From Bifidobacterium lemurum (GTDB lineage Bacteria; Actinomycetota; Actinomycetes; Actinomycetales; Bifidobacteriaceae), in assembly GCF_014898175.1 (NCBI RefSeq), contig NZ_CP062948.1, positions 1,364,001 to 1,428,000 of the forward strand: DNA of 64,000 bases. Direction: 5' to 3'. Below, piece by piece: positions 1 through 64,000 of this stretch (positions are counted from its first letter, which is position 1; each line of letters begins with the position of its first letter). The notes under the pieces are model-generated. The model saw only the letters and a list, made by a program, of their open reading frames with translations, ran no database searches and was not told the DNA's origin. The position numbers and the translations under genes were made by a program.

Positions 1-1
1 G

Positions 2-271
2 AGGTTCGGTCGTGTCCGCCGGTCCGTGCGCACGCGGCAGGGATGGGCCAAGGCCCTGACCGAGATCAGCGTCCACCTCACCACCGGCGAGATCACCGTC
101 ACCCCGGTCACGGTCGAGATCACCGGTGACACGGACCATCGCAGCGAACCGGGGTTGGAGGTCCGCGCCCAGGGCGCGGCCGGCGAGCTGCGGGTCGTCG
201 CGTCCCCGGACACCATCGGCCAGGCGGTCGCCCTCGCCGCACGGCACCTCGCCGCGACGGCACGTCGGTAA
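2..271 (+). CDS. unknown protein of the mobile element, 5' end outside window
   Basis: The reading frame is open to the left edge of the window, so the start is either outside or at the GTG at 26, which would give 81 residues. The visible part has a serine- and arginine-rich beginning followed by alternating hydrophobic and acidic residues (TTGEITVTPVTVEI) and an alanine-rich helical end. I recognise no family. It lies 55 bases before the ParA gene in the same direction, with an iteron-like operator between them, so it probably belongs to the stability or transfer module of the conjugative element. Function not assigned. Confidence 0.5.
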   Translation, partial: RFGRVRRSVRTRQGWAKALTEISVHLTTGEITVTPVTVEITGDTDHRSEPGLEVRAQGAAGELRVVASPDTIGQAVALAARHLAATARR

Positions 272-273
272 AC

Positions 274-304
274 ACCGAACCACCGAAATACCGAAGTCGG
301 TAAA
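274..304. promoter_or_regulatory. iteron-like operator before parA
   Basis: ACCGAA-type units occur as direct repeats and end in an inverted half (ACCGAAATACCGAA, then TCGGTAAAA). The same arrangement recurs at 1152-1191, 2609-2643 and 8218-8244. Ribbon-helix-helix proteins typically bind such short direct and inverted repeats, and one is encoded just downstream at 938. The binding protein is inferred. Confidence 0.6.
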
Positions 305-326
305 ACCATCGTAAGGAGCAACCATC

Positions 327-941
327 ATGAGGATCATCACCATAGCCAACGCCAAGGGAGGCGTCGCCAAGACCACGTCCGCCCTGTATCTCGCCCACGC
401 CCACGCATTGCGCCGTCCCGACATGCCTGTCGTGGTCCTGGACGCCGATCCCCAGTCGTCGGCGAGCGAATGGGCACTGATGGCGTCGGAGGCTGGCGAA
501 ATCTGGGAGGCGGTGACAGTCGAGCCGGCCAACCTCTCGACGCTGCGCAGGCTGCGCGACCGCCTCTCCGACCGGCCGGGTCTGGCCATCGTGGATGCCC
601 CGCCCCAAGGCAAGCTGCTGGAGGAAGCGCTGCGCGTGGCAGACTTTGTCATCGTACCGACATCTGACTCTCCGCTCGATTTGCAGCAGGCATGGGCGAC
701 CATGGCCTCCATTCCCGCTTCGATCCCGGCTGCCGTGCTGGTCGTCAGGGCCGAGGCCAGCACCACGGCCTGCGCGGACACCCTCGCCGCGTTAGACGCA
801 GCCGGCACTCCCCGCTTCGACACCATCGTGCGCAAACGCCAGGAGATCAAAAAGAGCATGGGACACCGCCCCACCAGACTCCACGAATACACGGACGTGC
901 TCGCCGAGCTCCTGGACGCCATGGAAGGAGACGAACGATGA
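327..941 (+). CDS. parA: ParA-family partition ATPase
   Basis: A 204-residue Walker-type ATPase of the small ParA/Soj class. The deviant Walker A motif KGGVAKTT is at residues 11-18, followed by the DADPQSSASEW strand (about 39-49) and the second acidic motif at AIVDAPP (about 87-93). These proteins form ATP-dependent dimers on the nucleoid and move plasmids or integrative elements to daughter cells. There is no N-terminal DNA-binding domain, which is typical of type Ib systems paired with a ribbon-helix-helix partner. The ATG follows TAAGGAG and the stop overlaps the next gene by four bases. In an integrated element it probably stabilises the excised circle. Confidence 0.9.
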   Translation: MRIITIANAKGGVAKTTSALYLAHAHALRRPDMPVVVLDADPQSSASEWALMASEAGEIWEAVTVEPANLSTLRRLRDRLSDRPGLAIVDAPPQGKLLEEALRVADFVIVPTSDSPLDLQQAWATMASIPASIPAAVLVVRAEASTTACADTLAALDAAGTPRFDTIVRKRQEIKKSMGHRPTRLHEYTDVLAELLDAMEGDER

Positions 942-1150
942 AAAACCTGACGCCGCACGCCTACCAGCCGCGTGCTCAGCGCAAGATCACCGCGGATGTG
1001 ATGCGCGCCGACGCGGGCGACGACGAATGGGTCAAGACCTCGGTCAGCATGCGGCGCGGCATGAAGCGCCGGCTCAAGGTCTGGGCCGCCGACCGCAACG
1101 AACGACTCCAGGACGTGATCGATGCCGCCCTCGAAGCCTACTTGCAATGA
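938..1150 (+). CDS. small ribbon-helix-helix-like ParA partner
   Basis: A 70-residue basic protein whose ATG overlaps the parA stop (ATGA), so the two are translationally coupled. The central stretch VKTSVSMRRGMKRRLKVWAA, followed by two short helices ending DVIDAALEAYL, has the beta-strand plus two-helix pattern of ribbon-helix-helix DNA-binding proteins such as ParG. In type Ib partition systems this partner binds centromere iterons and represses its own operon. The ACCGAA iterons before and after this operon are the obvious candidate sites. Family call by pattern and position only. Confidence 0.75.
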   Translation: MKNLTPHAYQPRAQRKITADVMRADAGDDEWVKTSVSMRRGMKRRLKVWAADRNERLQDVIDAALEAYLQ

Positions 1151-1151
1151 A

Positions 1152-1191
1152 ACCGAAATACCGAATCGCCGAAATACCGAAATCGGTAAAA
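1152..1191. promoter_or_regulatory. iteron-like operator, longest copy
   Basis: Two direct runs of ACCGAAATACCGAA-type units are followed by the inverted half ATCGGTAAA. It lies directly behind the ribbon-helix-helix gene stop and ends about 15 bases before the next start codon. It is the most extended of the four related sites and could be either the centromere or the operator of the downstream genes. Confidence 0.6.
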
Positions 1192-1205
1192 GAAAGGAAT
1201 GCCGG

Positions 1206-1475
1206 ATGTCGTTCAATGTGATGTTTTCCCTTTTCGTCGTCGCGGCGGCGTGCTTCATCGAAGCGGTATTCAGCAAACTGGTGAACGAGTTCGGACGGCG
1301 TCGGATTGGACGCCACGGTTATCCCCGTCTGCGCGTCAGGGGCGAGTTCGAGGACGACGGCCTGAAGGACGACCTAGACGATCTCATGTTTGTCCTGGGC
1401 TGTGTGAACCTACTGGCGGGCTTGGCGATCGGCTTGGTCTCGGGCGATCTGTGGATCCTCGCGGGAGCGCTATGA
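1206..1475 (+). CDS. small two-span membrane protein
   Basis: Encodes 89 residues. The start at 1206 is preceded by AAAGGAATG and lies just behind the iteron operator. A hydrophobic helix occupies residues 4-24 (MFSLFVVAAACFIEAVF). A charged middle (about 30-60, rich in Arg then Asp) separates it from a second helix at about 63-85. I recognise no family. Position between partition genes and the coiled-coil membrane protein suggests an accessory role in stability or transfer. Confidence 0.65.
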   Translation: MSFNVMFSLFVVAAACFIEAVFSKLVNEFGRRRIGRHGYPRLRVRGEFEDDGLKDDLDDLMFVLGCVNLLAGLAIGLVSGDLWILAGAL

Positions 1476-1555
1476 CGTTTGTCCGGAGGGAGTTTCTGAT
1501 GGCTGTTCATGTGCCGGATATCGTGCAGCTCGCGTGGAGTGAAGGGCTGGAATAA
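1472..1555 (+). CDS. possible 27-residue peptide
   Basis: A short frame begins with an ATG overlapping the preceding stop (ATGA) and ends 27 bases before the next gene's start. It has no recognisable feature beyond that coupling. It may be real or may simply bridge the two genes. Confidence 0.25.
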   Translation: MTFVRREFLMAVHVPDIVQLAWSEGLE

Positions 1556-1582
1556 AATCAACACAATAAGAAAGGAAGAACA

Positions 1583-2560
1583 ATGACCAACGAGAAGAAC
1601 ATGGAGCCCGAGGAGACTCCGAGCGTGGTCGAGGATGTGGCCGCCGGTTTCGTGGCCCATGGCCTAGCCGACGGCGCGAAAGCCGGAACGGCGGAGACGG
1701 GAAGCGCGCCCGATCCCAAGCGTCCGAAGTGGCTGATTCTCGCGATCGCCGCCGCTTGCGTCGTCGTCGTTGCGGCGGCGGGAATCGGTGGATGGGCCGC
1801 GTGGCATCACGCCCAGCTCTCCGAGGCGAAAAGCGTCTGCGCCGAAGCGTCCGACACCGTGCGAGTCGCGATGAACAAGTACAACGCCCTGCTCAATGGT
1901 GACGCGGCGGATGCCGTCGAGACATCCGAGGATGCCGTGGCGGATGCGGCGGTGTTGTCGGACCTGGCCGACGCGATCGACGCCGAGGCCCCCGAGTACG
2001 CGGGCTGCACCGCCACGGACAAGATCGGATTGGACGAGGCCACGGCGAGCCTGGCCGACGCGTCCGGATGGTACGAGTCGCACACGAAGAGCCTCCAGAC
2101 GGCGGTGGACGCGGTCAATGCGAGCGTGTTGGACAAGACCGTCTCCGACGCCCGGACGCTGTTGGACTCCACGGACGGCAAAGTGACGGACAACGCCACC
2201 CGCGAGGCCTTGAAGACCGCTATCGGGGAGCGGGACGCGGACGCGATCGCCAAGGCCGTGAAAGGCGTGAACGACTCCATCAAGGCGAAGGAGGAGGCCG
2301 ACCGCAAGGCCCAGGAGGAGGCCGAGGCGGCAGCCGCCCAGGCACAGGCCGAGGCCGAGGCCGCCGCGCAGGCCCAGCAGCAGGCGCAGCAGTACTACCA
2401 GCAGTCCTACACGCCCTCCTACAGCTACACGCCCACCTACTCGGGTGGTGGATCGTCCGGTTCCAGCTCAGGAGGGTCGAGCGGCGGTCCGGTCAGCGGC
2501 GGACACGGATGCACCACCGACTGCGGCACTCTTCCTGATTACGGCGTGATTATTCACTAA
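1583..2560 (+). CDS. membrane-anchored coiled-coil protein, paralogue A
   Basis: A 325-residue protein with a short cytoplasmic part (1-47), one membrane helix at about 50-73, and a long extracytoplasmic helical region. Within that lies a stretch of about 115 residues (about 135-250) rich in Ala, Asp and Lys, resembling FIVAR-type helical modules. It continues into an E/A/Q coiled coil (KAKEEADRKAQEEAEAAAAQ) and a Tyr/Ser/Gly-rich tail with two cysteines (CTTDC). Start AAAGGAAGAACAATG. The protein at 14357-15586 shares the helical and coiled-coil half almost residue for residue. The role is unknown; it may span the wall as part of the transfer machinery. Confidence 0.8.
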   Translation: MTNEKNMEPEETPSVVEDVAAGFVAHGLADGAKAGTAETGSAPDPKRPKWLILAIAAACVVVVAAAGIGGWAAWHHAQLSEAKSVCAEASDTVRVAMNKYNALLNGDAADAVETSEDAVADAAVLSDLADAIDAEAPEYAGCTATDKIGLDEATASLADASGWYESHTKSLQTAVDAVNASVLDKTVSDARTLLDSTDGKVTDNATREALKTAIGERDADAIAKAVKGVNDSIKAKEEADRKAQEEAEAAAAQAQAEAEAAAQAQQQAQQYYQQSYTPSYSYTPTYSGGGSSGSSSGGSSGGPVSGGHGCTTDCGTLPDYGVIIH

Positions 2561-2574
2561 GCAGCTGCGCTCAT

Positions 2575-2599
2575 AGCCCCGCCTTGTGCGGGGCTTTTT
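2575..2599 (+). terminator. intrinsic terminator
   Basis: AGCCCCGC and GCGGGGCT pair around a short CTTGT-type loop and are followed by TTTTTC. It closes the transcription unit of parA through the coiled-coil gene. Confidence 0.85.
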
Positions 2600-2608
2600 C
2601 TATGCGCG

Positions 2609-2643
2609 TTTCGGTATTTCGGTATTCCGGTAAATACCGATTT
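2609..2643. promoter_or_regulatory. iteron-like operator before adhesin gene
   Basis: Inverted orientation of the same units as at 274: TTTCGGTATTTCGGTATT, then CCGGTAAATACCGATT. It lies about 110 bases upstream of the adhesin start, next to the 45-bp element at 2654. Confidence 0.6.
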
Positions 2644-2653
2644 AGGAAAATGT

Positions 2654-2699
2654 GTTTTTCCCCGCTTGGGTTTTGCGAAATGGGGTGATAGTGGGGTGG
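2654..2699 (+). promoter_or_regulatory. conserved 45-bp element, copy 1
   Basis: The pattern is TTTTTCCCCGC, then TTTTGC-n-AAA, GGGG and GATAGTGG. It closely matches 8265-8310 and, reversed, 24323-24354. Each copy sits upstream of a transfer-related gene. The CCCCG/GGGG arms flank the central TTTTGC, so it may be a regulator site or promoter. Function inferred from recurrence. Confidence 0.5.
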
Positions 2700-2749
2700 C
2701 ATCCAGAGGAATGGATGTCGACCTAGGTAATTAGAGGAAGGAAAATCGA

Positions 2750-5700
2750 ATGAGTTTCGATCTTTTCGATCGTCGTTCGGGGGGTCATGGCCTCGACGGC
2801 GGATGTGTGAGGAAGGGCGGGCGTAAGGCGCTGGCGGTGCTGGCCGCGTTGGCGACGCTCGCTGCGGGAGGCCTGACCGCCCAGACCGCGTTGGCAGATG
2901 GCGGTGGCGGCAACCGTCCGGGCACTGGAGGTGGCGGAGGCGCTGCCGCGCAGTTCTGGCAGTACAAGGACGACGAGACCGGATCATGGGGTCCGGCGAC
3001 GGACGTGCAGTCGGTCGCGAAGGCCATGGCCGCCGCGGGCGTGAGCATCATCGATAGCGGCGGACAGTACAACGGCTGGGAGAAGGCGCAGGGCGCGTTG
3101 GACGACGCGCGCGCCGAATGCGAGGCGAACTTCGCGAAGAACCATCCGGGCGAGGCCGACGCCCAGTGCCGCGTCGTGGCCGTGGGTGCCGTGGCTGGCG
3201 CTGGTGGCACTGCGACGGATGTGTGGAATGGCTCCGGCATCTACGACGTGCAGACCTGGCGTGACAATTGGAACAAGTACGTCGCGCCGAACACATATCA
3301 CTACGCTGGAACTTTCGAATATAAGACTTCCTACCCGTTCGAGGAGGATGCGAGCAAATCGGTGGATTCGATCATGGAGGACAACATCTCCTCCACGGCC
3401 TCCATCGTGGTGATCGTCTTGGATAAGTACCAGCCGGCCCAGCCGAACTATGACCTGAGCATTTCGACCCAGGCGTCTGGCACGACGACGAAGGCCGGTG
3501 ACACCGGCGAAGTGTCGGACACAATCACCTTGTCGAATAACGGTAGCTCGATTGTGGAGAACGTGAGCGGCACGAGCACGCTGCATTGGCGTGGTGTGGA
3601 CGGTACGACCAAGAGCGTGACGAAGACCTGGACCTCGGCGAACAACTCGAGCACGCAGACGAAGTTCTCGTATCGCGATCTTGATGCGTCGTGGACGTCG
3701 TGGCCGTCGGGCGATTATTATTTTGACACTCACGCGGACAAGCAGGGCAAGATGGCCGCCGCCGTGGATCATTGGGGTCAGAACGATCCGGCCGAGAAGT
3801 GGAACGCTCCGACGATTCCCACGCCGGTGAAGACCCTGACGAACGCGGCCGGCGACCAGGTGACGGACGCGAACAACCAGATCGCCTCCGGAAGCCTGTA
3901 CACCGCTCATATCAAGGCGCACTCCAGCGGCTCCCAGCATTTCTGGCTCTATGACATCATCGACGTGTCCAGCCAGCAGGTCGTGATCGGCGGCACGGAC
4001 GCGGACGATGTGTCGCAGGTGAGCGTGACCGACGAGACCGGCGCGACCGTCGCCGCCGACATCAGCGTCGACGACTCCCAGTCGGGCAAGCGCATCGTCA
4101 AGGCCTATGTGAAGAACGCGGCGAGCCGCTGGTACACGCTGAACGTGCCTCAGAGTGCGAAGCCCACCGGTTCGGACTATACGATTCCGGATGATTCCAA
4201 GGCGTGCTATACGGGCGACGACCAGACCTGCCAGACCGGTGACAGCCGCGAGGTCGGCAAGGTCACGCCCAGCCCGGACAAGGTCTGGGTCCTGGACGCG
4301 GACGGCGCGCTGCATGCGGAGGATCCGAACCACACCAACGATCAGGGTTCTGATAACCGCACGTTCGTGACGGGCGACGCGATCGGCTCGGTGGTCAACG
4401 GCGAGATCCCCGCCCACCTCCTCAACCCGCTGACGTCCTACAGCATCACGGATGATTGGAGCGCCAGCGCCGATTGGATCGACTGGGACCATCAGGACCA
4501 GGTGCGCGTCTACGTCGACGGCAAGGATCGCACCGACCAGTTCGACATCACGGTGGATACCAAGGCCCACACCACGACTGCCAAGGCCAAGGCCACGTTC
4601 CTGCTGGGCACGGCGTTGAAGACCTCGGCCAGCAAGGTCAAGCTCTACCTCGGCGGCTACGTCAAGTCCGCGCCGAACGCGGACTATGCGGCCGACGAGA
4701 AGCAGCTGACCAACGCGGGCTCCGAGACGTGGAACAACGAGACCACGCCGACGAACGAGCCGCCGGTGTTCGTGCGCAACCCCAAGCCCGACAAGGCGTG
4801 GTCCGTGGACCAAGGCGTCGCCGGCCAGGTGTCCGACCCCGACTGGAGCAACAGCGTGAGCGCGGACGGCAAGACGTTCGTCCAGCAGGACACCTTCGCG
4901 GTCACGGTCAACGGCACTCTGCCGAAGAACCTCGCGAAGAACATGTCCTCCTACGAGCTGGGCGACGACTTCTCGAGCTCTGTGAAGTACATCGACTTGG
5001 ACCAGGCGAGCGTGAAGGTCACGATCGACGGCCAGGACTCCACCAGCCTGTTCGACGTGCATCGCGACAACAGCCGCGTGTGGGTCACCGCCAAGGCCGA
5101 CCTGCTGGCCGACACCTATAACAAGGCCGCCGACCGCGAGGTTCGTCTGACCATCTCGGGCGCGTTCCGCGCCGACGTGGTCGAGCCGGGCCAGACCGTC
5201 ACCGTGCCCAACTCTGGTTGGGAGAAGTGGAACGACCAGACCGTGCCCTCGAACACACCCGAGGTCAAGGAATGGAGCCCGAACCCGGACAAGTCGTGGA
5301 TCCGCTACAGCGGCGGCCAGTGGCACGCCGTGATCGACCCGGACGAGACCAACAAGACCGGCGCGGACACCCTCAAATTCCTTGATGGTGACCAGGTCGG
5401 GTCCGTGGTCAACGGCGTCCTGGCGGCGAACCTCGCCAAGGTCGAGAAGATCGAGCTGGCCGACGACTACGCGGACGCCGACTACATCTTCGACGCCACG
5501 GGCGACGTCTCCCGGATCCGCGTCTACGAGGCCACGGCCTCCACCGACACGGGGTCCAGCGTGGCCGACATCATCAACACCGGCACCGACGTGACCGATA
5601 GGTTCACGATCCGTGTGGACGGCACCAGGATCACCGCCACCGCGAACGCGGACTACATGGCCGAACAGGTCGAACTCGCCCAGCCGAAGCAGATCACCCT

Positions 5701-8101
5701 CTTCGTACCCGGCGTGGTCAACTTCGCGGACGGCGCTGGCGCGAGCCAGGTCCTCGAGGACCACGGCAAGCAGGCCGGCGACGAGCTGACCTTCTGCGAC
5801 GACGCCGACGGCGTCAAGCTGACGAACTCCGGCTCCCAGACCGTGAACAACGAGACCGTCGGGACGAACGAGCCGCACATTTGCGGTTACATCCCGCCGG
5901 TGAAGAAGAAGGTCGTCGCGGAGAAGAGCCAGGGCGGCAAGCAGGAGGACATCGACGGCAAGGTCGTCTATCCGGGCGAACGCGTGGAGTACCAGCTCGA
6001 CTTGCAGCCCAAGCTGCCGTCCGATCTGAGCACCGAGGTCGAAAGCGTGAGCTTCCATGACCAGATGAGCGAATACGGCACCCCGAGCAAGCAGACCCTG
6101 GAGATGTGGGACCTGAACACGGGCGACGTGATCGACGCCGACCGCTACCAGATCGAATGGGACGACGAGGCTCACAGCTTCACGCTCACGGTCACGGACC
6201 AGGAGCTGATCGGACAATGGCGCAAGGCCGGCAACCCGCGTCTTCGCCTCAAGTTCGAGTTCGTCGTCTCCGAGGACGCCCCTGCCGACAAGACCATCGA
6301 CAACCGGTGGGAGCTGACGGTCAACAACAGCGTCACCCCGTCCAACAAGGTCACCAACCTGCCCCCGGACTTCGATCCCAGCAAGGACGACACCCAGTCC
6401 GACGAGCAGGGCGACCCGAGCGTGTCGATCGACGGCAAGACCATGCTGCTGACCAACGCGGGCAACTACGTCGTCACCCTGGATCTCACCCAAAAGGACA
6501 CCGCCTACAAGGTGTGGAAGGCCGGCATCGTCGACGACTACGACCAAGAGTACGTCACTGTCAACGAGCAGGACATCGAGGTGCTCTCCGCTTCGGGCGA
6601 GGACGTCACCGACAAGTTCAACGTCGCGATCATCGACGGCGTGGCCTACGTCTTCGCGCGCACGGTGGACACCCCGATTCCGGCCACGGGCGAGACCGTT
6701 CCGGGCGATCCCCAGCCGACCGATCTGAAGGCCTACGCCGAATCGGACTCCTACGACCCGCTTGCGGACCCGTCCATCGACCAGACGCTCTTGGGCCAGA
6801 CCTACCAGGTCGTGCTGCCTTTCGTGGTCAGCAAGGTCGATGACGGCTACACCGTGGTCAACGAGGCCACCCAGGTCCTCAACGACCAGCGCAAGACCAC
6901 CAACCAGGTGAGCAACCCCTTGAGGCCGATCAACCCGTCCAAGGACGTGGTCGTGTCGGTGGACGGCGACTCAGTTGATGGACACTCGATCTGGCTCGAC
7001 CGCCTCTTCCTCTACCGTCTCGATTCGAGCGTCCTGCCCGTGGACCGCGCCTATCCCGAGGTCACGGACTGGAGCATCACCGATCCGTTCGACGTCGAGC
7101 ATGACGAGTACCAGGGCGCATGGGCGGCCTATCTCGCCCGTGACCTGTACAAGGACGGCGAGGTGATCGCCAAGGCGGGCGAGAAGGTTGCCGGCACCGG
7201 CTTCGACTCCACGAAGTTCGGCGGCGACCTGTTCGAGGCCGTCTGGGACGAGGAGACCGGCACGTTCACCGTCAGCGCGACCGACCTCTACAAGTCGCTC
7301 GTGAGCGCCGACACCGAGCACGAGGCCGCATGGTACGCCTTCCCGCTCATGCGCCGTATCGCGCTCGGCACCGACATCGAGAACGATTTCGTCGAGACAA
7401 TCAACGGGGTCGAGCGTCCGTCGAACGTCGTGCGCACCAACACGCCCGACACCGCGCCGAGCATCCACATCGAGAAGTTCGACGAGGAATCCGGCTGGCC
7501 CGACGGCGACCGCGACGACACCAAGGACGCACTCGAACTCGGATCGAAGGACGAGGAGAAGACGATCGTGTTCCGCATCACGAACACGTCGGCCGTCGAT
7601 CCGGACACGGGCGACGGAGCATGGTACCTCGCCAAGGACCTCGACCTGACCGACGAGACCGTCGCGGGCGACGGCGAGGTCGTCGACCTCGAATACCCCG
7701 ACGACTGGTCCACCCGTGTGCTCAAGCCGGGCGACTCGGTCGACGTCAAGGGCACCCTCAAGGGCGTGACCGACAAGCACACCGACCGCGCCCAAGTCAC
7801 CGGCGTCCCGCTGTTCGAGTGCCCCGCCACCACCGACCCGCTCGACCCCGACTCGGACGACGCCACGTCCGACGCCGACGCCGCTGAGACAGTCGAGATC
7901 GAGGGCCGGCTCATGTGCGCCGACACGAGCGTGACCAGCAACACGGACGATTGGAGCGCCAAGGTCAAGCCGCCTCTGGCGGACACCGGCCTCGCGATTG
8001 GCGGCGTGGTCGTCGCCGCGATCCTGATCGCCGGCGCAGGCCTCGGCCTGCTGGCCGTCCGCCGCAGGGACACCGGCAGCCAGGCGCGCCATTCGGCCTG
8101 A
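2750..8101 (+). CDS. giant wall-anchored adhesin, AgI/II or PrgB-like
   Basis: A 1783-residue surface protein. It begins with a basic, then hydrophobic signal peptide (about 24-49, ending AQTALA) and a glycine-rich linker. Three successive units of about 170 residues start near 507, 679 and 843. Each opens with a P-x-P-D-K-x-W motif and contains GSVVNG-type, DD-(Y/F/W) and V-R-V-Y motifs, closing with NNET-x-x-TNEP. Further related domains run to about residue 1560. This resembles the isopeptide-stabilised C-terminal domains of antigen I/II and conjugative aggregation proteins. The C-terminus has LADTG at about residue 1743, a membrane helix and RRR, which is a sortase signal. It probably promotes mating-pair contact. 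It lies between two operator pairs and directly before the secretion genes. Start chosen from GAGGAAGGAAAATCG. Confidence 0.85.
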   Translation: MSFDLFDRRSGGHGLDGGCVRKGGRKALAVLAALATLAAGGLTAQTALADGGGGNRPGTGGGGGAAAQFWQYKDDETGSWGPATDVQSVAKAMAAAGVSIIDSGGQYNGWEKAQGALDDARAECEANFAKNHPGEADAQCRVVAVGAVAGAGGTATDVWNGSGIYDVQTWRDNWNKYVAPNTYHYAGTFEYKTSYPFEEDASKSVDSIMEDNISSTASIVVIVLDKYQPAQPNYDLSISTQASGTTTKAGDTGEVSDTITLSNNGSSIVENVSGTSTLHWRGVDGTTKSVTKTWTSANNSSTQTKFSYRDLDASWTSWPSGDYYFDTHADKQGKMAAAVDHWGQNDPAEKWNAPTIPTPVKTLTNAAGDQVTDANNQIASGSLYTAHIKAHSSGSQHFWLYDIIDVSSQQVVIGGTDADDVSQVSVTDETGATVAADISVDDSQSGKRIVKAYVKNAASRWYTLNVPQSAKPTGSDYTIPDDSKACYTGDDQTCQTGDSREVGKVTPSPDKVWVLDADGALHAEDPNHTNDQGSDNRTFVTGDAIGSVVNGEIPAHLLNPLTSYSITDDWSASADWIDWDHQDQVRVYVDGKDRTDQFDITVDTKAHTTTAKAKATFLLGTALKTSASKVKLYLGGYVKSAPNADYAADEKQLTNAGSETWNNETTPTNEPPVFVRNPKPDKAWSVDQGVAGQVSDPDWSNSVSADGKTFVQQDTFAVTVNGTLPKNLAKNMSSYELGDDFSSSVKYIDLDQASVKVTIDGQDSTSLFDVHRDNSRVWVTAKADLLADTYNKAADREVRLTISGAFRADVVEPGQTVTVPNSGWEKWNDQTVPSNTPEVKEWSPNPDKSWIRYSGGQWHAVIDPDETNKTGADTLKFLDGDQVGSVVNGVLAANLAKVEKIELADDYADADYIFDATGDVSRIRVYEATASTDTGSSVADIINTGTDVTDRFTIRVDGTRITATANADYMAEQVELAQPKQITLFVPGVVNFADGAGASQVLEDHGKQAGDELTFCDDADGVKLTNSGSQTVNNETVGTNEPHICGYIPPVKKKVVAEKSQGGKQEDIDGKVVYPGERVEYQLDLQPKLPSDLSTEVESVSFHDQMSEYGTPSKQTLEMWDLNTGDVIDADRYQIEWDDEAHSFTLTVTDQELIGQWRKAGNPRLRLKFEFVVSEDAPADKTIDNRWELTVNNSVTPSNKVTNLPPDFDPSKDDTQSDEQGDPSVSIDGKTMLLTNAGNYVVTLDLTQKDTAYKVWKAGIVDDYDQEYVTVNEQDIEVLSASGEDVTDKFNVAIIDGVAYVFARTVDTPIPATGETVPGDPQPTDLKAYAESDSYDPLADPSIDQTLLGQTYQVVLPFVVSKVDDGYTVVNEATQVLNDQRKTTNQVSNPLRPINPSKDVVVSVDGDSVDGHSIWLDRLFLYRLDSSVLPVDRAYPEVTDWSITDPFDVEHDEYQGAWAAYLARDLYKDGEVIAKAGEKVAGTGFDSTKFGGDLFEAVWDEETGTFTVSATDLYKSLVSADTEHEAAWYAFPLMRRIALGTDIENDFVETINGVERPSNVVRTNTPDTAPSIHIEKFDEESGWPDGDRDDTKDALELGSKDEEKTIVFRITNTSAVDPDTGDGAWYLAKDLDLTDETVAGDGEVVDLEYPDDWSTRVLKPGDSVDVKGTLKGVTDKHTDRAQVTGVPLFECPATTDPLDPDSDDATSDADAAETVEIEGRLMCADTSVTSNTDDWSAKVKPPLADTGLAIGGVVVAAILIAGAGLGLLAVRRRDTGSQARHSA

Positions 8102-8112
8102 CGACACCACGA

Positions 8113-8144
8113 CCGGCCACGGGATGATTCCCGTCCGTGGCCGG
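8113..8144 (+). terminator. hairpin behind adhesin gene
   Basis: Arms CCGGCCACGG and CCGTGGCCGG give a strong GC stem just behind the stop. No U-tract follows, so termination is probable rather than certain. Confidence 0.55.
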
Positions 8145-8157
8145 CCATGACCAATGA

Positions 8158-8188
8158 ATGCGCGGATATGCCATGCATATCCGCGCAT
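8158..8188. promoter_or_regulatory. 14-bp-arm stem-loop
   Basis: Perfect arms ATGCGCGGATATGC and GCATATCCGCGCAT are separated by three bases. Placed between the terminator-like stem and the iteron operator, it may be a second terminator or a protein-binding palindrome. Confidence 0.5.
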
Positions 8189-8217
8189 TCGCATATTCGG
8201 CCTGCCGCTCAGCGGTC

Positions 8218-8244
8218 TTTCGGTATTTACCGAAATCGGTAAAG
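8218..8244. promoter_or_regulatory. iteron-like operator before secretion operon
   Basis: The core TTTACCGAAATCGGTAAA is a perfect 18-bp palindrome, preceded by TTTCGGTA. It is the cleanest version of the repeated operator and stands in front of the type IV secretion operon. Confidence 0.65.
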
Positions 8245-8264
8245 CGGTGGAGCTACAGTTTGCG

Positions 8265-8310
8265 CTTTTTCCCCGCCTCGATTTTGCAAAACGGGGCGAT
8301 AGTGGTGGTG
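8265..8310 (+). promoter_or_regulatory. conserved 45-bp element, copy 2
   Basis: TTTTTCCCCGCCTCG, then ATTTTGCAAAACGGGG and CGATAGTGGTGG. It matches 2654-2699 and the reverse complement of 24323-24354. It ends 22 bases before the Maff2 gene, with GAAAGGA between. Confidence 0.55.
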
Positions 8311-8332
8311 GTAAAAATCAGAAAGGATTGTC

Positions 8333-8542
8333 ATGAACGAGAATATCGTCACATCCGCGTTGGATCTCTTTGCCCAGTTTGCGATTATCGGCGGCGCTCT
8401 TTGGGCGGTGTGGGGCGTAATCAGTCTCGCCGGTGGTCTCAAGGACCAGAACGGTCCGCAGATCCAGTCGGGTGTCTGGCAGGTCGTCGGTGGAGGCCTT
8501 ATTATTGCTGCCGCCGCGTTGTTCCAAACCATCGCACTGTAG
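8333..8542 (+). CDS. Maff2/VirB2-like small membrane protein
   Basis: Encodes 69 residues with two hydrophobic helices (about 10-32 and 47-68). A short polar loop with GLKDQNG and a GVWQVVGGG motif joins them. This matches the Maff2 family found at the start of Gram-positive conjugation operons, where it takes the place of the VirB2 pilin or channel subunit. The start has AGAAAGGATTGTC upstream. It is followed 12 bases later by the VirB6-like gene. Confidence 0.8.
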   Translation: MNENIVTSALDLFAQFAIIGGALWAVWGVISLAGGLKDQNGPQIQSGVWQVVGGGLIIAAAALFQTIAL

Positions 8543-8554
8543 CATGGGGTTGGC

Positions 8555-9400
8555 ATGGTCGATTTTTTGGTGGGTTTGCTGAACTCGATCGGCAGTGGTG
8601 TATCTCAGTCGGTCGTTGACCAGCTTTTGCAGACGCCGGCCGAGTACAGCATTGAGATGTACAGGCTGAGCCTGTCCATCGCGTCCACCGCCGTCAAACC
8701 GATCGCGTCGATCGTCCTAGCGATTGTGTTCACGTTGGAGCTTGCGCGGGTGTCCACGAAAGTGGATGGTGACCGCGAGCTCGGCGTGAAGATGATTGCG
8801 GCCGCGATGTTGAAGATCGCGTTGGTGTTCACCGCCGCGCAGCACAGCGATTTGCTGCTTGCCGCGATCGATCAGATCGGGCAGAGCATCATGGACGGGT
8901 TCACCGCGGCCGCTCCGACCGGCGGGGATGAATCTTCGCTTGGACTGGGCGACCAGATGCGCGACGCCATCGACGCGGCGGGCACCATCGGCCAGATAGC
9001 ATGCCTGGTGTTGTTGATCATTCCCTATCTTGCGTCGAAGGCGGCGGTGATCGTGTTCACGGTCGTAGTCCTGCTGCGTTTCGTGCAGATTTACATGCTC
9101 ACTGCGTTCAACCCGCTGCCACTTGCGTTCGTGGCATGCGATGAGACCCGACAGTGGGGTGTCAACTATTTCAAGCAGTACGCGTCGTTGGTGTTCCAAT
9201 GTGCGACCTTGTATCTCGCGGTGATCCTGTATCGGGCGTTCGTGGGCAAGGTGATGTCGGTCGAATCATTCCAGGATGGCGACAGTCTGGCCGGTTGGAT
9301 TATGGATAACTTCGTCAATCTATTGCTGTCGTCGGTGCTTTTGATCGGCATAGTGATGGTCAGCAATGGCGTTGCCAAGAAGCTGTTCGGCGGCGAATAG
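8555..9400 (+). CDS. TrbL/VirB6-like conjugation channel protein
   Basis: A 281-residue polytopic membrane protein with about six hydrophobic segments (approximately 47-70, 93-112, 137-185, 190-210, 215-235, 250-275). In the centre is a conserved-looking loop, LTAFNPLPLAFVACDETRQW, typical of the PrgH/TrbL family of Firmicute and actinobacterial conjugation systems. VirB6-type proteins form the inner-membrane pore together with VirB3 and VirB4. Start: GGGGTTGGC before ATG; the following gene starts 14 bases after the stop behind AAAGAGGTG. Confidence 0.85.
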   Translation: MVDFLVGLLNSIGSGVSQSVVDQLLQTPAEYSIEMYRLSLSIASTAVKPIASIVLAIVFTLELARVSTKVDGDRELGVKMIAAAMLKIALVFTAAQHSDLLLAAIDQIGQSIMDGFTAAAPTGGDESSLGLGDQMRDAIDAAGTIGQIACLVLLIIPYLASKAAVIVFTVVVLLRFVQIYMLTAFNPLPLAFVACDETRQWGVNYFKQYASLVFQCATLYLAVILYRAFVGKVMSVESFQDGDSLAGWIMDNFVNLLLSSVLLIGIVMVSNGVAKKLFGGE

Positions 9401-9414
9401 AAAGAGGTGTTGAT

Positions 9415-9771
9415 ATGGCTTTGCAGATGCCTGTCTACCGTGAGATCAGCGCGATTGAATCGAAAGTGTTCATGGGTCATAGCTGGCGGCAATTGTGCGC
9501 CATCGTCCTGCTGACGGTGGTGTGTGGTGGCCTGTATTTCATGCTGTGGGTGGTCGTCGGTCTGCCGGACAACCTGTGCATGTACATCGTGTTCGTGCCG
9601 GGGGTTCCGATAGCGGCGTGGGGTTGGTGGCGTCCCAAGGGATTGCTGCCGGAAAAGTATCTGGGGTATGTCGTCAGGCATTACCTGGGAAACAACCTGT
9701 ATCTGTTGGGCGGCCGGGCCCAGGACTATCGCACATCAGCCCGTCCCTCGATTAAGGAGCGCACACGATGA
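9415..9771 (+). CDS. PrgI family protein, VirB3-like
   Basis: Encodes 118 residues. The N-terminus MALQMPVYREISAIESKV is characteristic of PrgI. Two adjacent membrane helices follow (about 26-45 and 51-66), then a tail with PEKYLGYVVRH. PrgI proteins anchor the VirB4 ATPase to the membrane, and many systems fuse the two. Here the stop overlaps the VirB4 start (ATGA at 9768), supporting coupled synthesis. Confidence 0.88.
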   Translation: MALQMPVYREISAIESKVFMGHSWRQLCAIVLLTVVCGGLYFMLWVVVGLPDNLCMYIVFVPGVPIAAWGWWRPKGLLPEKYLGYVVRHYLGNNLYLLGGRAQDYRTSARPSIKERTR

Positions 9772-12113
9772 TCAATCATGGAGGCAAGGGCCGCGCCAAA
9801 ACGTCCGCGCGCGTGCCGAATAGCGTCAAGGAGCTGATCGGATTCGACTCGATGCTACGCAACGGCATCGCCTATCTTGGCAATGACCGGTGGAGCGTAT
9901 CGATCGTGTTCGCAGACATCAACTACCAGCTCAGCCCCGAAGCGCATCAGATGGAGATCATCGACCGGTGGGCGAAACTCCTGAACATGTTCGACGCCGG
10001 ACAATGCGTGCAGATCAGCGCGATCACGCGCACGCGCGGCATCGACGCGATCCTGCGCGACATCCGCATGGATGCCCACGGCGACGGACTGGACCAATAC
10101 CGCGACGACTACAATCGCATCGTCACGCGCCGCTTGGAGATGGCCAGCCGCGACACGGACACGGTCAAACTGCTCACCCTCACGATCGAGGAGCACGACA
10201 GAGAGACCGCCGTCGGCACGCTCAACGCGTTATGCAACAGTGTGATCGCGCAGATGCGCGGCATCGACGAATGCCGCGCCACACGGCTCGACCGTGAGCA
10301 GCGGCTGCGCCTCATGGCGGAGATCCTTCGGCCGGGCGACCATTTCAGGTTTAGTGAATCCCGGCATGACGCCAAAAAACATGAGGACATAAAGGACGTG
10401 GTCTGCCCTTGGGCGATCGATGCCAGGCGTTCCGCTGATCTTGAGATCTCGTATTCGGACACCGGCTATTTCCATCGCACATTGTGGATCTCGGACTATC
10501 CGCCGGAGCTCTCCGACCAGCTCGTCAACGAGCTGGCATCCATCCGCGCCCGCATCAATGTGGCTATCCACTTGCGCCCCTATGACCGTGGCGAGAGCCT
10601 GACCCAGGTGCGCCGCAAAAACGCCGAGATCAAAATGCAGATCATCGAGCAGCGGCGCAAGAACCGCAAGCAAGGGCTCGACCCCGACGATCTGCCCGAT
10701 GACTTGGCCGACCAGCGCGACCAGATAGCGGAGATGCGCGAGGAGCTGTCGAAAACCAACCAGCGTTTGGTCAACGCGCTCATCGTGATCGGTGTGAGCG
10801 CCGACAGCCTCGAAGCGCTCGACCTGGCCTGCAAGAGCGTCAAGGCGAGGGTCAACAGCCAGTCGTGCAAGGCTGAATCGCTGCGATACATGCAGATGGA
10901 GGGCTTGGTGGCGGAGTTGCCGTTAGGCAATAATCCACTGCCTATGCGCCGCACGCTGACCACCAATTCGGCCGCGATCTTGATCCCCTTCACCACACAG
11001 GAAGTCTATGAGGCGGGAGGTGTGTTCTACGGGTCCAATGCCAGAAGTGGTAATCCGATCGTCGCGGACCGGCGCGCCCATCTGAACTCCAACGGCTTCA
11101 TCCTGGGCACATCGGGCGGCGGAAAAAGCTTCACCGTCAAGCAGGAGATTGGCTCGATCTATCTCAACCGTGATGATGAGGTCATTATCATCGACCCCGA
11201 AAAGGAGTATGTGCCTCTGGCCGACGCGTTCGGTGGTGAGGTCATCCCCATCAGCGCCGGCGCGGACCGGTGCATCAATCCGCTGGACATCGTGCTGGAC
11301 GACGCCGGTGACGTCGATCCGGTCAAGGACAAGACCAATTCGGTCGTCGCTCTGATCGGCAGCCTCATCGGTGGACAGTCCGGCCTGTCGGCGGTGGAGA
11401 AGAGCCTGGTGGACCGCTGCGTGATGGGATTGTACGTCGCCTACCGCGAGCGTGGCGGCGGCGACCAGCCCACATTGTCCGACCTGCGTGACGCGCTGGA
11501 AGCCACGGGTGAGGAGGCGGGACATCTGCTGGCCTTGGCGCTTGACGCGTACACCAGCGGCTCCCTGTCCGGCTTCAATGGCCAGACCGATATCGACCTG
11601 CGTTCCAGGTTCACGGTGTTCGACGTGTCCGGTCTATCGGGGGAGCTGCGCACCTTCGGTATGATGACGGTCATCGACCAGACCTGGAACCGCGTCGTCC
11701 GCAACCGTGCCCAGGGACGGCGCACCTGGTTGTTTGTTGACGAATTCCACCGCTTCTTCGGCAACGACTACTCGGCCGGCCGATTCAAGGACCTCTATAA
11801 AAGAGCGCGCAAGTATGGGCTCGGCATCACCGGCATTACCCAGAACATCGAGGAGCTGCTGATCGATGACGGGGCCAGACTCATGCTGTCCAACTCCGAC
11901 TTCCTTATGCTGCTGAGTCAGAACGACACCGACGCGGACGCCCTGTGCGACTTGCTGAAGCTGTCGGATGAGCAGCGTCAGTATTTCACGACGGTGCTGC
12001 CGGGGCAGGGGCTGATGAAGATCGGCAACGCGTACGTGCCGTTCGACGGGCGCATCAACGAGGACAGCTTGCTCTACGCGCTCTACGACACCAAGTTTGA
12101 AGACGGGGAGTGA
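9768..12113 (+). CDS. virB4: VirB4-family conjugation ATPase
   Basis: A 781-residue ATPase powering the type IV secretion channel. The Walker A motif GTSGGGKSFT lies at about residues 446-455, followed by VIIIDPEKEY (about 475). The Walker B motif WLFVDEFHRFF is at about 655-665, with GITGITQNIEELL about 30 residues later. The N-terminal half is the usual mixed alpha/beta domain that contacts VirB3. Length matches Gram-positive VirB4/TraE proteins. It overlaps its neighbours on both sides by four bases. Confidence 0.95.
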   Translation: MINHGGKGRAKTSARVPNSVKELIGFDSMLRNGIAYLGNDRWSVSIVFADINYQLSPEAHQMEIIDRWAKLLNMFDAGQCVQISAITRTRGIDAILRDIRMDAHGDGLDQYRDDYNRIVTRRLEMASRDTDTVKLLTLTIEEHDRETAVGTLNALCNSVIAQMRGIDECRATRLDREQRLRLMAEILRPGDHFRFSESRHDAKKHEDIKDVVCPWAIDARRSADLEISYSDTGYFHRTLWISDYPPELSDQLVNELASIRARINVAIHLRPYDRGESLTQVRRKNAEIKMQIIEQRRKNRKQGLDPDDLPDDLADQRDQIAEMREELSKTNQRLVNALIVIGVSADSLEALDLACKSVKARVNSQSCKAESLRYMQMEGLVAELPLGNNPLPMRRTLTTNSAAILIPFTTQEVYEAGGVFYGSNARSGNPIVADRRAHLNSNGFILGTSGGGKSFTVKQEIGSIYLNRDDEVIIIDPEKEYVPLADAFGGEVIPISAGADRCINPLDIVLDDAGDVDPVKDKTNSVVALIGSLIGGQSGLSAVEKSLVDRCVMGLYVAYRERGGGDQPTLSDLRDALEATGEEAGHLLALALDAYTSGSLSGFNGQTDIDLRSRFTVFDVSGLSGELRTFGMMTVIDQTWNRVVRNRAQGRRTWLFVDEFHRFFGNDYSAGRFKDLYKRARKYGLGITGITQNIEELLIDDGARLMLSNSDFLMLLSQNDTDADALCDLLKLSDEQRQYFTTVLPGQGLMKIGNAYVPFDGRINEDSLLYALYDTKFEDGE

Positions 12114-13822
12114 CGGTGAGGGGCAACGCGGGTGCGCCGGCATCGAAAGCCGTCCACGCCGTCCGTGCGGGCGCGCGTGCCGGCGCGCGGGTGAGCGCCA
12201 AGCTATCGCATGGCGCGACGGGCGTCACATCCTCCGTATGGGCCGGCGCGGCCGACCGGACCGACACGGCGGACATTATCGGCCACGATACCGCCTCCGT
12301 GACGGCCGGTGCGGGGTCGAAAACCGCCAATACGCTACGCCACGGCGTCGGAGCAGCGGCCGCGCACGCACGGCGACGATTGAACTCCGGCCGGCCGACG
12401 AAGATCATCGAGGCCAATGCCAGCGACCGTATCGCCGCACGTGCCGCCAAGGGCGGAGCAAGCGGCAAAATCGCCGCCCTGCGTTCGACGGGCAAAACCC
12501 TGGCAGGCGGCGTCGGCCGGGTCGGGCGTGCCGGATCCGCACGGCTCAAAGACCTGGACACCCGCCTCATGCAGGCGGATACCGACGACGCGTCACGCAT
12601 CGCCACCGCGACGCGATCCGCCGCATATCGCGCGTCGGGCAAAGCCACGTCAAGCGTCAAAAGCATGTGGCGGCACCGCAAAGCGCCCGTGCGAGCGGCG
12701 CGGGCGGGAGCTGACGTTGCGCGAGCAGGTGCCAGGGCCGCCGTCGCAGCGGCCAACTTCGTTAGAGGTGTCGCTGTTCGCACCGTGTCCGCGATCGCCT
12801 CAGCCGCCGCGTCGATCAGCATGCCGCTCATCCCCATAGCGGCGAGCGTGCTCGCCGTCGTGATGCTTGTCGTCAGCGTCGCCGGACTGTTCGCAGGCAC
12901 CGGCCAAGCGGGCGTCAAAAACGTGCCTTCGGAATATGTCTCGGATGTCCAGCGCGCCGGCAGCATCTGCGCCGCGATTACCCCAGCGGCCATCGCCGCG
13001 CAGATCGAGGCCGAATCCGGTTGGGATCCCCAGGCGCAAAGCCCCGCTGGAGCTCAGGGCATCGCCCAGTTCATGCCATCCACATGGGCGGCGCACGGTC
13101 TGGACGGCGATGGGGACGGCACGGCCGACGTATGGAATCCACACGACGCGATATGGAGCCAAGGCAACTACATGTGCTCCATCGTCACCCAGGTTGAGGG
13201 GCTGAAACGGACCGGCGCGGTGTCGGGCGACACGTTGTCCCTCGCTCTTGCCGCCTATAATGCGGGTCTGGGCGCGGTTGTCCAGCATGGCGGCATCCCT
13301 CCCTACACGGAGACCCGGAACTATGTGTCCAAAATCACCGGACTGATTAGCAAATACCAAGGCGACGCCACCTTCGATGATTCATCTGGGCAGACTGGCC
13401 AGCTCTCCCCGTCGCTGACGGTCAGCGCGGCCGGCTATGTCAGCACCGCCGGCATCGATCTGAGTCCTGGATCCACCTACGCTTGGGGACAATGCACCTG
13501 GTGGGCTGCGATTCGCCGTGCCCAGATAGGCAAGGCGGTCGACCCGTACATGGGCAACGGCGGCGACTGGGGCAGCAAAGCGATCGCTTTGGGATATTCG
13601 GTCGGCAGCTCCCCACGTCCAGGAGACGCGATCTGCTTCCACCGCGGCGTGCTCGGAGCCGACGCCACCTACGGGCACATCGGCATCGTCGAGGCCGTCT
13701 ACGATGACGGGTCGATCCTGATCAGCGAGGCCAACGCGCGCGGCGTCGGCGTGGTCTCCACCCGCACCATCACCGCCTCCCAGCTCGCCGCCGCCGGCAC
13801 GGGCATACAATTCATCCACTGA
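12110..13822 (+). CDS. VirB1-like transglycosylase-CHAP hydrolase
   Basis: A 570-residue protein. An Ala/Arg-rich cytoplasmic part of about 235 residues precedes one membrane helix (about 242-265). An SLT lytic transglycosylase domain has its catalytic glutamate in AQIEAESGWDPQ and the SPAGAQGIAQFMPSTW signature (about 300-335). A C-terminal CHAP amidase/endopeptidase has cysteine in WGQCTWWA and histidine in YGHIGIVEAV (about 460-570). Two-domain hydrolases of this type open the peptidoglycan for conjugation in Gram-positive cells. The GTG overlaps the virB4 stop; a second GTG at 12116 is also possible. Confidence 0.92.
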   Translation: MTVRGNAGAPASKAVHAVRAGARAGARVSAKLSHGATGVTSSVWAGAADRTDTADIIGHDTASVTAGAGSKTANTLRHGVGAAAAHARRRLNSGRPTKIIEANASDRIAARAAKGGASGKIAALRSTGKTLAGGVGRVGRAGSARLKDLDTRLMQADTDDASRIATATRSAAYRASGKATSSVKSMWRHRKAPVRAARAGADVARAGARAAVAAANFVRGVAVRTVSAIASAAASISMPLIPIAASVLAVVMLVVSVAGLFAGTGQAGVKNVPSEYVSDVQRAGSICAAITPAAIAAQIEAESGWDPQAQSPAGAQGIAQFMPSTWAAHGLDGDGDGTADVWNPHDAIWSQGNYMCSIVTQVEGLKRTGAVSGDTLSLALAAYNAGLGAVVQHGGIPPYTETRNYVSKITGLISKYQGDATFDDSSGQTGQLSPSLTVSAAGYVSTAGIDLSPGSTYAWGQCTWWAAIRRAQIGKAVDPYMGNGGDWGSKAIALGYSVGSSPRPGDAICFHRGVLGADATYGHIGIVEAVYDDGSILISEANARGVGVVSTRTITASQLAAAGTGIQFIH

Positions 13823-13833
13823 TTGGACGGCCA

Positions 13834-14367
13834 ATGCACAAGCAATCCAAAATCCGCATCATTCTACTTGTCTGCGCATCCATCCTCGCAATCCTGCTGC
13901 TGCTCGCATCGGCTGTCCTATCCGGCAAGTCATACAATGACGTGACCAGTTCTGCAGAAATCGAATCGTCCATAGTCCACCCCGATGCGGGCGGCGACAT
14001 TGATGGTGACGACGGGAGGGCCATGACCGCTGCCGAGGCGTGCATGCAGGTCGCTCCCGCAGCCCTCCAAGCATGGACCGACCAATCGGAGGATGGAGAC
14101 GCGCTGCTCGCCGAGACATTCGTCCACTCGGCAATCCTCGACCTTGGCGAACCTGAGACGATGCCGGATCTTCCCCGGTCCGATTGGAGGGCCGGTCTCT
14201 TGTCCGGCGGCGAAGACACTGCGGTATGCAGCGTGTACGCCGGCGGTGACCTGCCCTGGACCGTCGGACTGACGCGCACGGATGACGGATGGCTGGCCAA
14301 CGTCATCATGCAGCCGGGGGAGACGTCCGGCAACCCCTCTACGGGAGATTCACACGATGAGCAATAA
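13834..14367 (+). CDS. single-span extracytoplasmic protein
   Basis: Encodes 177 residues with an N-terminal membrane anchor (about 8-29, IRIILLVCASILAILLLLAS) and an acidic outer domain with two cysteines (ACMQV and AVCSV). The domain has a strand-rich end (WTVGLTRTDDGWLANVIMQ), a shape seen in small NTF2-like VirB8/TcpC substitutes, but the match is too weak to assign. It lies in the secretion operon between the wall hydrolase and the second coiled-coil protein, which its stop overlaps. Confidence 0.75.
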   Translation: MHKQSKIRIILLVCASILAILLLLASAVLSGKSYNDVTSSAEIESSIVHPDAGGDIDGDDGRAMTAAEACMQVAPAALQAWTDQSEDGDALLAETFVHSAILDLGEPETMPDLPRSDWRAGLLSGGEDTAVCSVYAGGDLPWTVGLTRTDDGWLANVIMQPGETSGNPSTGDSHDEQ

Positions 14368-15586
14368 GCCTTTTCTCAGTCCCCGTTTGACCTCATGGCA
14401 GCTATGGACCATGTCTAATGACCCCGACTGGCGTCCATGGATCGACGACATTATCAACCATCCGCACTCCTACGAAGCCCTCCGCATGTGGGGGCTGACG
14501 GCGGCGGCCGAAGGATTCGACACCGCCGGCGGCGCACCACGCCCGGAAGACGCACGTCCGCAAGGCGTCCGGGCGCTTATCGACAGAATCATCGGCACTC
14601 CCACGCCGGTGCCACCGCTCCCGCAAGACCCGACCGGCGAAAACACTGCCGTGCCGGCACGCACGGAGACGGTAGGAGACGTCTTCGATGAATTCGATGA
14701 ACCGGGCGACCTGACCGATTTCACGGCCACGGTCAAGACCGGCCTCTCATGGAGACCGATCATTGCCATTGGCCTCATCGCGCTCTTCGTCGCGGCGGCG
14801 GCGTTCAGTGGGTGCGTCGCGTGGCGACACTGGGATAGGAGTCGCACCGAAGCCGGTCTAACCCGTGCCCGCGCTACATGCGCGGAAGCCAACGAAGGGA
14901 CGCAAACCGCCGCCGAGGCCTATTACGATGCCCTCGCCGCCGCTAAGACCGTCGCCAACACCGACGAAACCACGCTTAAAGACGTGTCGACGATGACCGA
15001 GCTCAATGACGCCATATCGCAGGATATGCCGGAAATCTCCGCGTGCGACGCGGAGACCGAACAGGGTCTTGACGAGACCACTGCGAGCTTGGGCGAGGCG
15101 GCCAAGTGGTACGAGGATCATATGAAGAGTCTCCAAGCGGCGGCGGACGCGGTCGAAGAAAGCGTGCTGGACAAGACCATCGCCGACGCCGAGGCACTGC
15201 TGGCGGCCTCGGATGGCAAGGTCTCCGACAATGCCACGCGCGAGGCGTTGGCCAAAGCGATTGAGGAACGGGATGCGGACGCGATCGCTAGCGCGGTCAA
15301 GAGCGTGAATAGCAGCGTGAAGGCGAAGGAGGAGGCCGACCGTAAGGCCCGTGAAGAGGCCGAGGCTGCCGCTGCTCAGGCTCAAGCCGAGGCCGAAGCG
15401 CAAGTCCAGTCGCAGGTGCAGCAGTACTACCAGCAGCAGTCTTACACGCCCTCATACTCCGGCGGCTCTGGGACTGGCGGCAGCAGCGGCTCCAACGGAG
15501 GCACCTCCGGCACCGGCGGAGGAAACGATGGTTGGGAGGTGCCGGCCCCATCGGAGCCAGACCCCTTCCCCGATTACATCAACTGA
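14357..15586 (+). CDS. membrane-anchored coiled-coil protein, paralogue B
   Basis: Encodes 409 residues from the ATG that overlaps the previous stop. The cytoplasmic N-terminus begins SPRLTSWQLW-x-MSNDPDWRP and has HPHSYEALRMW, a helical repeat like that seen in several bifidobacterial proteins. A membrane helix follows at about 133-155. The outer part is near-identical in layout to the product of 1583-2560: DE-x-TASL, SVLDKTIADAEALL, KVSDNATREAL, RDADAIASAV, KAKEEADRKAREEAEAAAAQ, then QQYYQQQSYTPSYSGG. The two are duplicates with different cytoplasmic heads. Role in transfer is inferred from location. Confidence 0.82.
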   Translation: MSNKPFLSPRLTSWQLWTMSNDPDWRPWIDDIINHPHSYEALRMWGLTAAAEGFDTAGGAPRPEDARPQGVRALIDRIIGTPTPVPPLPQDPTGENTAVPARTETVGDVFDEFDEPGDLTDFTATVKTGLSWRPIIAIGLIALFVAAAAFSGCVAWRHWDRSRTEAGLTRARATCAEANEGTQTAAEAYYDALAAAKTVANTDETTLKDVSTMTELNDAISQDMPEISACDAETEQGLDETTASLGEAAKWYEDHMKSLQAAADAVEESVLDKTIADAEALLAASDGKVSDNATREALAKAIEERDADAIASAVKSVNSSVKAKEEADRKAREEAEAAAAQAQAEAEAQVQSQVQQYYQQQSYTPSYSGGSGTGGSSGSNGGTSGTGGGNDGWEVPAPSEPDPFPDYIN

Positions 15587-15674
15587 TGCGCGTTCCGCGC
15601 ATCTCACGACGCGACGGCCGCGAAAGTGACATAATGAGGAGAATCACATGCGGAACTGGCGGAAAGGAGCTGCG

Positions 15675-15896
15675 ATGGACGTTTCCATCATTCGAAAGCC
15701 GACCGACTGGCCGTTTGAAATCCCTGAAATCACGGCCGAGGCTATCGATGACCTGATCGCAGCCATGGAGCGCGGCGAGCGTTGGATTGGCCGTTATCTG
15801 GATGATTTGGATGGGGCCACGCGCGAGATGGACAACCTTGACCAGGAGACCTTGGTGCGCAACTATTACCTGCGTGAGGAGTGGGCGCGTGATTGA
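15675..15896 (+). CDS. small acidic partner of the kinase gene
   Basis: Encodes 73 residues from the ATG at 15675, which has GGAAAGGAGC about seven bases upstream; an ATG at 15648 would add nine residues. The sequence is acidic and helical, with PTDWPFEIPEI, DDLIAAMERGERWIGRYLDD and a C-terminal YYLREEWARD. It overlaps the kinase start by eight bases, so the two are made together. I recognise no named family; the arrangement suggests an antitoxin or adaptor for the kinase. Confidence 0.7.
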   Translation: MDVSIIRKPTDWPFEIPEITAEAIDDLIAAMERGERWIGRYLDDLDGATREMDNLDQETLVRNYYLREEWARD

Positions 15897-16947
15897 TACG
15901 ACGCTGCATGATTTCTCCGATGCCGACCTGAAGGTCAGCGTCTACGACGGTGCCGCCGAGAAGCGCACCATGCACTGGAATGGCCACCGGTATATGTTGA
16001 AGTTCGGCTACGTGCTTGATTCGGACAAGCGAGAGTCCGAGCGGACCAGCTACGTCAACGTGCCCGTCAACGAGTTCATCGGTTCCAACGTCTTCGCCGT
16101 GGCCGACATCCCCACCCAGGAGGTGTCGCTTGGCATGTATAAGGGACAGTCCGTCATCGCGTGCCGCGACTTCATGGAGGATATGGACCCGTCCTGGCGT
16201 CTGGTGCATTTCAAGCAGTTGGAAATCAGTATGCCGGGGGAGAGCGGCAGGTCGAAGGCACGCCCCGACTGGGATTTCGTCAGGCATGTGCTCGATGACA
16301 GTCCCGACCTCGCCGCAATCCGCGAGCGGGCGTGGGAGCGATTCAAGCGGATCGTCTGCGTGGACGCGCTGATCGGCAACTACGACCGGCACTCCAACAA
16401 CTGGGGTTTCATTGCCGACGGCCAAGCGAACATCATCGACACGGCACCCGTGTATGATTGCGGCTCGTCCCTGGCCCCACACCTGTCCCATGATGAGATG
16501 ATGGCACGTCTGGCCGATCCCCGGCTCATGCGCGACGCCAACCTCGAATCCCCGGCCATCGCGATGAACGTGCATGGCAAACGACGCAAATACTCATACT
16601 TCATGCTCTCCGACTATGCGCGGGAGTTTCGTAGTGCTTTGCCGGAACTGTGGCCGCGCTTGGGCAAGGAGTCGACCGATCGGGTGGTGGATGCCGTGCC
16701 TGGCATCGATGATCTCCACCGCGACTTCTACCGGGCGACCCTCGACGTCAGACGTGAGTGCATCATCAAGCCCGCGTTGGATCTCGCGTTGAAGGAGAAC
16801 CCCAGTCTGACGGTGTCCGACGAAATCCAACAGCCTCCCGCGAAGGGAGACCGGTCGGCCGTGCTCGACCTGCTGGCCAAGAAAACCGCTCAACAGCGTC
16901 AGCCTGATGCGGGAGAAGACGCCAGGAGACAGCGTCATACACGATAG
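15889..16947 (+). CDS. HipA/CtkA-like protein kinase
   Basis: Encodes 352 residues from a GTG inside the preceding gene. The catalytic loop is NYDRHSNNWGF with Asp166, and the metal-binding motif is VYDCGSSL with Asp190. A lysine candidate for ATP contact is in YMLKFGY. These are the hallmarks of the HipA C-terminal fold. The HipA N-terminal subdomain is missing, so the protein resembles the shorter CtkA- or HipT-type kinases. HipA toxins phosphorylate aminoacyl-tRNA synthetases and induce dormancy. The substrate here is unknown. It is the last gene of the plus-strand transfer operon. Confidence 0.8.
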   Translation: MIDTTLHDFSDADLKVSVYDGAAEKRTMHWNGHRYMLKFGYVLDSDKRESERTSYVNVPVNEFIGSNVFAVADIPTQEVSLGMYKGQSVIACRDFMEDMDPSWRLVHFKQLEISMPGESGRSKARPDWDFVRHVLDDSPDLAAIRERAWERFKRIVCVDALIGNYDRHSNNWGFIADGQANIIDTAPVYDCGSSLAPHLSHDEMMARLADPRLMRDANLESPAIAMNVHGKRRKYSYFMLSDYAREFRSALPELWPRLGKESTDRVVDAVPGIDDLHRDFYRATLDVRRECIIKPALDLALKENPSLTVSDEIQQPPAKGDRSAVLDLLAKKTAQQRQPDAGEDARRQRHTR

Positions 16948-16980
16948 AGCAGAGGCCCGGCATTGCCGGGCCTCTATCGT
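16941..16980. terminator. bidirectional terminator
   Basis: Arms ACGATAGAG/CTCTATCGT and AGGCCCGG/CCGGGCCT form a long stem between the convergent kinase and coupling-protein genes, whose stops both touch it. Confidence 0.85.
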
Positions 16981-18752
16981 CAGTCGGAGGGCAGCCTTGT
17001 CTCGATCGGCCGCCAGTCTTTCGAATGCCTGAGTCGAGACCTGGGCTTGGTGGGGTGCTGGTCGAATCCCAGTTTGCGGCTCTGGAATGGATGCAGGCCG
17101 CGCAACATGAAGATGCATAGGTCGTCATCCATCTTGCTGAGCTCGTCCGCCAGCATCAGCTCACGGCCGGTGCGTCGGTGGCTGATGGACCAACTGCCGT
17201 TCACGCCCCGGCTTTCGCTGGTCTCCCTGGTGTCGATGGTCTGCTTGCCGAGCCGTTTCGATACCCATTCCGTCGTCGATTCCTCCCCGCCGCCGTAGAA
17301 GAGAGTCGAGTCGCAGTTGCCGGTGATGGTCTCCCAATCCTTCGGATACATGCTTTTGAGCTGTCCGAGCGTCTGGAGGATGATGCTCGCTCCGACATTG
17401 CGTGACCGCATGGTGCTGATAAGACGCTCGAAATGCGGGATTCGGCCGACGTTCGCGAATTCGTCCAAAAAGCAATGCAGCGGGACGGGCAAACGTTTGT
17501 CCGGCATATTCCTGGTCCGGCGGAACACACTATCGAACAAACACTGATAAAAAATCGCGGCCAAAAAATTGAAGGTCGTGTCCTCGTCGGGGATTTTCAG
17601 ATAGATGGCCATGCGCTTGGACTTATCCGCCCCGATGAGGTCGATGCCGATGTTGTCGTCCTTGACGATTTCGCGCACCTCGTGCACCTGGAGAGGGGCG
17701 AGACGCACGCCGAGCGAGATGATGATGCTCTTCTTCGTCTCTCCGGCCCCCTGGGTGAAAGGCCTGTATTGGTCGGCGGCGAACCTCAATCCTCTGACGG
17801 TCCTGGCCGCCTGCTCGTCCCAAGCGTCCTCGTCGGCCGCGAAGATCTTCCACACCTCCTCCGCGCCCAGCATCTTGGCGTCGACCTCGCTGATCATGTT
17901 CTCGTCCTCCTCGCTGGCGCGCAGTTTGGCGGCGAGATCCACGACCGAGTTCAGGTTGCATTCACCGGCCTTTTCATCGACCTTGGTGTAGTAGACCATC
18001 GCGATAAGAGACGTGAGCAGCGCACGTTCGGACTTCACCCAAAAATCGTCGCCGGAATGTTTCTCGGCCTCGCTGCTGTCGGTGTTGGCGAGCAGATTGG
18101 ACACCAGCCGCATAATCGACACATCAGGCTTCATCGGGTCGATATATTTGAGCGGATTGAACATCGTATCGCACGTTAGGTCGATCAGGTCCAGACATCG
18201 GGTGTCATAGCCGGCGTCGCGCAGCGTCGCGGCGGTGGAGTCCCACAGCTCTCCTTTGGGGTCGGTGCACGCATAGTGCATGGTTCGCTTGAGGATGTTT
18301 GGGATGACGTAGGCGCTGGTCTTGCGTGCGCCCGAACTGCCGAGCATCAGCACGTTCAGATTGCGTTTCGTGCCGACCGTGTCAAGGCTCAAGCCCTCGG
18401 TCGCGGTCATCTGCAGATTCTGCGATGGATTGCGGTCAGTGTACGGGGCCATCTCGTCGCTTGTCGCCCATCGGGCCGAACCGTACTCCTCGCCATCGCG
18501 GTAGGTGCGTCGCATGCTCCACCGGTACAGGTGGTATAGGCCGACCGCGCATGCGCCGCCCAAACCCCAGAGCAGATCCACGCGATCCAGACTCAAGCGC
18601 AACGGCGCGCGGAACGCCATAGCGAGATGATCCATCATGGCGGATGCGTCGGAGCCTGCGGCGATGTCCGAGCGGATCTGCATGGCCATCAGGTCGGCCG
18701 CCCAGAATCCGAGCAGCATGGTCAGGATGATGGGCAAGGATTTCCTCAACAT
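16980..18752 (-). CDS. traG: VirD4/TraG-type coupling protein
   Basis: A 590-residue type IV coupling ATPase that brings the relaxase-DNA complex to the secretion channel. Two N-terminal membrane helices (about 5-25 and 62-78) precede the Walker A motif GSSGARKTSAY (about residues 136-146). Asp-Pro-Lys-Gly-Glu follows at about 167. The Walker B motif HCFLDEFANVGRIP is near 430, and the LQTLGQLKSMY sensor follows. All are standard for TraG/TcpA-like proteins. ATG with AAAGGAGCAACAACC upstream. It is the last gene of the minus-strand mobilisation operon. Confidence 0.95.
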   Translation of the reverse strand: MLRKSLPIILTMLLGFWAADLMAMQIRSDIAAGSDASAMMDHLAMAFRAPLRLSLDRVDLLWGLGGACAVGLYHLYRWSMRRTYRDGEEYGSARWATSDEMAPYTDRNPSQNLQMTATEGLSLDTVGTKRNLNVLMLGSSGARKTSAYVIPNILKRTMHYACTDPKGELWDSTAATLRDAGYDTRCLDLIDLTCDTMFNPLKYIDPMKPDVSIMRLVSNLLANTDSSEAEKHSGDDFWVKSERALLTSLIAMVYYTKVDEKAGECNLNSVVDLAAKLRASEEDENMISEVDAKMLGAEEVWKIFAADEDAWDEQAARTVRGLRFAADQYRPFTQGAGETKKSIIISLGVRLAPLQVHEVREIVKDDNIGIDLIGADKSKRMAIYLKIPDEDTTFNFLAAIFYQCLFDSVFRRTRNMPDKRLPVPLHCFLDEFANVGRIPHFERLISTMRSRNVGASIILQTLGQLKSMYPKDWETITGNCDSTLFYGGGEESTTEWVSKRLGKQTIDTRETSESRGVNGSWSISHRRTGRELMLADELSKMDDDLCIFMLRGLHPFQSRKLGFDQHPTKPRSRLRHSKDWRPIETRLPSD

Positions 18753-19213
18753 GGTTGTTGCTCCTTTCTGGTGCCGGTCTGCTGTCTTATCTGCTGTCTG
18801 CCGGACTGTTTGCCGAACGACATGATCTGCCGTTCCAGACGGGCGAGTTCGGCCAAAACGTCGCGCCTGGTTCCGACATTGAGGCCAGTGGGTGCGGTTC
18901 GAGAATCCTTCTCTTGGCGGTCCGTTGTCTGTTCCTTCGGACCACTGTGGCCGGGCTCTTGCCGGTCTGTGGCTGGTCCGGTCGAGCCGGTGGCCGAACC
19001 GTCGGTTGGGGATGACGGCAGAGGCATGCAGATTGCGAGATTCTGGTCCCGCGCGATCACCGCATCGGCTGCCGAAGCCATGTGGGCCAGCAGCGCCGTC
19101 TCAAGGTCGTCAGCCGCGTGATGTGTGATGGTCCATCCCATCCGGGTCGCCATGACCGTCAGATCAGTCAGATCGTTTCCGATGCCGACCGCGATGTTGA
19201 GTCGTGGGATCAT
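18746..19213 (-). CDS. mobilisation operon protein of unknown function
   Basis: Encodes 155 residues from an ATG overlapping the stop of the upstream OB-fold gene (ATGA). The first 70 residues are ordered (MIPRLNIAVGIGNDLTDLTV, then DDLETALLAHMASAADAVIA). The rest is polar, Ser/Thr/Gln-rich and ends with a helix (DVLAELARLERQIMSF) before a disordered tail. Its stop overlaps the traG start. I recognise no family. Position suggests a relaxosome or coupling accessory protein. Confidence 0.7.
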   Translation of the reverse strand: MIPRLNIAVGIGNDLTDLTVMATRMGWTITHHAADDLETALLAHMASAADAVIARDQNLAICMPLPSSPTDGSATGSTGPATDRQEPGHSGPKEQTTDRQEKDSRTAPTGLNVGTRRDVLAELARLERQIMSFGKQSGRQQIRQQTGTRKEQQPC

Positions 19214-19494
19214 GATTCGTTCTCTCCCTCGTGGCTGGGCGTGAGACCGAGCGTTTCCACGATGAGGTCGCATCCGTCTTCGGCTTCCGGCAATCGTCCT
19301 TTGAGTATGATCGCGCTGCCGGTGTCGGCACGGCTCTCCTGGAGATTCCGGCGATGCGCGTCGCCGACGGCGAGGGCGGTGACCTGATGGACTCCGTCGC
19401 TGGAGCGGACGTTGATTTTAAGGATCGTCTCGTCTCCGATGCGTCTTGGTTTTTGGGCCAATGTGCCCTCAAGCCAGACAATCTGCTCGTTCAC
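19210..19494 (-). CDS. small OB-fold-like protein, SSB/PriB type
   Basis: Encodes 94 residues from a GTG with AGGAGCTGCC directly upstream. The pattern of strands, VWLEGTLAQKPRRIG, ILKINVRSS, VTALAVGD, SAIILKGRLPEAEDGCDLIV, is that of the single-stranded-DNA-binding OB fold (opening LEG-x-L, closing KGRL). Single-strand binders are common in conjugation operons, where they protect the transferred strand. No acidic SSB tail is present. The fold call is by pattern only. Confidence 0.6.
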   Translation of the reverse strand: MNEQIVWLEGTLAQKPRRIGDETILKINVRSSDGVHQVTALAVGDAHRRNLQESRADTGSAIILKGRLPEAEDGCDLIVETLGLTPSHEGENES

Positions 19495-19502
19495 GGCAGC
19501 TC

Positions 19503-21437
19503 CTATCTACTGTGCTTTTGCTTGTGCTCCTGGCTGCGGTGCCTCTGGCCGGACAATGCCTCTGCGGCTTTGTCCCTCAGCATCGACAGCAGGGACCTGC
19601 GGTCGCCTTTGTCCGTCTTTCCGTCGGGTTCGGCCTGCGTGGCTGCGGCTTCTTCCTTGATCGCGGTCTCCTTGCGTTCCGTCTCATCCTTCGCGCGTTC
19701 CCTTATGGGGTTCCGGCGGTCGGTGATGTCTTGGTCGTTATGGTCGCCGACAAGGGTGTCGAGCAGCAGCAGCGCGGCCGCGCGCCGGTCCTCGGCCGAG
19801 AAACGGGTATCGGCGACGCTGCGCGCCTGCGGGACGTCATGCTGTTGTGCGTGCTGGACCGCCACACGATCGATGGCCCTCTTGGTCGCTTTCAATGCGA
19901 GTCCGGCATCGTATTTGCCCGCGTCCATATACGCGATCAATTGGTTCTGGAGCCGGTCGACGCTTTCCCAGGCATTGCCGACCGCGTATCTGGCGAGTCC
20001 GAACGCCGCTGTGTGATCGTCTTTCTGCTCGCGTAGCCGTATGACCTCACTCCGCATCTCCTCGCTCAACGGAGTTGCCGTGTCGACTGCGGGCGGCTGT
20101 TTGGCCTGCATGTCTGGCGTCTTGCGTTTGGCGGCTTTCCTCGCTTCGGCTATCGCGGCGCACAGCTTCGCGGGATCGTCGATGGTGACGCTGCGGCGCT
20201 TCTCGCCGCGTCCTTGGAACAGTTCGACGCCGCGTCCCGGACGCAAACGGACATTGACGTCCCTGCCTTCGGACTTCTGCCGTTTAATGGCGTCGGAGGC
20301 GAACAGGTCGAACGCCCACCCGTCCAAACGGCGTCCGTCGATGACTGTGCCGGCGGGCAGGCGGATGATCATCTTGTCCCACTCGCGCCCGTCTCGGGCA
20401 TGTAAAGTGTACGGGCGTGCGGCGTCATTATCGACCCATGCGTTCGGCCATCCCTTCCGTCCGTTGGGTGTCGGAGACGTTGCGGCGCGGGCTCCCGGCT
20501 CGCGCGTCCGCGCGTGGCCATCGGTGAGCAGTTGACAGGCCGTGCGGTCGATGAGTGTGTCCCAATCCTCCAACTTGCCGTCGTTCGGACGGTCGAGCAA
20601 TGGCCGCTCTCCCCTCCTGATAATGCCTCCGCGCGCCACATGATGCGTGATGTCCCACGCGTCCGGCCCTCCGTTATGGTTGCGGCTGGTCTGGTAACGG
20701 TTGTAGATTTGCCGGCCGCGCGCCATCAACTCGCTGTCGTCGAGTCTTTGCGGCGGGCTGATGGGAGCTGGGGCCACGCTGTGGGCGATGGTCTCCAATC
20801 GCGGTCCCATGTCGTCACTGTATTGCAGATGGCGCAACCCGTAGGAGTCGACCAGGCCTTGGCCGTTGACATGCCAGTCAATGGAAATCAGGTCATCCCC
20901 ACTGTCCTCAAGATACCAGGAGGACGGCTCACCTATGCCTCGCTCCAGTCCGGCTTGCAGCAGCGCGAGCCGAACCGCGTCGGGGCCGGCATCGGGCTTT
21001 GACTCCGCGCGCGCAAGTGCTTCGGCCCATCCCATCGGCAATGCCTTACCGTCGATGCGGAACGTGATGGCTCCCGGCTGCTCGACTGTTCTCACGTCTG
21101 GTTTGGCCCCGTTTGCCCATTGGGCGATGCCATTGGCAATCTGACGGGATGGGTCCGTATCCCCTGGCTGCATGATGCCGAATCCCATCGTCAATCGTGT
21201 CGAGTCGCCTTGGATGGTGTGTTGGTGCACGACGATGTCTCCGGGCTCGTAGGCCACGCCGATGGCGTCGACCCCGCTCGCGTTGGCGATGCCGGCGGTC
21301 CATAACAGGTCGCCGGACATCGCCCACCAACGTGTGGGCCATGGCGTGGGATTGGTGATGCCGTTGATTGTGTCCTGTATGATCGCGGTCCGGCGCAGCA
21401 GTGTTTCGCGCTCGATCGATGTGTTGTCCATGTCCAT
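19503..21437 (-). CDS. large conserved-looking mobilisation protein, unknown
   Basis: A 644-residue soluble protein with no signal or membrane segment. It contains an ordered N-terminal half with several WA and DG motifs and a basic central stretch (KRQKSEGRDVNVRLRPG). A helical C-terminal third ends in a charged tail (ERKETAIKEEAAATQ). The same KETAIKEEAAA segment occurs in the protein at 24384. Genes of this size between a PcfB-like protein and the coupling protein are often relaxosome accessory or primase-like proteins, but I see no catalytic motif. Start ATGGACATGGAC with AGGAG upstream. Confidence 0.75.
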   Translation of the reverse strand: MDMDNTSIERETLLRRTAIIQDTINGITNPTPWPTRWWAMSGDLLWTAGIANASGVDAIGVAYEPGDIVVHQHTIQGDSTRLTMGFGIMQPGDTDPSRQIANGIAQWANGAKPDVRTVEQPGAITFRIDGKALPMGWAEALARAESKPDAGPDAVRLALLQAGLERGIGEPSSWYLEDSGDDLISIDWHVNGQGLVDSYGLRHLQYSDDMGPRLETIAHSVAPAPISPPQRLDDSELMARGRQIYNRYQTSRNHNGGPDAWDITHHVARGGIIRRGERPLLDRPNDGKLEDWDTLIDRTACQLLTDGHARTREPGARAATSPTPNGRKGWPNAWVDNDAARPYTLHARDGREWDKMIIRLPAGTVIDGRRLDGWAFDLFASDAIKRQKSEGRDVNVRLRPGRGVELFQGRGEKRRSVTIDDPAKLCAAIAEARKAAKRKTPDMQAKQPPAVDTATPLSEEMRSEVIRLREQKDDHTAAFGLARYAVGNAWESVDRLQNQLIAYMDAGKYDAGLALKATKRAIDRVAVQHAQQHDVPQARSVADTRFSAEDRRAAALLLLDTLVGDHNDQDITDRRNPIRERAKDETERKETAIKEEAAATQAEPDGKTDKGDRRSLLSMLRDKAAEALSGQRHRSQEHKQKHSR

Positions 21438-21448
21438 GATGACGGCTC

Positions 21449-22162
21449 CTATCGGTTATGCTTTTTGGCCGGTTTGAGGGTGCGTGCGGGTTGTTGCTTC
21501 GCGGCTTCGAGATGGGCCGCCGCACGTTCGTCCAGCAGCTTGAGCGCATCGGCCCGCGTCTTCTTGCCCAGCTTGGACTTATCTGGACGTGACTCGGACT
21601 GCCGTCCGGTCGGTTGGCTTTCGGCCCGATGCTCTGGTTCGGATGATTGCTTGTCCACCTGTTTTTCGGGGAGCCCACGTTCCGGTGCGGTGGTTTCGGA
21701 CGGTGCCGTGGCCGTGATGCTTCGGTCGGGTGTCGTCATCTCCGTGGTGAGGGTCAACCCCACTTGTTCGAAAGCGCGGTTGACCGCGTGCAGCAGATGA
21801 TCTTGGTCTTTGCCTTGAAAGTGCAGATAGTAGGATCCCTGTCCGGTAGTTTCGACCGAATAGGTGATGCCGGCCTTGCGTAGTGATTTCGTCACCTCTT
21901 TGAGGCTTTCATCAGGCAGCAGGATGTCGTGCACGTCCTTGCCCATGGATTGCAGACGCGCCTCGCTGACCTTGCCCGTCTCCATCTGGTGTCTGATGGC
22001 GTCCGTGATCATTCCGGCACCTCCGGTGACGATCCTCCAGCCCGCTGCGGCAAAGCCTTTGGCGCTGTCCGCGCCGACCCGGACGATGAGACTCGCTCCG
22101 GATTCGATGATTCTGATGCCGATGTCCTTGACCTGGCTTTCAACCATTTCCTCGATTGCCAT
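21449..22162 (-). CDS. PcfB/DUF3801-like relaxosome protein
   Basis: Encodes 237 residues. The N-terminal 140 residues show the layout of PcfB-type proteins: a hydrophobic start (GIRIIESGASLIVRVGADSA), GK-x-SEARLQ, then a beta-alpha unit (KAGITYSVETTGQ-x-SYYLHFQ) and a DHLLHAVNRAF helix. A disordered Ser/Pro/Lys tail follows. In enterococcal systems PcfB binds the relaxase and coupling protein. It lies right behind the relaxase gene. Start: AAAGGAACATCATC before ATG. Confidence 0.6.
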   Translation of the reverse strand: MAIEEMVESQVKDIGIRIIESGASLIVRVGADSAKGFAAAGWRIVTGGAGMITDAIRHQMETGKVSEARLQSMGKDVHDILLPDESLKEVTKSLRKAGITYSVETTGQGSYYLHFQGKDQDHLLHAVNRAFEQVGLTLTTEMTTPDRSITATAPSETTAPERGLPEKQVDKQSSEPEHRAESQPTGRQSESRPDKSKLGKKTRADALKLLDERAAAHLEAAKQQPARTLKPAKKHNR

Positions 22163-22190
22163 GATGATGTTCCTTTCTGTTTATCGGCCG

Positions 22191-23669
22191 TCACAGGCGA
22201 TGGCCGCGTTTGACGGTCCGGTCGCGTTCCCGCTTCCGTTCCTCTGATTCCATGTCGCGCGTGCGCGCGGCGTGGCGTTCGATGGAGCCAAGGTCGTCCT
22301 CCAATTGGGCGACTCTCGTCTCCCTCAACGTCATCTCCTCGCGGGCTTCGACCTGCGCTTCGGTCGTGCCGTTGTCGATCGCGTCGGCCAGGGCTATCAC
22401 GCTTGCCTGGAGCATCGCGTGCTCGTCGCGCAGTCTTTCGCGCAGGATTTCGATGCCCTTGTCGGCGTCTCCGCCTGCTTCGCGGGTCCATCGTGTGGCC
22501 GCGTCCAACGCCTTGGCCGCCTCACGCAACCGGTCGATGCGATATCCCTGTGCCACGTAGTAGCGGCGTTGGGCGTCGCTGACACCGGCTCTGACGTCCA
22601 ACTTCGTTTCGGCTGACTTGCCAAGACTCTCCGTAGGGCGTCCGAACCACTGGTATAAGCCTCTGGCAGGCAAGGATTGCTCGTATATGCCACGACGGTC
22701 GGTCACGATCTGCGTGGCCTCATCGCTCAGATACGCGCGCCAGGTACTGCCGGCGCGCACGATTCGATCCATCGGGATGGTGATCTTCTTTTGCCGTTTA
22801 GCTCCTGGCAGCCACACCGTAACCCGGTCCCCATCTTTGTGCTCAATCAGTGAGCTGTTGAAGCTGATTGGCACCACGGCGGTCCTCGCCATACGGGCCA
22901 TGACATTGCCCATGGAATATGCTTCGCCGAGCCGGTTGTCGCGCACCTTGAAACCCGACTCCAGCAGCGTGTAGGTCAGATGTGCGCCACGGGCCTCGAC
23001 CTTGACCCCGGCCGCTTCGAGCAGTCCACGGAACTCGTCGAAGCTATGCGAGTTGGCTGCGGCGAGATCTATGGTGGTGCGCATCGCGGCCTTGACACCC
23101 TTGCCTTTGGCCTGCTCGTAGATCTCCGCGAAGCTCATGCCACGCCTATCCTGGACCGTTTCGGGATGGTCGATGACGCTGAGATTCGCGTCAAGACAGA
23201 GCCTGTCACTGATCTGCCGCCACTGGTCGATGATGTCTTTCGGCAGGCGCATATGCAGATGCGGCTCCATCTGCTGCGCGGCGCAGATGATGAGGTGGTT
23301 ATGTAGATGCGGCCGGTTCGTGTGCGTGGCGACCACGAATTTGAAATCACCTCCGGTGATCTCCTCGGCCAGCCTGACACCCAACTCGTGCACTTGCTCC
23401 GCCGTCACCGGATCATCCGGCGCGAACGAATGCTTAAGGTGGATAGCCCACACGGTGTCCCGGCGGATGCCCTGCGGAGCGGCTCTCAAATCGGCTTCCA
23501 TAGGACGCGCGAGACGCTCTCCGTCATGTCGTTCGGTGCTGTAGCTGGAGCTGACCAGCGCGCCGTCCTCGGTCTTCGTCCGGTCGATGACATAGCTGAT
23601 CGCGTCGGCCAACGGCGTCGCCGACGTGTATCGCGTCTTGACCTTCCTCCCCATCGTCACCACGGCCAT
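22191..23669 (-). CDS. mobA: MobP-type relaxase
   Basis: A 492-residue relaxase that nicks oriT and pilots the strand into the recipient. The metal-binding histidine triad is in HTNRPHLHNHLIIC (about 115-128). The catalytic tyrosine is probably one of those near the N-terminus (about residues 10-24). The C-terminal half is helical and basic (ERKRERDRTVKRGHRL). The ATG at 23669 has GGAGGGG seven bases upstream and overlaps the mobC stop; GTG at 23672 is an alternative. Confidence 0.9.
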   Translation of the reverse strand: MAVVTMGRKVKTRYTSATPLADAISYVIDRTKTEDGALVSSSYSTERHDGERLARPMEADLRAAPQGIRRDTVWAIHLKHSFAPDDPVTAEQVHELGVRLAEEITGGDFKFVVATHTNRPHLHNHLIICAAQQMEPHLHMRLPKDIIDQWRQISDRLCLDANLSVIDHPETVQDRRGMSFAEIYEQAKGKGVKAAMRTTIDLAAANSHSFDEFRGLLEAAGVKVEARGAHLTYTLLESGFKVRDNRLGEAYSMGNVMARMARTAVVPISFNSSLIEHKDGDRVTVWLPGAKRQKKITIPMDRIVRAGSTWRAYLSDEATQIVTDRRGIYEQSLPARGLYQWFGRPTESLGKSAETKLDVRAGVSDAQRRYYVAQGYRIDRLREAAKALDAATRWTREAGGDADKGIEILRERLRDEHAMLQASVIALADAIDNGTTEAQVEAREEMTLRETRVAQLEDDLGSIERHAARTRDMESEERKRERDRTVKRGHRL

Positions 23670-24043
23670 CACTGCCCCTCCAACACCGCGTCGGCATACT
23701 GCTCGACCAGCCGATAGAACATGTCGTTGAGCGTGCGCATCTCGTCCTCGACCGCGCGCAACTGCTCCCGCGTGACGCTCTTCGAGACGTTCGCCTGATG
23801 CGCGATCTGATTGATGTTCTGCCCGATACGACGGATCTCCCGATTGATTTTCGCCGGATCCGTCGCGACCTTGATCGTGGTGACATGCCCATCCAACAGC
23901 AACGAACGAGCGAACCTGCCGAAGTCCATATACGGCGCATCAGCCTTGACCAAGGCATACGTCTCCTGTAGCTGAGCCCACTCCTCATCGCTGAACGTGA
24001 TGGTCTTCCGCACGCCCCGATGACGGCCGCTGACCCATCCCAT
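23669..24043 (-). CDS. mobC: MobC-like relaxosome protein
   Basis: Encodes 124 residues. The N-terminal strand RKTITFSDEEWAQLQ and following helices fit a ribbon-helix-helix domain. The second half has the MobC signature IRRIGQNINQIAHQANV and a final helix. MobC binds next to oriT, bends or melts the nic region and recruits the relaxase. It is the first gene of the minus-strand operon; the region upstream is the likely oriT. Confidence 0.92.
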   Translation of the reverse strand: MGWVSGRHRGVRKTITFSDEEWAQLQETYALVKADAPYMDFGRFARSLLLDGHVTTIKVATDPAKINREIRRIGQNINQIAHQANVSKSVTREQLRAVEDEMRTLNDMFYRLVEQYADAVLEGQ

Positions 24044-24059
24044 CAGAGGTTCGTTCCGC

Positions 24060-24322
24060 TCTGCGTTCGCTGTGTTCGAGTCGCCGTTGGCGCTCTTCGG
24101 AGGCTCCGCCGACTATGGGGTTCGGGTCTCCCGGCAAGCGAGGACCGGCACGGTCCGGCAGCATTTGTACGTACAAATGCGTCGCTTGCTACCTCCGAAC
24201 CCGATGCCTCGGGTCGGAGGCAACCATGTCCCGAGACCATGCGGGTTTTTCCGGTTTTCTGCATTTTCCCCTCCTCGACTTTTCGGATCGCGATTACGTT
24301 GAAATCTGATGAGGCAATCATC
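24060..24322. other. candidate origin of transfer (oriT)
   Basis: About 260 bases of non-coding DNA lie directly upstream of mobC. They hold a perfect 20-bp palindrome GCATTTGTACGTACAAATGC (24161-24180). A hairpin follows with arms CCTCCG-n2-CCCGA and TCGGG-n-CGGAGG (24192-24220). The long-range pair GGGTTCGG (24118) and CCGAACCC (24195) enclose the palindrome. Nested inverted repeats beside mobC and relaxase genes are typical of oriT. The nic site cannot be fixed by eye. Confidence 0.6.
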
Positions 24323-24354
24323 AGCCCGTTTCGCAAAATCGAGGCGGGGAAAAC
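24323..24354 (-). promoter_or_regulatory. conserved 45-bp element, copy 3, reversed
   Basis: CCCGTTTCGCAAAATCGAGG then CGGGGAAAACGG is the reverse complement of the core at 8265-8295. A weaker, opposite copy (CATTTTCCCC-n-CCTCGACTTTT) lies at about 24261-24284, giving a large inverted repeat between the divergent operons. It may control mobC or the gene at 24384, or be part of oriT. Confidence 0.5.
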
Positions 24355-24383
24355 GGAAAATCGCATTGCGTAGGAGGAGAACA

Positions 24384-24773
24384 ATGGCGATGAGGAAAAG
24401 CATGGTGAAGCAGCTCGCGGAGCAGGTCCTGCAACATGACCGCGAATTGCTCAAGCGCAAGGAGACCGCGATCAAGGAAGAGGCCGCCGCTCTCGTAGAA
24501 CTTCGCACCGCCGCTGAACGGCTGCGCGCGGCGACGAAGCAACTTTCCGACCTCGGATTCTCGACCAGGACGATGGCGGACACGCTTGGAATGAGCAACC
24601 AGGAACTGCGCATCGCGCGCGATACCGCATGCGCGCTTATCCTGCCGAGCGGTCAACCCCAGACGGAATCAGATGCCGACAAAACCAACAACCCCGAAAT
24701 AGGTGAAAACGGCGGAGAAAATGCCGCCGCGTCCTCGACCACTCCTGAGAGCGACAGCGGACACGAGTGGTGA
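24384..24773 (+). CDS. helical DNA-binding-like protein of the element
   Basis: Encodes 129 residues, start with AGGAGGAGAACA upstream. It has a helical N-terminus (VKQLAEQVLQHDRELLKRKETAIKEEAAALVELRTAAERL, in parts). A likely helix-turn-helix follows (DLGFSTRTMADTLGMSNQEL), then a disordered acidic tail. The short segment KETAIKEEAAA is shared with the protein at 19503-21437, and the underlying DNA is identical over 26 bases. A regulator or relaxosome accessory role is likely, not proven. Confidence 0.65.
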   Translation: MAMRKSMVKQLAEQVLQHDRELLKRKETAIKEEAAALVELRTAAERLRAATKQLSDLGFSTRTMADTLGMSNQELRIARDTACALILPSGQPQTESDADKTNNPEIGENGGENAAASSTTPESDSGHEW

Positions 24774-24775
24774 CC

Positions 24776-25744
24776 ATGGCTGACGAAAACGAAAGCGAAA
24801 TCGACCTCGGCGAGTGGAGCGACTTCATCACCTTCTACCGTCGGCCCGGGCGCACCGGACGTGAATTTGCGAGCGAGAGCGAACTTGCCGAACAGCTAAG
24901 GGACGAACGCCGCCAACGAGAGGAACAACGGCTCAAGCGGAGAGAAGCCTATCGTCGCTATGAAGCCGAACACCGCGACGAGATCCGCCGCCGCCAACGC
25001 GAGCGATACCACGAGCGCATGGCGAACGATCCCGAATATCGGGAACGCCAAAGAGCCAACCATGCCCGCTACAACGAGCGGCACCGCAAAACATCCTCCA
25101 CTCCTGCCTTAACCGAGAAGAAGACTACAGCCGAGAAGAGTGCAGCTAGGAAGAAAGCGCCACCAGAAAAGAAAAAGGCAGCAGTCAAGAAAAAGACAGC
25201 CGAGGAGAAAGCGGCAGCCAAACAGCGTCCCCAGCCTGAAATACTGGATGCGGCTCAAATCGAGGAACGGGAAAACCGCAGAAAAGAACGCGCGCGCGAA
25301 CGTTACCGTGAACGCATGGCGAACGATCCCGAATACCGGGAACGACGGCTTGGATACTGGAGGGAGCGCCACCAGAAAAGAAAGAGCGATCCCGAATACA
25401 GAGCGAGCAAAATCAAAGCGGCGCAACGTTACCGTGAGCGGCATAAAGATGATCCCGAATACCAGGCGCGGCGAAAGGAGTCCAATAAGAAGAGATATGT
25501 CCTCCAAAAAAAGAAAACCCAGGATCCCGAAACCATCATCAGGCTCTATGAATTCTGGAAACAGCAGTACGAAAAAATGCTGAGCGACATCGAGCAGGAA
25601 TCTCGGGGCGCGGACGCGGTCAATCAGAAAAAGACGACGGCTGATGTGCTCGCCTTGCTTGAGGAGCGGACGCCGGACCATGACAGCGCCAAGACATCTC
25701 CGTCGCCTCCGAATCGGTCCCCGCGCAAATCGACGCGTCAGTAG
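24776..25744 (+). CDS. charged repeat protein with DPEYR motifs
   Basis: Encodes 322 residues, extremely rich in Arg, Lys and Glu. The motif YRERMANDPEYRER and its variants recur at least four times (DPEYRERQ, DPEYRERR, DPEYRASK, DPEYQARR). Between the first and second blocks lies a Lys/Ala/Pro-rich linker of about 50 residues like that of histone H1-type proteins. It probably binds nucleic acid. The motif resembles the arginine-rich spacers of phage and mobile-element HNH proteins, but no nuclease core is visible. Start ATG at 24776, or GTG at 24767 overlapping the previous stop. Confidence 0.65.
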   Translation: MADENESEIDLGEWSDFITFYRRPGRTGREFASESELAEQLRDERRQREEQRLKRREAYRRYEAEHRDEIRRRQRERYHERMANDPEYRERQRANHARYNERHRKTSSTPALTEKKTTAEKSAARKKAPPEKKKAAVKKKTAEEKAAAKQRPQPEILDAAQIEERENRRKERARERYRERMANDPEYRERRLGYWRERHQKRKSDPEYRASKIKAAQRYRERHKDDPEYQARRKESNKKRYVLQKKKTQDPETIIRLYEFWKQQYEKMLSDIEQESRGADAVNQKKTTADVLALLEERTPDHDSAKTSPSPPNRSPRKSTRQ

Positions 25745-25846
25745 TATCCACCGCATGCGATGAGTCCACACATCACTCTTGGACTTTCGGCGCGGCGATC
25801 GTCTCGCTAACTTAAAAATCAACAACCACACGACAAAGGAGCAGAA

Positions 25847-26266
25847 ATGAGCACGACAACTACTGCAAACGATAAAACACTGCAAGCCTACCGAGAATCC
25901 GTAGGACTCACCACCGACGATCTCGCCCAACTCGTCGGCATGACGCCAGCGGAGGTCACTCGACTGGAGCAGCAGTCAACGGAATCGGAATCAACGCGGA
26001 CGCTGATGGGCGCGCTGGCGGAAATCCGTGCCGACATGTTGGATGACCTGCACTTGGCCATGTCATTCGAACGCGAGCAGCGCGGCGAAGGCAACCGTCC
26101 CGACCCCAACATCGTATGGACGTTGCCCCGGTATCAAAGCGAGCAAGAATTTGCCGTCGCCGATGAACCGACCGCAATCGAACACTGGAAGACCTTCAAC
26201 ATGGCGCAACTGTTCATCGGCTTGTACCTTGAAGGTCTGGGGTACACTGTCCGCTACCAAAGCTGA
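25847..26266 (+). CDS. XRE-type helix-turn-helix protein
   Basis: Encodes 139 residues. Residues 11-45 (LQAYRESVGLTTDDLAQLVG, MTPAEVTRLEQQ) fit a Cro/C1-type helix-turn-helix. The C-terminal half has NIVWTLPRYQSEQEF and ends in a hydrophobic helix and strand (LYLEGLGYTVRY). Such proteins often control excision or transfer of integrative elements. Start ACAAAGGAGCAGAA before ATG. Confidence 0.7.
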   Translation: MSTTTTANDKTLQAYRESVGLTTDDLAQLVGMTPAEVTRLEQQSTESESTRTLMGALAEIRADMLDDLHLAMSFEREQRGEGNRPDPNIVWTLPRYQSEQEFAVADEPTAIEHWKTFNMAQLFIGLYLEGLGYTVRYQS

Positions 26267-26284
26267 GTCGCGGGAGGAGGACAC

Positions 26285-26695
26285 ATGCCCGTCGCGCTGA
26301 TTTTCATGGTGATTTCCATCGGGCTGACGCTGCTGTTCGCCGCCGTGGGACTCATTCTCAACTTCCTCATCGCTCCTCTACGCACATTGGCTCTGATCCT
26401 GCAGAAGATCGCCGGTTGCATCGGCGTGATCCTCACGCTTCTGGCGGTGTACTTCTGGTTTGCCGAACAGACACCGCCGGGCTGGGACGTCATTGCCATC
26501 ATCGTCTGCTGCATCATCGTCGGCATCGTCACCCAATGGTTCATCGAACGCCCCACACGCGCCGAGCGCAAAGCCATGGAGGCGGAGGCCGAACAACGAC
26601 GCCAATGGGAGCAGCAGCAAGTAGAATTCAGAAAATGGCAGCAGCATCGTCAACTGTCGAACGCTGACGATGCTGACAGCTGGATGAATCGCTGA
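26285..26695 (+). CDS. small membrane protein with charged tail
   Basis: Encodes 136 residues: three hydrophobic segments (about 3-25, 30-58, 65-83) are followed by an Arg/Glu/Gln-rich cytoplasmic helix (RAERKAMEAEAEQRRQWEQQ). The start follows CGGGAGGAGGACAC. It faces the integrase gene, with only 16 bases between the stops. No family recognised. Possibly an entry-exclusion or accessory protein of the element. Confidence 0.65.
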   Translation: MPVALIFMVISIGLTLLFAAVGLILNFLIAPLRTLALILQKIAGCIGVILTLLAVYFWFAEQTPPGWDVIAIIVCCIIVGIVTQWFIERPTRAERKAMEAEAEQRRQWEQQQVEFRKWQQHRQLSNADDADSWMNR

Positions 26696-26711
26696 CCACG
26701 GTCAGTTCGAA

Positions 26712-27575
26712 CTAGAACTGCGCAAACGAGTACTGTATGGCTTGTCTTTGCCGAAACTCATGCAGCTGCGTTACCGCGTCTCTCAAGTCGTCAGCGGTGC
26801 TGAAGATGTATTGCTGCGTGGTGGTTAAAGACTCGTGACCTAGTAGCTCTTTGATTTGCACAACGTCCCGTGTTGCTTTCCACATATCGGTTGCGAATTT
26901 ACGACGGAACGCATGAGGCGTGCATCCGGTCGCGGAGACCGTCAGGCGATACACAGTGTCGGGGCAAATGTGCCCACCTGCTTCACCTGGGAAAAACCAG
27001 CCTGGAGGAATGTTTTCGATCTGTCGCGTGAGATCGCTGCTGAGCGGCACAATGCGATCTTTGTTACCTTTGCCATGCACAATAAGACTCTTGCCGAGCA
27101 GGTCATCGACGACATCCCGTGTGTGGGTCAGGCAGACTTCAGATCGGCGGAGTCCCGCGTCCACGAAAAGGGAGACAATCAATCGCACGCGAGGGTTGGA
27201 GGATTGGAGGCCTTTTCTCACGGCTTCGTCCGGTGCCGGGCGTTGGATGCGTTTTTCGCGCTTGGCCATAGGCACTGATGCCATCGGGTCGTCGGTTCGG
27301 AGCTGTGTCTTTTGTGCCCAGCGAAAGAACGACGCTGCCGCACTCCAGTCCGAACGCATGGCTGCTGCGGTCACGCCGCGAGAAAGCCATACAATGAGAT
27401 CCTTGCTGGATGCATCACCTGGTGCGACACCGCTGCTGATTCCGAAATGACTGACGAGATACCACCAATTCTCGATCGTTCTCTCCGTTGCCCCCTGCGC
27501 GCGGAGATCCTTGACCCATCCATCGAGCCAGTCCACCCATTCTTCCGGTGGCTGGCGGTGCGTGGGAAATTCCAT
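26712..27575 (-). CDS. int: tyrosine integrase
   Basis: Encodes 287 residues. The N-terminal core-binding domain (about 1-95) precedes the catalytic domain. There I see arginine in DAGLRRSEVC, lysine in HGKGNKDRIVPL, HAFRRKF (His-x-x-Arg), LLGHESLTTTQQYI with histidine, and the tyrosine nucleophile in TQQYIF. It catalyses integration and excision of the element. It is the last gene before the att core at 27751, and its start is only about 175 bases from that core, which is the usual arrangement for elements inserted at a tRNA 3' end. Confidence 0.93.
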   Translation of the reverse strand: MEFPTHRQPPEEWVDWLDGWVKDLRAQGATERTIENWWYLVSHFGISSGVAPGDASSKDLIVWLSRGVTAAAMRSDWSAAASFFRWAQKTQLRTDDPMASVPMAKREKRIQRPAPDEAVRKGLQSSNPRVRLIVSLFVDAGLRRSEVCLTHTRDVVDDLLGKSLIVHGKGNKDRIVPLSSDLTRQIENIPPGWFFPGEAGGHICPDTVYRLTVSATGCTPHAFRRKFATDMWKATRDVVQIKELLGHESLTTTQQYIFSTADDLRDAVTQLHEFRQRQAIQYSFAQF

Positions 27576-27750
27576 TTGCTGCGCCCTCCAAATAAGGAAA
27601 CGTCGGTCCGATAGTCGGGCCGACGCTATGAGTCCATCTCACAGAGCACAATCATCGTCGATGGATAGCTGTTGAGTGCGGCACTGGAGCAACAGAATTA
27701 AAAAGAAAACTTGAGGCGCGAAAAGCCATTGGCTCATTCCATCCACAAAG

Positions 27751-27783
27751 TCGTGGGTTGTGGGTTCGAATCCCACGGGGGGT
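27751..27783 (+). other. att core: tRNA 3'-end copy 1
   Basis: TCGTGGGTTGTGGG-TTCGAAT-CCCAC-GGGG contains a T-arm (stem GTGGG/CCCAC, loop TTCGAAT) followed by a G-rich acceptor strand. No tRNA body fits upstream, so it is a displaced 3' end. A 30-base identical copy is at 30482. Taken as the right end (attR) of the conjugative element; the intact tRNA should lie left of the window. Which tRNA is not clear. Confidence 0.75.
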
Positions 27784-27795
27784 ACAGATGGCACG

Positions 27796-27833
27796 TTGAG
27801 GGCCTTGGAATTGCAACGATTCCAAGGCCCTCA
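27796..27833 (+). terminator. terminator-like hairpin behind att core
   Basis: TTGAGGGCCTTGGAA pairs with TTCCAAGGCCCTCA around a nine-base loop, 13 bases behind the tRNA end. It could be a tRNA transcription terminator carried with the core; the following GCGTTTC is only weakly U-rich. Confidence 0.6.
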
Positions 27834-28356
27834 GCGTTTCTGTTCCAGAACTGGTGGAACGCCTCAGACGCACTCAGGCGCAATGACCGCAGTAAACCGG
27901 CCCCACGCGTTAAAATCCCCGCGACACGCGTTGCGCGGCAACACCTCACACCGGATTTAAGACCCACATTTTGTCACTTAACCCGCCGATGGGGCATCCC
28001 CTTATGCGTCCCTTGGTGAAACGTAAGAGGCCACCGGCGCCGTTTGGCTCCCGCTAGATTCCCGGGTGTCGTTCACCCATTCGAAGACCCCGAGAGGAAA
28101 GGAATGGCAACACCGGTGCGTGTGTGAGCGTATCGGGCGGCCCGATGGACAGTGCGTGCTCGCCGCGCGATGCGCATGCCCCTTTTGCCTGCACTCGATC
28201 CTTCGTTGCGTCCGCCATAGCATGCGCGCCGGTCCTCTCCGGCAGTCGGCTGCGGCAGTCGGCGCGCATGCTTCGGGGCGCGACCATACTGGGCACCGCG
28301 TTTCGCACACTGGCCGCCATGCGGTAATCGCCCCATGGTGACCTTCGCAACACACC
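27834..28356. other. non-coding stretch, no gene recognised
   Basis: About 520 bases between the att core and the oxidoreductase promoter. No frame here has a credible start, codon pattern or family. I see nothing beyond a short hairpin at about 27840 (GTTCCA/TGGAAC). It may be remnant DNA of earlier insertions. Confidence 0.5.
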
Positions 28357-28390
28357 AAATGTCGATATGTTTCGACATTTCGTCTATTAT
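28357..28390 (+). promoter_or_regulatory. ArsR-type operator and promoter
   Basis: Arms AAATGTCGA and TCGACATTT are separated by six bases, directly followed by the -10 hexamer TATTAT (28385-28390). The ATG of the oxidoreductase is only eight bases behind, so the transcript is probably leaderless. The operator overlaps the promoter core, as expected for repression by the ArsR protein encoded in the same operon. Confidence 0.65.
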
Positions 28391-28397
28391 GGGCGCC

Positions 28398-29699
28398 ATG
28401 AACGCACGACATGACATACAGCACATCGCACCGGCCTCCCTCGCATCCCCGCTCGTCCTGCGCTGCGGCGCCACCGCACGCAACCGCTTCCTCAAGGCTC
28501 CGATGAACGAGGCGCTCGCCGGCCCCGAAGCACGACCCACGGCCGAGCACGTGACCCTCTACCGTCGCTGGGCAGACAGCGGCTGCGGCATCCTCGTCAC
28601 CGGCAACGTAATGGTCGACCGCAACCAGCTCGGGGAACCCGGAAACGTTGCCGTCGAAGACGAACGCGACCTGCCGACGCTACGCGCATGGGCCAAGGCC
28701 GGGGCCGCCAATGGCGCACAACTGTGGATGCAAATCAACCATCCGGGCAAGCAGTCACCGGCGACCATCAACCCCCATCCCGTGGCGCCGAGCGCCACGG
28801 GCACCTCCGGAGAATACAGTCGCTTCTTCGCGTCCCCACGGGAGCTGAGCGTCGACGAGATCCATGCCATCGTCCGCCGCTTCGCCACCACGGCGGCCAT
28901 CGCCCGCAAAGCGGGGTTCACCGGCGTGGAGATCCACGCGGCGCATGGCTACCTCATCAACCAGTTCCTCTCCCCGCTCGACAACCGGCGCGCCGACGAA
29001 TACGGCGGCAGCCTGGACAACCGCATGCGCTTCCTCACGGAGGTGGTCGAGGCGGCGCGCGAAGCCGTGGGCGAAGACTTCCCCGTCGCCGTCAAGATCA
29101 ACTCCTCCGATGGCATCGACGGAGGATTCAGCGAAGAGGAGTCGCTGAAGGTCATCGCTCGCTTGGACGCCATGGGCGTGGACCTCATCGACATCTCCGG
29201 CGGCACCATGGCCGGCAAACCGGTTATCCAGACCAATGGCGGCGCCGCGGAGGACCAGACGCGCGGCGTGTACTTCGCCGGTTTCGCCACGAAACTGCGC
29301 GCCTTGTTCGACGATGGCAAGGAACACATGGCCGTGGCGTTGACCGGCGGGTTCCGGTCCGCTCCGGACATGCGACGCGCGCTGGAATCCGGCATGGCGG
29401 ACGTCGTCGGACTAGGTCGACCGCTGGTGGTCGCCCCCAATTTCCCGAAGCAGGTGATGGCCGGCGGCTTCGAACGGCCGCTGCGTCTGCCCCGCGTCTC
29501 CACCGGCGTGCGGGCGTTGGATCGGGCGTTCAACGGTGTTCTGGTGATATCGTGGTATGAATCGCAGATGCACCGCCTTGCCGTGGGCAAGGCGCCGAAG
29601 ACGGACGGCCGGCACCTGGGGATCATGGCCCTGGCGTTCGCCCTCCGCAAGCACGGGCCGGGGGCGTTGGCCCCGCGGCGCAGGAAGGGGCACCGTTGA
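28398..29699 (+). CDS. Old Yellow Enzyme family NADH:flavin oxidoreductase
   Basis: Encodes 433 residues, an FMN-dependent TIM-barrel enzyme that reduces activated alkenes, quinones or similar electrophiles. Visible signatures are RNRFLKAPMNEA near the N-terminus, MQINHPGKQ (about 113-121), the strongly conserved EIHAAHGYLINQFLSP with N-x-R-x-DEYGGSL-x-NR, and GLGRPLV near residue 338. The C-terminal 60 residues are basic. The operon continues into an ArsR regulator whose TTG start overlaps this stop, suggesting induction by the enzyme's toxic substrate or by a thiol-reactive signal. Confidence 0.9.
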   Translation: MNARHDIQHIAPASLASPLVLRCGATARNRFLKAPMNEALAGPEARPTAEHVTLYRRWADSGCGILVTGNVMVDRNQLGEPGNVAVEDERDLPTLRAWAKAGAANGAQLWMQINHPGKQSPATINPHPVAPSATGTSGEYSRFFASPRELSVDEIHAIVRRFATTAAIARKAGFTGVEIHAAHGYLINQFLSPLDNRRADEYGGSLDNRMRFLTEVVEAAREAVGEDFPVAVKINSSDGIDGGFSEEESLKVIARLDAMGVDLIDISGGTMAGKPVIQTNGGAAEDQTRGVYFAGFATKLRALFDDGKEHMAVALTGGFRSAPDMRRALESGMADVVGLGRPLVVAPNFPKQVMAGGFERPLRLPRVSTGVRALDRAFNGVLVISWYESQMHRLAVGKAPKTDGRHLGIMALAFALRKHGPGALAPRRRKGHR

Positions 29700-30100
29700 C
29701 GACAGACAATCCCGATGGGCGTGACACGGACAGCGACGGGACCGTCCACCGCCCCTCCGAAAGTCTTCCGATCCTCAACCGGTGCATTCCGCTGTTCGAG
29801 ACGCTGAAGGACGAGCAACGCCAGTCGCTGCTGGTGCGGCTGGTGATGGACGGACCGCTGACAGTGGGCCAGCTTGCCGAAGCCTCCCCACTGTCACGCA
29901 CCACGGTGTCCCACCACATCAAACTGTTGGCGCAAAGCGGGCTAGTGACCATAGAAAAGGACGAGACCCGACGCATCTGCACCGTACGGGCCGAGGAGAA
30001 CATCACTTTGCTGCAATCGCTGGTGGATGCCCTCAGACACGATCTCGAAGCGGCCAGACAGTGCCGGGAGGAAAACACGCCAGCTGCCGGCACCGCATGA
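29696..30100 (+). CDS. ArsR-family repressor
   Basis: Encodes 134 residues from a TTG with AGGAAGGGGCACCG upstream. The winged helix is complete: LKDEQRQSLLVRLVMDGPLT, VGQLAEASPLSRTTVSHHIK (recognition helix), LLAQSGLVTIEKDETRRICTV (wing). No classical metal-binding CxC motif is present in the DNA-binding helix. There is only one cysteine in the wing and one near the C-terminus, so the inducer may be redox-active or electrophilic rather than a metal. It most likely binds the palindrome at 28357. Confidence 0.88.
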   Translation: MTTDNPDGRDTDSDGTVHRPSESLPILNRCIPLFETLKDEQRQSLLVRLVMDGPLTVGQLAEASPLSRTTVSHHIKLLAQSGLVTIEKDETRRICTVRAEENITLLQSLVDALRHDLEAARQCREENTPAAGTA

Positions 30101-30431
30101 CGGAGCCGGCGTTCACCGCGCAGGAACGAATCATCGGCGGGCGCCCCGCATCCGGATATGTATCGTTGTGATGTTCTAGAACCACTGTCCGATTTGCTCA
30201 GCCTGATCAACGGCCCAACTGGCTTGGCACAGATGTTGCCCAGCATGTTGTCGTCCCATGCCAAGCCCAAGCATGCGCCCGGCCGGCACATCAACCGATC
30301 GGGGCATCAGCGCCACCGATTGTCGGCAGCGCGCCATCCGCACCGCAGACGCAGCGGCCCCGCTATGGCGCTTCTGTCTCTCAGCGCCCTCAATCTCCTC
30401 AACCATGAGGAGCCGCGGAATTCCAACGTTT
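30101..30431. other. non-coding stretch before second att core
   Basis: About 330 bases with no credible gene; frames here lack starts with ribosome binding sites and resemble no family. It separates the arsR stop from the 3' end of the antitoxin-like gene on the other strand. Confidence 0.5.
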
Positions 30432-30854
30432 TCAACACCCATCAGAGTGCGGCAAGGACGTGCTCACAGCGCTCGGGAGAATCGTGGGTTGTGGGTTCGA
30501 ATCCCACGGGGGTACTGTCGCCTCTGGGGCTTCGGCTCCAGAGGTTTTTGTTTCTCGCACCATGTCCAGTCCTTTGTCGATAAGTTCGCGGACCGCCGCG
30601 CTTCTGGTGATTCGTCGCTTCTTTCTGTAGTCTTCGATTCGCTCGTTGCGCTCGTCATCCAGTCGCACGCGTATGACGTTCGATGCGCGGGATGCTCCGA
30701 CGGATAGCGGTCTGCCGACCGGTCTGGCGGCGGCCTCTGCCAGTTGCCGGTCCGAATAGCCCCGTTGTGCTTCCTCGGAGGCTTCTTGGAGCATTCTCGC
30801 TTCGTCCGCGTCAAAGTCATCGGCTGAAAGCAGCCGGTATCTCCTGTCGCTCAC
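30432..30854 (-). CDS. RHH antitoxin-like protein, 3' end formed by att core
   Basis: Encodes 140 residues from a GTG overlapping the upstream gene's stop. The middle (about 60-98) holds a ribbon-helix-helix domain: SNVIRVRLDDERNERIEDYR, then ITRSAAVRELIDKGLD. The N-terminal part (DARMLQEASEEAQRGYSD type) resembles antitoxin dimerisation helices. The last 40 residues are encoded by the terminator hairpin and the tRNA-derived att core, giving the artefact-like PPWDSNPQPT string. The natural end has therefore probably been altered by integration. It pairs with the gene at 30851. Confidence 0.7.
   Translation of the reverse strand: MSDRRYRLLSADDFDADEARMLQEASEEAQRGYSDRQLAEAAARPVGRPLSVGASRASNVIRVRLDDERNERIEDYRKKRRITRSAAVRELIDKGLDMVRETKTSGAEAPEATVPPWDSNPQPTILPSAVSTSLPHSDGC
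30482..30514 (+). other. att core: tRNA 3'-end copy 2
   Basis: Thirty bases identical to 27751-27780 (T-arm GTGGG-TTCGAAT-CCCAC with its upstream TCGTGGGTT), then GGTACT. Again no tRNA body lies upstream. It probably marks the right end of an older element or island, of which the Old Yellow Enzyme-ArsR segment is the remainder. Confidence 0.72.
30521..30549 (+). terminator. intrinsic terminator behind second att core
   Basis: CCTCTGG and CCAGAGG flank GGCTTCGGCT, followed by TTTTT. It fits a terminator of the original tRNA gene, and its sequence is translated on the other strand inside the antitoxin-like gene. Confidence 0.85.
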
Positions 30855-31114
30855 CGTCCTCCTCCTTCCAGAAGCTTGACGTATTTGGTGCGCATGCGCA
30901 TGGCGTGGATAACCGCGTCCCCTCGCGAGGTGCGTATGGTGACGACCTCCAGAGGGATGCCTTCGGGCGAGATACCGAGATGCAGAATCTTGAGCGGTTC
31001 CTCCTCCATGACGAGAGTCACGATCGGGCGTTCGGTGACGTATAAGGCATCGTTTGGATTCACCCCATGTTTGAGGGCGGATCGCAATACGATTTCCGGA
31101 ATATTGTACCACAT
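30851..31114 (-). CDS. BrnT-like toxin candidate
   Basis: Encodes 87 residues. The layout is LRSALKHGVNPNDALYV, TERPIVTLVMEEEPLKILHLGIS, GIPLEVVTIRTSRGDAVIHAMRMRTKYVKLL. This KHGV, GI-x-P-x-GxPLEVV and HAM-x-R pattern is that of small actinobacterial proteins paired with ribbon-helix-helix partners and distantly like the RelE-fold BrnT toxins. The stop overlaps the start of the antitoxin-like gene. The gene lies three bases behind the Vsr-like gene, so all three may be one operon. Function by family resemblance only. Confidence 0.6.
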   Translation of the reverse strand: MWYNIPEIVLRSALKHGVNPNDALYVTERPIVTLVMEEEPLKILHLGISPEGIPLEVVTIRTSRGDAVIHAMRMRTKYVKLLEGGGR

Positions 31115-31116
31115 AA

Positions 31117-32049
31117 TTACCCTCTTGGGACTGCATCCTTGGAGACGGCCGTCTGTCCGTCTGTCCGCTGCTGTTCGAGGAAGGCAAGACGAAGTTGGGT
31201 GACGAATGTGCTCCATTTGGTTTCGTCGTTCATGGTCTCCGCGTTGGCGGTGAAGTTCCGCCAGTTGATCGCCGTCAGAGCGGTCCGTCGTTCCTCGTCG
31301 CTTTCCCATTGCTCGGCGTGATGCCGTCCCGAATATTCGATGCCGATGCGCAACTTGGGTATCGCCATATCCAAGTAGACGGTTTTGCTTTCGCTGATCG
31401 CCACTGGATGATTGACGACAAGTCCCTGCAGCTCGGGCATCTTGGTGTTGATCAGTTTGATGCGCATTCGCGATTCCATGGAGGAATCGGTGTTCTCCCG
31501 CATATACAGAAGCGCTTTTTCGCAAGTCTCACGCCGACGGAACTTTTGCGGCAGCGCATCCAATAGATCGGCGAAATCCTGGATGCCGTAACGGTATTGC
31601 ACCGCGTTGCGCCGCATCAGCGAGTCCGCCAAGACGATGAGCTCGCCTCCGTTGAGGTATGCCGCCATTTGCGCCCATGTGAGCAGCGGATGGGTCATGG
31701 TGATATCCGGACAGATTTTGATTGGTGCGTAGGCGTCTCTGCGTTCGTCGCTCATCGATGCGGTGCTGATTCGTTGGAACGAATGATACTGGGCGTCCTT
31801 GCATCGTGAACGATTGCCCTTGGCCGGTACGGCGAGATGGAGGCGTTGGTCGTCGAGGCGAGGAAGGTGGTCCGGTTCGACGGTGTTGAGCAGGATGGGG
31901 ACTTCAATCATCGCGATGCGCAGCGCGGTGGTCAGGCAGCATTCGGTCGCGCTTCTCCGCCGCTCATGGAAGCGTCTTAGCCGGTCTTCTTCGCGCATGC
32001 TCAGTTCGATGAGCCGTCGATTGGCGAAGGATGTCGTTGGAGTGCTCAT
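31117..32049 (-). CDS. protein with DUF559/Vsr-like nuclease C-terminus
   Basis: Encodes 310 residues from the ATG at 32049; a TTG at 32067 is an alternative. The N-terminal 180 residues are helical, with a PHLLTWAQMAAYLNGGELIVLADSL-like segment as in actinobacterial AbiEi-related proteins. The C-terminal part (about 230-290) reads LRIGIEYSGRHHAEQWESDEERRTAL followed by a strand, matching the DUF559 fold related to the very-short-patch endonuclease. It could act in defence against foreign DNA or as a toxin. It has no close upstream gene and is followed by the toxin-antitoxin-like pair. Confidence 0.65.
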   Translation of the reverse strand: MSTPTTSFANRRLIELSMREEDRLRRFHERRRSATECCLTTALRIAMIEVPILLNTVEPDHLPRLDDQRLHLAVPAKGNRSRCKDAQYHSFQRISTASMSDERRDAYAPIKICPDITMTHPLLTWAQMAAYLNGGELIVLADSLMRRNAVQYRYGIQDFADLLDALPQKFRRRETCEKALLYMRENTDSSMESRMRIKLINTKMPELQGLVVNHPVAISESKTVYLDMAIPKLRIGIEYSGRHHAEQWESDEERRTALTAINWRNFTANAETMNDETKWSTFVTQLRLAFLEQQRTDGQTAVSKDAVPRG

Positions 32050-32205
32050 TGCGTCAATGTAAACCAACCCGTTTTGCTGCCGCTACCGGCGTTGAAAACC
32101 GGTGGACGGTGGTGCATAAATCCGCATAATCCACCGAAAACGAGTGAATGTGGATAACGGAACCGCACTGCTCGCATAAGGTCGGTCGACAGCCGTAATG
32201 GCACT

Positions 32206-32430
32206 CGGTTTGGTGGTGACAGGTGTGGTGGTGACAGGTGTGGTGGTGACAGGTGTGGTGGCGTCGGGTGTGCAGGTGACGGGTGTGGTGGCGACGGGTT
32301 TGGTGGTGGTGGGTTTGCCGGTAGCGGGTGTGGTGATGACAGGTTGATGGTGACGGGTTGATGGTGACGGGTTTGCCTGTGTCGGGTTTGAAGGTGTCAG
32401 GTTTGAAAGTGTCCGGTTCAGCGGTGCGAT
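32206..32430. repeat. degenerate 15-bp tandem repeat
   Basis: About 13 units of GGTGTGGTGGTGACA-like sequence follow each other with the period 15 largely kept; two units are 14 long. On the minus strand one frame reads a Thr/Pro-rich series (TTPVT units). There is no start with a ribosome binding site, so a protein is doubtful. Confidence 0.75.
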
Positions 32431-32522
32431 GACGGCTCGAGGGTGGTCGTCCGACAATGTCGAGGTGCGAAGAAGGTGCCGTTGCGATCGGTTGATGTTG
32501 CGCGTCGTGGCATAATGATGCG

Positions 32523-32605
32523 ACTTTGTTGCGAAGACGGTGTCGGGTTGATTGCCGTTGTGTGCCGCGACGTGACCGTGGCTTTGTTGCGAAGACGGTG
32601 TTGTC
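32523..32605. repeat. diverged 58-bp direct repeat
   Basis: CTTTGTTGCGAAGACGGTGT occurs twice, 58 bases apart, and the bases behind each copy (GCCGTTGT) also match. It lies between the 15-bp repeats and the 20-bp array. Confidence 0.6.
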
Positions 32606-32660
32606 GTGGTCGCCGTTGTTTGAGGTGAATCAGGCTCTTCGCTATTGGCCCATTACTTTC

Positions 32661-32770
32661 GGGCGGTTCCCATCCTTCTTGGGCGGTTCCCATCCCTCTC
32701 GGGCGGTTTTATCTCCCTTCGGGCGGTTCCGATTCCCCTCGGGCGGTTTCAATCTCCTTCGGGCGGCTGG
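32661..32770 (+). repeat. 20-bp unit array, left arm
   Basis: Five complete units of 20 bases and the start of a sixth, each opening GGGCGGTT and continuing with a pyrimidine-rich part (for example GGGCGGTTCCGATTCCCCTC). The right arm at 32871-33155 carries the same unit in the opposite direction. Positions 32697-32751 are perfectly inverted against 32918-32972. Confidence 0.9.
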
Positions 32771-32812
32771 CCTTTCACTCAATCATGGGGCGCAACAAAT
32801 ATCGGGTTGGAT

Positions 32813-32837
32813 AAAACGTTGGAAAATCAACGTTTTT
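32813..32837. terminator. hairpin with T-run inside the array loop
   Basis: AAAACGTTG and CAACGTTTTT are separated by six bases, in the spacer between the two arms of the 20-bp array. The trailing T5 would make it a terminator for a plus-strand transcript; the A-run on the other side makes it bidirectional. Confidence 0.55.
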
Positions 32838-32870
32838 AAAACCTTTCTCCCTCGGGCAGGCCACTCATCA

Positions 32871-33155
32871 CCCGAAGGGTAACCGCCCGAGACGGATTGA
32901 AACCGCCCGAAGGGAGATGAAACCGCCCGAGGGGAATCGGAACCGCCCGAAGGGAGATAAAACCGCCCGAGACGGATCAGAGCCGCCCGAGGAGAAAAGG
33001 GAATCGTCCGAGGGGAGGGGAAGTCGTCCTAAAGAAACGGAAACCGTCCTAAAGAAACGGAAGCCGTCCGAAAGAGAGGGGAGCCGTCCGAAAGAGAGGG
33101 GAGCCGCCCGAGGAGAAAGGGAATCCATCCGAACAGAATCAGAACCGTCCCAAAG
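32871..33155 (-). repeat. 20-bp unit array, right arm (inverted)
   Basis: Fourteen units beginning at 32881, 32901, 32921, 32941, 32961, 32981, 33002, 33022, 33042, 33062, 33082, 33102, 33123 and 33143. Each opens (A/G)(A/G)CCG(C/T)CC(G/T)A on the plus strand, which is the reverse complement of the left-arm unit. Units near the loop are most conserved and distal ones drift. The plus strand is strongly purine-rich. No protein-coding logic fits, because 20 is not a multiple of three. Confidence 0.9.
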
Positions 33156-33248
33156 GCATCCAGTACACCCGTCGTCCCATCATTGGCGCCGCCGGTCCCT
33201 GAGGTTTTAACGAGCGACAATGACGCCGCGATGACGGCGACGAATGGG

Positions 33249-33399
33249 GCCACTCCGGGTGAGGTGGAAATCAGTCATCACCTATCGCCCTGAGTCGTCC
33301 AATCGGACCCCACTCCGGGCGGGATGGGAATCAGCGCCTGCCACAGGCCGCCATCGAATGGAGCCAGACCCACCCCGAGCGGGACGGAAATCAGTTGAA
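33249..33399 (-). repeat. three spaced, diverged array-like units
   Basis: CCACTCCGGGTGAGGTGGAA, then related copies at about 33309 (CGGGCGGGATGGGAATCAG) and 33372 (CCGAGCGGGACGGAAATCAG), spaced about 60 bases. Read on the minus strand they resemble the 20-bp array unit. The last copy overlaps the stop codon of the glycosyltransferase gene, so they lie in its 3' region. Confidence 0.65.
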
Positions 33400-34425
33400 G
33401 CCGACGACGCGCTCGGCGATGCGGTATCCCCAGCGGATGATGAAACGCCCCACCGAGCCGGGCAGATTCAGCGCGCGCGAGGTGATCTTGCGGCGCACGT
33501 CACGGCCGATGGTCGGCGAATACTCGCGCATGTCGGCCCACAGCTGGTCCTTCTTCGCGTAGTTCTCCTTGTCGCGCGAGAGGATCAGGAACACGCTGGT
33601 CACCGAACTCTGAATCGCCAGGAAGTGGATCATATAGCGGTACAGGCCGTCCGGCACGGTGCCGCGCTCCGGCGTCGCCTCCGTCATGATGCGGTTGATC
33701 AGGCGCAGCTGGTCGACTCGGCGGATCATCACGTCGGTCTGCACGCTCTGCCCGTCGCGTCCGATGAAATAGTGGTAGAACGGCGTGTCCACGTACATCA
33801 GCGTCTTGACCCACGGGAACGGCTGGTAGGCGTAGATGAAGTCCACATAGAAGGTATGCTCCGGCAGCTGCATGCCCGAGGCGCGCACCACGTCGGTGCG
33901 GTAGATCAGCGCGTGCATCAGAATGTACTCGGCCAGGCCGAAATGCCCCAGATCGTCCCAGCTGAGCACCGCGCCGGACTTCATCGCATGGCGGAAGTTC
34001 ACCACATGCTTGCGCCGCTTGCCCACCTTGTCGTAGACGTAGTTCACCACGACCATGTCGACGGGGGATTCGGACGTGGTCTGCGCGCGCAGCACCTCCA
34101 TCACCCGCTCCAGCGATTCGGGTCCCACCCAGTCGTCCGCGTCCACGACCTTCACGTACGCGCCGCGCGCCTCGGCGATGCCGTGGTTCACCGCCCCGCC
34201 GTGGCCGCGGTTGTTCTGATGGATGGCGCGCACGATGCCAGGCATGCGCTGTTCGAAGGTGTCGGCCAGCGCCGCCGTCCCGTCCGACGAGCCGTCGTCG
34301 ACGATCAGCACCTCGATGTCGTCGGTGCGGCTGGCGGCGGTCAGCGAATGAACGCAACGTTCCAGATACGCTTCCATGTTGTATGCGGGCACCACGAAGG
34401 TAAGCGTCTTTGCTGGGGTCTGCAT
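33391..34425 (-). CDS. family 2 glycosyltransferase
   Basis: Encodes 344 residues from the ATG at 34425 (GTGAGGAAAGGCCGC upstream). The GT-A fold is complete at the N-terminus: LTFVVPAYNMEAYLERCVHS, EVLIVDDGSSDGT, NNRGHGGAVNHGI, and the metal-binding YVKVVDADDW. The C-terminal 140 residues carry FPWVKTLMYVDTPFYHYF and RDGQSVQ, as in transferases that build cell-surface polysaccharide. No membrane segment. The transcript runs into the repeat region at its 3' end. Confidence 0.9.
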   Translation of the reverse strand: MQTPAKTLTFVVPAYNMEAYLERCVHSLTAASRTDDIEVLIVDDGSSDGTAALADTFEQRMPGIVRAIHQNNRGHGGAVNHGIAEARGAYVKVVDADDWVGPESLERVMEVLRAQTTSESPVDMVVVNYVYDKVGKRRKHVVNFRHAMKSGAVLSWDDLGHFGLAEYILMHALIYRTDVVRASGMQLPEHTFYVDFIYAYQPFPWVKTLMYVDTPFYHYFIGRDGQSVQTDVMIRRVDQLRLINRIMTEATPERGTVPDGLYRYMIHFLAIQSSVTSVFLILSRDKENYAKKDQLWADMREYSPTIGRDVRRKITSRALNLPGSVGRFIIRWGYRIAERVVGFN

Positions 34426-34489
34426 GCGGCCTTTCCTCACAAACAGTCGATGGTGGTCAACTTGACTATTTTCTCTTTCCGACACCATA

Positions 34490-34511
34490 GGGTACACCTC
34501 AGGTGGTACCC
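34490..34511. promoter_or_regulatory. palindrome before the glycosyltransferase
   Basis: GGGTAC-n-CCT-n-AGG-n2-GTACCC, about 65 bases upstream of the glycosyltransferase start; GTCAACTTGAC at 34455 is a second small palindrome. Operator candidates with no known binder. Confidence 0.4.
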
Positions 34512-34615
34512 CGAACAGGAAATCGCACAATCTGCTTCCCTGAATTCACATTCGGTATCCCTGATTGTTCCCTGAGTGTCGTTTGGAACACAGCGGGACC
34601 GCTATGGGATGCGGA

Positions 34616-35416
34616 TCACTCATTGGAATGGGCGCCGCTTGATGCCTCGGCTCCTGCGCCGTCCGTATTCGTTGCGCCGTCCGCGTTCGTGTCCGCGTCC
34701 GTCCCATCCATACCGTCGCGCTCGGATTCGCGAACGGGGATTCCACTTGCGTCGGAATCATTCGCGCCCGCTTTGTCCGCCGCACGCTTCGCCTTGGCGC
34801 CCTCGAAACGCAGCTGCGGCTTGGAATCCAGTCGGGACAGGCCATGCCAGGCGAGATCGACGATATAGGCGGCGAGCTGCTCCTTATTCACCTTCGGCCG
34901 GTCGGCCCAATACTGCCCGGTGAACACGGTCATGCCCACCAGCATCTGCGCGTAATACGGCACGCCTTTGGGCGAGAGCTTCTGCCGCTTGAACGACGCG
35001 GTGAGCAGATCCTCGACCCGCACGCTGATGTCGCCCAGCAGCGAGCTGAACGAGCCGGCCGGATCGGTGCTCGGCGAATCGCGCGACAGTACCTTGAATC
35101 CCTCCGCGTTCTCCTCGATATAGGTGAGCAAAGCCAGCGCCGTGCGCTCCACGATCTGCCGCGGATGCGCCGTCGTGTCGCTTAACGCGGCGGTGAGCGT
35201 GCCGGTCAGCGCCTGCATCTCACGGTCCACCACCACCGCGTACAGGCCCTCTTTGCCGCCGAAATGCTCATAGACGATGGGCTTGGAGACCTTGGCGTGC
35301 GAGGCGATCTCCTCGACGCTCACCGCTTCGAAGCCTTTGTCCGCGAAGAGCGCGCGGCCGATGCTGATCAGTTGTTCACGCCGCTGCAGCGAAGTCATAC
35401 GGGAAGCATTTGCCAT
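34616..35416 (-). CDS. TetR-family regulator
   Basis: Encodes 266 residues; the ATG at 35416 is chosen over a TTG at 35425. The helix-turn-helix is at about 15-55 (RREQLISIGRALFADKGFEA, VEEIASHAKVSKPIVYEHFG). The ligand domain has TYIEENAEGFKVLSRDSP and a later VPYYAQMLVGMTVFTGQYW. The last 50 residues are a disordered Asp/Ala/Gly tail with repeated TDAD/TNADG, longer than usual for TetR. Divergent from ftsY, 45 bases apart, so it may share that promoter region. Confidence 0.85.
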   Translation of the reverse strand: MANASRMTSLQRREQLISIGRALFADKGFEAVSVEEIASHAKVSKPIVYEHFGGKEGLYAVVVDREMQALTGTLTAALSDTTAHPRQIVERTALALLTYIEENAEGFKVLSRDSPSTDPAGSFSSLLGDISVRVEDLLTASFKRQKLSPKGVPYYAQMLVGMTVFTGQYWADRPKVNKEQLAAYIVDLAWHGLSRLDSKPQLRFEGAKAKRAADKAGANDSDASGIPVRESERDGMDGTDADTNADGATNTDGAGAEASSGAHSNE

Positions 35417-35460
35417 GCGCCCCAAGTGTAGTCGGCACCGTGCCGCGTAGACTGTAGGGC

Positions 35461-36717
35461 ATGGATACTATGAATATTCTCGCCATCGTCGGCGTGGTTG
35501 TTGTCGCGGTCGTATTGATCGGATTGTGCGTGTGGTTCAGCGGTTCGCGCAAGCGCGCGCTCGCCAAAGCCCGGCAGGAGGCCGAGGCCCGCACCGAACA
35601 GGCCAAGGCGAAGGCCGACGAGCTGATCGCGCGGGAGCGCGAGGCTGAGACTCGTGCTCAGACGAAGATGCCCGGCGGCACCGGTGGCCGTCCGGTCGCC
35701 GGGGATGCCGGTCAGGCGGATGACGCCGCTGCCTCCGCCGCGGAACCGTCCGGGCCCGCAACCCCCGCCAAACCGCAAACGGAAACCCCCGAATCCGTAG
35801 GTTCGCGCCTGACCCGCCTGAAGTCGAAACTCGCGCAATCCTCCAATCCCTTCGGCAAGGCGCTGTTCTCCATCCTCACCAAAGACAATCTTTCCGAAGC
35901 GGATTGGGAACAGGTCGAAGACACGCTGCTGCTCGCCGATGTGGGCGCCGAGGCCAGCGGACAGATGGTCGACGAGCTGCGTGCCGACGCGCGTATCACC
36001 GGCAAAGCCGACCCGAGCGAGGTGCGCGCGACCCTGCGTGAGAAACTCCTCGACATCGTGGGTCGCGACACGGACCGTCGCCTCAACGCGAACAAGCCCG
36101 ACGCGAACAAACCGTCCGTCATCATCATGGTGGGCGTGAACGGCACCGGTAAAACCACCACCGCCGGCAAACTCGCCCGCCTGTTCGTGGCCGACGGCAA
36201 GCGGGTGATGATGGGCGCGGCCGACACCTTCCGCGCGGCCGCGGCCGACCAGCTCGAGACGTGGGGCGCGCGCGTCGACGTGCCCGTGGTGCGTTCCGAC
36301 AAGGACGGCGCGGATCCGGCGTCCGTGGCATTCGAAGCCAGCGCGCGGGCCAAGGAGGAAGGTGCCGACGTGCTCATCATCGACACGGCCGGCCGCCTGC
36401 AGAACAAGGCCAACCTGATGGACGAGCTGGGCAAGATCCGCCGCGTCACCGAAAAGAACCTGCCCGTGGACGAGGTGCTGCTGGTGCTTGACGCCACCAC
36501 CGGCCAGAACGGCATGGCTCAGGCCAAGGTGTTCGCCGAGGCGATCGGCATCACCGGCGTGGTGCTGTCCAAGCTCGACGGTTCCGCCAAGGGAGGCATC
36601 GTCGTCTCCGTGCAGAAGGAGCTCGGTGTGCCGGTCAAGCTCGTCGGTCTCGGCGAAGGCCCGGACGATCTGGCACCCTTCGACCCCGAAGGCTTCGTCG
36701 ACGGCATCCTCGCCTGA
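35461..36717 (+). CDS. ftsY: signal recognition particle receptor FtsY
   Basis: A 418-residue GTPase docking ribosome-SRP complexes at the membrane. One N-terminal hydrophobic helix (about 5-27) anchors it. A charged, Ala/Pro-rich A domain (to about 112) precedes the NG domain. G1 is GVNGTGKTTT at about 224, then DTFRAAAADQLE, DTAGRL (about 309), and SKLDGSAKGG (about 369). The C-terminus GEGPDDLAPFDPEGFVDGIL is diagnostic for FtsY. A transmembrane anchor is usual in actinobacterial FtsY. Confidence 0.97.
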   Translation: MDTMNILAIVGVVVVAVVLIGLCVWFSGSRKRALAKARQEAEARTEQAKAKADELIAREREAETRAQTKMPGGTGGRPVAGDAGQADDAAASAAEPSGPATPAKPQTETPESVGSRLTRLKSKLAQSSNPFGKALFSILTKDNLSEADWEQVEDTLLLADVGAEASGQMVDELRADARITGKADPSEVRATLREKLLDIVGRDTDRRLNANKPDANKPSVIIMVGVNGTGKTTTAGKLARLFVADGKRVMMGAADTFRAAAADQLETWGARVDVPVVRSDKDGADPASVAFEASARAKEEGADVLIIDTAGRLQNKANLMDELGKIRRVTEKNLPVDEVLLVLDATTGQNGMAQAKVFAEAIGITGVVLSKLDGSAKGGIVVSVQKELGVPVKLVGLGEGPDDLAPFDPEGFVDGILA

Positions 36718-36776
36718 CCGGCCTTCCGTCCCCGTCTGTGTTTCATCAGATGGAATGCGACAAATCTCGACAAAAT

Positions 36777-36815
36777 GCCCCGAATCATATTCGAAACATG
36801 ATTCGGGGCGTTTTT
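36777..36815 (+). terminator. intrinsic terminator behind ftsY
   Basis: GCCCCGAATCAT pairs perfectly with ATGATTCGGGGC around nine bases and is followed by GTTTTT. Confidence 0.92.
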
Positions 36816-36868
36816 GCGTTCCTTGGAATTCCGCCGTTTTTCATATTACGATCCCTCGCGAAAGGCCC

Positions 36869-36912
36869 GTAACGAGCCGCAAACGCTTAACACTCGCGTA
36901 ACTTGTCGTAAC
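36869..36912 (+). promoter_or_regulatory. possible nitrogen-control site before amtB
   Basis: GTAAC-n6-CAAAC at 36869-36884, then GTAAC-n5-GTAAC at 36898-36912, about 120-165 bases before amtB. GTnAC with n6 and GnAAC spacing is the form of actinobacterial GlnR boxes. The copies here are imperfect and no GlnR gene is in the window. Tentative. Confidence 0.35.
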
Positions 36913-37034
36913 GAAATCAAAACGCGTCGGGCGTTCACTGCCAACTGTTAGCCCGTAAGAGCTGCAGAATGAATAACCCAAGACGTCCGACCGGTTGCCC
37001 AGCCGGGCGCGAACTTTAAGAGAGGGAGGTAGAC

Positions 37035-38664
<1,630 letters not shown>

Positions 38665-38700
38665 TAAGACGTCCGGATTCCTGAGGGATTCGGGCCATCA

Positions 38701-38750
38701 ATAAGACACTATCCCGCGCGCTGCCAGGCATCACGCGGGGATTGTCTTAT
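38701..38750 (+). terminator. long stem behind glnK
   Basis: ATAAGACACTATCCCGCG and CGCGGGGATTGTCTTAT pair with few mismatches around about 15 bases. No U-run on the plus side beyond the TCTTAT arm; probable terminator or RNA-stabilising stem. Confidence 0.6.
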
Positions 38751-38812
38751 GCGGGACCGGCGAATCGGCTTTGCACGCCGCTATCGCGGCGGAGCGCCGG
38801 TTTCGGATGGCC

Positions 38813-39006
38813 TATCTGCGTTAGCGGTAGTGGAAAACCAAAGTTGCAGATATCGATCTGTGTTAGCGGTAGTGCCTCTAGGGCTCTACGCCACATACGA
38901 GGCCCCATTTTTCAACGGCCAAAGACGGAATAAGGGCAAAGGGGCACTGCCGCTAACGTAGATTGACGTTTGCGGACACCGAAATCCACTACCGCTAACG
39001 CAGATA
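38813..39006. repeat. nested inverted-repeat element, 194 bp
   Basis: Outer arms TATCTGCGTTAGCGGTAGTG and its exact complement (38813-38833 with 38986-39006) are 21 bases and perfect. Inner arms of the same motif (38856-38876 and 38943-38963; TGTTAGCGGTAGTG and CACTGCCGCTAAC) are nested within. The centre is about 65 bases without coding character. The layout resembles a small non-autonomous mobile element or a REP/BIME-type cluster, and it separates glnK from glnD. Confidence 0.8.
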
Positions 39007-39057
39007 GCTGGAATGAAGGGCCAATGACGGCCAAACGAGGCGAAGAAACGGAAGTGA

Positions 39058-40896
39058 ATGATGTCGGCTGTGGATGGGTTGAAACGGCGGTTCATGGAGA
39101 TGAGCCAGCCGGATGAGGACGGCGTGTACCGCGACGGCGCTGCGAAACGCCAGGCGCGAACCGCGTTGGCGATGGACGCTCTGCGTGAGCTGTGGCGCGA
39201 GGCCTGCGGGTCCGTCTCCTTCGCCGTGCCCGACTCCGGCGTGGGGCTCGCCGCAGTCGGCTCGCTCGCCCGTGGACAGGTCGGACCCAGCTCCGACCTC
39301 GACCTGGTGCTGATCTATGAGCCCCACGCGCTGAACGACACCCAAATCAACGAGCTCGCCAACAAACTGTGGTATCCGCTGTGGGACAGCGGTCTTGACC
39401 TCGACCATGCGGTGCGCACGCGCGCGCAATGCGCGTCCGTCACCGACCACGACCTGCCCGCCGCCATGGGTTGGCTCGACGTGCGCGCCATCGCCGGCGA
39501 TGCGGCCCTGATCGAATCCACCGCTGCCTCGATACTCGAACGATGGCGCAAGGCCGCGCGCAAACGTCTGCCCGAACTGCTCGATTCCGCCGCATCCCGT
39601 CTGAATGAATTCGGCCGCCTGCCCTATATCAACCAACCCGACGTCAAAGAGGCTCGCGGCGGCCTGCGCGATACCGTGCTGGTCTCCGCGCTCGCCGCTT
39701 CATGGCTGGCCGACCGCCCGCACGGCGTCTACGACGAGGCCGTGGAACGTCTGCTCGACGTGCGCGACTGCATCCATCTGGCTGCCGGCAAAGACACGAA
39801 TCTGCTGCTCGCCCCCTATCAGGCCCAAGTCGCCGTCATGCTCGGTCTGGCTGATCCCACCTGGCCCGAGGCCGAACGCACCGCCTATGCGATCGACGAT
39901 CTGCAGACGCTGCTGGCGCGCATCGGCCGCCGCATCGCGTTCTCGCTCGACTCCACCGCCTCCCGCGCCGAGCATTCGCTGGTGCATGAGAAGCCCAGAT
40001 TCTCGTTCTTCCAGATCATGTCTCCGCGGGGCGGCGGGCGACGTGAGGCCCCGCAGTTCGAACTGGTCGCGCCCGGCGTGGCCAAGCATGAGGGCGAACT
40101 GGTGCTGGCGCCCGGAGTCGAACCGTCTCGCGATGCCACGTTGGCGTTGCGGGTGGCCGTCGCGTCCGGCGAGACCGGACTGCCGATCAATCCCGCAACC
40201 TTGGCGAATCTCAAACAGTGTCCGATTCGCGACAGCCAGTGGACGCAGGAGTCGCGCGCGCTGTTCCTGCGTCTGCTGGCTTGCGGGCCGGAGCTGATGC
40301 GCGTGTGGGAGGAGATCGACTTCGTGGATCTTCCCGGCCGGTGGATTCCCGAATGGCTGGGCGTGCGCAACCGCCCGAGCGCGTCGGCCGCGCATCGCTA
40401 CACCATCGACCGCCACAGCGTCGAGGTGGTGTCCCGCCTGTCCCGATACCGCGAGGGGGCGCGGGAGGCGTATGACGACCGCCATTACGCCGCGCTGCTG
40501 CTGGTCGGTCTGTTGCACGATGTAGGCAAGCGCGCGTTCGTGCGCGACCACGCGGCCGAGGGAGCACGCCATGTGCCGGTGATTCTGCGGCGCATGGGTT
40601 TCGACGAGGATATCGTGGGCTGGGCCACGCTGTTGACGCGCGAGCATCTCACCTTGTCTGATTTCGCCACCGGCCGCAACCCCAACGATCCCGCGGTGGG
40701 GGAGGAGCTCGCCGCGCGGCTCGACCACGACCCCGTATTGCTGGATATGCTTTTCGACCTGACCCGCGCCGATGGTTCGTCGCTGGGGGCGACCGCGGGT
40801 GAGTCCATCACCAAACAGTACGGCTGGAGCGCCTGGCGTGAAAAACTGGTGACCGCCATGTACTCGTCAGCGAGGCGAAGTCTCCGCTTGGAATAA
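39058..40896 (+). CDS. glnD: PII nucleotidyltransferase GlnD, short form
   Basis: A 612-residue bifunctional enzyme that modifies and demodifies PII. The nucleotidyltransferase motif is AAVGSLARGQVGPSSDLDLV (about 66-85). The central LPYINQPDVKEARGGLRD is typical of GlnD, and the HD phosphohydrolase motif LLHDVGK is at about 484. The protein stops soon after the HD domain, so the two C-terminal ACT glutamine-sensing domains of proteobacterial GlnD are absent. Start at ATG 39058 or 39061. Confidence 0.93.
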   Translation: MMSAVDGLKRRFMEMSQPDEDGVYRDGAAKRQARTALAMDALRELWREACGSVSFAVPDSGVGLAAVGSLARGQVGPSSDLDLVLIYEPHALNDTQINELANKLWYPLWDSGLDLDHAVRTRAQCASVTDHDLPAAMGWLDVRAIAGDAALIESTAASILERWRKAARKRLPELLDSAASRLNEFGRLPYINQPDVKEARGGLRDTVLVSALAASWLADRPHGVYDEAVERLLDVRDCIHLAAGKDTNLLLAPYQAQVAVMLGLADPTWPEAERTAYAIDDLQTLLARIGRRIAFSLDSTASRAEHSLVHEKPRFSFFQIMSPRGGGRREAPQFELVAPGVAKHEGELVLAPGVEPSRDATLALRVAVASGETGLPINPATLANLKQCPIRDSQWTQESRALFLRLLACGPELMRVWEEIDFVDLPGRWIPEWLGVRNRPSASAAHRYTIDRHSVEVVSRLSRYREGAREAYDDRHYAALLLVGLLHDVGKRAFVRDHAAEGARHVPVILRRMGFDEDIVGWATLLTREHLTLSDFATGRNPNDPAVGEELAARLDHDPVLLDMLFDLTRADGSSLGATAGESITKQYGWSAWREKLVTAMYSSARRSLRLE

Positions 40897-41102
40897 TGGA
40901 AACCCGCCCTTCAGCTGGGCGTGGAGAGTTTGGTGTGTGCGGCTTCTCGGAGGCGGCCGTGTAAAACGATTGATTCGCGAGTTTGGTGTGGAACAATGGC
41001 CTTGTCTCGAGAAATCGACACGCCAAACTCGTCATCGCCTTTGATTCGGAGGTCTGGGACGTGTGTTTTCCGCGTTATCGCACGCGGGAATGCTGCCCTG
41101 TC

Positions 41103-41204
41103 GTCATCCTGAGCGAAGCCCGAGGGCGTAGTCGAAGGAATTTCCGTCGGTGAACCGGATGCCTCGACTCCGCCCGGACGCCTCGGCTCCGCTCGGCATG
41201 ACGA
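41103..41204. repeat. REP-like inverted repeat between convergent genes
   Basis: CGTCATCCTGAGCG and CGCTCGGCATGACG form the outer arms, with further pairing inside (CGAGG/CCTCGG). The GTCATCCTGAGCGAAG form is common in bacterial intergenic DNA. The rest of 40897-41208 holds two GAGTTTGGTGTG copies (40926, 40979) and no gene. Confidence 0.65.
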
Positions 41205-41208
41205 ATGG

Positions 41209-42588
41209 TCACATCCAGCGGTCGGTGCGGGCCCGTGCTCCGTTGAACACCGCGCGAAGGCCGATGAACACCACGTTGATGAGGGCCCACACGGTGATGG
41301 TGCGCAGCGCGTCCAGGCTGAGCGGCGCGCCGTCGAGCAGTTCGGCCGAGTCGATCCACGCGTCCAATGCGCCGGCGCCGAACAGGCATGGCAGATACAC
41401 TGCCGCGGTGATCAGGCAGGTCGCGGCGAGATACCGGTAATCTCCCGCGCCGATCAGAATGCCGTCCAGCGCCCACATCCAACCGCCCAGCGGCAGGAAC
41501 ACGGCCAGTGTGACCATGCCGATGGCGATCAGCTGCTGGATCGCGGGATTCGCGCTGAACAGAGGGGCCGCCAATACGCCGGCGGCGGCCAGCGCAAGGC
41601 CGATGATTATTCCTCCGACCAGTCCGGCGCGCGCGGCCGCCGAGGTCATTCGCCGCGCCTCGCCCCGCCGACCCGCGCCCAATTCGGTGGCGACCAGCGC
41701 CTGTCCCGCGATGCCGATCGCATCAAGCATGTTGATGACGAAATTCCAACTGGAATTCACCGCCTGATAGGCGGCGAGCACCTGTTCGCCCATGCGTGCG
41801 GCGAACATCACCGTGGCGACCATGCAGACGCGTAGGGCCAGCGTGCGCAGGAACAGCGGCGCGCCGTCGCCCGCGCTGCGCAGGATGCCGCCGAGCCGCG
41901 GTCGAACGCTTGCGCCGTCCGCCCGAGACCACAGAATCGCCGGCACCACCAGAAACACGCCCATGAACCATTGCGCGATCAGCGTCGCCACGCCGGAGCC
42001 GACGATGCCCCAACCGAATCCGAACACGAACAGCAGGTCAAGCACGGTGTTCGCGATGGCGCCGGCCACGGCGGCGGTCAGTGTGACGCGCGCCTTCTGC
42101 AGCCCGCGGAAGATGCCGTTGGCCGCGTAGACGAGCAACATGCCGGGCAGTCCGAACACGACGGCGCGCAGGTATCCGACCGCGTTGGCGAGCACCTCGC
42201 CGTGCGCGCCCATCGCCCAGCACAGCGGTTCGGCGGCGGCGAACAGCGCGATCGAGACCGCCGTGCCGATGCCGAGCGCCAGCCACAATCCGTCGATGCC
42301 CGCTTCGAGCCCTTCGCGGCGTCGGCCCGCGCCGATGAGTTTGGCGACCTGGCTGGTGGTGCCGTAGGCGAGGAACACGCACAGTCCCACGGTGGTGAGG
42401 ATGATGGTCGAGCCGATGGAGAGCCCCGCCAGCGCGGAGTCGCCGACATGGCCGACGATGGCCGTGTCGATCAGGATGAACGCCGGTTCGGCGATGAGCT
42501 GCCCGAATGTGGGGATCGCCAGCGCGAGGATGCGACGGTTGATGGATGAACGGGTGTCGTGTGGTGTCGACGTTCTGATGTGGGACAT
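41209..42588 (-). CDS. MATE-family multidrug exporter
   Basis: A 459-residue membrane protein with 12 hydrophobic segments in two homologous halves. The N-terminal half has LALAIPTFGQLIAEPAFILIDTAIVGHVG, in parts, and LAGLSIGSTI. The DinF/NorM-like AYGTTSQVAKLIGAGRR loop and the QALVATELGAGRRGEAR equivalent in the second half are clear. MATE proteins export cationic compounds using a sodium or proton gradient. The Asp of IDTAIVGH is conserved. Start with GGGAGAAGATGCC upstream, inside the repeated leader described at 42596. Confidence 0.9.
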   Translation of the reverse strand: MSHIRTSTPHDTRSSINRRILALAIPTFGQLIAEPAFILIDTAIVGHVGDSALAGLSIGSTIILTTVGLCVFLAYGTTSQVAKLIGAGRRREGLEAGIDGLWLALGIGTAVSIALFAAAEPLCWAMGAHGEVLANAVGYLRAVVFGLPGMLLVYAANGIFRGLQKARVTLTAAVAGAIANTVLDLLFVFGFGWGIVGSGVATLIAQWFMGVFLVVPAILWSRADGASVRPRLGGILRSAGDGAPLFLRTLALRVCMVATVMFAARMGEQVLAAYQAVNSSWNFVINMLDAIGIAGQALVATELGAGRRGEARRMTSAAARAGLVGGIIIGLALAAAGVLAAPLFSANPAIQQLIAIGMVTLAVFLPLGGWMWALDGILIGAGDYRYLAATCLITAAVYLPCLFGAGALDAWIDSAELLDGAPLSLDALRTITVWALINVVFIGLRAVFNGARARTDRWM

Positions 42589-42595
42589 GGCATCT

Positions 42596-42678
42596 TCTCC
42601 CTGCGCGCAGGTCCGAGACGGGCGAGGCCTCCGCCCGATTTGTCCATGGGCGTCGTCTCCCTGCGTGCAGGTCCGAGA
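42596..42678. repeat. 60-bp tandem repeat in the MATE leader
   Basis: TCTCCCTGCGCGCAGGTCCG-AGA at 42596-42618 recurs at 42656-42678 with one change. The flanking ATGG-n-TC pattern also matches, giving a period of 60. Each copy holds the palindrome CTGCGCGCAG. It covers the region upstream of the MATE start. Confidence 0.7.
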
Positions 42679-42731
42679 GTAGTTGCTGACGGGATGGAAC
42701 GCTGTGTTTGTTCGCGTGTCGGACGATGTTG

Positions 42732-42874
42732 CGCACTTCGAAAAAGTGCGATATAGTTACTTCAACGATGAAGTAAAAAAGAGAAGCAATGTACAAAGTT
42801 GACAAAAACTTCTCTGTTTTATCGCTAGAAATAAAGGCTTTTGTATTGGTTGATTCATCTTTAACGATGAATCA
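42732..42874 (+). promoter_or_regulatory. operators before the sugar transport genes
   Basis: Three dyads stand in line: CGCACTT-n5-AAGTGCG (42732-42750), TTACTTCA-n4-TGAAGTAA (42757-42776) and TGATTCATC-n6-GATGAATCA (42851-42874). The second is centred on CG as LacI-type operators are. AACGATGAA occurs in the second and third and again across the lacI start at 50989. The LacI protein encoded at 50993 is the likely binder. Confidence 0.55.
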
Positions 42875-42899
42875 TGCAACAGGCATATTAGGAGGCATA

Positions 42900-43859
42900 A
42901 TGAATGTTCGATCTCACATTGCGGCGGATGAGGGAGGTGGCGTGGCGATGCGCCCATTACCCTCGCATTCGGCGTCGGCGCGTGTGAATCGGCATAGGGC
43001 TGATTGGCGTGGTTGGAAGTTCATGTGGCCGTTCGCGGTGGTGTTCGTGTTCGTGTTCATCGTGCCGATCGTGTACGCGGTGTACATCTCGTTCTTCCAG
43101 AAGCGCATGGTGGGCGGTACCCGGTTCGTGGGGGTCGATAATTACGTGCGTTTGTTCCAGGATCCGAATTTCTGGAGTTCGGTGGGCCGGGTGGCCCTGT
43201 TCACGGTGGTGCAGGTGCCGATCATGCTGTTCCTGGCCGCCGCGTTGGCGTTGGCGTTGGATTCGATGAAGCTGCACGGCGCGAAGTTCTTCCGCATCTC
43301 GACCTTCCTGCCGTACGCGGTGCCGGCCGTGGTCTCGACGATGATCTGGGGGTTCATGTACGGCGCGAAGTACGGTCTGGTGGGCTCGTTGAACGATCTG
43401 CTGGGCACTGATCTGGACGTGCTGGCGCCGAGCGTGCTGTTGGCGAGCATCGGGAACATCGTGACGTGGGAGTTCACGGGCTACAACATGCTGATCTTCT
43501 ACAGCTCGCTTTCCACGATCCCGCATTCCCTGTACGAGGCGGCGAGCATCGACGGCGCGTCGGAGTGGCAGATCATCCGCCGGATCAAATTGCCGGAGTT
43601 GAAGGGGTCGTTGGCGATCACGGTGATCTTCTCGATCATCGGCTCGTTCCAGCTGTTCAACGAGCCGTCGATCATGGAGAACATGGTGCCGGGCAACGCG
43701 ATCACGACGTATTACACGCCGAACATGTACGCGTACAACCTGAGCTTCAGCGGCAACCAGAGCAATTACGCGGCCGCCCTGGCGATCGTGATGGCCGTGA
43801 TCACCATGGCGATCGCGTACGCGGTGCAGCTCAACAGCATGAAGGAGCAGATGAAATGA
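42900..43859 (+). CDS. sugar ABC importer permease, MalF-type
   Basis: Encodes 319 residues from the ATG at 42900, which has GGAGG four bases upstream; upstream ATGs at 42789 and 42867 lack such a site. Six membrane helices are visible (first at about 38-60). The EAA loop is EAASIDGASEWQIIRRIKLPEL, where the ATPase docks. It is the first gene of the locus. No ATPase gene is present, which fits the shared MsiK-type ATPase used by bifidobacteria. Confidence 0.92.
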   Translation: MNVRSHIAADEGGGVAMRPLPSHSASARVNRHRADWRGWKFMWPFAVVFVFVFIVPIVYAVYISFFQKRMVGGTRFVGVDNYVRLFQDPNFWSSVGRVALFTVVQVPIMLFLAAALALALDSMKLHGAKFFRISTFLPYAVPAVVSTMIWGFMYGAKYGLVGSLNDLLGTDLDVLAPSVLLASIGNIVTWEFTGYNMLIFYSSLSTIPHSLYEAASIDGASEWQIIRRIKLPELKGSLAITVIFSIIGSFQLFNEPSIMENMVPGNAITTYYTPNMYAYNLSFSGNQSNYAAALAIVMAVITMAIAYAVQLNSMKEQMK

Positions 43860-43932
43860 GCGCGCGGGTTGAACGGGCGAGGACGATCGGGACGACGGCG
43901 CGCATGGCGCGCGGACACGAGGGAGGACTGCG

Positions 43933-44921
43933 ATGAGCACGGCGACGATGACGGCCTCGGATCTCAGGGCGCAGGAGCGGGCCGCGAAAAGGGCCGAGAG
44001 GGAGCGCCAGAGGAGGGTCGCGCGCGACGAGAAGGCCGAGCGCAAACGGGCCGCCAGGAACGGGTTCGCGAACGTGGCCAACCCCAGGAGGTCGGTGCTG
44101 CTGACGGTGGTGTGCGCGGTGTTCGCCGTGTACTGCCTGTTCCCGTTCGTGTACCTGCTGATCAACGCGACCAAGACGCAGGCGGACTTCACGTCCACGT
44201 TCGGCCTGGGCTTCGGCGACACGTTCGCCCTGTGGGACAACATCGCCACGGTGTTCGCCTACCAGGACGGGATCTTCGCCCGCTGGCTGGTGAACACGCT
44301 CCTGTACGTGGTGGTGGGCGCGGGCGGGGCGACCCTGCTGGCGATCATGGGCGGCTACGCCCTGGCCAAGTTCCGCTTCCCGGGCCGCAGGGCCGTGTTC
44401 GCGGTCATCATCGGCTCCATCTCGGTGCCCGGCATCGCATTGGCGGTCCCGCAGTTCCTCCTGTTCGCCAAACTGGGGTTGACGAACACGCCGTGGGCGA
44501 TGATCATCCCGAGCCTGATCTCGCCGTTCGGCCTGTACCTGATGTGGATCTTCTCGGAGCAGGCCGTGCCCACCGAGCTCCTGGAGGCGGCGCGCGTGGA
44601 CGGGGCGGGCGAGTGGCGCACGTTCTGGCAGGTCAGCCTGCCCCTCTTGGCGCCCGGGATCGTGACGACCGCGCTGTTCACGATCGTGGCGACCTGGAAC
44701 AACTACTTCCTCCCGTTGATCATGCTCAAGGACGCCGACTGGTACCCCCTGACCATCGGTTTGAACCAATGGAAGGACCAGGCCAGCACGGCGGGCGGGC
44801 AGGCGATCCAGAACCTCGTGATCACCGGAAGCCTGATCACCATCATCCCCTGGTCATCGCGTTCCTCATGCTCCAGAAATACTGGCAATCAGGACTCGCC
44901 GCAGGAGCCGTCAAAGAATAA
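43933..44921 (+). CDS. sugar ABC importer permease, MalG-type, frameshifted
   Basis: About 329 residues if read with one added base. Six helices and the EAA loop EAARVDGAGEWRTFWQVSLP are intact up to LVITGSLITIIP. There the frame goes wrong: the expected ending (LVIAFLMLQKYWQSGLAAGAVKE, stop 44919-44921) lies in another frame. A run of four C at 44847-44850 should be five. Without correction the frame reads on to 45018 with an unrelated tail of about 46 residues. It could be a sequencing error or a real disruption at a C-tract. Unusually charged N-terminus (RAAKRAERERQRR). Confidence 0.85.
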
Positions 44922-45014
44922 GGAGGTCATACCACCCGTAACCGCCGCTTTCCTGAACAGGCAAAGCAATCGATATCAACCATCAACCGACACCAACCAC
45001 AAGGAGAATAGACA

Positions 45015-46328
45015 ATGAAGTCCCTGAAGAAAGCGTTCGCAGCGGGTCTCGCCGCCGCCACCATGCTGTCCATGGCCGCGTGCGGCAGCAGCTCGTCGGC
45101 CCAAGGAACGGACGAGTCCGACGAACAGATCACCCTGAACGTATGGGCATGGGAGCCCACCCTGACGGATGTGGCCGAGGCGTTCGAGGAGGAGAACCCG
45201 AACATCACAATCGAAATCACCAACGCCGGAACCGCCGACGACCAGTACAAGGCGTTGAACAACGCCATCTCCGCTGGCAACGGCGCTCCCGATGTGGCGC
45301 AGGTCGAATACTACGCCATCTCCCAGTACGCCCTCAACGGCTCCCTGCTGGATCTCTCCGACCTGGGCGCCTCGGAATACGACGATTTCTATACGCCCGG
45401 CACGTGGAGCTCGGTGAATGTGAACGACGGCATCTATGGCCTGCCCATGGATTCCGGCCCGATGGCGCTGTTCTACAACAAGGCGATCTTCGACCAGGCC
45501 GGTGTGACCGAACCGCCGACCACAATGGACGAGTACTACGAGGCGGCCAAGAAGATCCACGCCTTGGGCGACGACTACTACATCACCGCGGATTCCGGCG
45601 AAGCGTACGTCGAAGAGCTGATGATCTGGATCGCCGGCGGACATCCGTTCAAGGTGGACGGCGAGAACATCGAAATCGATCTGCTGAACGACTCCGGCTA
45701 TCAGACCTTCAAGGAATACTGGCAGAAGATGATCGACGAGGGGCTGATCGACACCAAGACCGTGCGTTGGTCCGATGAATGGTCCCGTTCCCTGAACGAA
45801 GGCACGCTCGCCTCGCTGACCATCGGCGCCTGGATGGCCTCCATGCTCGACGACAACGCGCCCGACCAGTCCGGCAATTGGCGTGTGGCCGCCACCCCGC
45901 AGTTCGACGCGGACAACGTCTCCAACGCCGAGGACGGCGGTTCCACGTTGGGCATCATGGCCTCCTCCGACAAGGTCGAAGCCGCATGGAAGTTCATCGA
46001 CTTCGCCTCGCACAGCGACGAAGGCATCAAGATCCGCGTCGACCAGGGGCAGTTCCCCGCGGACAAGGCCACGCTCGCCTCGGATGACTTCAAGAACAAA
46101 ACCGACGCCTACTTCGGCGACCAGAAGTTCAACGAGGTGCTTTCCGAAGCCGCCGACACCGTGAACACCGAATGGCAGTTCCTGCCCTACGACGTCTACG
46201 CGCGCTCCATCTTCGGCGACTCCGCCGGTCAGGCCGCGGTCGGCGGCACCACCTTCGACGAGGGATACCAGACCTGGGAGGACCAGCTCAAGCAGTATGG
46301 CGTCGACCAGGGATACACCGTCCAGTAA
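45015..46328 (+). CDS. sugar-binding lipoprotein of the ABC importer
   Basis: Encodes 437 residues. A signal peptide with lipobox LSMAAC (Cys23) anchors it to the membrane outer face. The mature part is a cluster B solute-binding protein: LNVWAWEPTLTDVAEAFEEENPNI near the start, the GAPDVAQVEYY segment, and YGLPMDSGPMALFYNKAIFDQAGV, as in binding proteins for oligosaccharides. Start with ACAAGGAGAATAGAC. It lies between the permeases and the beta-galactosidase, so a galactose-containing oligosaccharide is the likely substrate. Confidence 0.93.
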   Translation: MKSLKKAFAAGLAAATMLSMAACGSSSSAQGTDESDEQITLNVWAWEPTLTDVAEAFEEENPNITIEITNAGTADDQYKALNNAISAGNGAPDVAQVEYYAISQYALNGSLLDLSDLGASEYDDFYTPGTWSSVNVNDGIYGLPMDSGPMALFYNKAIFDQAGVTEPPTTMDEYYEAAKKIHALGDDYYITADSGEAYVEELMIWIAGGHPFKVDGENIEIDLLNDSGYQTFKEYWQKMIDEGLIDTKTVRWSDEWSRSLNEGTLASLTIGAWMASMLDDNAPDQSGNWRVAATPQFDADNVSNAEDGGSTLGIMASSDKVEAAWKFIDFASHSDEGIKIRVDQGQFPADKATLASDDFKNKTDAYFGDQKFNEVLSEAADTVNTEWQFLPYDVYARSIFGDSAGQAAVGGTTFDEGYQTWEDQLKQYGVDQGYTVQ

Positions 46329-46367
46329 CCCCCGCAATCCATCCATCCGCGGGCGGATCCCGTCCGC

Positions 46368-46412
46368 AGGGGCTTGGCGACGGCCCTCTCCTTCCCGTCG
46401 CCGAGCCCTTTT
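46368..46412 (+). terminator. hairpin between binding protein and GH42
   Basis: AGGGGCTTGGCGACGG and CCGTCGCCGAGCCCTT pair over about 15 bases and end in TTTT. It may reduce expression of the downstream hydrolase relative to the binding protein. Confidence 0.75.
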
Positions 46413-46458
46413 CCATCCTTCCCACGGCCGAGGCCGTGACGTATCCGGAGACAGAACT

Positions 46459-48552
46459 ATGACGCAACAGGACGACATCCTTTTTGGCGCCGCATACTAT
46501 GACGAGTACATGCCGTACGACCGGCTCGATCAAGACGTGGCCATGCTCAAAGCGGCGCATATGAACACCGTGCGCATCGCCGAATCGACGTGGAGCACGC
46601 TGGAGCCGCGGCCGGGCGAATTCGACTTCACCCATATCGACCGTGTGCTTGACGCGATGGAGCGGGCCGGGATCAACGTCATCGTCGGCACTCCGACATA
46701 TGCGGTGCCGAGCTGGCTGACGGCGCGTCATCCGGAGATTCTCGTCCGCCAGCATGCGGGCCTGCGCCGATACGGCCCCCGCCAGGTCATGGACATCGTC
46801 AACGAGGATTTCCGTAAGGCGGCGGAGCGCGTCATCCGGGCGCTGATAGGCCATGTCTGCCAGCGCGGGGCGGTGATCGGCTACCAGATCGACAATGAGA
46901 CGAAATACTACGACGCGCTGAACGACGACATCCAGCAGGCGTTCGTACGGCATCTGCGGGACCGGTTCGATGATGACCTCGATGCGTTGAACGCCGCGTT
47001 CGGTTTGGATTATTGGTCCAACCGCATCGACGACTGGGAGTGTTTCCCAGATCTTTCGGAAACCATCAACGGATCGCTGGCGGGGGCGTTCGACCGCTTC
47101 CGACGATCCTGCGTGGCCGAATACCTCGCCTGGCAGGCGTCCATCGTGCGCGAATACGCGCGTGAGGATCAGTTCGTCACGCAGAACCATGATTTGGAAT
47201 GGCGCGGCTACAGCTACGGCGTGCAGCCGTGGGCCGACCATTTCGCCAACGCCGAAGCGTTGGACTGCACTTCGGTGGACATCTACCATCCGACGGAATC
47301 CCGCCTGACCGGCAAGGAGATCGCCTTCGGCGGCGACCTGACCAGATCGACCAAAAACGGCAGGAACTATCTGGTGATGGAGACCCAGGCCCAAGGGCAG
47401 CCCGGCTGGATGCCGTTCCCGGGACAGCTGAGATTGCAGGCATACAGCCATCTGGCCTCCGGTTCCAATTCGGTGATGTATTGGCACTGGCATTCGATCC
47501 ATAATTCGTTCGAGACCTTGTGGAAGGGTGTGCTCTCCCATGATTTCGAGCCGAATCCGGTCTACCGCGAGGCCGCGGTGTTCGGCGGGGAGATCGAACG
47601 CATCGGCGGGCATCTCGTCAACCTGAGCAAGCGCAACAGGGTCGCCATCATCGTCAGCAACGATTCGTTGTCGGCGCTCAATCGGTTCACTATAGAGACG
47701 GGATTCCCCAAGCCGGCCCCCTACGAGGAAGGGGACAGTTCAGGGCTCGTCGCGTACAACGACGTGCTGCGTTGGCTTTACGACGCGCTGTTCGAACTCA
47801 ATGTGGAGGTGGATATCCTGCCGCCCGACGTTGAATCGGAACGGCTCTCCTCCTATGGGCTGGTCATCGCTCCGGCGCTGTACTGCGTGTCGGAGCGCCT
47901 GATCGCCTCGCTGAAGGAATACGTGGGCCAAGGCGGCCACTTGTTGTCCACATTCAAGTCGTTCTTCGCCAACGAGGATGTGACGGTGTGGTGCGACCGG
48001 CAGCCGCACGGGCTGGCGGAGGTGTTCGGCATCCGCGTGGGTGAGTTCACCATCCATTCCGACGATGCCGCCCTGTCGTTCGAAGGGTCGTTGTCGGGTC
48101 TGGAAGGCGCGCCGTCGACCATTATGGAACTCGTCGAGCCCGCGCAGGGAACGCAGGTGCTCGCTCGCTACGGGCATCCCGCGTGGCGGGGATACGCGGC
48201 CGTCACGCGCAACGCTTACCGCGACGGATGGGCGCAGTGGGTGGCGACGATGACCGATGCCGAAACGACCCGCGGCATCATGCGCGAAGCCCTGACCGCC
48301 GCCGGCATCGCACAGGAGTCGGACGCGCTCGCCGGAACCATCACCGTCCGCCGAGGCGTCAACGCCCTGGGCAGGACGATCACCTACCTGTTGAACTATT
48401 CGCCGAACGAGGTCGCCTTCGCAAGCCCATATGAGGGCGTGGACCTTCTCTCCGACGAAGACGCGTCCGCGCAAGCCGTTCGCGTCGGCGATCGCATCAG
48501 CGTGGCCCCATGGGGCGTGCGCATCCTCGAATCCATGGAATCCGACGTGTGA
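46459..48552 (+). CDS. GH42 beta-galactosidase
   Basis: A 697-residue retaining glycoside hydrolase, cytoplasmic (no signal). The acid/base is Glu147 in GYQIDNETKYYD and the nucleophile is Glu308 in YLVMETQAQG, at the positions expected for GH42. The N-terminal barrel starts FGAAYYDEYMP and has MNTVRIAESTWSTLEPRPGEF. A trimerisation domain and a beta domain follow. It releases galactose from short galactosides taken up by the importer beside it. The start at 46459 was chosen over an upstream frame because of homology and the GGAGACAGAACT spacer. GH42 enzymes with arabinopyranosidase activity also exist. Confidence 0.93.
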   Translation: MTQQDDILFGAAYYDEYMPYDRLDQDVAMLKAAHMNTVRIAESTWSTLEPRPGEFDFTHIDRVLDAMERAGINVIVGTPTYAVPSWLTARHPEILVRQHAGLRRYGPRQVMDIVNEDFRKAAERVIRALIGHVCQRGAVIGYQIDNETKYYDALNDDIQQAFVRHLRDRFDDDLDALNAAFGLDYWSNRIDDWECFPDLSETINGSLAGAFDRFRRSCVAEYLAWQASIVREYAREDQFVTQNHDLEWRGYSYGVQPWADHFANAEALDCTSVDIYHPTESRLTGKEIAFGGDLTRSTKNGRNYLVMETQAQGQPGWMPFPGQLRLQAYSHLASGSNSVMYWHWHSIHNSFETLWKGVLSHDFEPNPVYREAAVFGGEIERIGGHLVNLSKRNRVAIIVSNDSLSALNRFTIETGFPKPAPYEEGDSSGLVAYNDVLRWLYDALFELNVEVDILPPDVESERLSSYGLVIAPALYCVSERLIASLKEYVGQGGHLLSTFKSFFANEDVTVWCDRQPHGLAEVFGIRVGEFTIHSDDAALSFEGSLSGLEGAPSTIMELVEPAQGTQVLARYGHPAWRGYAAVTRNAYRDGWAQWVATMTDAETTRGIMREALTAAGIAQESDALAGTITVRRGVNALGRTITYLLNYSPNEVAFASPYEGVDLLSDEDASAQAVRVGDRISVAPWGVRILESMESDV

Positions 48553-48610
48553 CGAGAGGCGTGGTTCGCCACCATCAATCCAAGAAACAGAGAAATAAGG
48601 AGGTGCTGCT

Positions 48611-50863
48611 GTGTCGCAGCCAACCCTGAAAACCATAAAGAGAATAGCCGCCGCTTTCGCCGTGACCGCGACGATGGCGGCGGTGGGAACGGTGGGCGTT
48701 TCGACGGCGAACGCCTACACGCCTGCGCCGCAGGTCATGTACGAGATGGACGGTGAGACCGAGCGGTGCAACAAAGGCGGCGACTACAGCGGCTGCATCG
48801 TGTACCCCAAAGCCGCCCAGCTGGATAGCGGACGCATCGTCGCCACATTCGAGCGCTCCGTAGGCGACCCCGTCGGGGAGACCCTGCCGGTCTACGCGAG
48901 CGATGACGGCGGCGACTCCTGGCAGAAGATCTCCGAAGTGCCTTCGCCTCACGATCTGGAGCCCGACAATCCCGAGTACAGCAAGTACGTGAGCAATTGG
49001 ACCAATCCATATCTCTATGTGCTGCCGGAGACCGTCGGCGACCTACAGGCCGGCACGCTGCTGCTGGCCAGCGTCGTCAGCGGAGACGACGTGTACTACA
49101 AGGAGCAGAAGGCCGCGCAAGGCGATTCGTGGTACAACGGTTCGGACGGTGACCGCAAGGACATGGCCATCGCTTTGTTCTCCAGCGACGACGGCGGCGT
49201 GAGCTGGGACGTGCTGGGCATCGTCACCGAAGGAGGGTGGCAAGGCGGCAGCGCCCGGGCCGGAGGCAAGATCATCTCCAGCGAGAACACATACCGCCAG
49301 GTGGATCCGGTCTGGGAGCCGTATCTGATGGTGTATGACGGCATGTTGGTGTGCTATTACTCCGACGAACGGGATTACTCCGGGTATGATTCGCAGACCG
49401 GCGTGCTCCAATTGGCCGCGGACGACGAGACGGGCGCCGACAACGGCGGACAGGTGCTGGCCCACCGCACCTGGGACGGCACGGCATCCTCGTCATGGAG
49501 CGAGGCGGTGCTTGACGTCGCCGGAAAATCGTTCTCCGACGGCAAAATCGGCAATGGGCGTCCCGGCATGGCCAATGTCGTGCAGACCACCGACGGCAAA
49601 TGGATGATGACCTATGAGGATTGGGGCGGCAACGGTTCCACGAAATACAAGATCGCCGATAGTCCGCTCGAATTCTACAAAGTCGAGGGGCAGGGAACGA
49701 ACACGAACAATCTTCCCGTCTCGTCCGGCAGCAAATCCCTCGCACAGGGCGGAAGCCCCGTCTTGGTGAGGCGCTCCGACGGTTCGCTGCTGTACAACGC
49801 CTCCGGCAGCGGCGATGTGTGGATCAACCAGTCCGGCAGCTCCGACGGCGAGTGGACCGAATACAAGACCACGCTGGGCGGCGGGTACAGCCGCAATCTG
49901 ACCTGTCTGCAGTCCGGTCGCGTGCTGATTCTGCATACCGGCTTCAGCGGTTCGCTGATCCAGTATGCCGATATCGACTTCGGCGACAGCGAAGGCGACT
50001 ACTATGTGGTGTCCAACAAATCGACCGGCAAGGTGCTGGGCACGGGCGGCAAGACGCAGGATGCCTCGTTCACCGGAGACGTGGCCGATATCGTCGTCGA
50101 GGATGAGGCGGAGGGCGCCGAAACGCAGCTATGGCATCTTCAATCCAAATCCGATGACTCCTTCACGTTCCTGAACAAAAGCGGAGGACGCGCCATGGCG
50201 CCATGGGGGTCGGGCTCGCTCAGCGGCAAGAAAATGGCGCAATGGGTCGATGAGGGCACGGCGAAATACGAGTGGACGAAGATCGACGCGGGCGACGGCT
50301 ATTACCGTTTCCGCAACGTGGCCGACGAGACGTTGTATCTTACCGCGGAGGAGGACGGCAGCGTGCGGATGCAGCCGTTCGATGAGAGCGACGATTCGCA
50401 GCTATGGTCGTTGACCAAGTCGCAGGAGCCCGTCGAAGTGGATAAGAGCGCTCTGAGCGCCGCCGTCGAAGCGGCCGAGGCAAAGCGGCAGGCCGATTAT
50501 ACGGAGGAGTCCTGGGCCGTGTTCGCCCAAGCGCTTGAGGCGGCGCGCGCGACGCTCGCCGACGCCGATGCCGACCAGGCGACGGTTGACGGCGCGGTCG
50601 AATCGTTGACGGCGGCCATGGACGGTCTGCAGGTCAGGCAGCCGGATGGCGAGGGCGACGATGACGCTGACGGCGATGGCGACGCTGACGGCGGACAGGT
50701 GCCCTCCGGTCAGCCCGGATCCGATGACGACGCGACATCCGGAGACAATCAGGGCATCGCCCGCACCGGTGCCGGCGTAACGGCGGCTATCGCGGCGGCG
50801 GTGGCGTTGCTGCTGATGGGTGCGGCGGTCGTCTCGATGCGGGTATTCGGCAGGAGCCGCTGA
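48611..50863 (+). CDS. secreted Asp-box glycoside hydrolase with lectin domain
   Basis: A 750-residue surface enzyme. Signal peptide (about 1-36, ending STANA) is followed by a beta-propeller with Asp-boxes (SDDGGDSW, SSDDGGVSW), as in sialidases and related exo-hydrolases. A ricin-type beta-trefoil (about 455-605; GKVLGTGGKT, QLWHLQ, QLWSLTK) comes next. A FIVAR-like helical module (about 610-680; YTEESWAVFAQALEAARATL) and an acidic linker follow. A C-terminal IARTG-x10-helix-RSR anchor completes it. GTG start behind AAGGAGGTGCTGCT. It probably trims galactose-rich glycans outside the cell to feed the importer. The specificity is not readable. Confidence 0.85.
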   Translation: MSQPTLKTIKRIAAAFAVTATMAAVGTVGVSTANAYTPAPQVMYEMDGETERCNKGGDYSGCIVYPKAAQLDSGRIVATFERSVGDPVGETLPVYASDDGGDSWQKISEVPSPHDLEPDNPEYSKYVSNWTNPYLYVLPETVGDLQAGTLLLASVVSGDDVYYKEQKAAQGDSWYNGSDGDRKDMAIALFSSDDGGVSWDVLGIVTEGGWQGGSARAGGKIISSENTYRQVDPVWEPYLMVYDGMLVCYYSDERDYSGYDSQTGVLQLAADDETGADNGGQVLAHRTWDGTASSSWSEAVLDVAGKSFSDGKIGNGRPGMANVVQTTDGKWMMTYEDWGGNGSTKYKIADSPLEFYKVEGQGTNTNNLPVSSGSKSLAQGGSPVLVRRSDGSLLYNASGSGDVWINQSGSSDGEWTEYKTTLGGGYSRNLTCLQSGRVLILHTGFSGSLIQYADIDFGDSEGDYYVVSNKSTGKVLGTGGKTQDASFTGDVADIVVEDEAEGAETQLWHLQSKSDDSFTFLNKSGGRAMAPWGSGSLSGKKMAQWVDEGTAKYEWTKIDAGDGYYRFRNVADETLYLTAEEDGSVRMQPFDESDDSQLWSLTKSQEPVEVDKSALSAAVEAAEAKRQADYTEESWAVFAQALEAARATLADADADQATVDGAVESLTAAMDGLQVRQPDGEGDDDADGDGDADGGQVPSGQPGSDDDATSGDNQGIARTGAGVTAAIAAAVALLLMGAAVVSMRVFGRSR

Positions 50864-50885
50864 TCCCGGCTCGTGGATCGCTCGC

Positions 50886-50922
50886 TGTGGCGGCGGCTCG
50901 GTATGGGCCGCCGCCACATCTT
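50886..50922 (+). terminator. terminator behind the Asp-box gene
   Basis: TGTGGCGGCGGC and GCCGCCGCCACA form a 12-bp stem followed by TCTTGT. Confidence 0.75.
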
Positions 50923-50992
50923 GTAGGAAGTGGAATGTCGACGACCGCCCCCCGTCAAGGAAGTAAGATGAAATCGGAGACGAACGTAAACG

Positions 50993-52075
50993 ATGAAGGT
51001 GAATATGGGCGCGCGCAATATCACGATGAAGGACGTGGCTTCGGCGGCCGGGGTGTCCGTGAAAACGGTGTCGAACGTCATCAACGACAATGAAGGGCAG
51101 ATGAGCGAGCGAACCCGGATCCGGGTGACCGAAGCCATCGAACGGCTGGGGTACAGCGTCAACCATTCCGCCAAGGCGTTGAAGACGGGGCGGACCGGCG
51201 TGATCGGTCTGGCGATCCCCAATTTCGACCAGCCGTTCTTCGGGTACTTCGCCGATCTGTTGACGGAAAGCGCCCGCCGCAGAGGGTATGCGATCGTCAT
51301 CAGCACATTCGGAACCTTTGAGCATCGGGCCGATAGTTTCGCCGTGGCGTCGCGCAAACTCAACGCGGACGGTTGGATCATGTTCGCCGATGAGCCCATC
51401 GCGGCCGAATCGCCGCTGTTCCAGCAGGATTACCCATTGGTGATCACCGGCGATTATTCCGCGCACGGGCTATGCGATATGGTCACCATGCCCAATGCCG
51501 AGGCGGCAAGGTGCATGACGGGCTGGCTGCTCGACCGAGGCGCGAGGCGCGTCGGGTTCGTCGGCGCGCCTCAGGAGCTGATGCGCGCCGATTCCGACCG
51601 TCGGGAACGCGAGCGGCTGGTGTTCCGCGCGACGGAGGGGAATTCGTCGTTGCGGCTGCAGGGGTATGTGCAGGCCTTTCGCGATCGCGACCTTCCCGTT
51701 GATTGGGCCCATGTGGCGGCGTGCGAACGATTGACCGGCGGCGACGGCGCGACCGCCGCGTTCGAACTATCCCGCGGGGAGACTTTGCCGGATGCTTTGG
51801 TGTGCGCGAACGATGCCGTGGCCATAGGCGTGATCTCCGCGTTGACGAAGATGCATATCGACGTCCCGAATGAGGTCCAGGTCACCGGAATCGACAATCT
51901 GCCGGATGGCGTGTTCTCCATTCCGCCGTTGACCACCATCGATTCGCGTGTCGACCAATACGCCGAGCTCGCCGTTGACGCGCTCGTGAAGCGCATCGCG
52001 GGCGATAGATCCGCGCCCAGCACGTTCACATCGGGTTTTCGGCTTTTGGAGCGGGAGTCGACGCTGCCTGCATAA
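50993..52075 (+). CDS. LacI-family regulator of the galactoside locus
   Basis: Encodes 360 residues. The helix-turn-helix is ITMKDVASAAGVSVKTVSNVIN, with SERTRIRVTEAIERLGYSVN as hinge region. The periplasmic-binding-like core has VIGLAIPNFDQPFFGYFADL, LVITGDYS, DALVCANDAVAIGVISAL and VTGIDNLPDG. It most likely represses the transport and hydrolase genes and responds to a galactose-containing sugar. AACGATGAA spans its own start codon, suggesting autoregulation. Start ATG at 50993 or 51005. Confidence 0.92.
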   Translation: MKVNMGARNITMKDVASAAGVSVKTVSNVINDNEGQMSERTRIRVTEAIERLGYSVNHSAKALKTGRTGVIGLAIPNFDQPFFGYFADLLTESARRRGYAIVISTFGTFEHRADSFAVASRKLNADGWIMFADEPIAAESPLFQQDYPLVITGDYSAHGLCDMVTMPNAEAARCMTGWLLDRGARRVGFVGAPQELMRADSDRRERERLVFRATEGNSSLRLQGYVQAFRDRDLPVDWAHVAACERLTGGDGATAAFELSRGETLPDALVCANDAVAIGVISALTKMHIDVPNEVQVTGIDNLPDGVFSIPPLTTIDSRVDQYAELAVDALVKRIAGDRSAPSTFTSGFRLLERESTLPA

Positions 52076-52189
52076 CCGGTTTTCGGGCGTGCGGGGACGC
52101 GGCTCGTCGGGACTCCCGTGGCGTCGCGTCCCTCGCGCTCATACCACGAGTGTGGAAGCGGTGCAAGTCCCTTGTGGGGACGTGTGAGG

Positions 52190-52293
52190 TTATCCCCAAG
52201 TTATGCACCAAGTTATCCCCATTGTGTGGATAACCTAGTGAATTATCCACACTCTTATCCCCATAATGTGGATAACTCACTTTTCTATCCACA
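52190..52293. other. cluster of DnaA boxes
   Basis: Within 104 bases I count one TTATCCACA (52243), two TGTGGATAA (52225, 52267), three TTATCCCCA (52190, 52213, 52255), TTATGCACC (52201) and TATCCACA (52286). The first three match the strict DnaA box and the others are near matches. dnaA and dnaN are not here, so this is not a standard oriC; a titration or activation site (datA or DARS type) is a better guess. Confidence 0.75.
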
Positions 52294-52345
52294 TTCGTCT
52301 CCGCGCGTGTCACTCGGGTGAAGGGGATTTTTATCGGGGGGATGT

Positions 52346-52430
52346 GTCCGCATACGGTCGTGCGGGCGCGATTATGACGTCAACGTCCGCATACGGTCGT
52401 GCGGGCGCGATTATGACGTCAACGTCCGCA
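52346..52430. repeat. 39-bp tandem repeat before the response regulator
   Basis: Two identical 39-base units (52346-52384 and 52385-52423) and the first seven bases of a third. Each contains GTCCGCATACGG, GTGCGGGCG and the palindrome TGACGTCA. It lies about 70 bases before the regulator gene and may be its own binding region. Confidence 0.8.
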
Positions 52431-52501
52431 TTTTTGCCATCCATCACCTCGTTTGATGCAGGAACTCGTATATTCGTAACCAGAGAGCAAAGGGGTTGCC
52501 T

Positions 52502-53374
52502 GTGTATACCTTGGCCGTTGTTGACGATGACCGGCTACAGCGCGAGGCGCTGGTCGATACGGTGAATCGTGTGGGTGCCGAGGTCCTCGGCCCGAACATG
52601 GACGTCCTCTCGTTTTCGGGGGTCGGCGAGCTGGAACGCCACCTCGCCGATCGTGCCTCCCGGCGGCTGGATATCGTGCTGATGGACATCGCGTTGCGCA
52701 ACGGGAGCGGCGGTGATGCGGGCCATACGACCCACTCAGGCGACATGGGCGGCTCGGGCGATCCCAATCGCGTGGGCGATATGGGCCGCATGGGCAATGT
52801 GAACGATGCGGGCGACGCGTGCGGCGGCTCTGTCCGCGTGGTCGGCGGCGACCTCGACGCCGCGGCCGGCATCGACGCGGTCCGCCGCCTCTTCCCACCC
52901 TCCTGCGGCACGCAGGTGATCTACGTGACCGGACATATCGAATACTGCACACGCGTCTACAACACCGACCATGTGAGCTTCCTGCTCAAACCCGTGCGCG
53001 AATCCGACCTGCGCGACGCGTTGGCGCGTGCCGCCGTCCGCCTGCGCGAGGAATCGGAACGTCCCATCGGCGTCCGCGTGGGCAACGCCGAATATTCGGT
53101 GACTCCTCGAGACATCATCTACGCGGAAAGCCGCGGCCGCATCTCGCGCATCCATACGGAACGCGGCGTCATCGAGTCGTATCTCAAATTGGACGAGCTC
53201 TCCGCGCGCCTCCCCTCGCGTTTCGTGCGCTGCCACAAAAGCTATCTGGTGAATCTGGCGTATGTGTGGCGCTTCCAATCCGCGCAGATGGAGCTGTCCA
53301 ACGGGGTGACGGTTCCGGTGAGCCAACGCAGGGCCGCGCAGGCGCGTGAGGCCTTCCTCTCCTATGTGAGATAG
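52502..53374 (+). CDS. LytTR response regulator with interrupted receiver
   Basis: Encodes 290 residues from GTG at 52502 (AAAGGGG seven bases before; TTG at 52496 is an alternative). The receiver has VVDDDRLQRE, the phosphate-accepting Asp62 in VLMDIAL, YVTGH with the switch Thr, and LLKPV with the conserved Lys. About 50 residues rich in Gly, Asp, Met and Asn (GDMGGSGDPNRVGDMGRMGN) are inserted between Asp62 and GIDAVRRLF. The LytTR DNA-binding domain (about 190-290; IIYAESRGRISRIHTERG, FVRCHKSYLVNL) follows. The paired sensor genes are directly downstream. Confidence 0.9.
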   Translation: MYTLAVVDDDRLQREALVDTVNRVGAEVLGPNMDVLSFSGVGELERHLADRASRRLDIVLMDIALRNGSGGDAGHTTHSGDMGGSGDPNRVGDMGRMGNVNDAGDACGGSVRVVGGDLDAAAGIDAVRRLFPPSCGTQVIYVTGHIEYCTRVYNTDHVSFLLKPVRESDLRDALARAAVRLREESERPIGVRVGNAEYSVTPRDIIYAESRGRISRIHTERGVIESYLKLDELSARLPSRFVRCHKSYLVNLAYVWRFQSAQMELSNGVTVPVSQRRAAQAREAFLSYVR

Positions 53375-53382
53375 GCGTCGCC

Positions 53383-54360
53383 ATGGGGCTGGTTTCGCTG
53401 TTGTTCGACCCACATACGACGGCATGGCTGCTGGCGGTCAGCGTGGTGTGCATCACGCAGTTCCACGCGCAGATCTGGTTGGTTCCGGTGCGGGTATCGT
53501 TCATGCCGGTGCAGTGCGCGCTGTTGACGGTGTTTCTTGCGCTCGACCCGACGGTGCTGTCCGCGTTGGCCTCCGCGCCGTTCGGTCGGTGGCCGTCGGC
53601 CGCGCGATTCCTGGTGATGCTGGTGCGGTATGCGCTGCTGCCCGCGCTGATGCTGGTGGTGGTGCCGTATCGTTGGTACCGCGTCGAGCCGCGGGTGCGC
53701 GGATTCACGATCGTGCGCAATCTGATCATCGTCGCGGTGAGCGCGCTGCTCACCTTCGGCGCGGTGCAGGCGAAAGCCCTGCTGTATGGGCCGGACGCGC
53801 CGCTGGCCGGCGGGGCCGACATCGTCGCCGTCGCGGTGATCGCCGCCGGCACGCTGATGCTGCTGGACACCCTGTTCGTCCAACGGGTGCGCGTGGCCAT
53901 ACTCGCTCGCGCCCAAAGCGCCGATCAGGACCACGACCCGTTCCTCATGTTCTCCGCCGTGCAGCTGGCGGTGCTGTGCTTCACGTTGATGATGGCCGTC
54001 ACCATATTCCGCGACGCCACGGCTTTCACCATCGCGGCGGATGTGTTGGCCCTCGTGTGTCTGGTGACGGATATGGCCGTCTCAGCTTCGATGTCGCGCG
54101 AGATGGAGGCCCGCGAGCATCAGGCACGCAACGCGTTGCTGGAGGAGCGTCTGGACGCGCAGCTGGAGGAGTACGCGGCCATCGCCCATCATGTGAAAGC
54201 CGCCGCCCAACGCCGTCATGACCTGCGCAACCAGCTCGGCGCGGTCGAGATATTGGCCCGTCGCGGGGATTTCGCGTCGGCCGCGCGGCATATGGACGCC
54301 CTGCGACGTGACTGGCTGGCCGAAGACGGCGCGCTTCGAGACGGCGAGGCCCACGGATGA
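53383..54360 (+). CDS. sensor half with phosphoacceptor His but no ATPase
   Basis: Encodes 325 residues. About six membrane helices (to about residue 225) lead into a coiled-coil helix and then RRHDLRNQLGAVEILARRGD, the phosphoacceptor motif of AgrC-type (HPK10) kinases with His279. The protein ends about 45 residues later, where the ATP-binding domain should begin. The next gene, overlapping by four bases, supplies an ATPase domain but lacks the histidine. Together they look like a kinase split over two chains, feeding the LytTR regulator upstream. Confidence 0.85.
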   Translation: MGLVSLLFDPHTTAWLLAVSVVCITQFHAQIWLVPVRVSFMPVQCALLTVFLALDPTVLSALASAPFGRWPSAARFLVMLVRYALLPALMLVVVPYRWYRVEPRVRGFTIVRNLIIVAVSALLTFGAVQAKALLYGPDAPLAGGADIVAVAVIAAGTLMLLDTLFVQRVRVAILARAQSADQDHDPFLMFSAVQLAVLCFTLMMAVTIFRDATAFTIAADVLALVCLVTDMAVSASMSREMEAREHQARNALLEERLDAQLEEYAAIAHHVKAAAQRRHDLRNQLGAVEILARRGDFASAARHMDALRRDWLAEDGALRDGEAHG

Positions 54361-55430
54361 GCATGATTGATATGGATGCGATCGGTGCCGGTGCGGCACC
54401 GTTCGTGCGGACGCTTTGCGGCATCGCGGCGGTGGCCTCGCTGGTGGCGCTGGGCGCGATGATGGTGCGTCTGGTCGCTCTGATGCGCGGATTCCATGTG
54501 AGGCGCGTGCTGGTGAACCTGCTGTTTCCGCTCAGCCAACTGGTGTTCATCGCGTTCAACATGGCGTTCGTATGGCTGCGTGTGGACGCCGTCACGCCGC
54601 TGCTGGTGCTGGCCGCGCTTGCCGTGGTCTGCGCGGCGGTGGATTACGTGCTGTTCCGCGACCTGTACCGCGCCGAGCAGGACGCGATGCTGCGCCGTCG
54701 CGCGGCGATGCTGCGCGCGCAGTTGCGGGCCCAACGGTCCCATACGTCCCGCGCCGCGCGGGAGATGGAGACGGCCCGCGCGCAGGACTCGCTGATCGCC
54801 GGGCGGCTGCGTGCGGTGAGCGACGCGGTGGAGAAGGGCGATGCCGATGCGGTGTCGGCGGCGGTCGCGCACACCGTCGGCGCGTTGCCCGCAGGCGCGT
54901 CCTATTGCGAGCATCCGGTGGCGGACGCGCTTTTGGCGTTGAAGGTCGCGCAGGCGGCCCGCGCGGGAATCGCCGTCGACCACCGGCTTGAGGTGCCGGA
55001 AAGTCTGCCGCTGACCAGCGTGGAGATCTGCGCGCTGTTCTCCAATATCATGGACAACGCGATCGCCGCCTGCTCGCGGCTGCCGGAGGATCAGCGCCAT
55101 ATCGCATTGCGCGCGCGGGTGGCCGCCGGCAATTTCGTGGTCCAGGAAACCAATCCCTGCGACCAGGCGCGCCCTTGCGGATCCCACACCCCCTCGCTTT
55201 CGTCGGAGCATGGTTGGGGATTGTCGATTCTACGCCGCATCGCGCAACGCTACGGCGGCAGCGCCGATTTCGGGCTGGTTGACGATCGTGCGGCGTCCGC
55301 CGCGGGCGAGGGCGGCGGCCTCGCCGTGCGCGGCGCATCCCGAGACGCGGCCCGACCCGGCGCGGACACGCCGTACCGTTGGCGCACGATGCTGATCATC
55401 CCGTTGGACGGGCGGTCCGGTCCGGTCTGA
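54357..55430 (+). CDS. sensor half with GHKL ATPase but no His
   Basis: Encodes 357 residues. Four hydrophobic segments (about 12-38, 50-70, 78-100, in part 100-108) precede a long helix. The position of the phosphoacceptor reads RAQDSLIAGRLRAV, with Gln143 where AgrC-type kinases have His. The ATPase is intact: EICALFSNIMDNAIAA (N box, about 223-240) and HGWGLSILRRIAQRYGG (G box, about 284-300). A glycine- and alanine-rich insertion lies near the end before the last strand. Start overlaps the preceding stop. It most likely phosphorylates the histidine of its partner in a heterodimer. Confidence 0.85.
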   Translation: MSMIDMDAIGAGAAPFVRTLCGIAAVASLVALGAMMVRLVALMRGFHVRRVLVNLLFPLSQLVFIAFNMAFVWLRVDAVTPLLVLAALAVVCAAVDYVLFRDLYRAEQDAMLRRRAAMLRAQLRAQRSHTSRAAREMETARAQDSLIAGRLRAVSDAVEKGDADAVSAAVAHTVGALPAGASYCEHPVADALLALKVAQAARAGIAVDHRLEVPESLPLTSVEICALFSNIMDNAIAACSRLPEDQRHIALRARVAAGNFVVQETNPCDQARPCGSHTPSLSSEHGWGLSILRRIAQRYGGSADFGLVDDRAASAAGEGGGLAVRGASRDAARPGADTPYRWRTMLIIPLDGRSGPV

Positions 55431-55491
55431 ATAAGCTCGTGCCGTGCGGCCCCATCGCCCGCGCCCGACCCATCTTCTATACTGGGTGCCT

Positions 55492-56853
55492 ATGGCTGAA
55501 GGAAACGAACGAGACGCGATGTTCGATCGCGTGCCCCCGCATGACGACGATGCGGAGATGGCGGTGCTGGGCGGCATGCTGATGAGCAAGGACGCCGTCG
55601 GCGAGGTCTCGCAGATGATCGACGTCACCGACTTCTACCAGCCGAAACATCAGACGATCTACGAGGCGGTCATCGACCTGTTCGCCGCCAGCCAGCCCGT
55701 CGACGTGGTGCTGGTGGCCAACGAGCTGCTCAAGGCCGGCAATCTCGAGAAGGTGGGCGGCGCCGACTATCTGCACAGTCTGGTCGCCTCCGTGCCCACG
55801 GCCGCGAACGCCACCTATTACGCGGAGATCGTGCACCAGCGCGCCATCCTGCGCAATGTGATCGCCGCCGGCACCAAAATCGCCCAGCTCGGCTATTCGG
55901 CCGAAGGGTCGCAGGCCGAGGATGTGGTGAACCTCGCGCAAAGCGAGATCTACGAGATGAGCATGGGCAAGGTGCGCCAGGACTACGTGTCCATCGGCAA
56001 CGCGGTGCATGACACGCTCGACCAGCTCGACAAAATGCAGAACGGCGAGATTCCCAAAGGCGTGCCGACCGGCTTCCGCGACATCGACGATCTGACCCAG
56101 GGCCTGCAGCCCGGCCAGATGGTGGTGGTCGCGGGCCGTCCGGCCATGGGCAAGTCCACGCTGGGCGTCGACTTCGCGCGCTCGGCCGCGCTGCACCACA
56201 ATATGGCCGCCGTGATCTTCAGTCTCGAGATGAACAAGGTGGAGCTCGCCAAGCGCATCATCTCCGCCGAGACGAACATTCCGCTGGGCGCGTTGGGCCG
56301 TGCCGAGGAGATCACTCCGGAGCGTTGGAACACGCTGAACACCTTCTGGAGCAAAATGCAGGAGGCGCCGCTGTTCATCGACGACAGCCCGAATATGAGC
56401 CTGATGGAGATCCGCGCGAAATGCCGCCGTCTCAAGCAGACCAACGACCTCAAACTCGTGGTCATCGACTACCTTCAGCTCATGACCTCCGGCAAACAGG
56501 TGGAAAGCCGCCAGCAGGAGGTGTCGGAATTCTCCCGTGCGTTGAAACTCCTCGCCAAGGAGATCGAGGTGCCGGTGATCGCCCTGTCGCAGCTCAACCG
56601 AGGACCGGAAATGCGCAACGACAAGCTGCCGCAGCTTTCCGACCTGCGCGAGTCCGGCTCGATCGAGCAGGACGCCGACGTGGTGTTCCTGGTGCATCGC
56701 CCCGACTACTACAACCATGAGGACCGTCCGGGCGAGGCCGATGTGATCATGGCCAAGCATCGTAACGGCCCCACCGAAACCTTCCATCTGGCCTTCCTTG
56801 GCGCGACCTCGAAGTTCAAGGACATGCCGCAGGACTACAACCAGGGGGTGTGA
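55492..56853 (+). CDS. dnaB: replicative DNA helicase DnaB
   Basis: Encodes 453 residues. The N-terminal primase-interaction domain begins VPPHDDDAEMAVLGGMLMS. The RecA-like motor has Walker A GRPAMGKST (about 216), FSLEMNK, Walker B VVIDYLQLM, and SQLNRGPEMR with DLRESGSIEQDADVV. It unwinds DNA ahead of the replication fork. TATACT lies seven bases before the ATG with no ribosome binding site, so the mRNA may be leaderless. No intein. Confidence 0.97.
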   Translation: MAEGNERDAMFDRVPPHDDDAEMAVLGGMLMSKDAVGEVSQMIDVTDFYQPKHQTIYEAVIDLFAASQPVDVVLVANELLKAGNLEKVGGADYLHSLVASVPTAANATYYAEIVHQRAILRNVIAAGTKIAQLGYSAEGSQAEDVVNLAQSEIYEMSMGKVRQDYVSIGNAVHDTLDQLDKMQNGEIPKGVPTGFRDIDDLTQGLQPGQMVVVAGRPAMGKSTLGVDFARSAALHHNMAAVIFSLEMNKVELAKRIISAETNIPLGALGRAEEITPERWNTLNTFWSKMQEAPLFIDDSPNMSLMEIRAKCRRLKQTNDLKLVVIDYLQLMTSGKQVESRQQEVSEFSRALKLLAKEIEVPVIALSQLNRGPEMRNDKLPQLSDLRESGSIEQDADVVFLVHRPDYYNHEDRPGEADVIMAKHRNGPTETFHLAFLGATSKFKDMPQDYNQGV

Positions 56854-56854
56854 G

Positions 56855-58276
56855 ATGCCTGTGTTCTCCTTCGCCACGCCTCTGATCGGCAAAACGGTGC
56901 GTTCGCTCGCCCGCCTCACCCGTCATGGCGGCAGCGCCTTCCCCGGCAAGATCGCCGAGCGGCTCGATCCGGGATTCCTGGCGCGCACGCTGGCGCAGCT
57001 GCCCCACGGCGTGGTCCTCGTCTCCGGCACGAACGGCAAAACCACCACCACCCGCATGGTGGCGATGATGCTTGAGGATTTGGGATACAAGGTGTTCACC
57101 AACCCCACCGGTTCCAACTTCACGCGCGGCGTGGTCTCCGCGCTGCTGCAGGAGGTGGATCTGGGCGGCCGCCTCGACGCGGACATCGCCGTGCTGGAGC
57201 TCGACGAGGCCTACGCCGTGCATTTCGTGCGGCAGGTCAAACCCCGGTACGCGCTGCTGCTCAATGTGATGCGCGACCAGCTCGACCGCTTCGGCGAGAT
57301 CGACAACACCGCCCGACTGCTGGGCCATGTGGCCGAAGCGACCACAGGCACGGTGGTGCTCAACCGCGAGGATCCGCGCGTCGCCAAACTCGCCGAGCTG
57401 GTGCCGGGCGGCACTGAGGTGCGCTACTTCGGGCTCGCGGACGATCTCACGCGGTTCTTCCCCTCCGATGACGAGATGGCCACCACCGTGGCGGCCTCTG
57501 CGTCCACGGCTCCGACCGTGTCCTCCGCAGGCCACGGCCTGACCGCCGACGTGACGCTGATGCGGGTGGCCGACCACGCCGCCACGTTCGCGATGGATGG
57601 CGAGACCTACGAGACCTCCGTCAAACTCGAAGGCGTATACAACTTATATAACGCCGCCGCCGCGCTGGCCATCGTCAGAAGCGTGGTCCGCGATGCCGGC
57701 CAATCCTCCGCCGTTCCGCGATCCGCCGCAGCCCGGCAGTCCGGTCATGCCGGCCGATCCGTCCCCACCCGGTCCGGTACCGCCGCCCGATCCGCCGCCG
57801 ACAACTCCCGTCTGGTCCGCGCCGTCGCCCGGGTGACCCCCGCGTTCGGGCGCGGCGAGGTCATCGACGTGAACGGTTCGCCGGTGGAACTGCTGCTCGT
57901 CAAGAACCCGATGGGATTCCGTCTGTCGCTCGCCTCCTTCGCGCCCGAAGGCTGCGACACCATGATCGCCATCAACGACGAATACGCCGACGGCCGCGAC
58001 ATGAGCTGGCTGTGGGATGTGGATTTCACCAGCCTGCGCGGCACGGGTGTGAGTATGGTCTCCGGCGTGCGCGCGTGGGATATGGCGCTGCGTCTCGGCT
58101 ACGACGAGGTGCCGGTCGAGACGGTGGAGCCCGACCTCGAGTCCGCGGTAGGCGCGTTCGTGAACGCGAACCCCGGCACGCCGAAACATATGTACTGCAC
58201 ATACACCGCGATGCTCGCCGCGCGCGCCGCCTTGGGCCGCGTCGCCAAGGTCAGCGACGCCGGAGTGGGAAGGTGA
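56855..58276 (+). CDS. murT: lipid II isoglutaminyl synthase subunit MurT
   Basis: A 473-residue Mur-ligase-like protein that with GatD amidates the alpha-carboxyl of D-Glu in lipid II. The ATP motif GTNGKTTTTR is at about 58-67, followed by NPTGSNFTRG and ELDEAY, then NVMRDQLDRFGEID (metal/ATP region), and a C-terminal DUF1727 part (MIAINDEYADGRDMSWLWDVDF). Between about 285 and 325 lies a Ser/Ala/Arg-rich insertion of about 40 residues that other MurT proteins do not need. The start is two bases behind the dnaB stop. Confidence 0.93.
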   Translation: MPVFSFATPLIGKTVRSLARLTRHGGSAFPGKIAERLDPGFLARTLAQLPHGVVLVSGTNGKTTTTRMVAMMLEDLGYKVFTNPTGSNFTRGVVSALLQEVDLGGRLDADIAVLELDEAYAVHFVRQVKPRYALLLNVMRDQLDRFGEIDNTARLLGHVAEATTGTVVLNREDPRVAKLAELVPGGTEVRYFGLADDLTRFFPSDDEMATTVAASASTAPTVSSAGHGLTADVTLMRVADHAATFAMDGETYETSVKLEGVYNLYNAAAALAIVRSVVRDAGQSSAVPRSAAARQSGHAGRSVPTRSGTAARSAADNSRLVRAVARVTPAFGRGEVIDVNGSPVELLLVKNPMGFRLSLASFAPEGCDTMIAINDEYADGRDMSWLWDVDFTSLRGTGVSMVSGVRAWDMALRLGYDEVPVETVEPDLESAVGAFVNANPGTPKHMYCTYTAMLAARAALGRVAKVSDAGVGR

Positions 58277-58281
58277 CGGGA

Positions 58282-59031
58282 ATGGCCAGCGTGATCGACA
58301 TCGTATCCCTCTACCCCAAGGATATGAACATCTACGGGGATTCCGGCAATGTGCTCACCATCAAACGCCGGCTGGAGCTCTATGGTTACGAGCCGCGCGT
58401 CCACGCCTACAACCAAGGCGACGACTGGCCCGAACGGGTCGATATGATCCTCGGCGGCGGCGGGCAGGACACCGGTCAGAAGAAGATCATCGACGACTTC
58501 TACGCCAGGGCCGACCTGCTGCGAGGCTCGGCCGCCGACGGCGTGCCCATGCTGATGATCTGCGGGCTCTACCAGCTGTTCGGCGAGTATTTCGAGACCA
58601 TCGACGGCACCAGGCTCGACGGCATCGGCGTGTTCGGCGCGTATACGATCGGCCGTGACGTGCGCATGATCGGCAATCTGGTGGAGCGCAGCGATGATTT
58701 CGGTCAGATCGTCGGCTACGAGAACCATTCCGGCCAGACCTTCCTGCGCGAGGGAACGCGACCGCTGGGGCGCGTCGAACAGGAGGGGCGCGGCAACAAC
58801 GGCGAGGACCATACCGAAGGCGCGCGCGTGGGCAACGTGATCGGCACCTATATGCACGGCTCGCTCCTGCCCAAAAACCCCGCCATCAGCGACTTCCTGA
58901 TCCGCGCCGCCGCCGAGCGCCGCTATGGCGGCTTCGCTCCGCAGCCCACCGCCGAACAGCAGGCGGAGTTGACGCGTCTGGACCGGTTCGCCCAAGAGGC
59001 CCGTCGCGTCGCCATAACCCGCCCCCGCTGA
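58282..59031 (+). CDS. gatD: glutamine amidotransferase GatD
   Basis: Encodes 249 residues. The catalytic nucleophile is Cys94 in MLMICGLYQLFG and the histidine is His192 in GTYMHGSLLPKNP, the positions known for pneumococcal GatD. It hydrolyses glutamine and passes ammonia to MurT. The GTG at 58273, overlapping the murT stop, is an alternative start. In bifidobacteria amidated lipid II is needed for normal cross-linking. Confidence 0.95.
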   Translation: MASVIDIVSLYPKDMNIYGDSGNVLTIKRRLELYGYEPRVHAYNQGDDWPERVDMILGGGGQDTGQKKIIDDFYARADLLRGSAADGVPMLMICGLYQLFGEYFETIDGTRLDGIGVFGAYTIGRDVRMIGNLVERSDDFGQIVGYENHSGQTFLREGTRPLGRVEQEGRGNNGEDHTEGARVGNVIGTYMHGSLLPKNPAISDFLIRAAAERRYGGFAPQPTAEQQAELTRLDRFAQEARRVAITRPR

Positions 59032-59042
59032 TCGTCGACAAC

Positions 59043-59077
59043 AAAGGCGCCCCTCACAAGATGTGGGGAGCGCCTTT
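59043..59077. terminator. bidirectional terminator gatD/aquaporin
   Basis: AAAGGCGC-CCCTCAC and GTGGGG-AGCGCCTTT form a long stem with A-rich and T-rich ends between convergent genes. Confidence 0.9.
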
Positions 59078-59102
59078 GGAATGGCGTTGCGCGGCGAAAG
59101 GC

Positions 59103-59819
59103 CTACTCGGCGTCGGTCAGGTAGGCCGGGGCGAGCACGAAGCGGTGCAGCACGGCGGCCAGAGCGCCACCGACCAGCGGGGCGAGGATGAACAGCCACA
59201 CCTGGGCGAGGGCTTCGCCGCCGGCGAGCAGGGCCGGGCCGAGGGAACGGGCCGGGTTCACGGAGGTGCCGGTGAAGGGCAGGCCGACCAGAACCACGGC
59301 GACCAGCGACAGGCCGATCACCAGACCGGCGATGTTGCCGAACTCCGGCTTGGAGGTCACGCCGAGAATCACAAGCACGAACACGAAGGTGAGCACGGTT
59401 TCGACCAGGAATGCCTGGCCGGCGTTGGTGCCGAGGGCCGAGGCGTCGCCGTAGCCGTTGGTGCCGAGGGAGGCGTTGGAGCCGGTGAATCCGACGAGGA
59501 TGCCGGCGGCGGCCAGCGCGCCCAGCACCTGGGCCACCACATAGCCGGCGAAGTCGACGACGCTCATACGGCCGTCGATCAGCATGGCCAGCGAGACGGC
59601 CGGGTTGAGGTGCGCGCCGGAGACGTTGCCCACGGAATAGGCGGCGATGACGATCGAAAGACCGAAAGCCAGCGCGATCACCACGGAGGCGACGGCCAGG
59701 GCGGAGCCCTCCAGACCGAGCGCGCCGGTCAGCGCGGTGGAGCCGACGGCGGTGCCGCAGCCGACCAGCACAAGAATGATGGTGCCGACGAATTCGGCGA
59801 CGTATTTACGGAAATTCAT
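59103..59819 (-). CDS. aquaporin/glycerol facilitator family channel
   Basis: Encodes 238 residues with six membrane helices and both half-helix motifs, SGAHLNPAVSL and GTSVNPARSLGPAL. The residue after the second NPAR is Ser, as in water-selective AqpZ-type proteins, whereas GlpF has Asp. Water rather than glycerol is therefore the more likely substrate. Start with GAAAGGGATCGTTC upstream. Confidence 0.9.
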   Translation of the reverse strand: MNFRKYVAEFVGTIILVLVGCGTAVGSTALTGALGLEGSALAVASVVIALAFGLSIVIAAYSVGNVSGAHLNPAVSLAMLIDGRMSVVDFAGYVVAQVLGALAAAGILVGFTGSNASLGTNGYGDASALGTNAGQAFLVETVLTFVFVLVILGVTSKPEFGNIAGLVIGLSLVAVVLVGLPFTGTSVNPARSLGPALLAGGEALAQVWLFILAPLVGGALAAVLHRFVLAPAYLTDAE

Positions 59820-60136
59820 GAACGATCCCTTTCTTCCAAGGTTTGGCGCGTACCGATGATGCGCCGCTCGCCCAGCGTAGGCGAGCTTGGCGGAAGGCTC
59901 AGGGCCTGGCCGGCGTCTATATGCCCAAAAGGGCAGGTCGCCATGTACCCCATAAGGGCAGAAATCGCCACCCTGCGTGCGAGTTTCCCCAGTCTTACGC
60001 GAAATCATGAGAAATAGTGCGCTGAACGGCAGAGCCGCCCACGGTTCTACTGACTGGCTGACCGGCGATATGTTGAGGGCCGGCCCGCATACGTGCATGC
60101 ACAGGAAAGAACGAAGAGACATGGAAAGGGACCATT
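59820..60136. other. divergent promoter region
   Basis: About 317 bases between the aquaporin and the solute-binding lipoprotein gene, read in opposite directions. It contains two GCCC-n-AGGGCAG-like copies (about 59926 and 59948) and no gene. Promoters of both genes must lie here; I cannot fix them. Confidence 0.45.
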
Positions 60137-60979
60137 ATGCATGGCTCCGGCAAAACGATACGGCGTCCGCGCCGGTGGGCGCTGGCCGTCGTCGCCTTGC
60201 TTGCGTGCTCCGCGCTGATGCTGCTCGGCGGCTGTACGTCGGGCATCGCCGGCGACAAAGGCACCCTGAAGGTGGGCGTGCGTGCCGACATCATCGGCTT
60301 CGGCTATCTCAATGAGAAAACCGGCAAATACTACGGTCTTGAAATCGACATCGCCACCGAGATGGCGAGCCGGATGGGCTACGGCGACGTCGAGTTCGTC
60401 ACCGTCACGCCCGACGACCGCAAGGAGATGCTGTCGGAAGGCAAGGTCGACGCGTTGGTCGCCTGCTATTCGATCGCCGACTCACGCAAGAAGAACTTCG
60501 ACTTCTCCCCGGCCTACTACAACAACGCGGTGGTGATGGTCGTGCAGAACAGCTCGCTGATCGACCAGCTCTCCGGACTCAAGGGCGGCACCATCGGCAC
60601 GATGGCGGGCGCGAACACCGCTCCGATGCTGGCGCAGAAGATGGCCGACGAGGGCTTCTCCGACGGCGAGGTGCGCTCCGCCAACGAAGACAACACCGAC
60701 GTGCAGTTCGACAACTACCACCTGCTGCAGTACGCGTCCTATCAGGAGCTTTCCGACGCGCTGGAGGAGGGGCTGGTCGACGGCATGGCCCTGGACGGCG
60801 CCATCGCCAAAACCTATATGAACGATGAGCGCCACACGTTGGACGACTTCAGCATCGATCCGCAGGAATACGGCGTCGCCACCCAGAAAGACTCCGATCT
60901 GAGCGAGCCGGTGGCCACGACGATCCAAAGCATGCTCGATGACGGCACCATCGACCAGCTCATCGACAAGTGGGACTGA
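60137..60979 (+). CDS. polar amino-acid-type solute-binding lipoprotein
   Basis: Encodes 280 residues. The signal has a twin-Arg-like basic start and lipobox LLGGC (Cys33). The mature protein is a cluster F (family 3) binding protein: GTLKVGVRADIIGFGYLN, YYGLEIDIATEMASRMGYGDVEFV, DALVACYSIADSRKKNFDFS, and LDGAIAKTYM. Such proteins usually bind amino acids such as glutamate or glutamine. No ABC permease follows; instead the next gene encodes a Cache-MscS fusion, so it may deliver a ligand to that channel or a distant transporter. RBS AAAGGGACCATT. Confidence 0.88.
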   Translation: MHGSGKTIRRPRRWALAVVALLACSALMLLGGCTSGIAGDKGTLKVGVRADIIGFGYLNEKTGKYYGLEIDIATEMASRMGYGDVEFVTVTPDDRKEMLSEGKVDALVACYSIADSRKKNFDFSPAYYNNAVVMVVQNSSLIDQLSGLKGGTIGTMAGANTAPMLAQKMADEGFSDGEVRSANEDNTDVQFDNYHLLQYASYQELSDALEEGLVDGMALDGAIAKTYMNDERHTLDDFSIDPQEYGVATQKDSDLSEPVATTIQSMLDDGTIDQLIDKWD

Positions 60980-61004
60980 GAAGGACTGAGAAGGAGCGAC
61001 GAAT

Positions 61005-64000
61005 ATGGTGACCACCGAACCCATGTCCAAACGACTGAAAATCAAAATCGCCGCCCTGCTGGCCGTGGTGCTGGCAAGCGTGGCGGTCACCGGCCTGCTG
61101 CTGGCCGGCGTGCAGACCCAGCTGTCGCTGTCGGGATACACCGACGAGATGCGCCAGCAGAACGAACAGCTCAAGGAGACCCTGGAACAGGCCGATCTCG
61201 AGACGCAGGAAAGCACGGAAAGCTTCGACGAGACCTTCCGCTCGAAGGCCGAGTCCATCGCCTATATGGCCAACAACAACGCCGGATTCGAAGCCACCGA
61301 CGCCAAGATGAAGGAGCTCAAAACGCTTCTCGCCGTCGACAACGTGCTGGTGGTGGCCGAGAACGGCGATGTGGTGGCCAAGGCGCAGGACACTCAGGCG
61401 GACTTCCACCACGCGCGCTTCAACCAGCTGCGCACGGTGTTCGAGACCGGCGAGCCGTCCGATGCCGTGGAGGTGAGCCTGCCCGACAAGGACTGGAACT
61501 ACCGTTATTACGCGGCCGCAATCGACGACGACACCATGGCGGTGGTGGAGACCAGTCCCGAGCGCCTGGACGACATCATCGACTCCAGCAGCTCGCTGAC
61601 CGCCACGCTCAAGGACATCACCGTCGGCCAGCAGGGCTACATGATGGCCGTGTCCGCGCAGGACTACACCGTGCAATACCATCCGAACGCGGATCTGATC
61701 GGCACGGACGCCCTGACGAACGGCCTGAACGTCGACGACCTTGAGGACGGCAAGTTCTTCCATATGAACTTCGACGGCACCCGCCTGTACAGCGGCGTGA
61801 CCAAAATCGGCGACACCTACTACATCAGCTCCGTGCCGGAGCACACGCTGTCCGCCTCGCGCAACGTCACCGTGGGCGTGATTCTGTTCGCGTTCATCGT
61901 GGTGATGGCCGCCGTGGTGATGTACGGCGTGTTCGTGCTGCGCGACGACGAGAACCGCGGCCACCGCGACGAGGACCTGCTCGCGTTCGGCCCGCTGCGC
62001 TACAACCGCAAGGTCGGCGGCAAGGCGGCCGTGCTTTCCGTGGTGGGGCTTGTGGTGGTCATCGTGGTGTCCTTCTACATGCAGACGCTGTTCGCGCTGT
62101 CCAGCGAATCGCTGGTCAACGCCGACCGCGCCTCGTCCATCGCCCAGACCATGTCCAACACCACCAAGCGCGCGAACAGCCTCAAGCAGGAATACAACAC
62201 CCGCTATCTCAACAAGGTCAAGGTCGCGGCGTATGTGCTCGACCAGAACCCCGAGCTGGCGAACAAGTCGGATCTGACCCAGCTGGCCGACGCGCTGGGC
62301 GTCGACATGATCAGCGTGTTCGACGAGGACGGCGTGCGCACCGCCTCCACCGAGCCGGACCGTTCGTTCACGCTCAGCGAGAATCCCGAGGACCAGTCCT
62401 ACGCCTTCCGCCAGCTGCTGCAGGGCGTCGAATCGCTGGTGCAGGATCCGACCGAGGATGACAGCACCGGCGCGATGCGCCAGTACATCGGCGTGCCCAC
62501 CTACGACGACGAGGGGCTGATCGACGGTCTGGTGCAGATCGCCGTCCACCCGCAGATGCTCGAGGAACTGCTCACCAGCGTGGAGATCGACAACGTGCTC
62601 GACGGCGTGCAGGTCGGCAAGGACGGTTTCGCCTTCGCGGTGAGCAAGAGCAACGGCAGGCTGGTCTACTTCCCCGACAGCCTCGTGCAGGGCAAGAAGG
62701 CCACCGCCGTCGGCATGACCGAGGCCCAGCTCAAGGGCGGCTATTCCGATTATCTGACGATCGCCGGCACGACCTACTACGCCTCGTCCGTGGAGACCTC
62801 GGACTACTACCTGTACGTCACGGGCGGCGATTCCGAGCTGATGGCCGAGCGTCTGCCGCTGACGCTCGCCACCGCCGGCATCGCGCTGGTGTGCCTGCTG
62901 CTGGTGTTCCTGATCCTCGCCTTCGAGCGTGACCCGAAGGCCCGTGCGAAGAAGGTCGCCGCCGGCGCCGGTGCGATCGGCGCGGCTGATGCGGCTGCCG
63001 AGCGCGCCTCCGCAGCGTCCGGATCCGAAGGCGATGCGAGCGTGCTCGACGCCCACGTGTTCGAGGTGCGGGTGCCCGGCACCGAACGCAGGATGAAAAC
63101 CCAATCCGCCGCCAGCCGCTGGCTCAACCAGTCCTTCGACTGGGACGAGAAGACCCCGGAGGGCAAGCTGGGCACGGTGATGCGCTGGTTCTTCGGCCTG
63201 TTCGTCGTGATCGTGTTCATCGGCGTGATGTTCAAGGACGAGATCTTCGGCAGCCAGTCCGTGTTCTCCTACGTGCTCGGCGGCGGCTGGAACAAGGGCC
63301 TGAACATCTTCGCCATCACGGCGGCGCTGATGTCGGCCTGCGTGATCATCACCGTGGCCGGCGTGGCGCAGGAGCTGCTGCGCATGCTCACCGGCGTGCT
63401 CGGCGCGCGCGGCGAGACCATGGTGCGTCTGCTGTGCAGCGTCATCAAGTACGGCTCCATCATCGGCATCCTGTACTACTGCATGGCCCTGCTCGGCGTG
63501 GACACCGCCACGCTGCTCGCCTCCGCCGGCCTGCTCACGCTGGCCATCGGTTTCGGCGCCCAGCAGCTGGTCTCCGACATCCTCTCCGGCCTGTTCATCA
63601 TCTTCGAAGGCGAGTTCCGCGTCGGCGACGTGATCCAGGTCGGCTCCATGGGCGGCACCGTGATCGAGATCGGCGTGCGCACCACGAAGATCGACGACGG
63701 CTCCGGCAACATCCTGGTGCTGCGCAATAGCGAGATCAGCAACGTGATGAACAAGACGAAGCTCGACTCCTACGCTTCGGTGGATGTGACGCTCGAATAC
63801 GGCGAATCGCTGCCGCGCGTCGAGAACATCCTCGAACGCGAGCTGCCGAACATCAAGAAGCGTCTGCCGGCCATCCTCGACGGCCCGTTCTACAAGGGCG
63901 TCGCCGCGCTCAACCCGGACGGCACCGCGGTGATCCGCATCGTCGCGCGCTGCGTCGAAGGCAACCGCGGCCAGTTGGAACGCGACCTGAAGCGCGAGAT
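61005..64000 (+). CDS. Cache-sensor and MscS-channel fusion, 3' end outside
   Basis: At least 998 residues, open to the window end. Membrane helix (about 14-36), then a first extracytoplasmic Cache-like sensor (about 40-285; VGQQGYMMAVSAQDYTV), helix (about 287-310), helix (about 338-362), a second Cache-like sensor (about 370-610; VGKDGFAFAVSKSNGRL), and a helix at about 617-640. The MscS core is in the last third: TATLLASAGLLTLAIGFGAQ is the pore helix and LSGLFIIFEGEFRVGDVI opens the beta domain. ATG has AAGGAGCGACGAAT upstream. The binding lipoprotein gene ends 25 bases before. Confidence 0.9.
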   Translation, partial: MVTTEPMSKRLKIKIAALLAVVLASVAVTGLLLAGVQTQLSLSGYTDEMRQQNEQLKETLEQADLETQESTESFDETFRSKAESIAYMANNNAGFEATDAKMKELKTLLAVDNVLVVAENGDVVAKAQDTQADFHHARFNQLRTVFETGEPSDAVEVSLPDKDWNYRYYAAAIDDDTMAVVETSPERLDDIIDSSSSLTATLKDITVGQQGYMMAVSAQDYTVQYHPNADLIGTDALTNGLNVDDLEDGKFFHMNFDGTRLYSGVTKIGDTYYISSVPEHTLSASRNVTVGVILFAFIVVMAAVVMYGVFVLRDDENRGHRDEDLLAFGPLRYNRKVGGKAAVLSVVGLVVVIVVSFYMQTLFALSSESLVNADRASSIAQTMSNTTKRANSLKQEYNTRYLNKVKVAAYVLDQNPELANKSDLTQLADALGVDMISVFDEDGVRTASTEPDRSFTLSENPEDQSYAFRQLLQGVESLVQDPTEDDSTGAMRQYIGVPTYDDEGLIDGLVQIAVHPQMLEELLTSVEIDNVLDGVQVGKDGFAFAVSKSNGRLVYFPDSLVQGKKATAVGMTEAQLKGGYSDYLTIAGTTYYASSVETSDYYLYVTGGDSELMAERLPLTLATAGIALVCLLLVFLILAFERDPKARAKKVAAGAGAIGAADAAAERASAASGSEGDASVLDAHVFEVRVPGTERRMKTQSAASRWLNQSFDWDEKTPEGKLGTVMRWFFGLFVVIVFIGVMFKDEIFGSQSVFSYVLGGGWNKGLNIFAITAALMSACVIITVAGVAQELLRMLTGVLGARGETMVRLLCSVIKYGSIIGILYYCMALLGVDTATLLASAGLLTLAIGFGAQQLVSDILSGLFIIFEGEFRVGDVIQVGSMGGTVIEIGVRTTKIDDGSGNILVLRNSEISNVMNKTKLDSYASVDVTLEYGESLPRVENILERELPNIKKRLPAILDGPFYKGVAALNPDGTAVIRIVARCVEGNRGQLERDLKRE

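Follow-up and report, generated by a model that had tools for sequence, protein, structure and literature searches.

Membrane sensor kinases are typically homodimers, and each chain has both of the activities that are needed. The closest precedent for a division of these activities like the one described here would appear to be the FasB/FasC/FasA system (FasBCA) of group A Streptococcus. According to the report on this system (PMC12675982), His246 of FasC is required and FasB supplies the required ATPase, and both the ATPase domain of FasC and the membrane part of FasB are dispensable. A pair consisting of FasB residues 216-448 (DHp and ATPase) and FasC residues 1-286 (TM and DHp) stays active. 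The same report describes a FasB-FasC heterodimer by two-hybrid analysis, with no self-interaction signal for either protein. Split CheA pairs are also known, and these include CheA3/CheA4 of Rhodobacter (PMC3591291) and Hik36/Hik43 of Synechocystis (PMC7656254). The first of the two papers also gives a SMART count in which 1556 of 42417 HisKA proteins are without an ATPase domain, part of them possibly being split kinases; this count refers to HisKA proteins and not to the family considered here.

The locus that we analyzed is in a stretch of 64,000 nucleotides (the window) from the single-contig genome, 2.97 Mb in size, of Bifidobacterium lemurum. Three genes follow each other on the + strand in the order LytTR regulator, gene A and gene B. 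The regulator gene (52502..53374 from a GTG start, with an alternative TTG start at 52496) has Pfam matches to LytTR (2.3e-20) and Response_reg (1.4e-07). Its phospho-acceptor is Asp62 if counted from the GTG codon, as a preliminary description of this DNA correctly had it, and Asp64 if counted from the TTG codon. Gene A (53383..54360, 325 aa) encodes a polytopic membrane protein with about 6-7 spans, judged by hydropathy only, and a His-bearing DHp hairpin. The predicted phospho-acceptor, His279 (codon 54217..54219), is within the motif RRHDLRNQLG, 46 residues from the end of the protein. The Pfam scan of gene A has no ATPase domain, and the scan of this A protein also has no match to the DHp entry SPOB_a. 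Gene B (54357..55430, 357 aa) encodes about 3 membrane spans, also by hydropathy only, a His-less pseudo-DHp and a complete GHKL ATPase (HATPase_c_5, 5.5e-12) with the N-box NIMDN at residue 230 (55044..55058) and the G2 box HGWGL at residue 285 (55209..55223). The two genes share 4 nt, ATGA (54357..54360), in which A stops and B starts. There is no NCBIfam match above the curated cut-off for the regulator, A or B.

The preliminary description had stated that A ends before any ATPase, that B has a GHKL ATPase and that the two genes overlap behind a LytTR regulator, and the coordinates, the Pfam results and the motifs agree with these statements. It had also placed Gln143 of B in the position of the histidine. 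B is indeed without a phospho-His, but a joint alignment with one-piece kinases puts Ser145 in the phospho-His column and Gln143 two residues upstream of it (codons of Gln143-Asp144-Ser145, 54783..54791). Neither Ser145 nor Gln143 is conserved among B proteins.

The surroundings of the three genes display some additional features. The regulator (52502-53374) has a low-complexity insertion of ~55 aa shortly after the phospho-acceptor Asp, and immediately upstream of its gene are two perfect copies of a 39-bp direct repeat (52346-52423), a possible regulatory site. Seven DnaA-box-like sites are clustered between a LacI-like gene and the regulator (52190-52293), and a DnaB-like helicase gene is downstream of gene B. 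Three of the sites match TTATCCACA exactly, and none of the seven has more than one mismatch to it. Here, we take TTATCCACA to be the DnaA-box consensus, and the names LacI-like and DnaB-like are likewise presumptive. Close pairs of exact DnaA boxes are found elsewhere in the genome, around 1.08-1.18 Mb. The same genome encodes a one-piece HPK10 kinase at about 2.62 Mb (L140, 3563-4870), which adjoins a LytTR-type regulator. This kinase has the motif HDLKN 84 residues before its N-box and so provides an internal control for the normal architecture.

Relatives of the two proteins were collected from Bifidobacterium and from Coriobacteriia. A B search of 396 Coriobacteriia genomes gave any match in 311 genomes, with up to five candidates scored per genome. 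The strong sample consists of all 68 places down to E 2.4e-37 among the matches listed. The comparison sample has 29 rows, namely 27 weaker places of the B search and two others, one from the window's own genome and one from G167; four of the 29 (L152, L154, L156 and L168) are B-type, a remnant or a fusion, and the other 25 are one-piece kinases. Altogether, 76 B-type loci were read: 66 that come from 67 strong places, the Gordonibacter fusion, four from Bifidobacterium, the four weaker ones just named and the window. With A as the query (E up to 1e-10), the same 396 genomes gave matches in 52, which belong to 22 of the 153 genera; in at least one of these genomes (G841), the match is to a one-piece kinase (L207). 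In the genus Bifidobacterium, the A alignment matches five of 112 genomes. When named genomes were scanned with the B alignment, 10 loci were obtained, two in Bifidobacterium and eight in Coriobacteriia (two in Olsenella, one in Thermophilibacter, two in Slackia, one each in Gordonibacter and Adlercreutzia and one in a Coriobacteriaceae bacterium). Searches of the protein database, with about 8000 candidates scored in each, gave two matches for the single A sequence and five for the single B sequence, the window's own counted in, and four for the A alignment. Among solved structures, the A alignment has no match and B finds six ATPase-bearing chains, with VanS and PhoQ at the top.

The preliminary description regarded A and B as complementary halves, and the same pattern is found in the relatives. 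Pfam lists SPOB_a for eight of 13 A proteins (the window's A is not among them) and for none of 15 B proteins, and HATPase_c_5 is present in none of the 13 A proteins and in all 15 B proteins. The best score of an ATPase profile on 80 A proteins was 6.1 bits, and none of them scored as an ATPase. An N-box-like motif is present in all 76 of the B and fusion proteins tested. The H-box region of the 80 A proteins has HD in 79 cases and HE in one (L168, RHELSN). Three of the 80 have RHDARA or RHDARS and not RHDxRN, and others have RHDxAN or RHDxGN; the RHDxAN H-boxes belong to one group of A proteins (L126-L134, L152, L206 and L208). In an alignment of 13 A proteins, 11 of which are only 19-31% identical to that of the window, H279, D280, R282 and N283 are invariant, and these are four of the nine invariant positions.

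In the joint alignment, all 25 one-piece kinases have HD or HE in the His column, and none of 73 B-type rows (67 split and six fused) does. A conserved alternative phospho-His in B, which the preliminary description had named as an observation that would speak against it, was looked for and is absent. A plain His is in this column in three of the 73 B rows (L109, L113 and L116), never as HD or HE. Other columns of B are rich in His. For example, a column in the linker has His in 46 and Asn in 24 of the 73 rows, and Asn is found there in 25 of the 29 comparison rows; two further columns have His in 18 and 22 of the 73 rows. One-piece kinases with a readable N-box have H[DE]xx[NH] 84-88 residues upstream of the N-box.

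Both genes are present on one contig of 28,543 bases in a close relative (P0002/P0004), where A is 83% and B is 77% identical to the window's proteins. The order regulator-A-B is also found in Bifidobacterium pullorum DSM 20433 (L003), with 29-35% identity for A, depending on the alignment, and 37% for B. Thus, the search for His-only and ATPase-only neighbors in bifidobacteria that the preliminary description proposed does find that the split is kept. More generally, it is present in relatives whose A and B proteins have 19-35% and 28-39% identity, respectively. The split is beyond chance because it is kept in distant relatives and across the 76 loci.

The arrangement of the genes differs among the 76 loci. 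The order is regulator-A-B in 35 loci, regulator-B-A in nine, regulator-fusion in five and fusion-regulator in one; B is alone in six loci, one locus was scored as regulator-B, and the remaining loci have more than one A gene, in various orders. On reading, the single regulator-B locus (L156) turned out to be another A+B fusion. Two of the lone-B loci (L101 and L112) have a truncated A tail at the start of the contig, with RHDQRN or RHDVRN. With these two tails and the L156 fusion added to the 69 loci found by the automated count, a His half adjoins or is fused to B in 72 of the 76 loci. Two other lone-B loci (L105 and L113) end at contig ends, and their genomes hold a regulator-A fragment that reaches the end of another contig (L202 and L204); this fits, but does not prove, contig breaks. 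That leaves L122, a lone B, and L154, a B remnant of 197 aa without A. Conversely, one A gene (L201) has no B neighbor within 8 kb. Of the 76 loci, 65 have a LytTR-type regulator, identified by profile match, in the gene cluster on the same strand. The 4-nt overlap is found at 34 of 52 A-to-B junctions and at seven of 16 B-to-A junctions.

A and B are fused into one reading frame at seven loci (L093, L099, L107, L120, L131, L135, which is the same as L008, and L156), and two of these fusions, L093 and L099, are near-identical. In each fusion, a further membrane block separates the His from the ATPase, and the B half has the His-less hairpin. The distance from the His to the N-box is 244-300 residues in the seven fusions versus 84-88 residues in one-piece kinases. 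None of the loci that were read has a one-frame homologue with just one membrane block. In the fusion from Gordonibacter (L135, 4998-6623; L008, 4944-6521), the A part has only about two spans and the B half has a second HD, in HDVRA, two residues off the His column. The HDVRA is perhaps a remnant of a lost H-box, and its position near the His column means that this B half may not be dead.

The region in which A and B can be aligned with one another comprises the last two membrane spans, the coil and the DHp, and the A-family profile finds the B family weakly and vice versa. When A and B rows were aligned to the two halves of a fusion, the A rows fell on the B half, which is evidence that A and B are homologous. 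An ATPase-only tree (101 rows, 148 columns, made by a quick method) has the 76 split or fused rows and the 25 one-piece rows on opposite sides of one branch with an SH-aLRT of 99, where the one-piece set consists of weaker matches of our own profiles and the split rows were sorted mainly by B-profile score, so that the rows are not a random sample. On this tree, the fusions need five state changes, and the well-supported branches force only one. The most likely origin of the pair is that a whole kinase was duplicated and that the two copies then lost complementary parts.

Complementary domains, conserved pairing, gene coupling, fusions and A/B homology can all be read directly from the genes. 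We consider it very probable on these grounds that A and B are obligate subunits of one HPK10-type (AgrC-like) kinase, in which B would phosphorylate the His of A and A would then phosphorylate the regulator. A would contribute the membrane sensor and the His-bearing DHp hairpin, and B would contribute a smaller membrane domain, a His-less DHp-like hairpin and the sole ATPase. The two would pair via their DHp-type helices, either as a heterodimer or as A2B2. The ATPase of B would phosphorylate His279 of A in trans across the mixed DHp bundle, and A would hand the phosphate on to the LytTR regulator, whose gene is immediately upstream, at Asp62/64. We infer the formation of the complex, the direction of phosphate flow, the stoichiometry and the signal. 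In functional terms, the strongest support for this mechanism is the published work on FasBCA described above (PMC12675982). Some observations speak against it, namely the missing Pfam DHp match of the window's A, the His in the His column of three B rows, the second HD of the Gordonibacter fusion, the variant H-boxes of some A proteins and the unpaired genes at L122, L154 and L201. Because relatives in other gut bacteria keep the split, A and B probably function only as a pair, and presumably only a heterodimer could phosphorylate the regulator, as the preliminary description had concluded; its overall interpretation is supported.

Other explanations should be weighed against this one. CheA3/CheA4 is a split pair that acts via a transient complex, according to PMC3591291, and if A and B resembled it, each would be a homodimer, the ATPase of B would meet the His of A transiently and A would be a substrate phosphotransferase. 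The DHp-like hairpin that B retains could homodimerize. However, the DHp-like hairpin of A is whole and of the same kind as those of one-piece kinases and of B, there is no free Hpt domain and, in the Fas report (PMC12675982), the two-hybrid signal was from the heterodimer and not from homodimers. An arrangement of the CheA3/CheA4 kind is therefore unlikely. It is even harder to believe that A and B act separately, with A being phosphorylated by another one-piece kinase (or only dephosphorylating the regulator) and B being a modulator. DHp domains can act as phosphatases, and at least one one-piece HPK10 kinase, the L140 protein mentioned above, is beside a LytTR-type regulator in this genome, but the near-universal pairing of A and B, their 4-nt overlaps and the A+B fusions oppose separate action and make it improbable.

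A further explanation would be that a frameshift, an assembly error or gene decay had split a normal kinase, given the 4-nt overlap of A and B and the commonness of one-piece HPK10 kinases. We have rejected this explanation and give it almost no credence. The genes are also split in P0002/P0004 and B. pullorum, at the identities given above, and in distant relatives. Furthermore, joining A and B would not produce a normal kinase because a membrane block and a DHp-like hairpin are already present in B itself. The preliminary description had cited homologues joined to an ATPase domain in one frame as a sign of an assembly error; none of the A-type genes in the 76 loci continues into an ATPase in the fashion of a normal kinase.

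The number of A genes varies between loci. They outnumber B in 14 of the 76 loci, with two to three A genes per B, and L086 has four A and two B genes; except for the lone-B loci, no locus among the 76 has more B than A. The mean identity of A pairs within a locus (n = 21, the pairs being non-independent since L086 supplies six and L126 three of them) is 32% in the sensor part and 62% in the 48-residue DHp. The corresponding values for A pairs between loci (892 of 900 random draws) are 26% and 34%. Seventeen of the 21 within-locus pairs are above the 95th percentile of the cross-locus residuals; in a first-pass comparison one pair (L076), with 18 aligned residues, went in the opposite direction. 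These values fit A subunits whose inputs diverge under the constraint of sharing one B and one regulator. A contribution from recent duplication, or from gene conversion of the DHp end, is conceivable.

One way to explain such loci is that B is a shared catalytic subunit, i.e., that one B and one LytTR regulator serve two to three interchangeable A sensors and that inputs are mixed by swapping the His half. The membrane sensors of A would then diversify while B and the regulator would hold the DHp domains of A alike. We propose this tentatively, with slightly more doubt than confidence. With the loci that have several A genes, combinatorial sensing can be tested directly.

The pair would also be of use in other ways. 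If A and B are a fixed natural two-subunit kinase, one activity can be knocked out cleanly per subunit, and with single-activity subunits, trans-phosphorylation, phosphatase control and sensor integration become testable without mixed mutants. The fusions would be covalently fixed A:B pairs for structure work.

The preliminary description suggested that the architecture was undescribed, and this can be accepted only in part. A heterodimer in which the His and the ATPase are split between the partners is already present in FasB/FasC, as PMC12675982 describes it; what distinguishes A and B from that account is the complete loss of a domain in both partners. We found no description of a split A/B kinase family in the literature searched, the coverage of which excluded most papers in subscription journals and all bioRxiv preprints.

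Compared to one-piece HPK10/AgrC-type kinases, the A/B pair has the polytopic sensor, the HDxRN-type H-box (in A only), HATPase_c_5 (in B only) and the LytTR regulator, but the His and the ATPase are on separate polypeptides. The split CheA pairs are similar in that the phospho-His and the ATPase are on two cooperating proteins. However, they are chemotaxis-type kinases with P1/Hpt domains, and their halves have neither a membrane sensor nor an HPK10-like DHp hairpin each; Pfam finds no CheA domains in A or B, only SPOB_a for A and HATPase_c_5/HATPase_c for B.

The Fas system resembles the A/B pair in having two kinase-like membrane proteins and a LytTR/ComE-type regulator in one operon, which for A/B is predicted from gene order. 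It differs in that FasC retains a dispensable ATPase and FasB has two histidines in its putative DHp, whereas the loss is complete in both A and B, and in that fusions and loci with more than one His subunit occur in the A/B family. The minimal Fas pair that was engineered (FasB 216-448 with FasC 1-286) has about the domain content of the natural A/B pair, except that B retains its membrane spans. In conclusion, these comparisons suggest that a division of labor of the FasB/FasC type reaches its end state in Actinomycetota.
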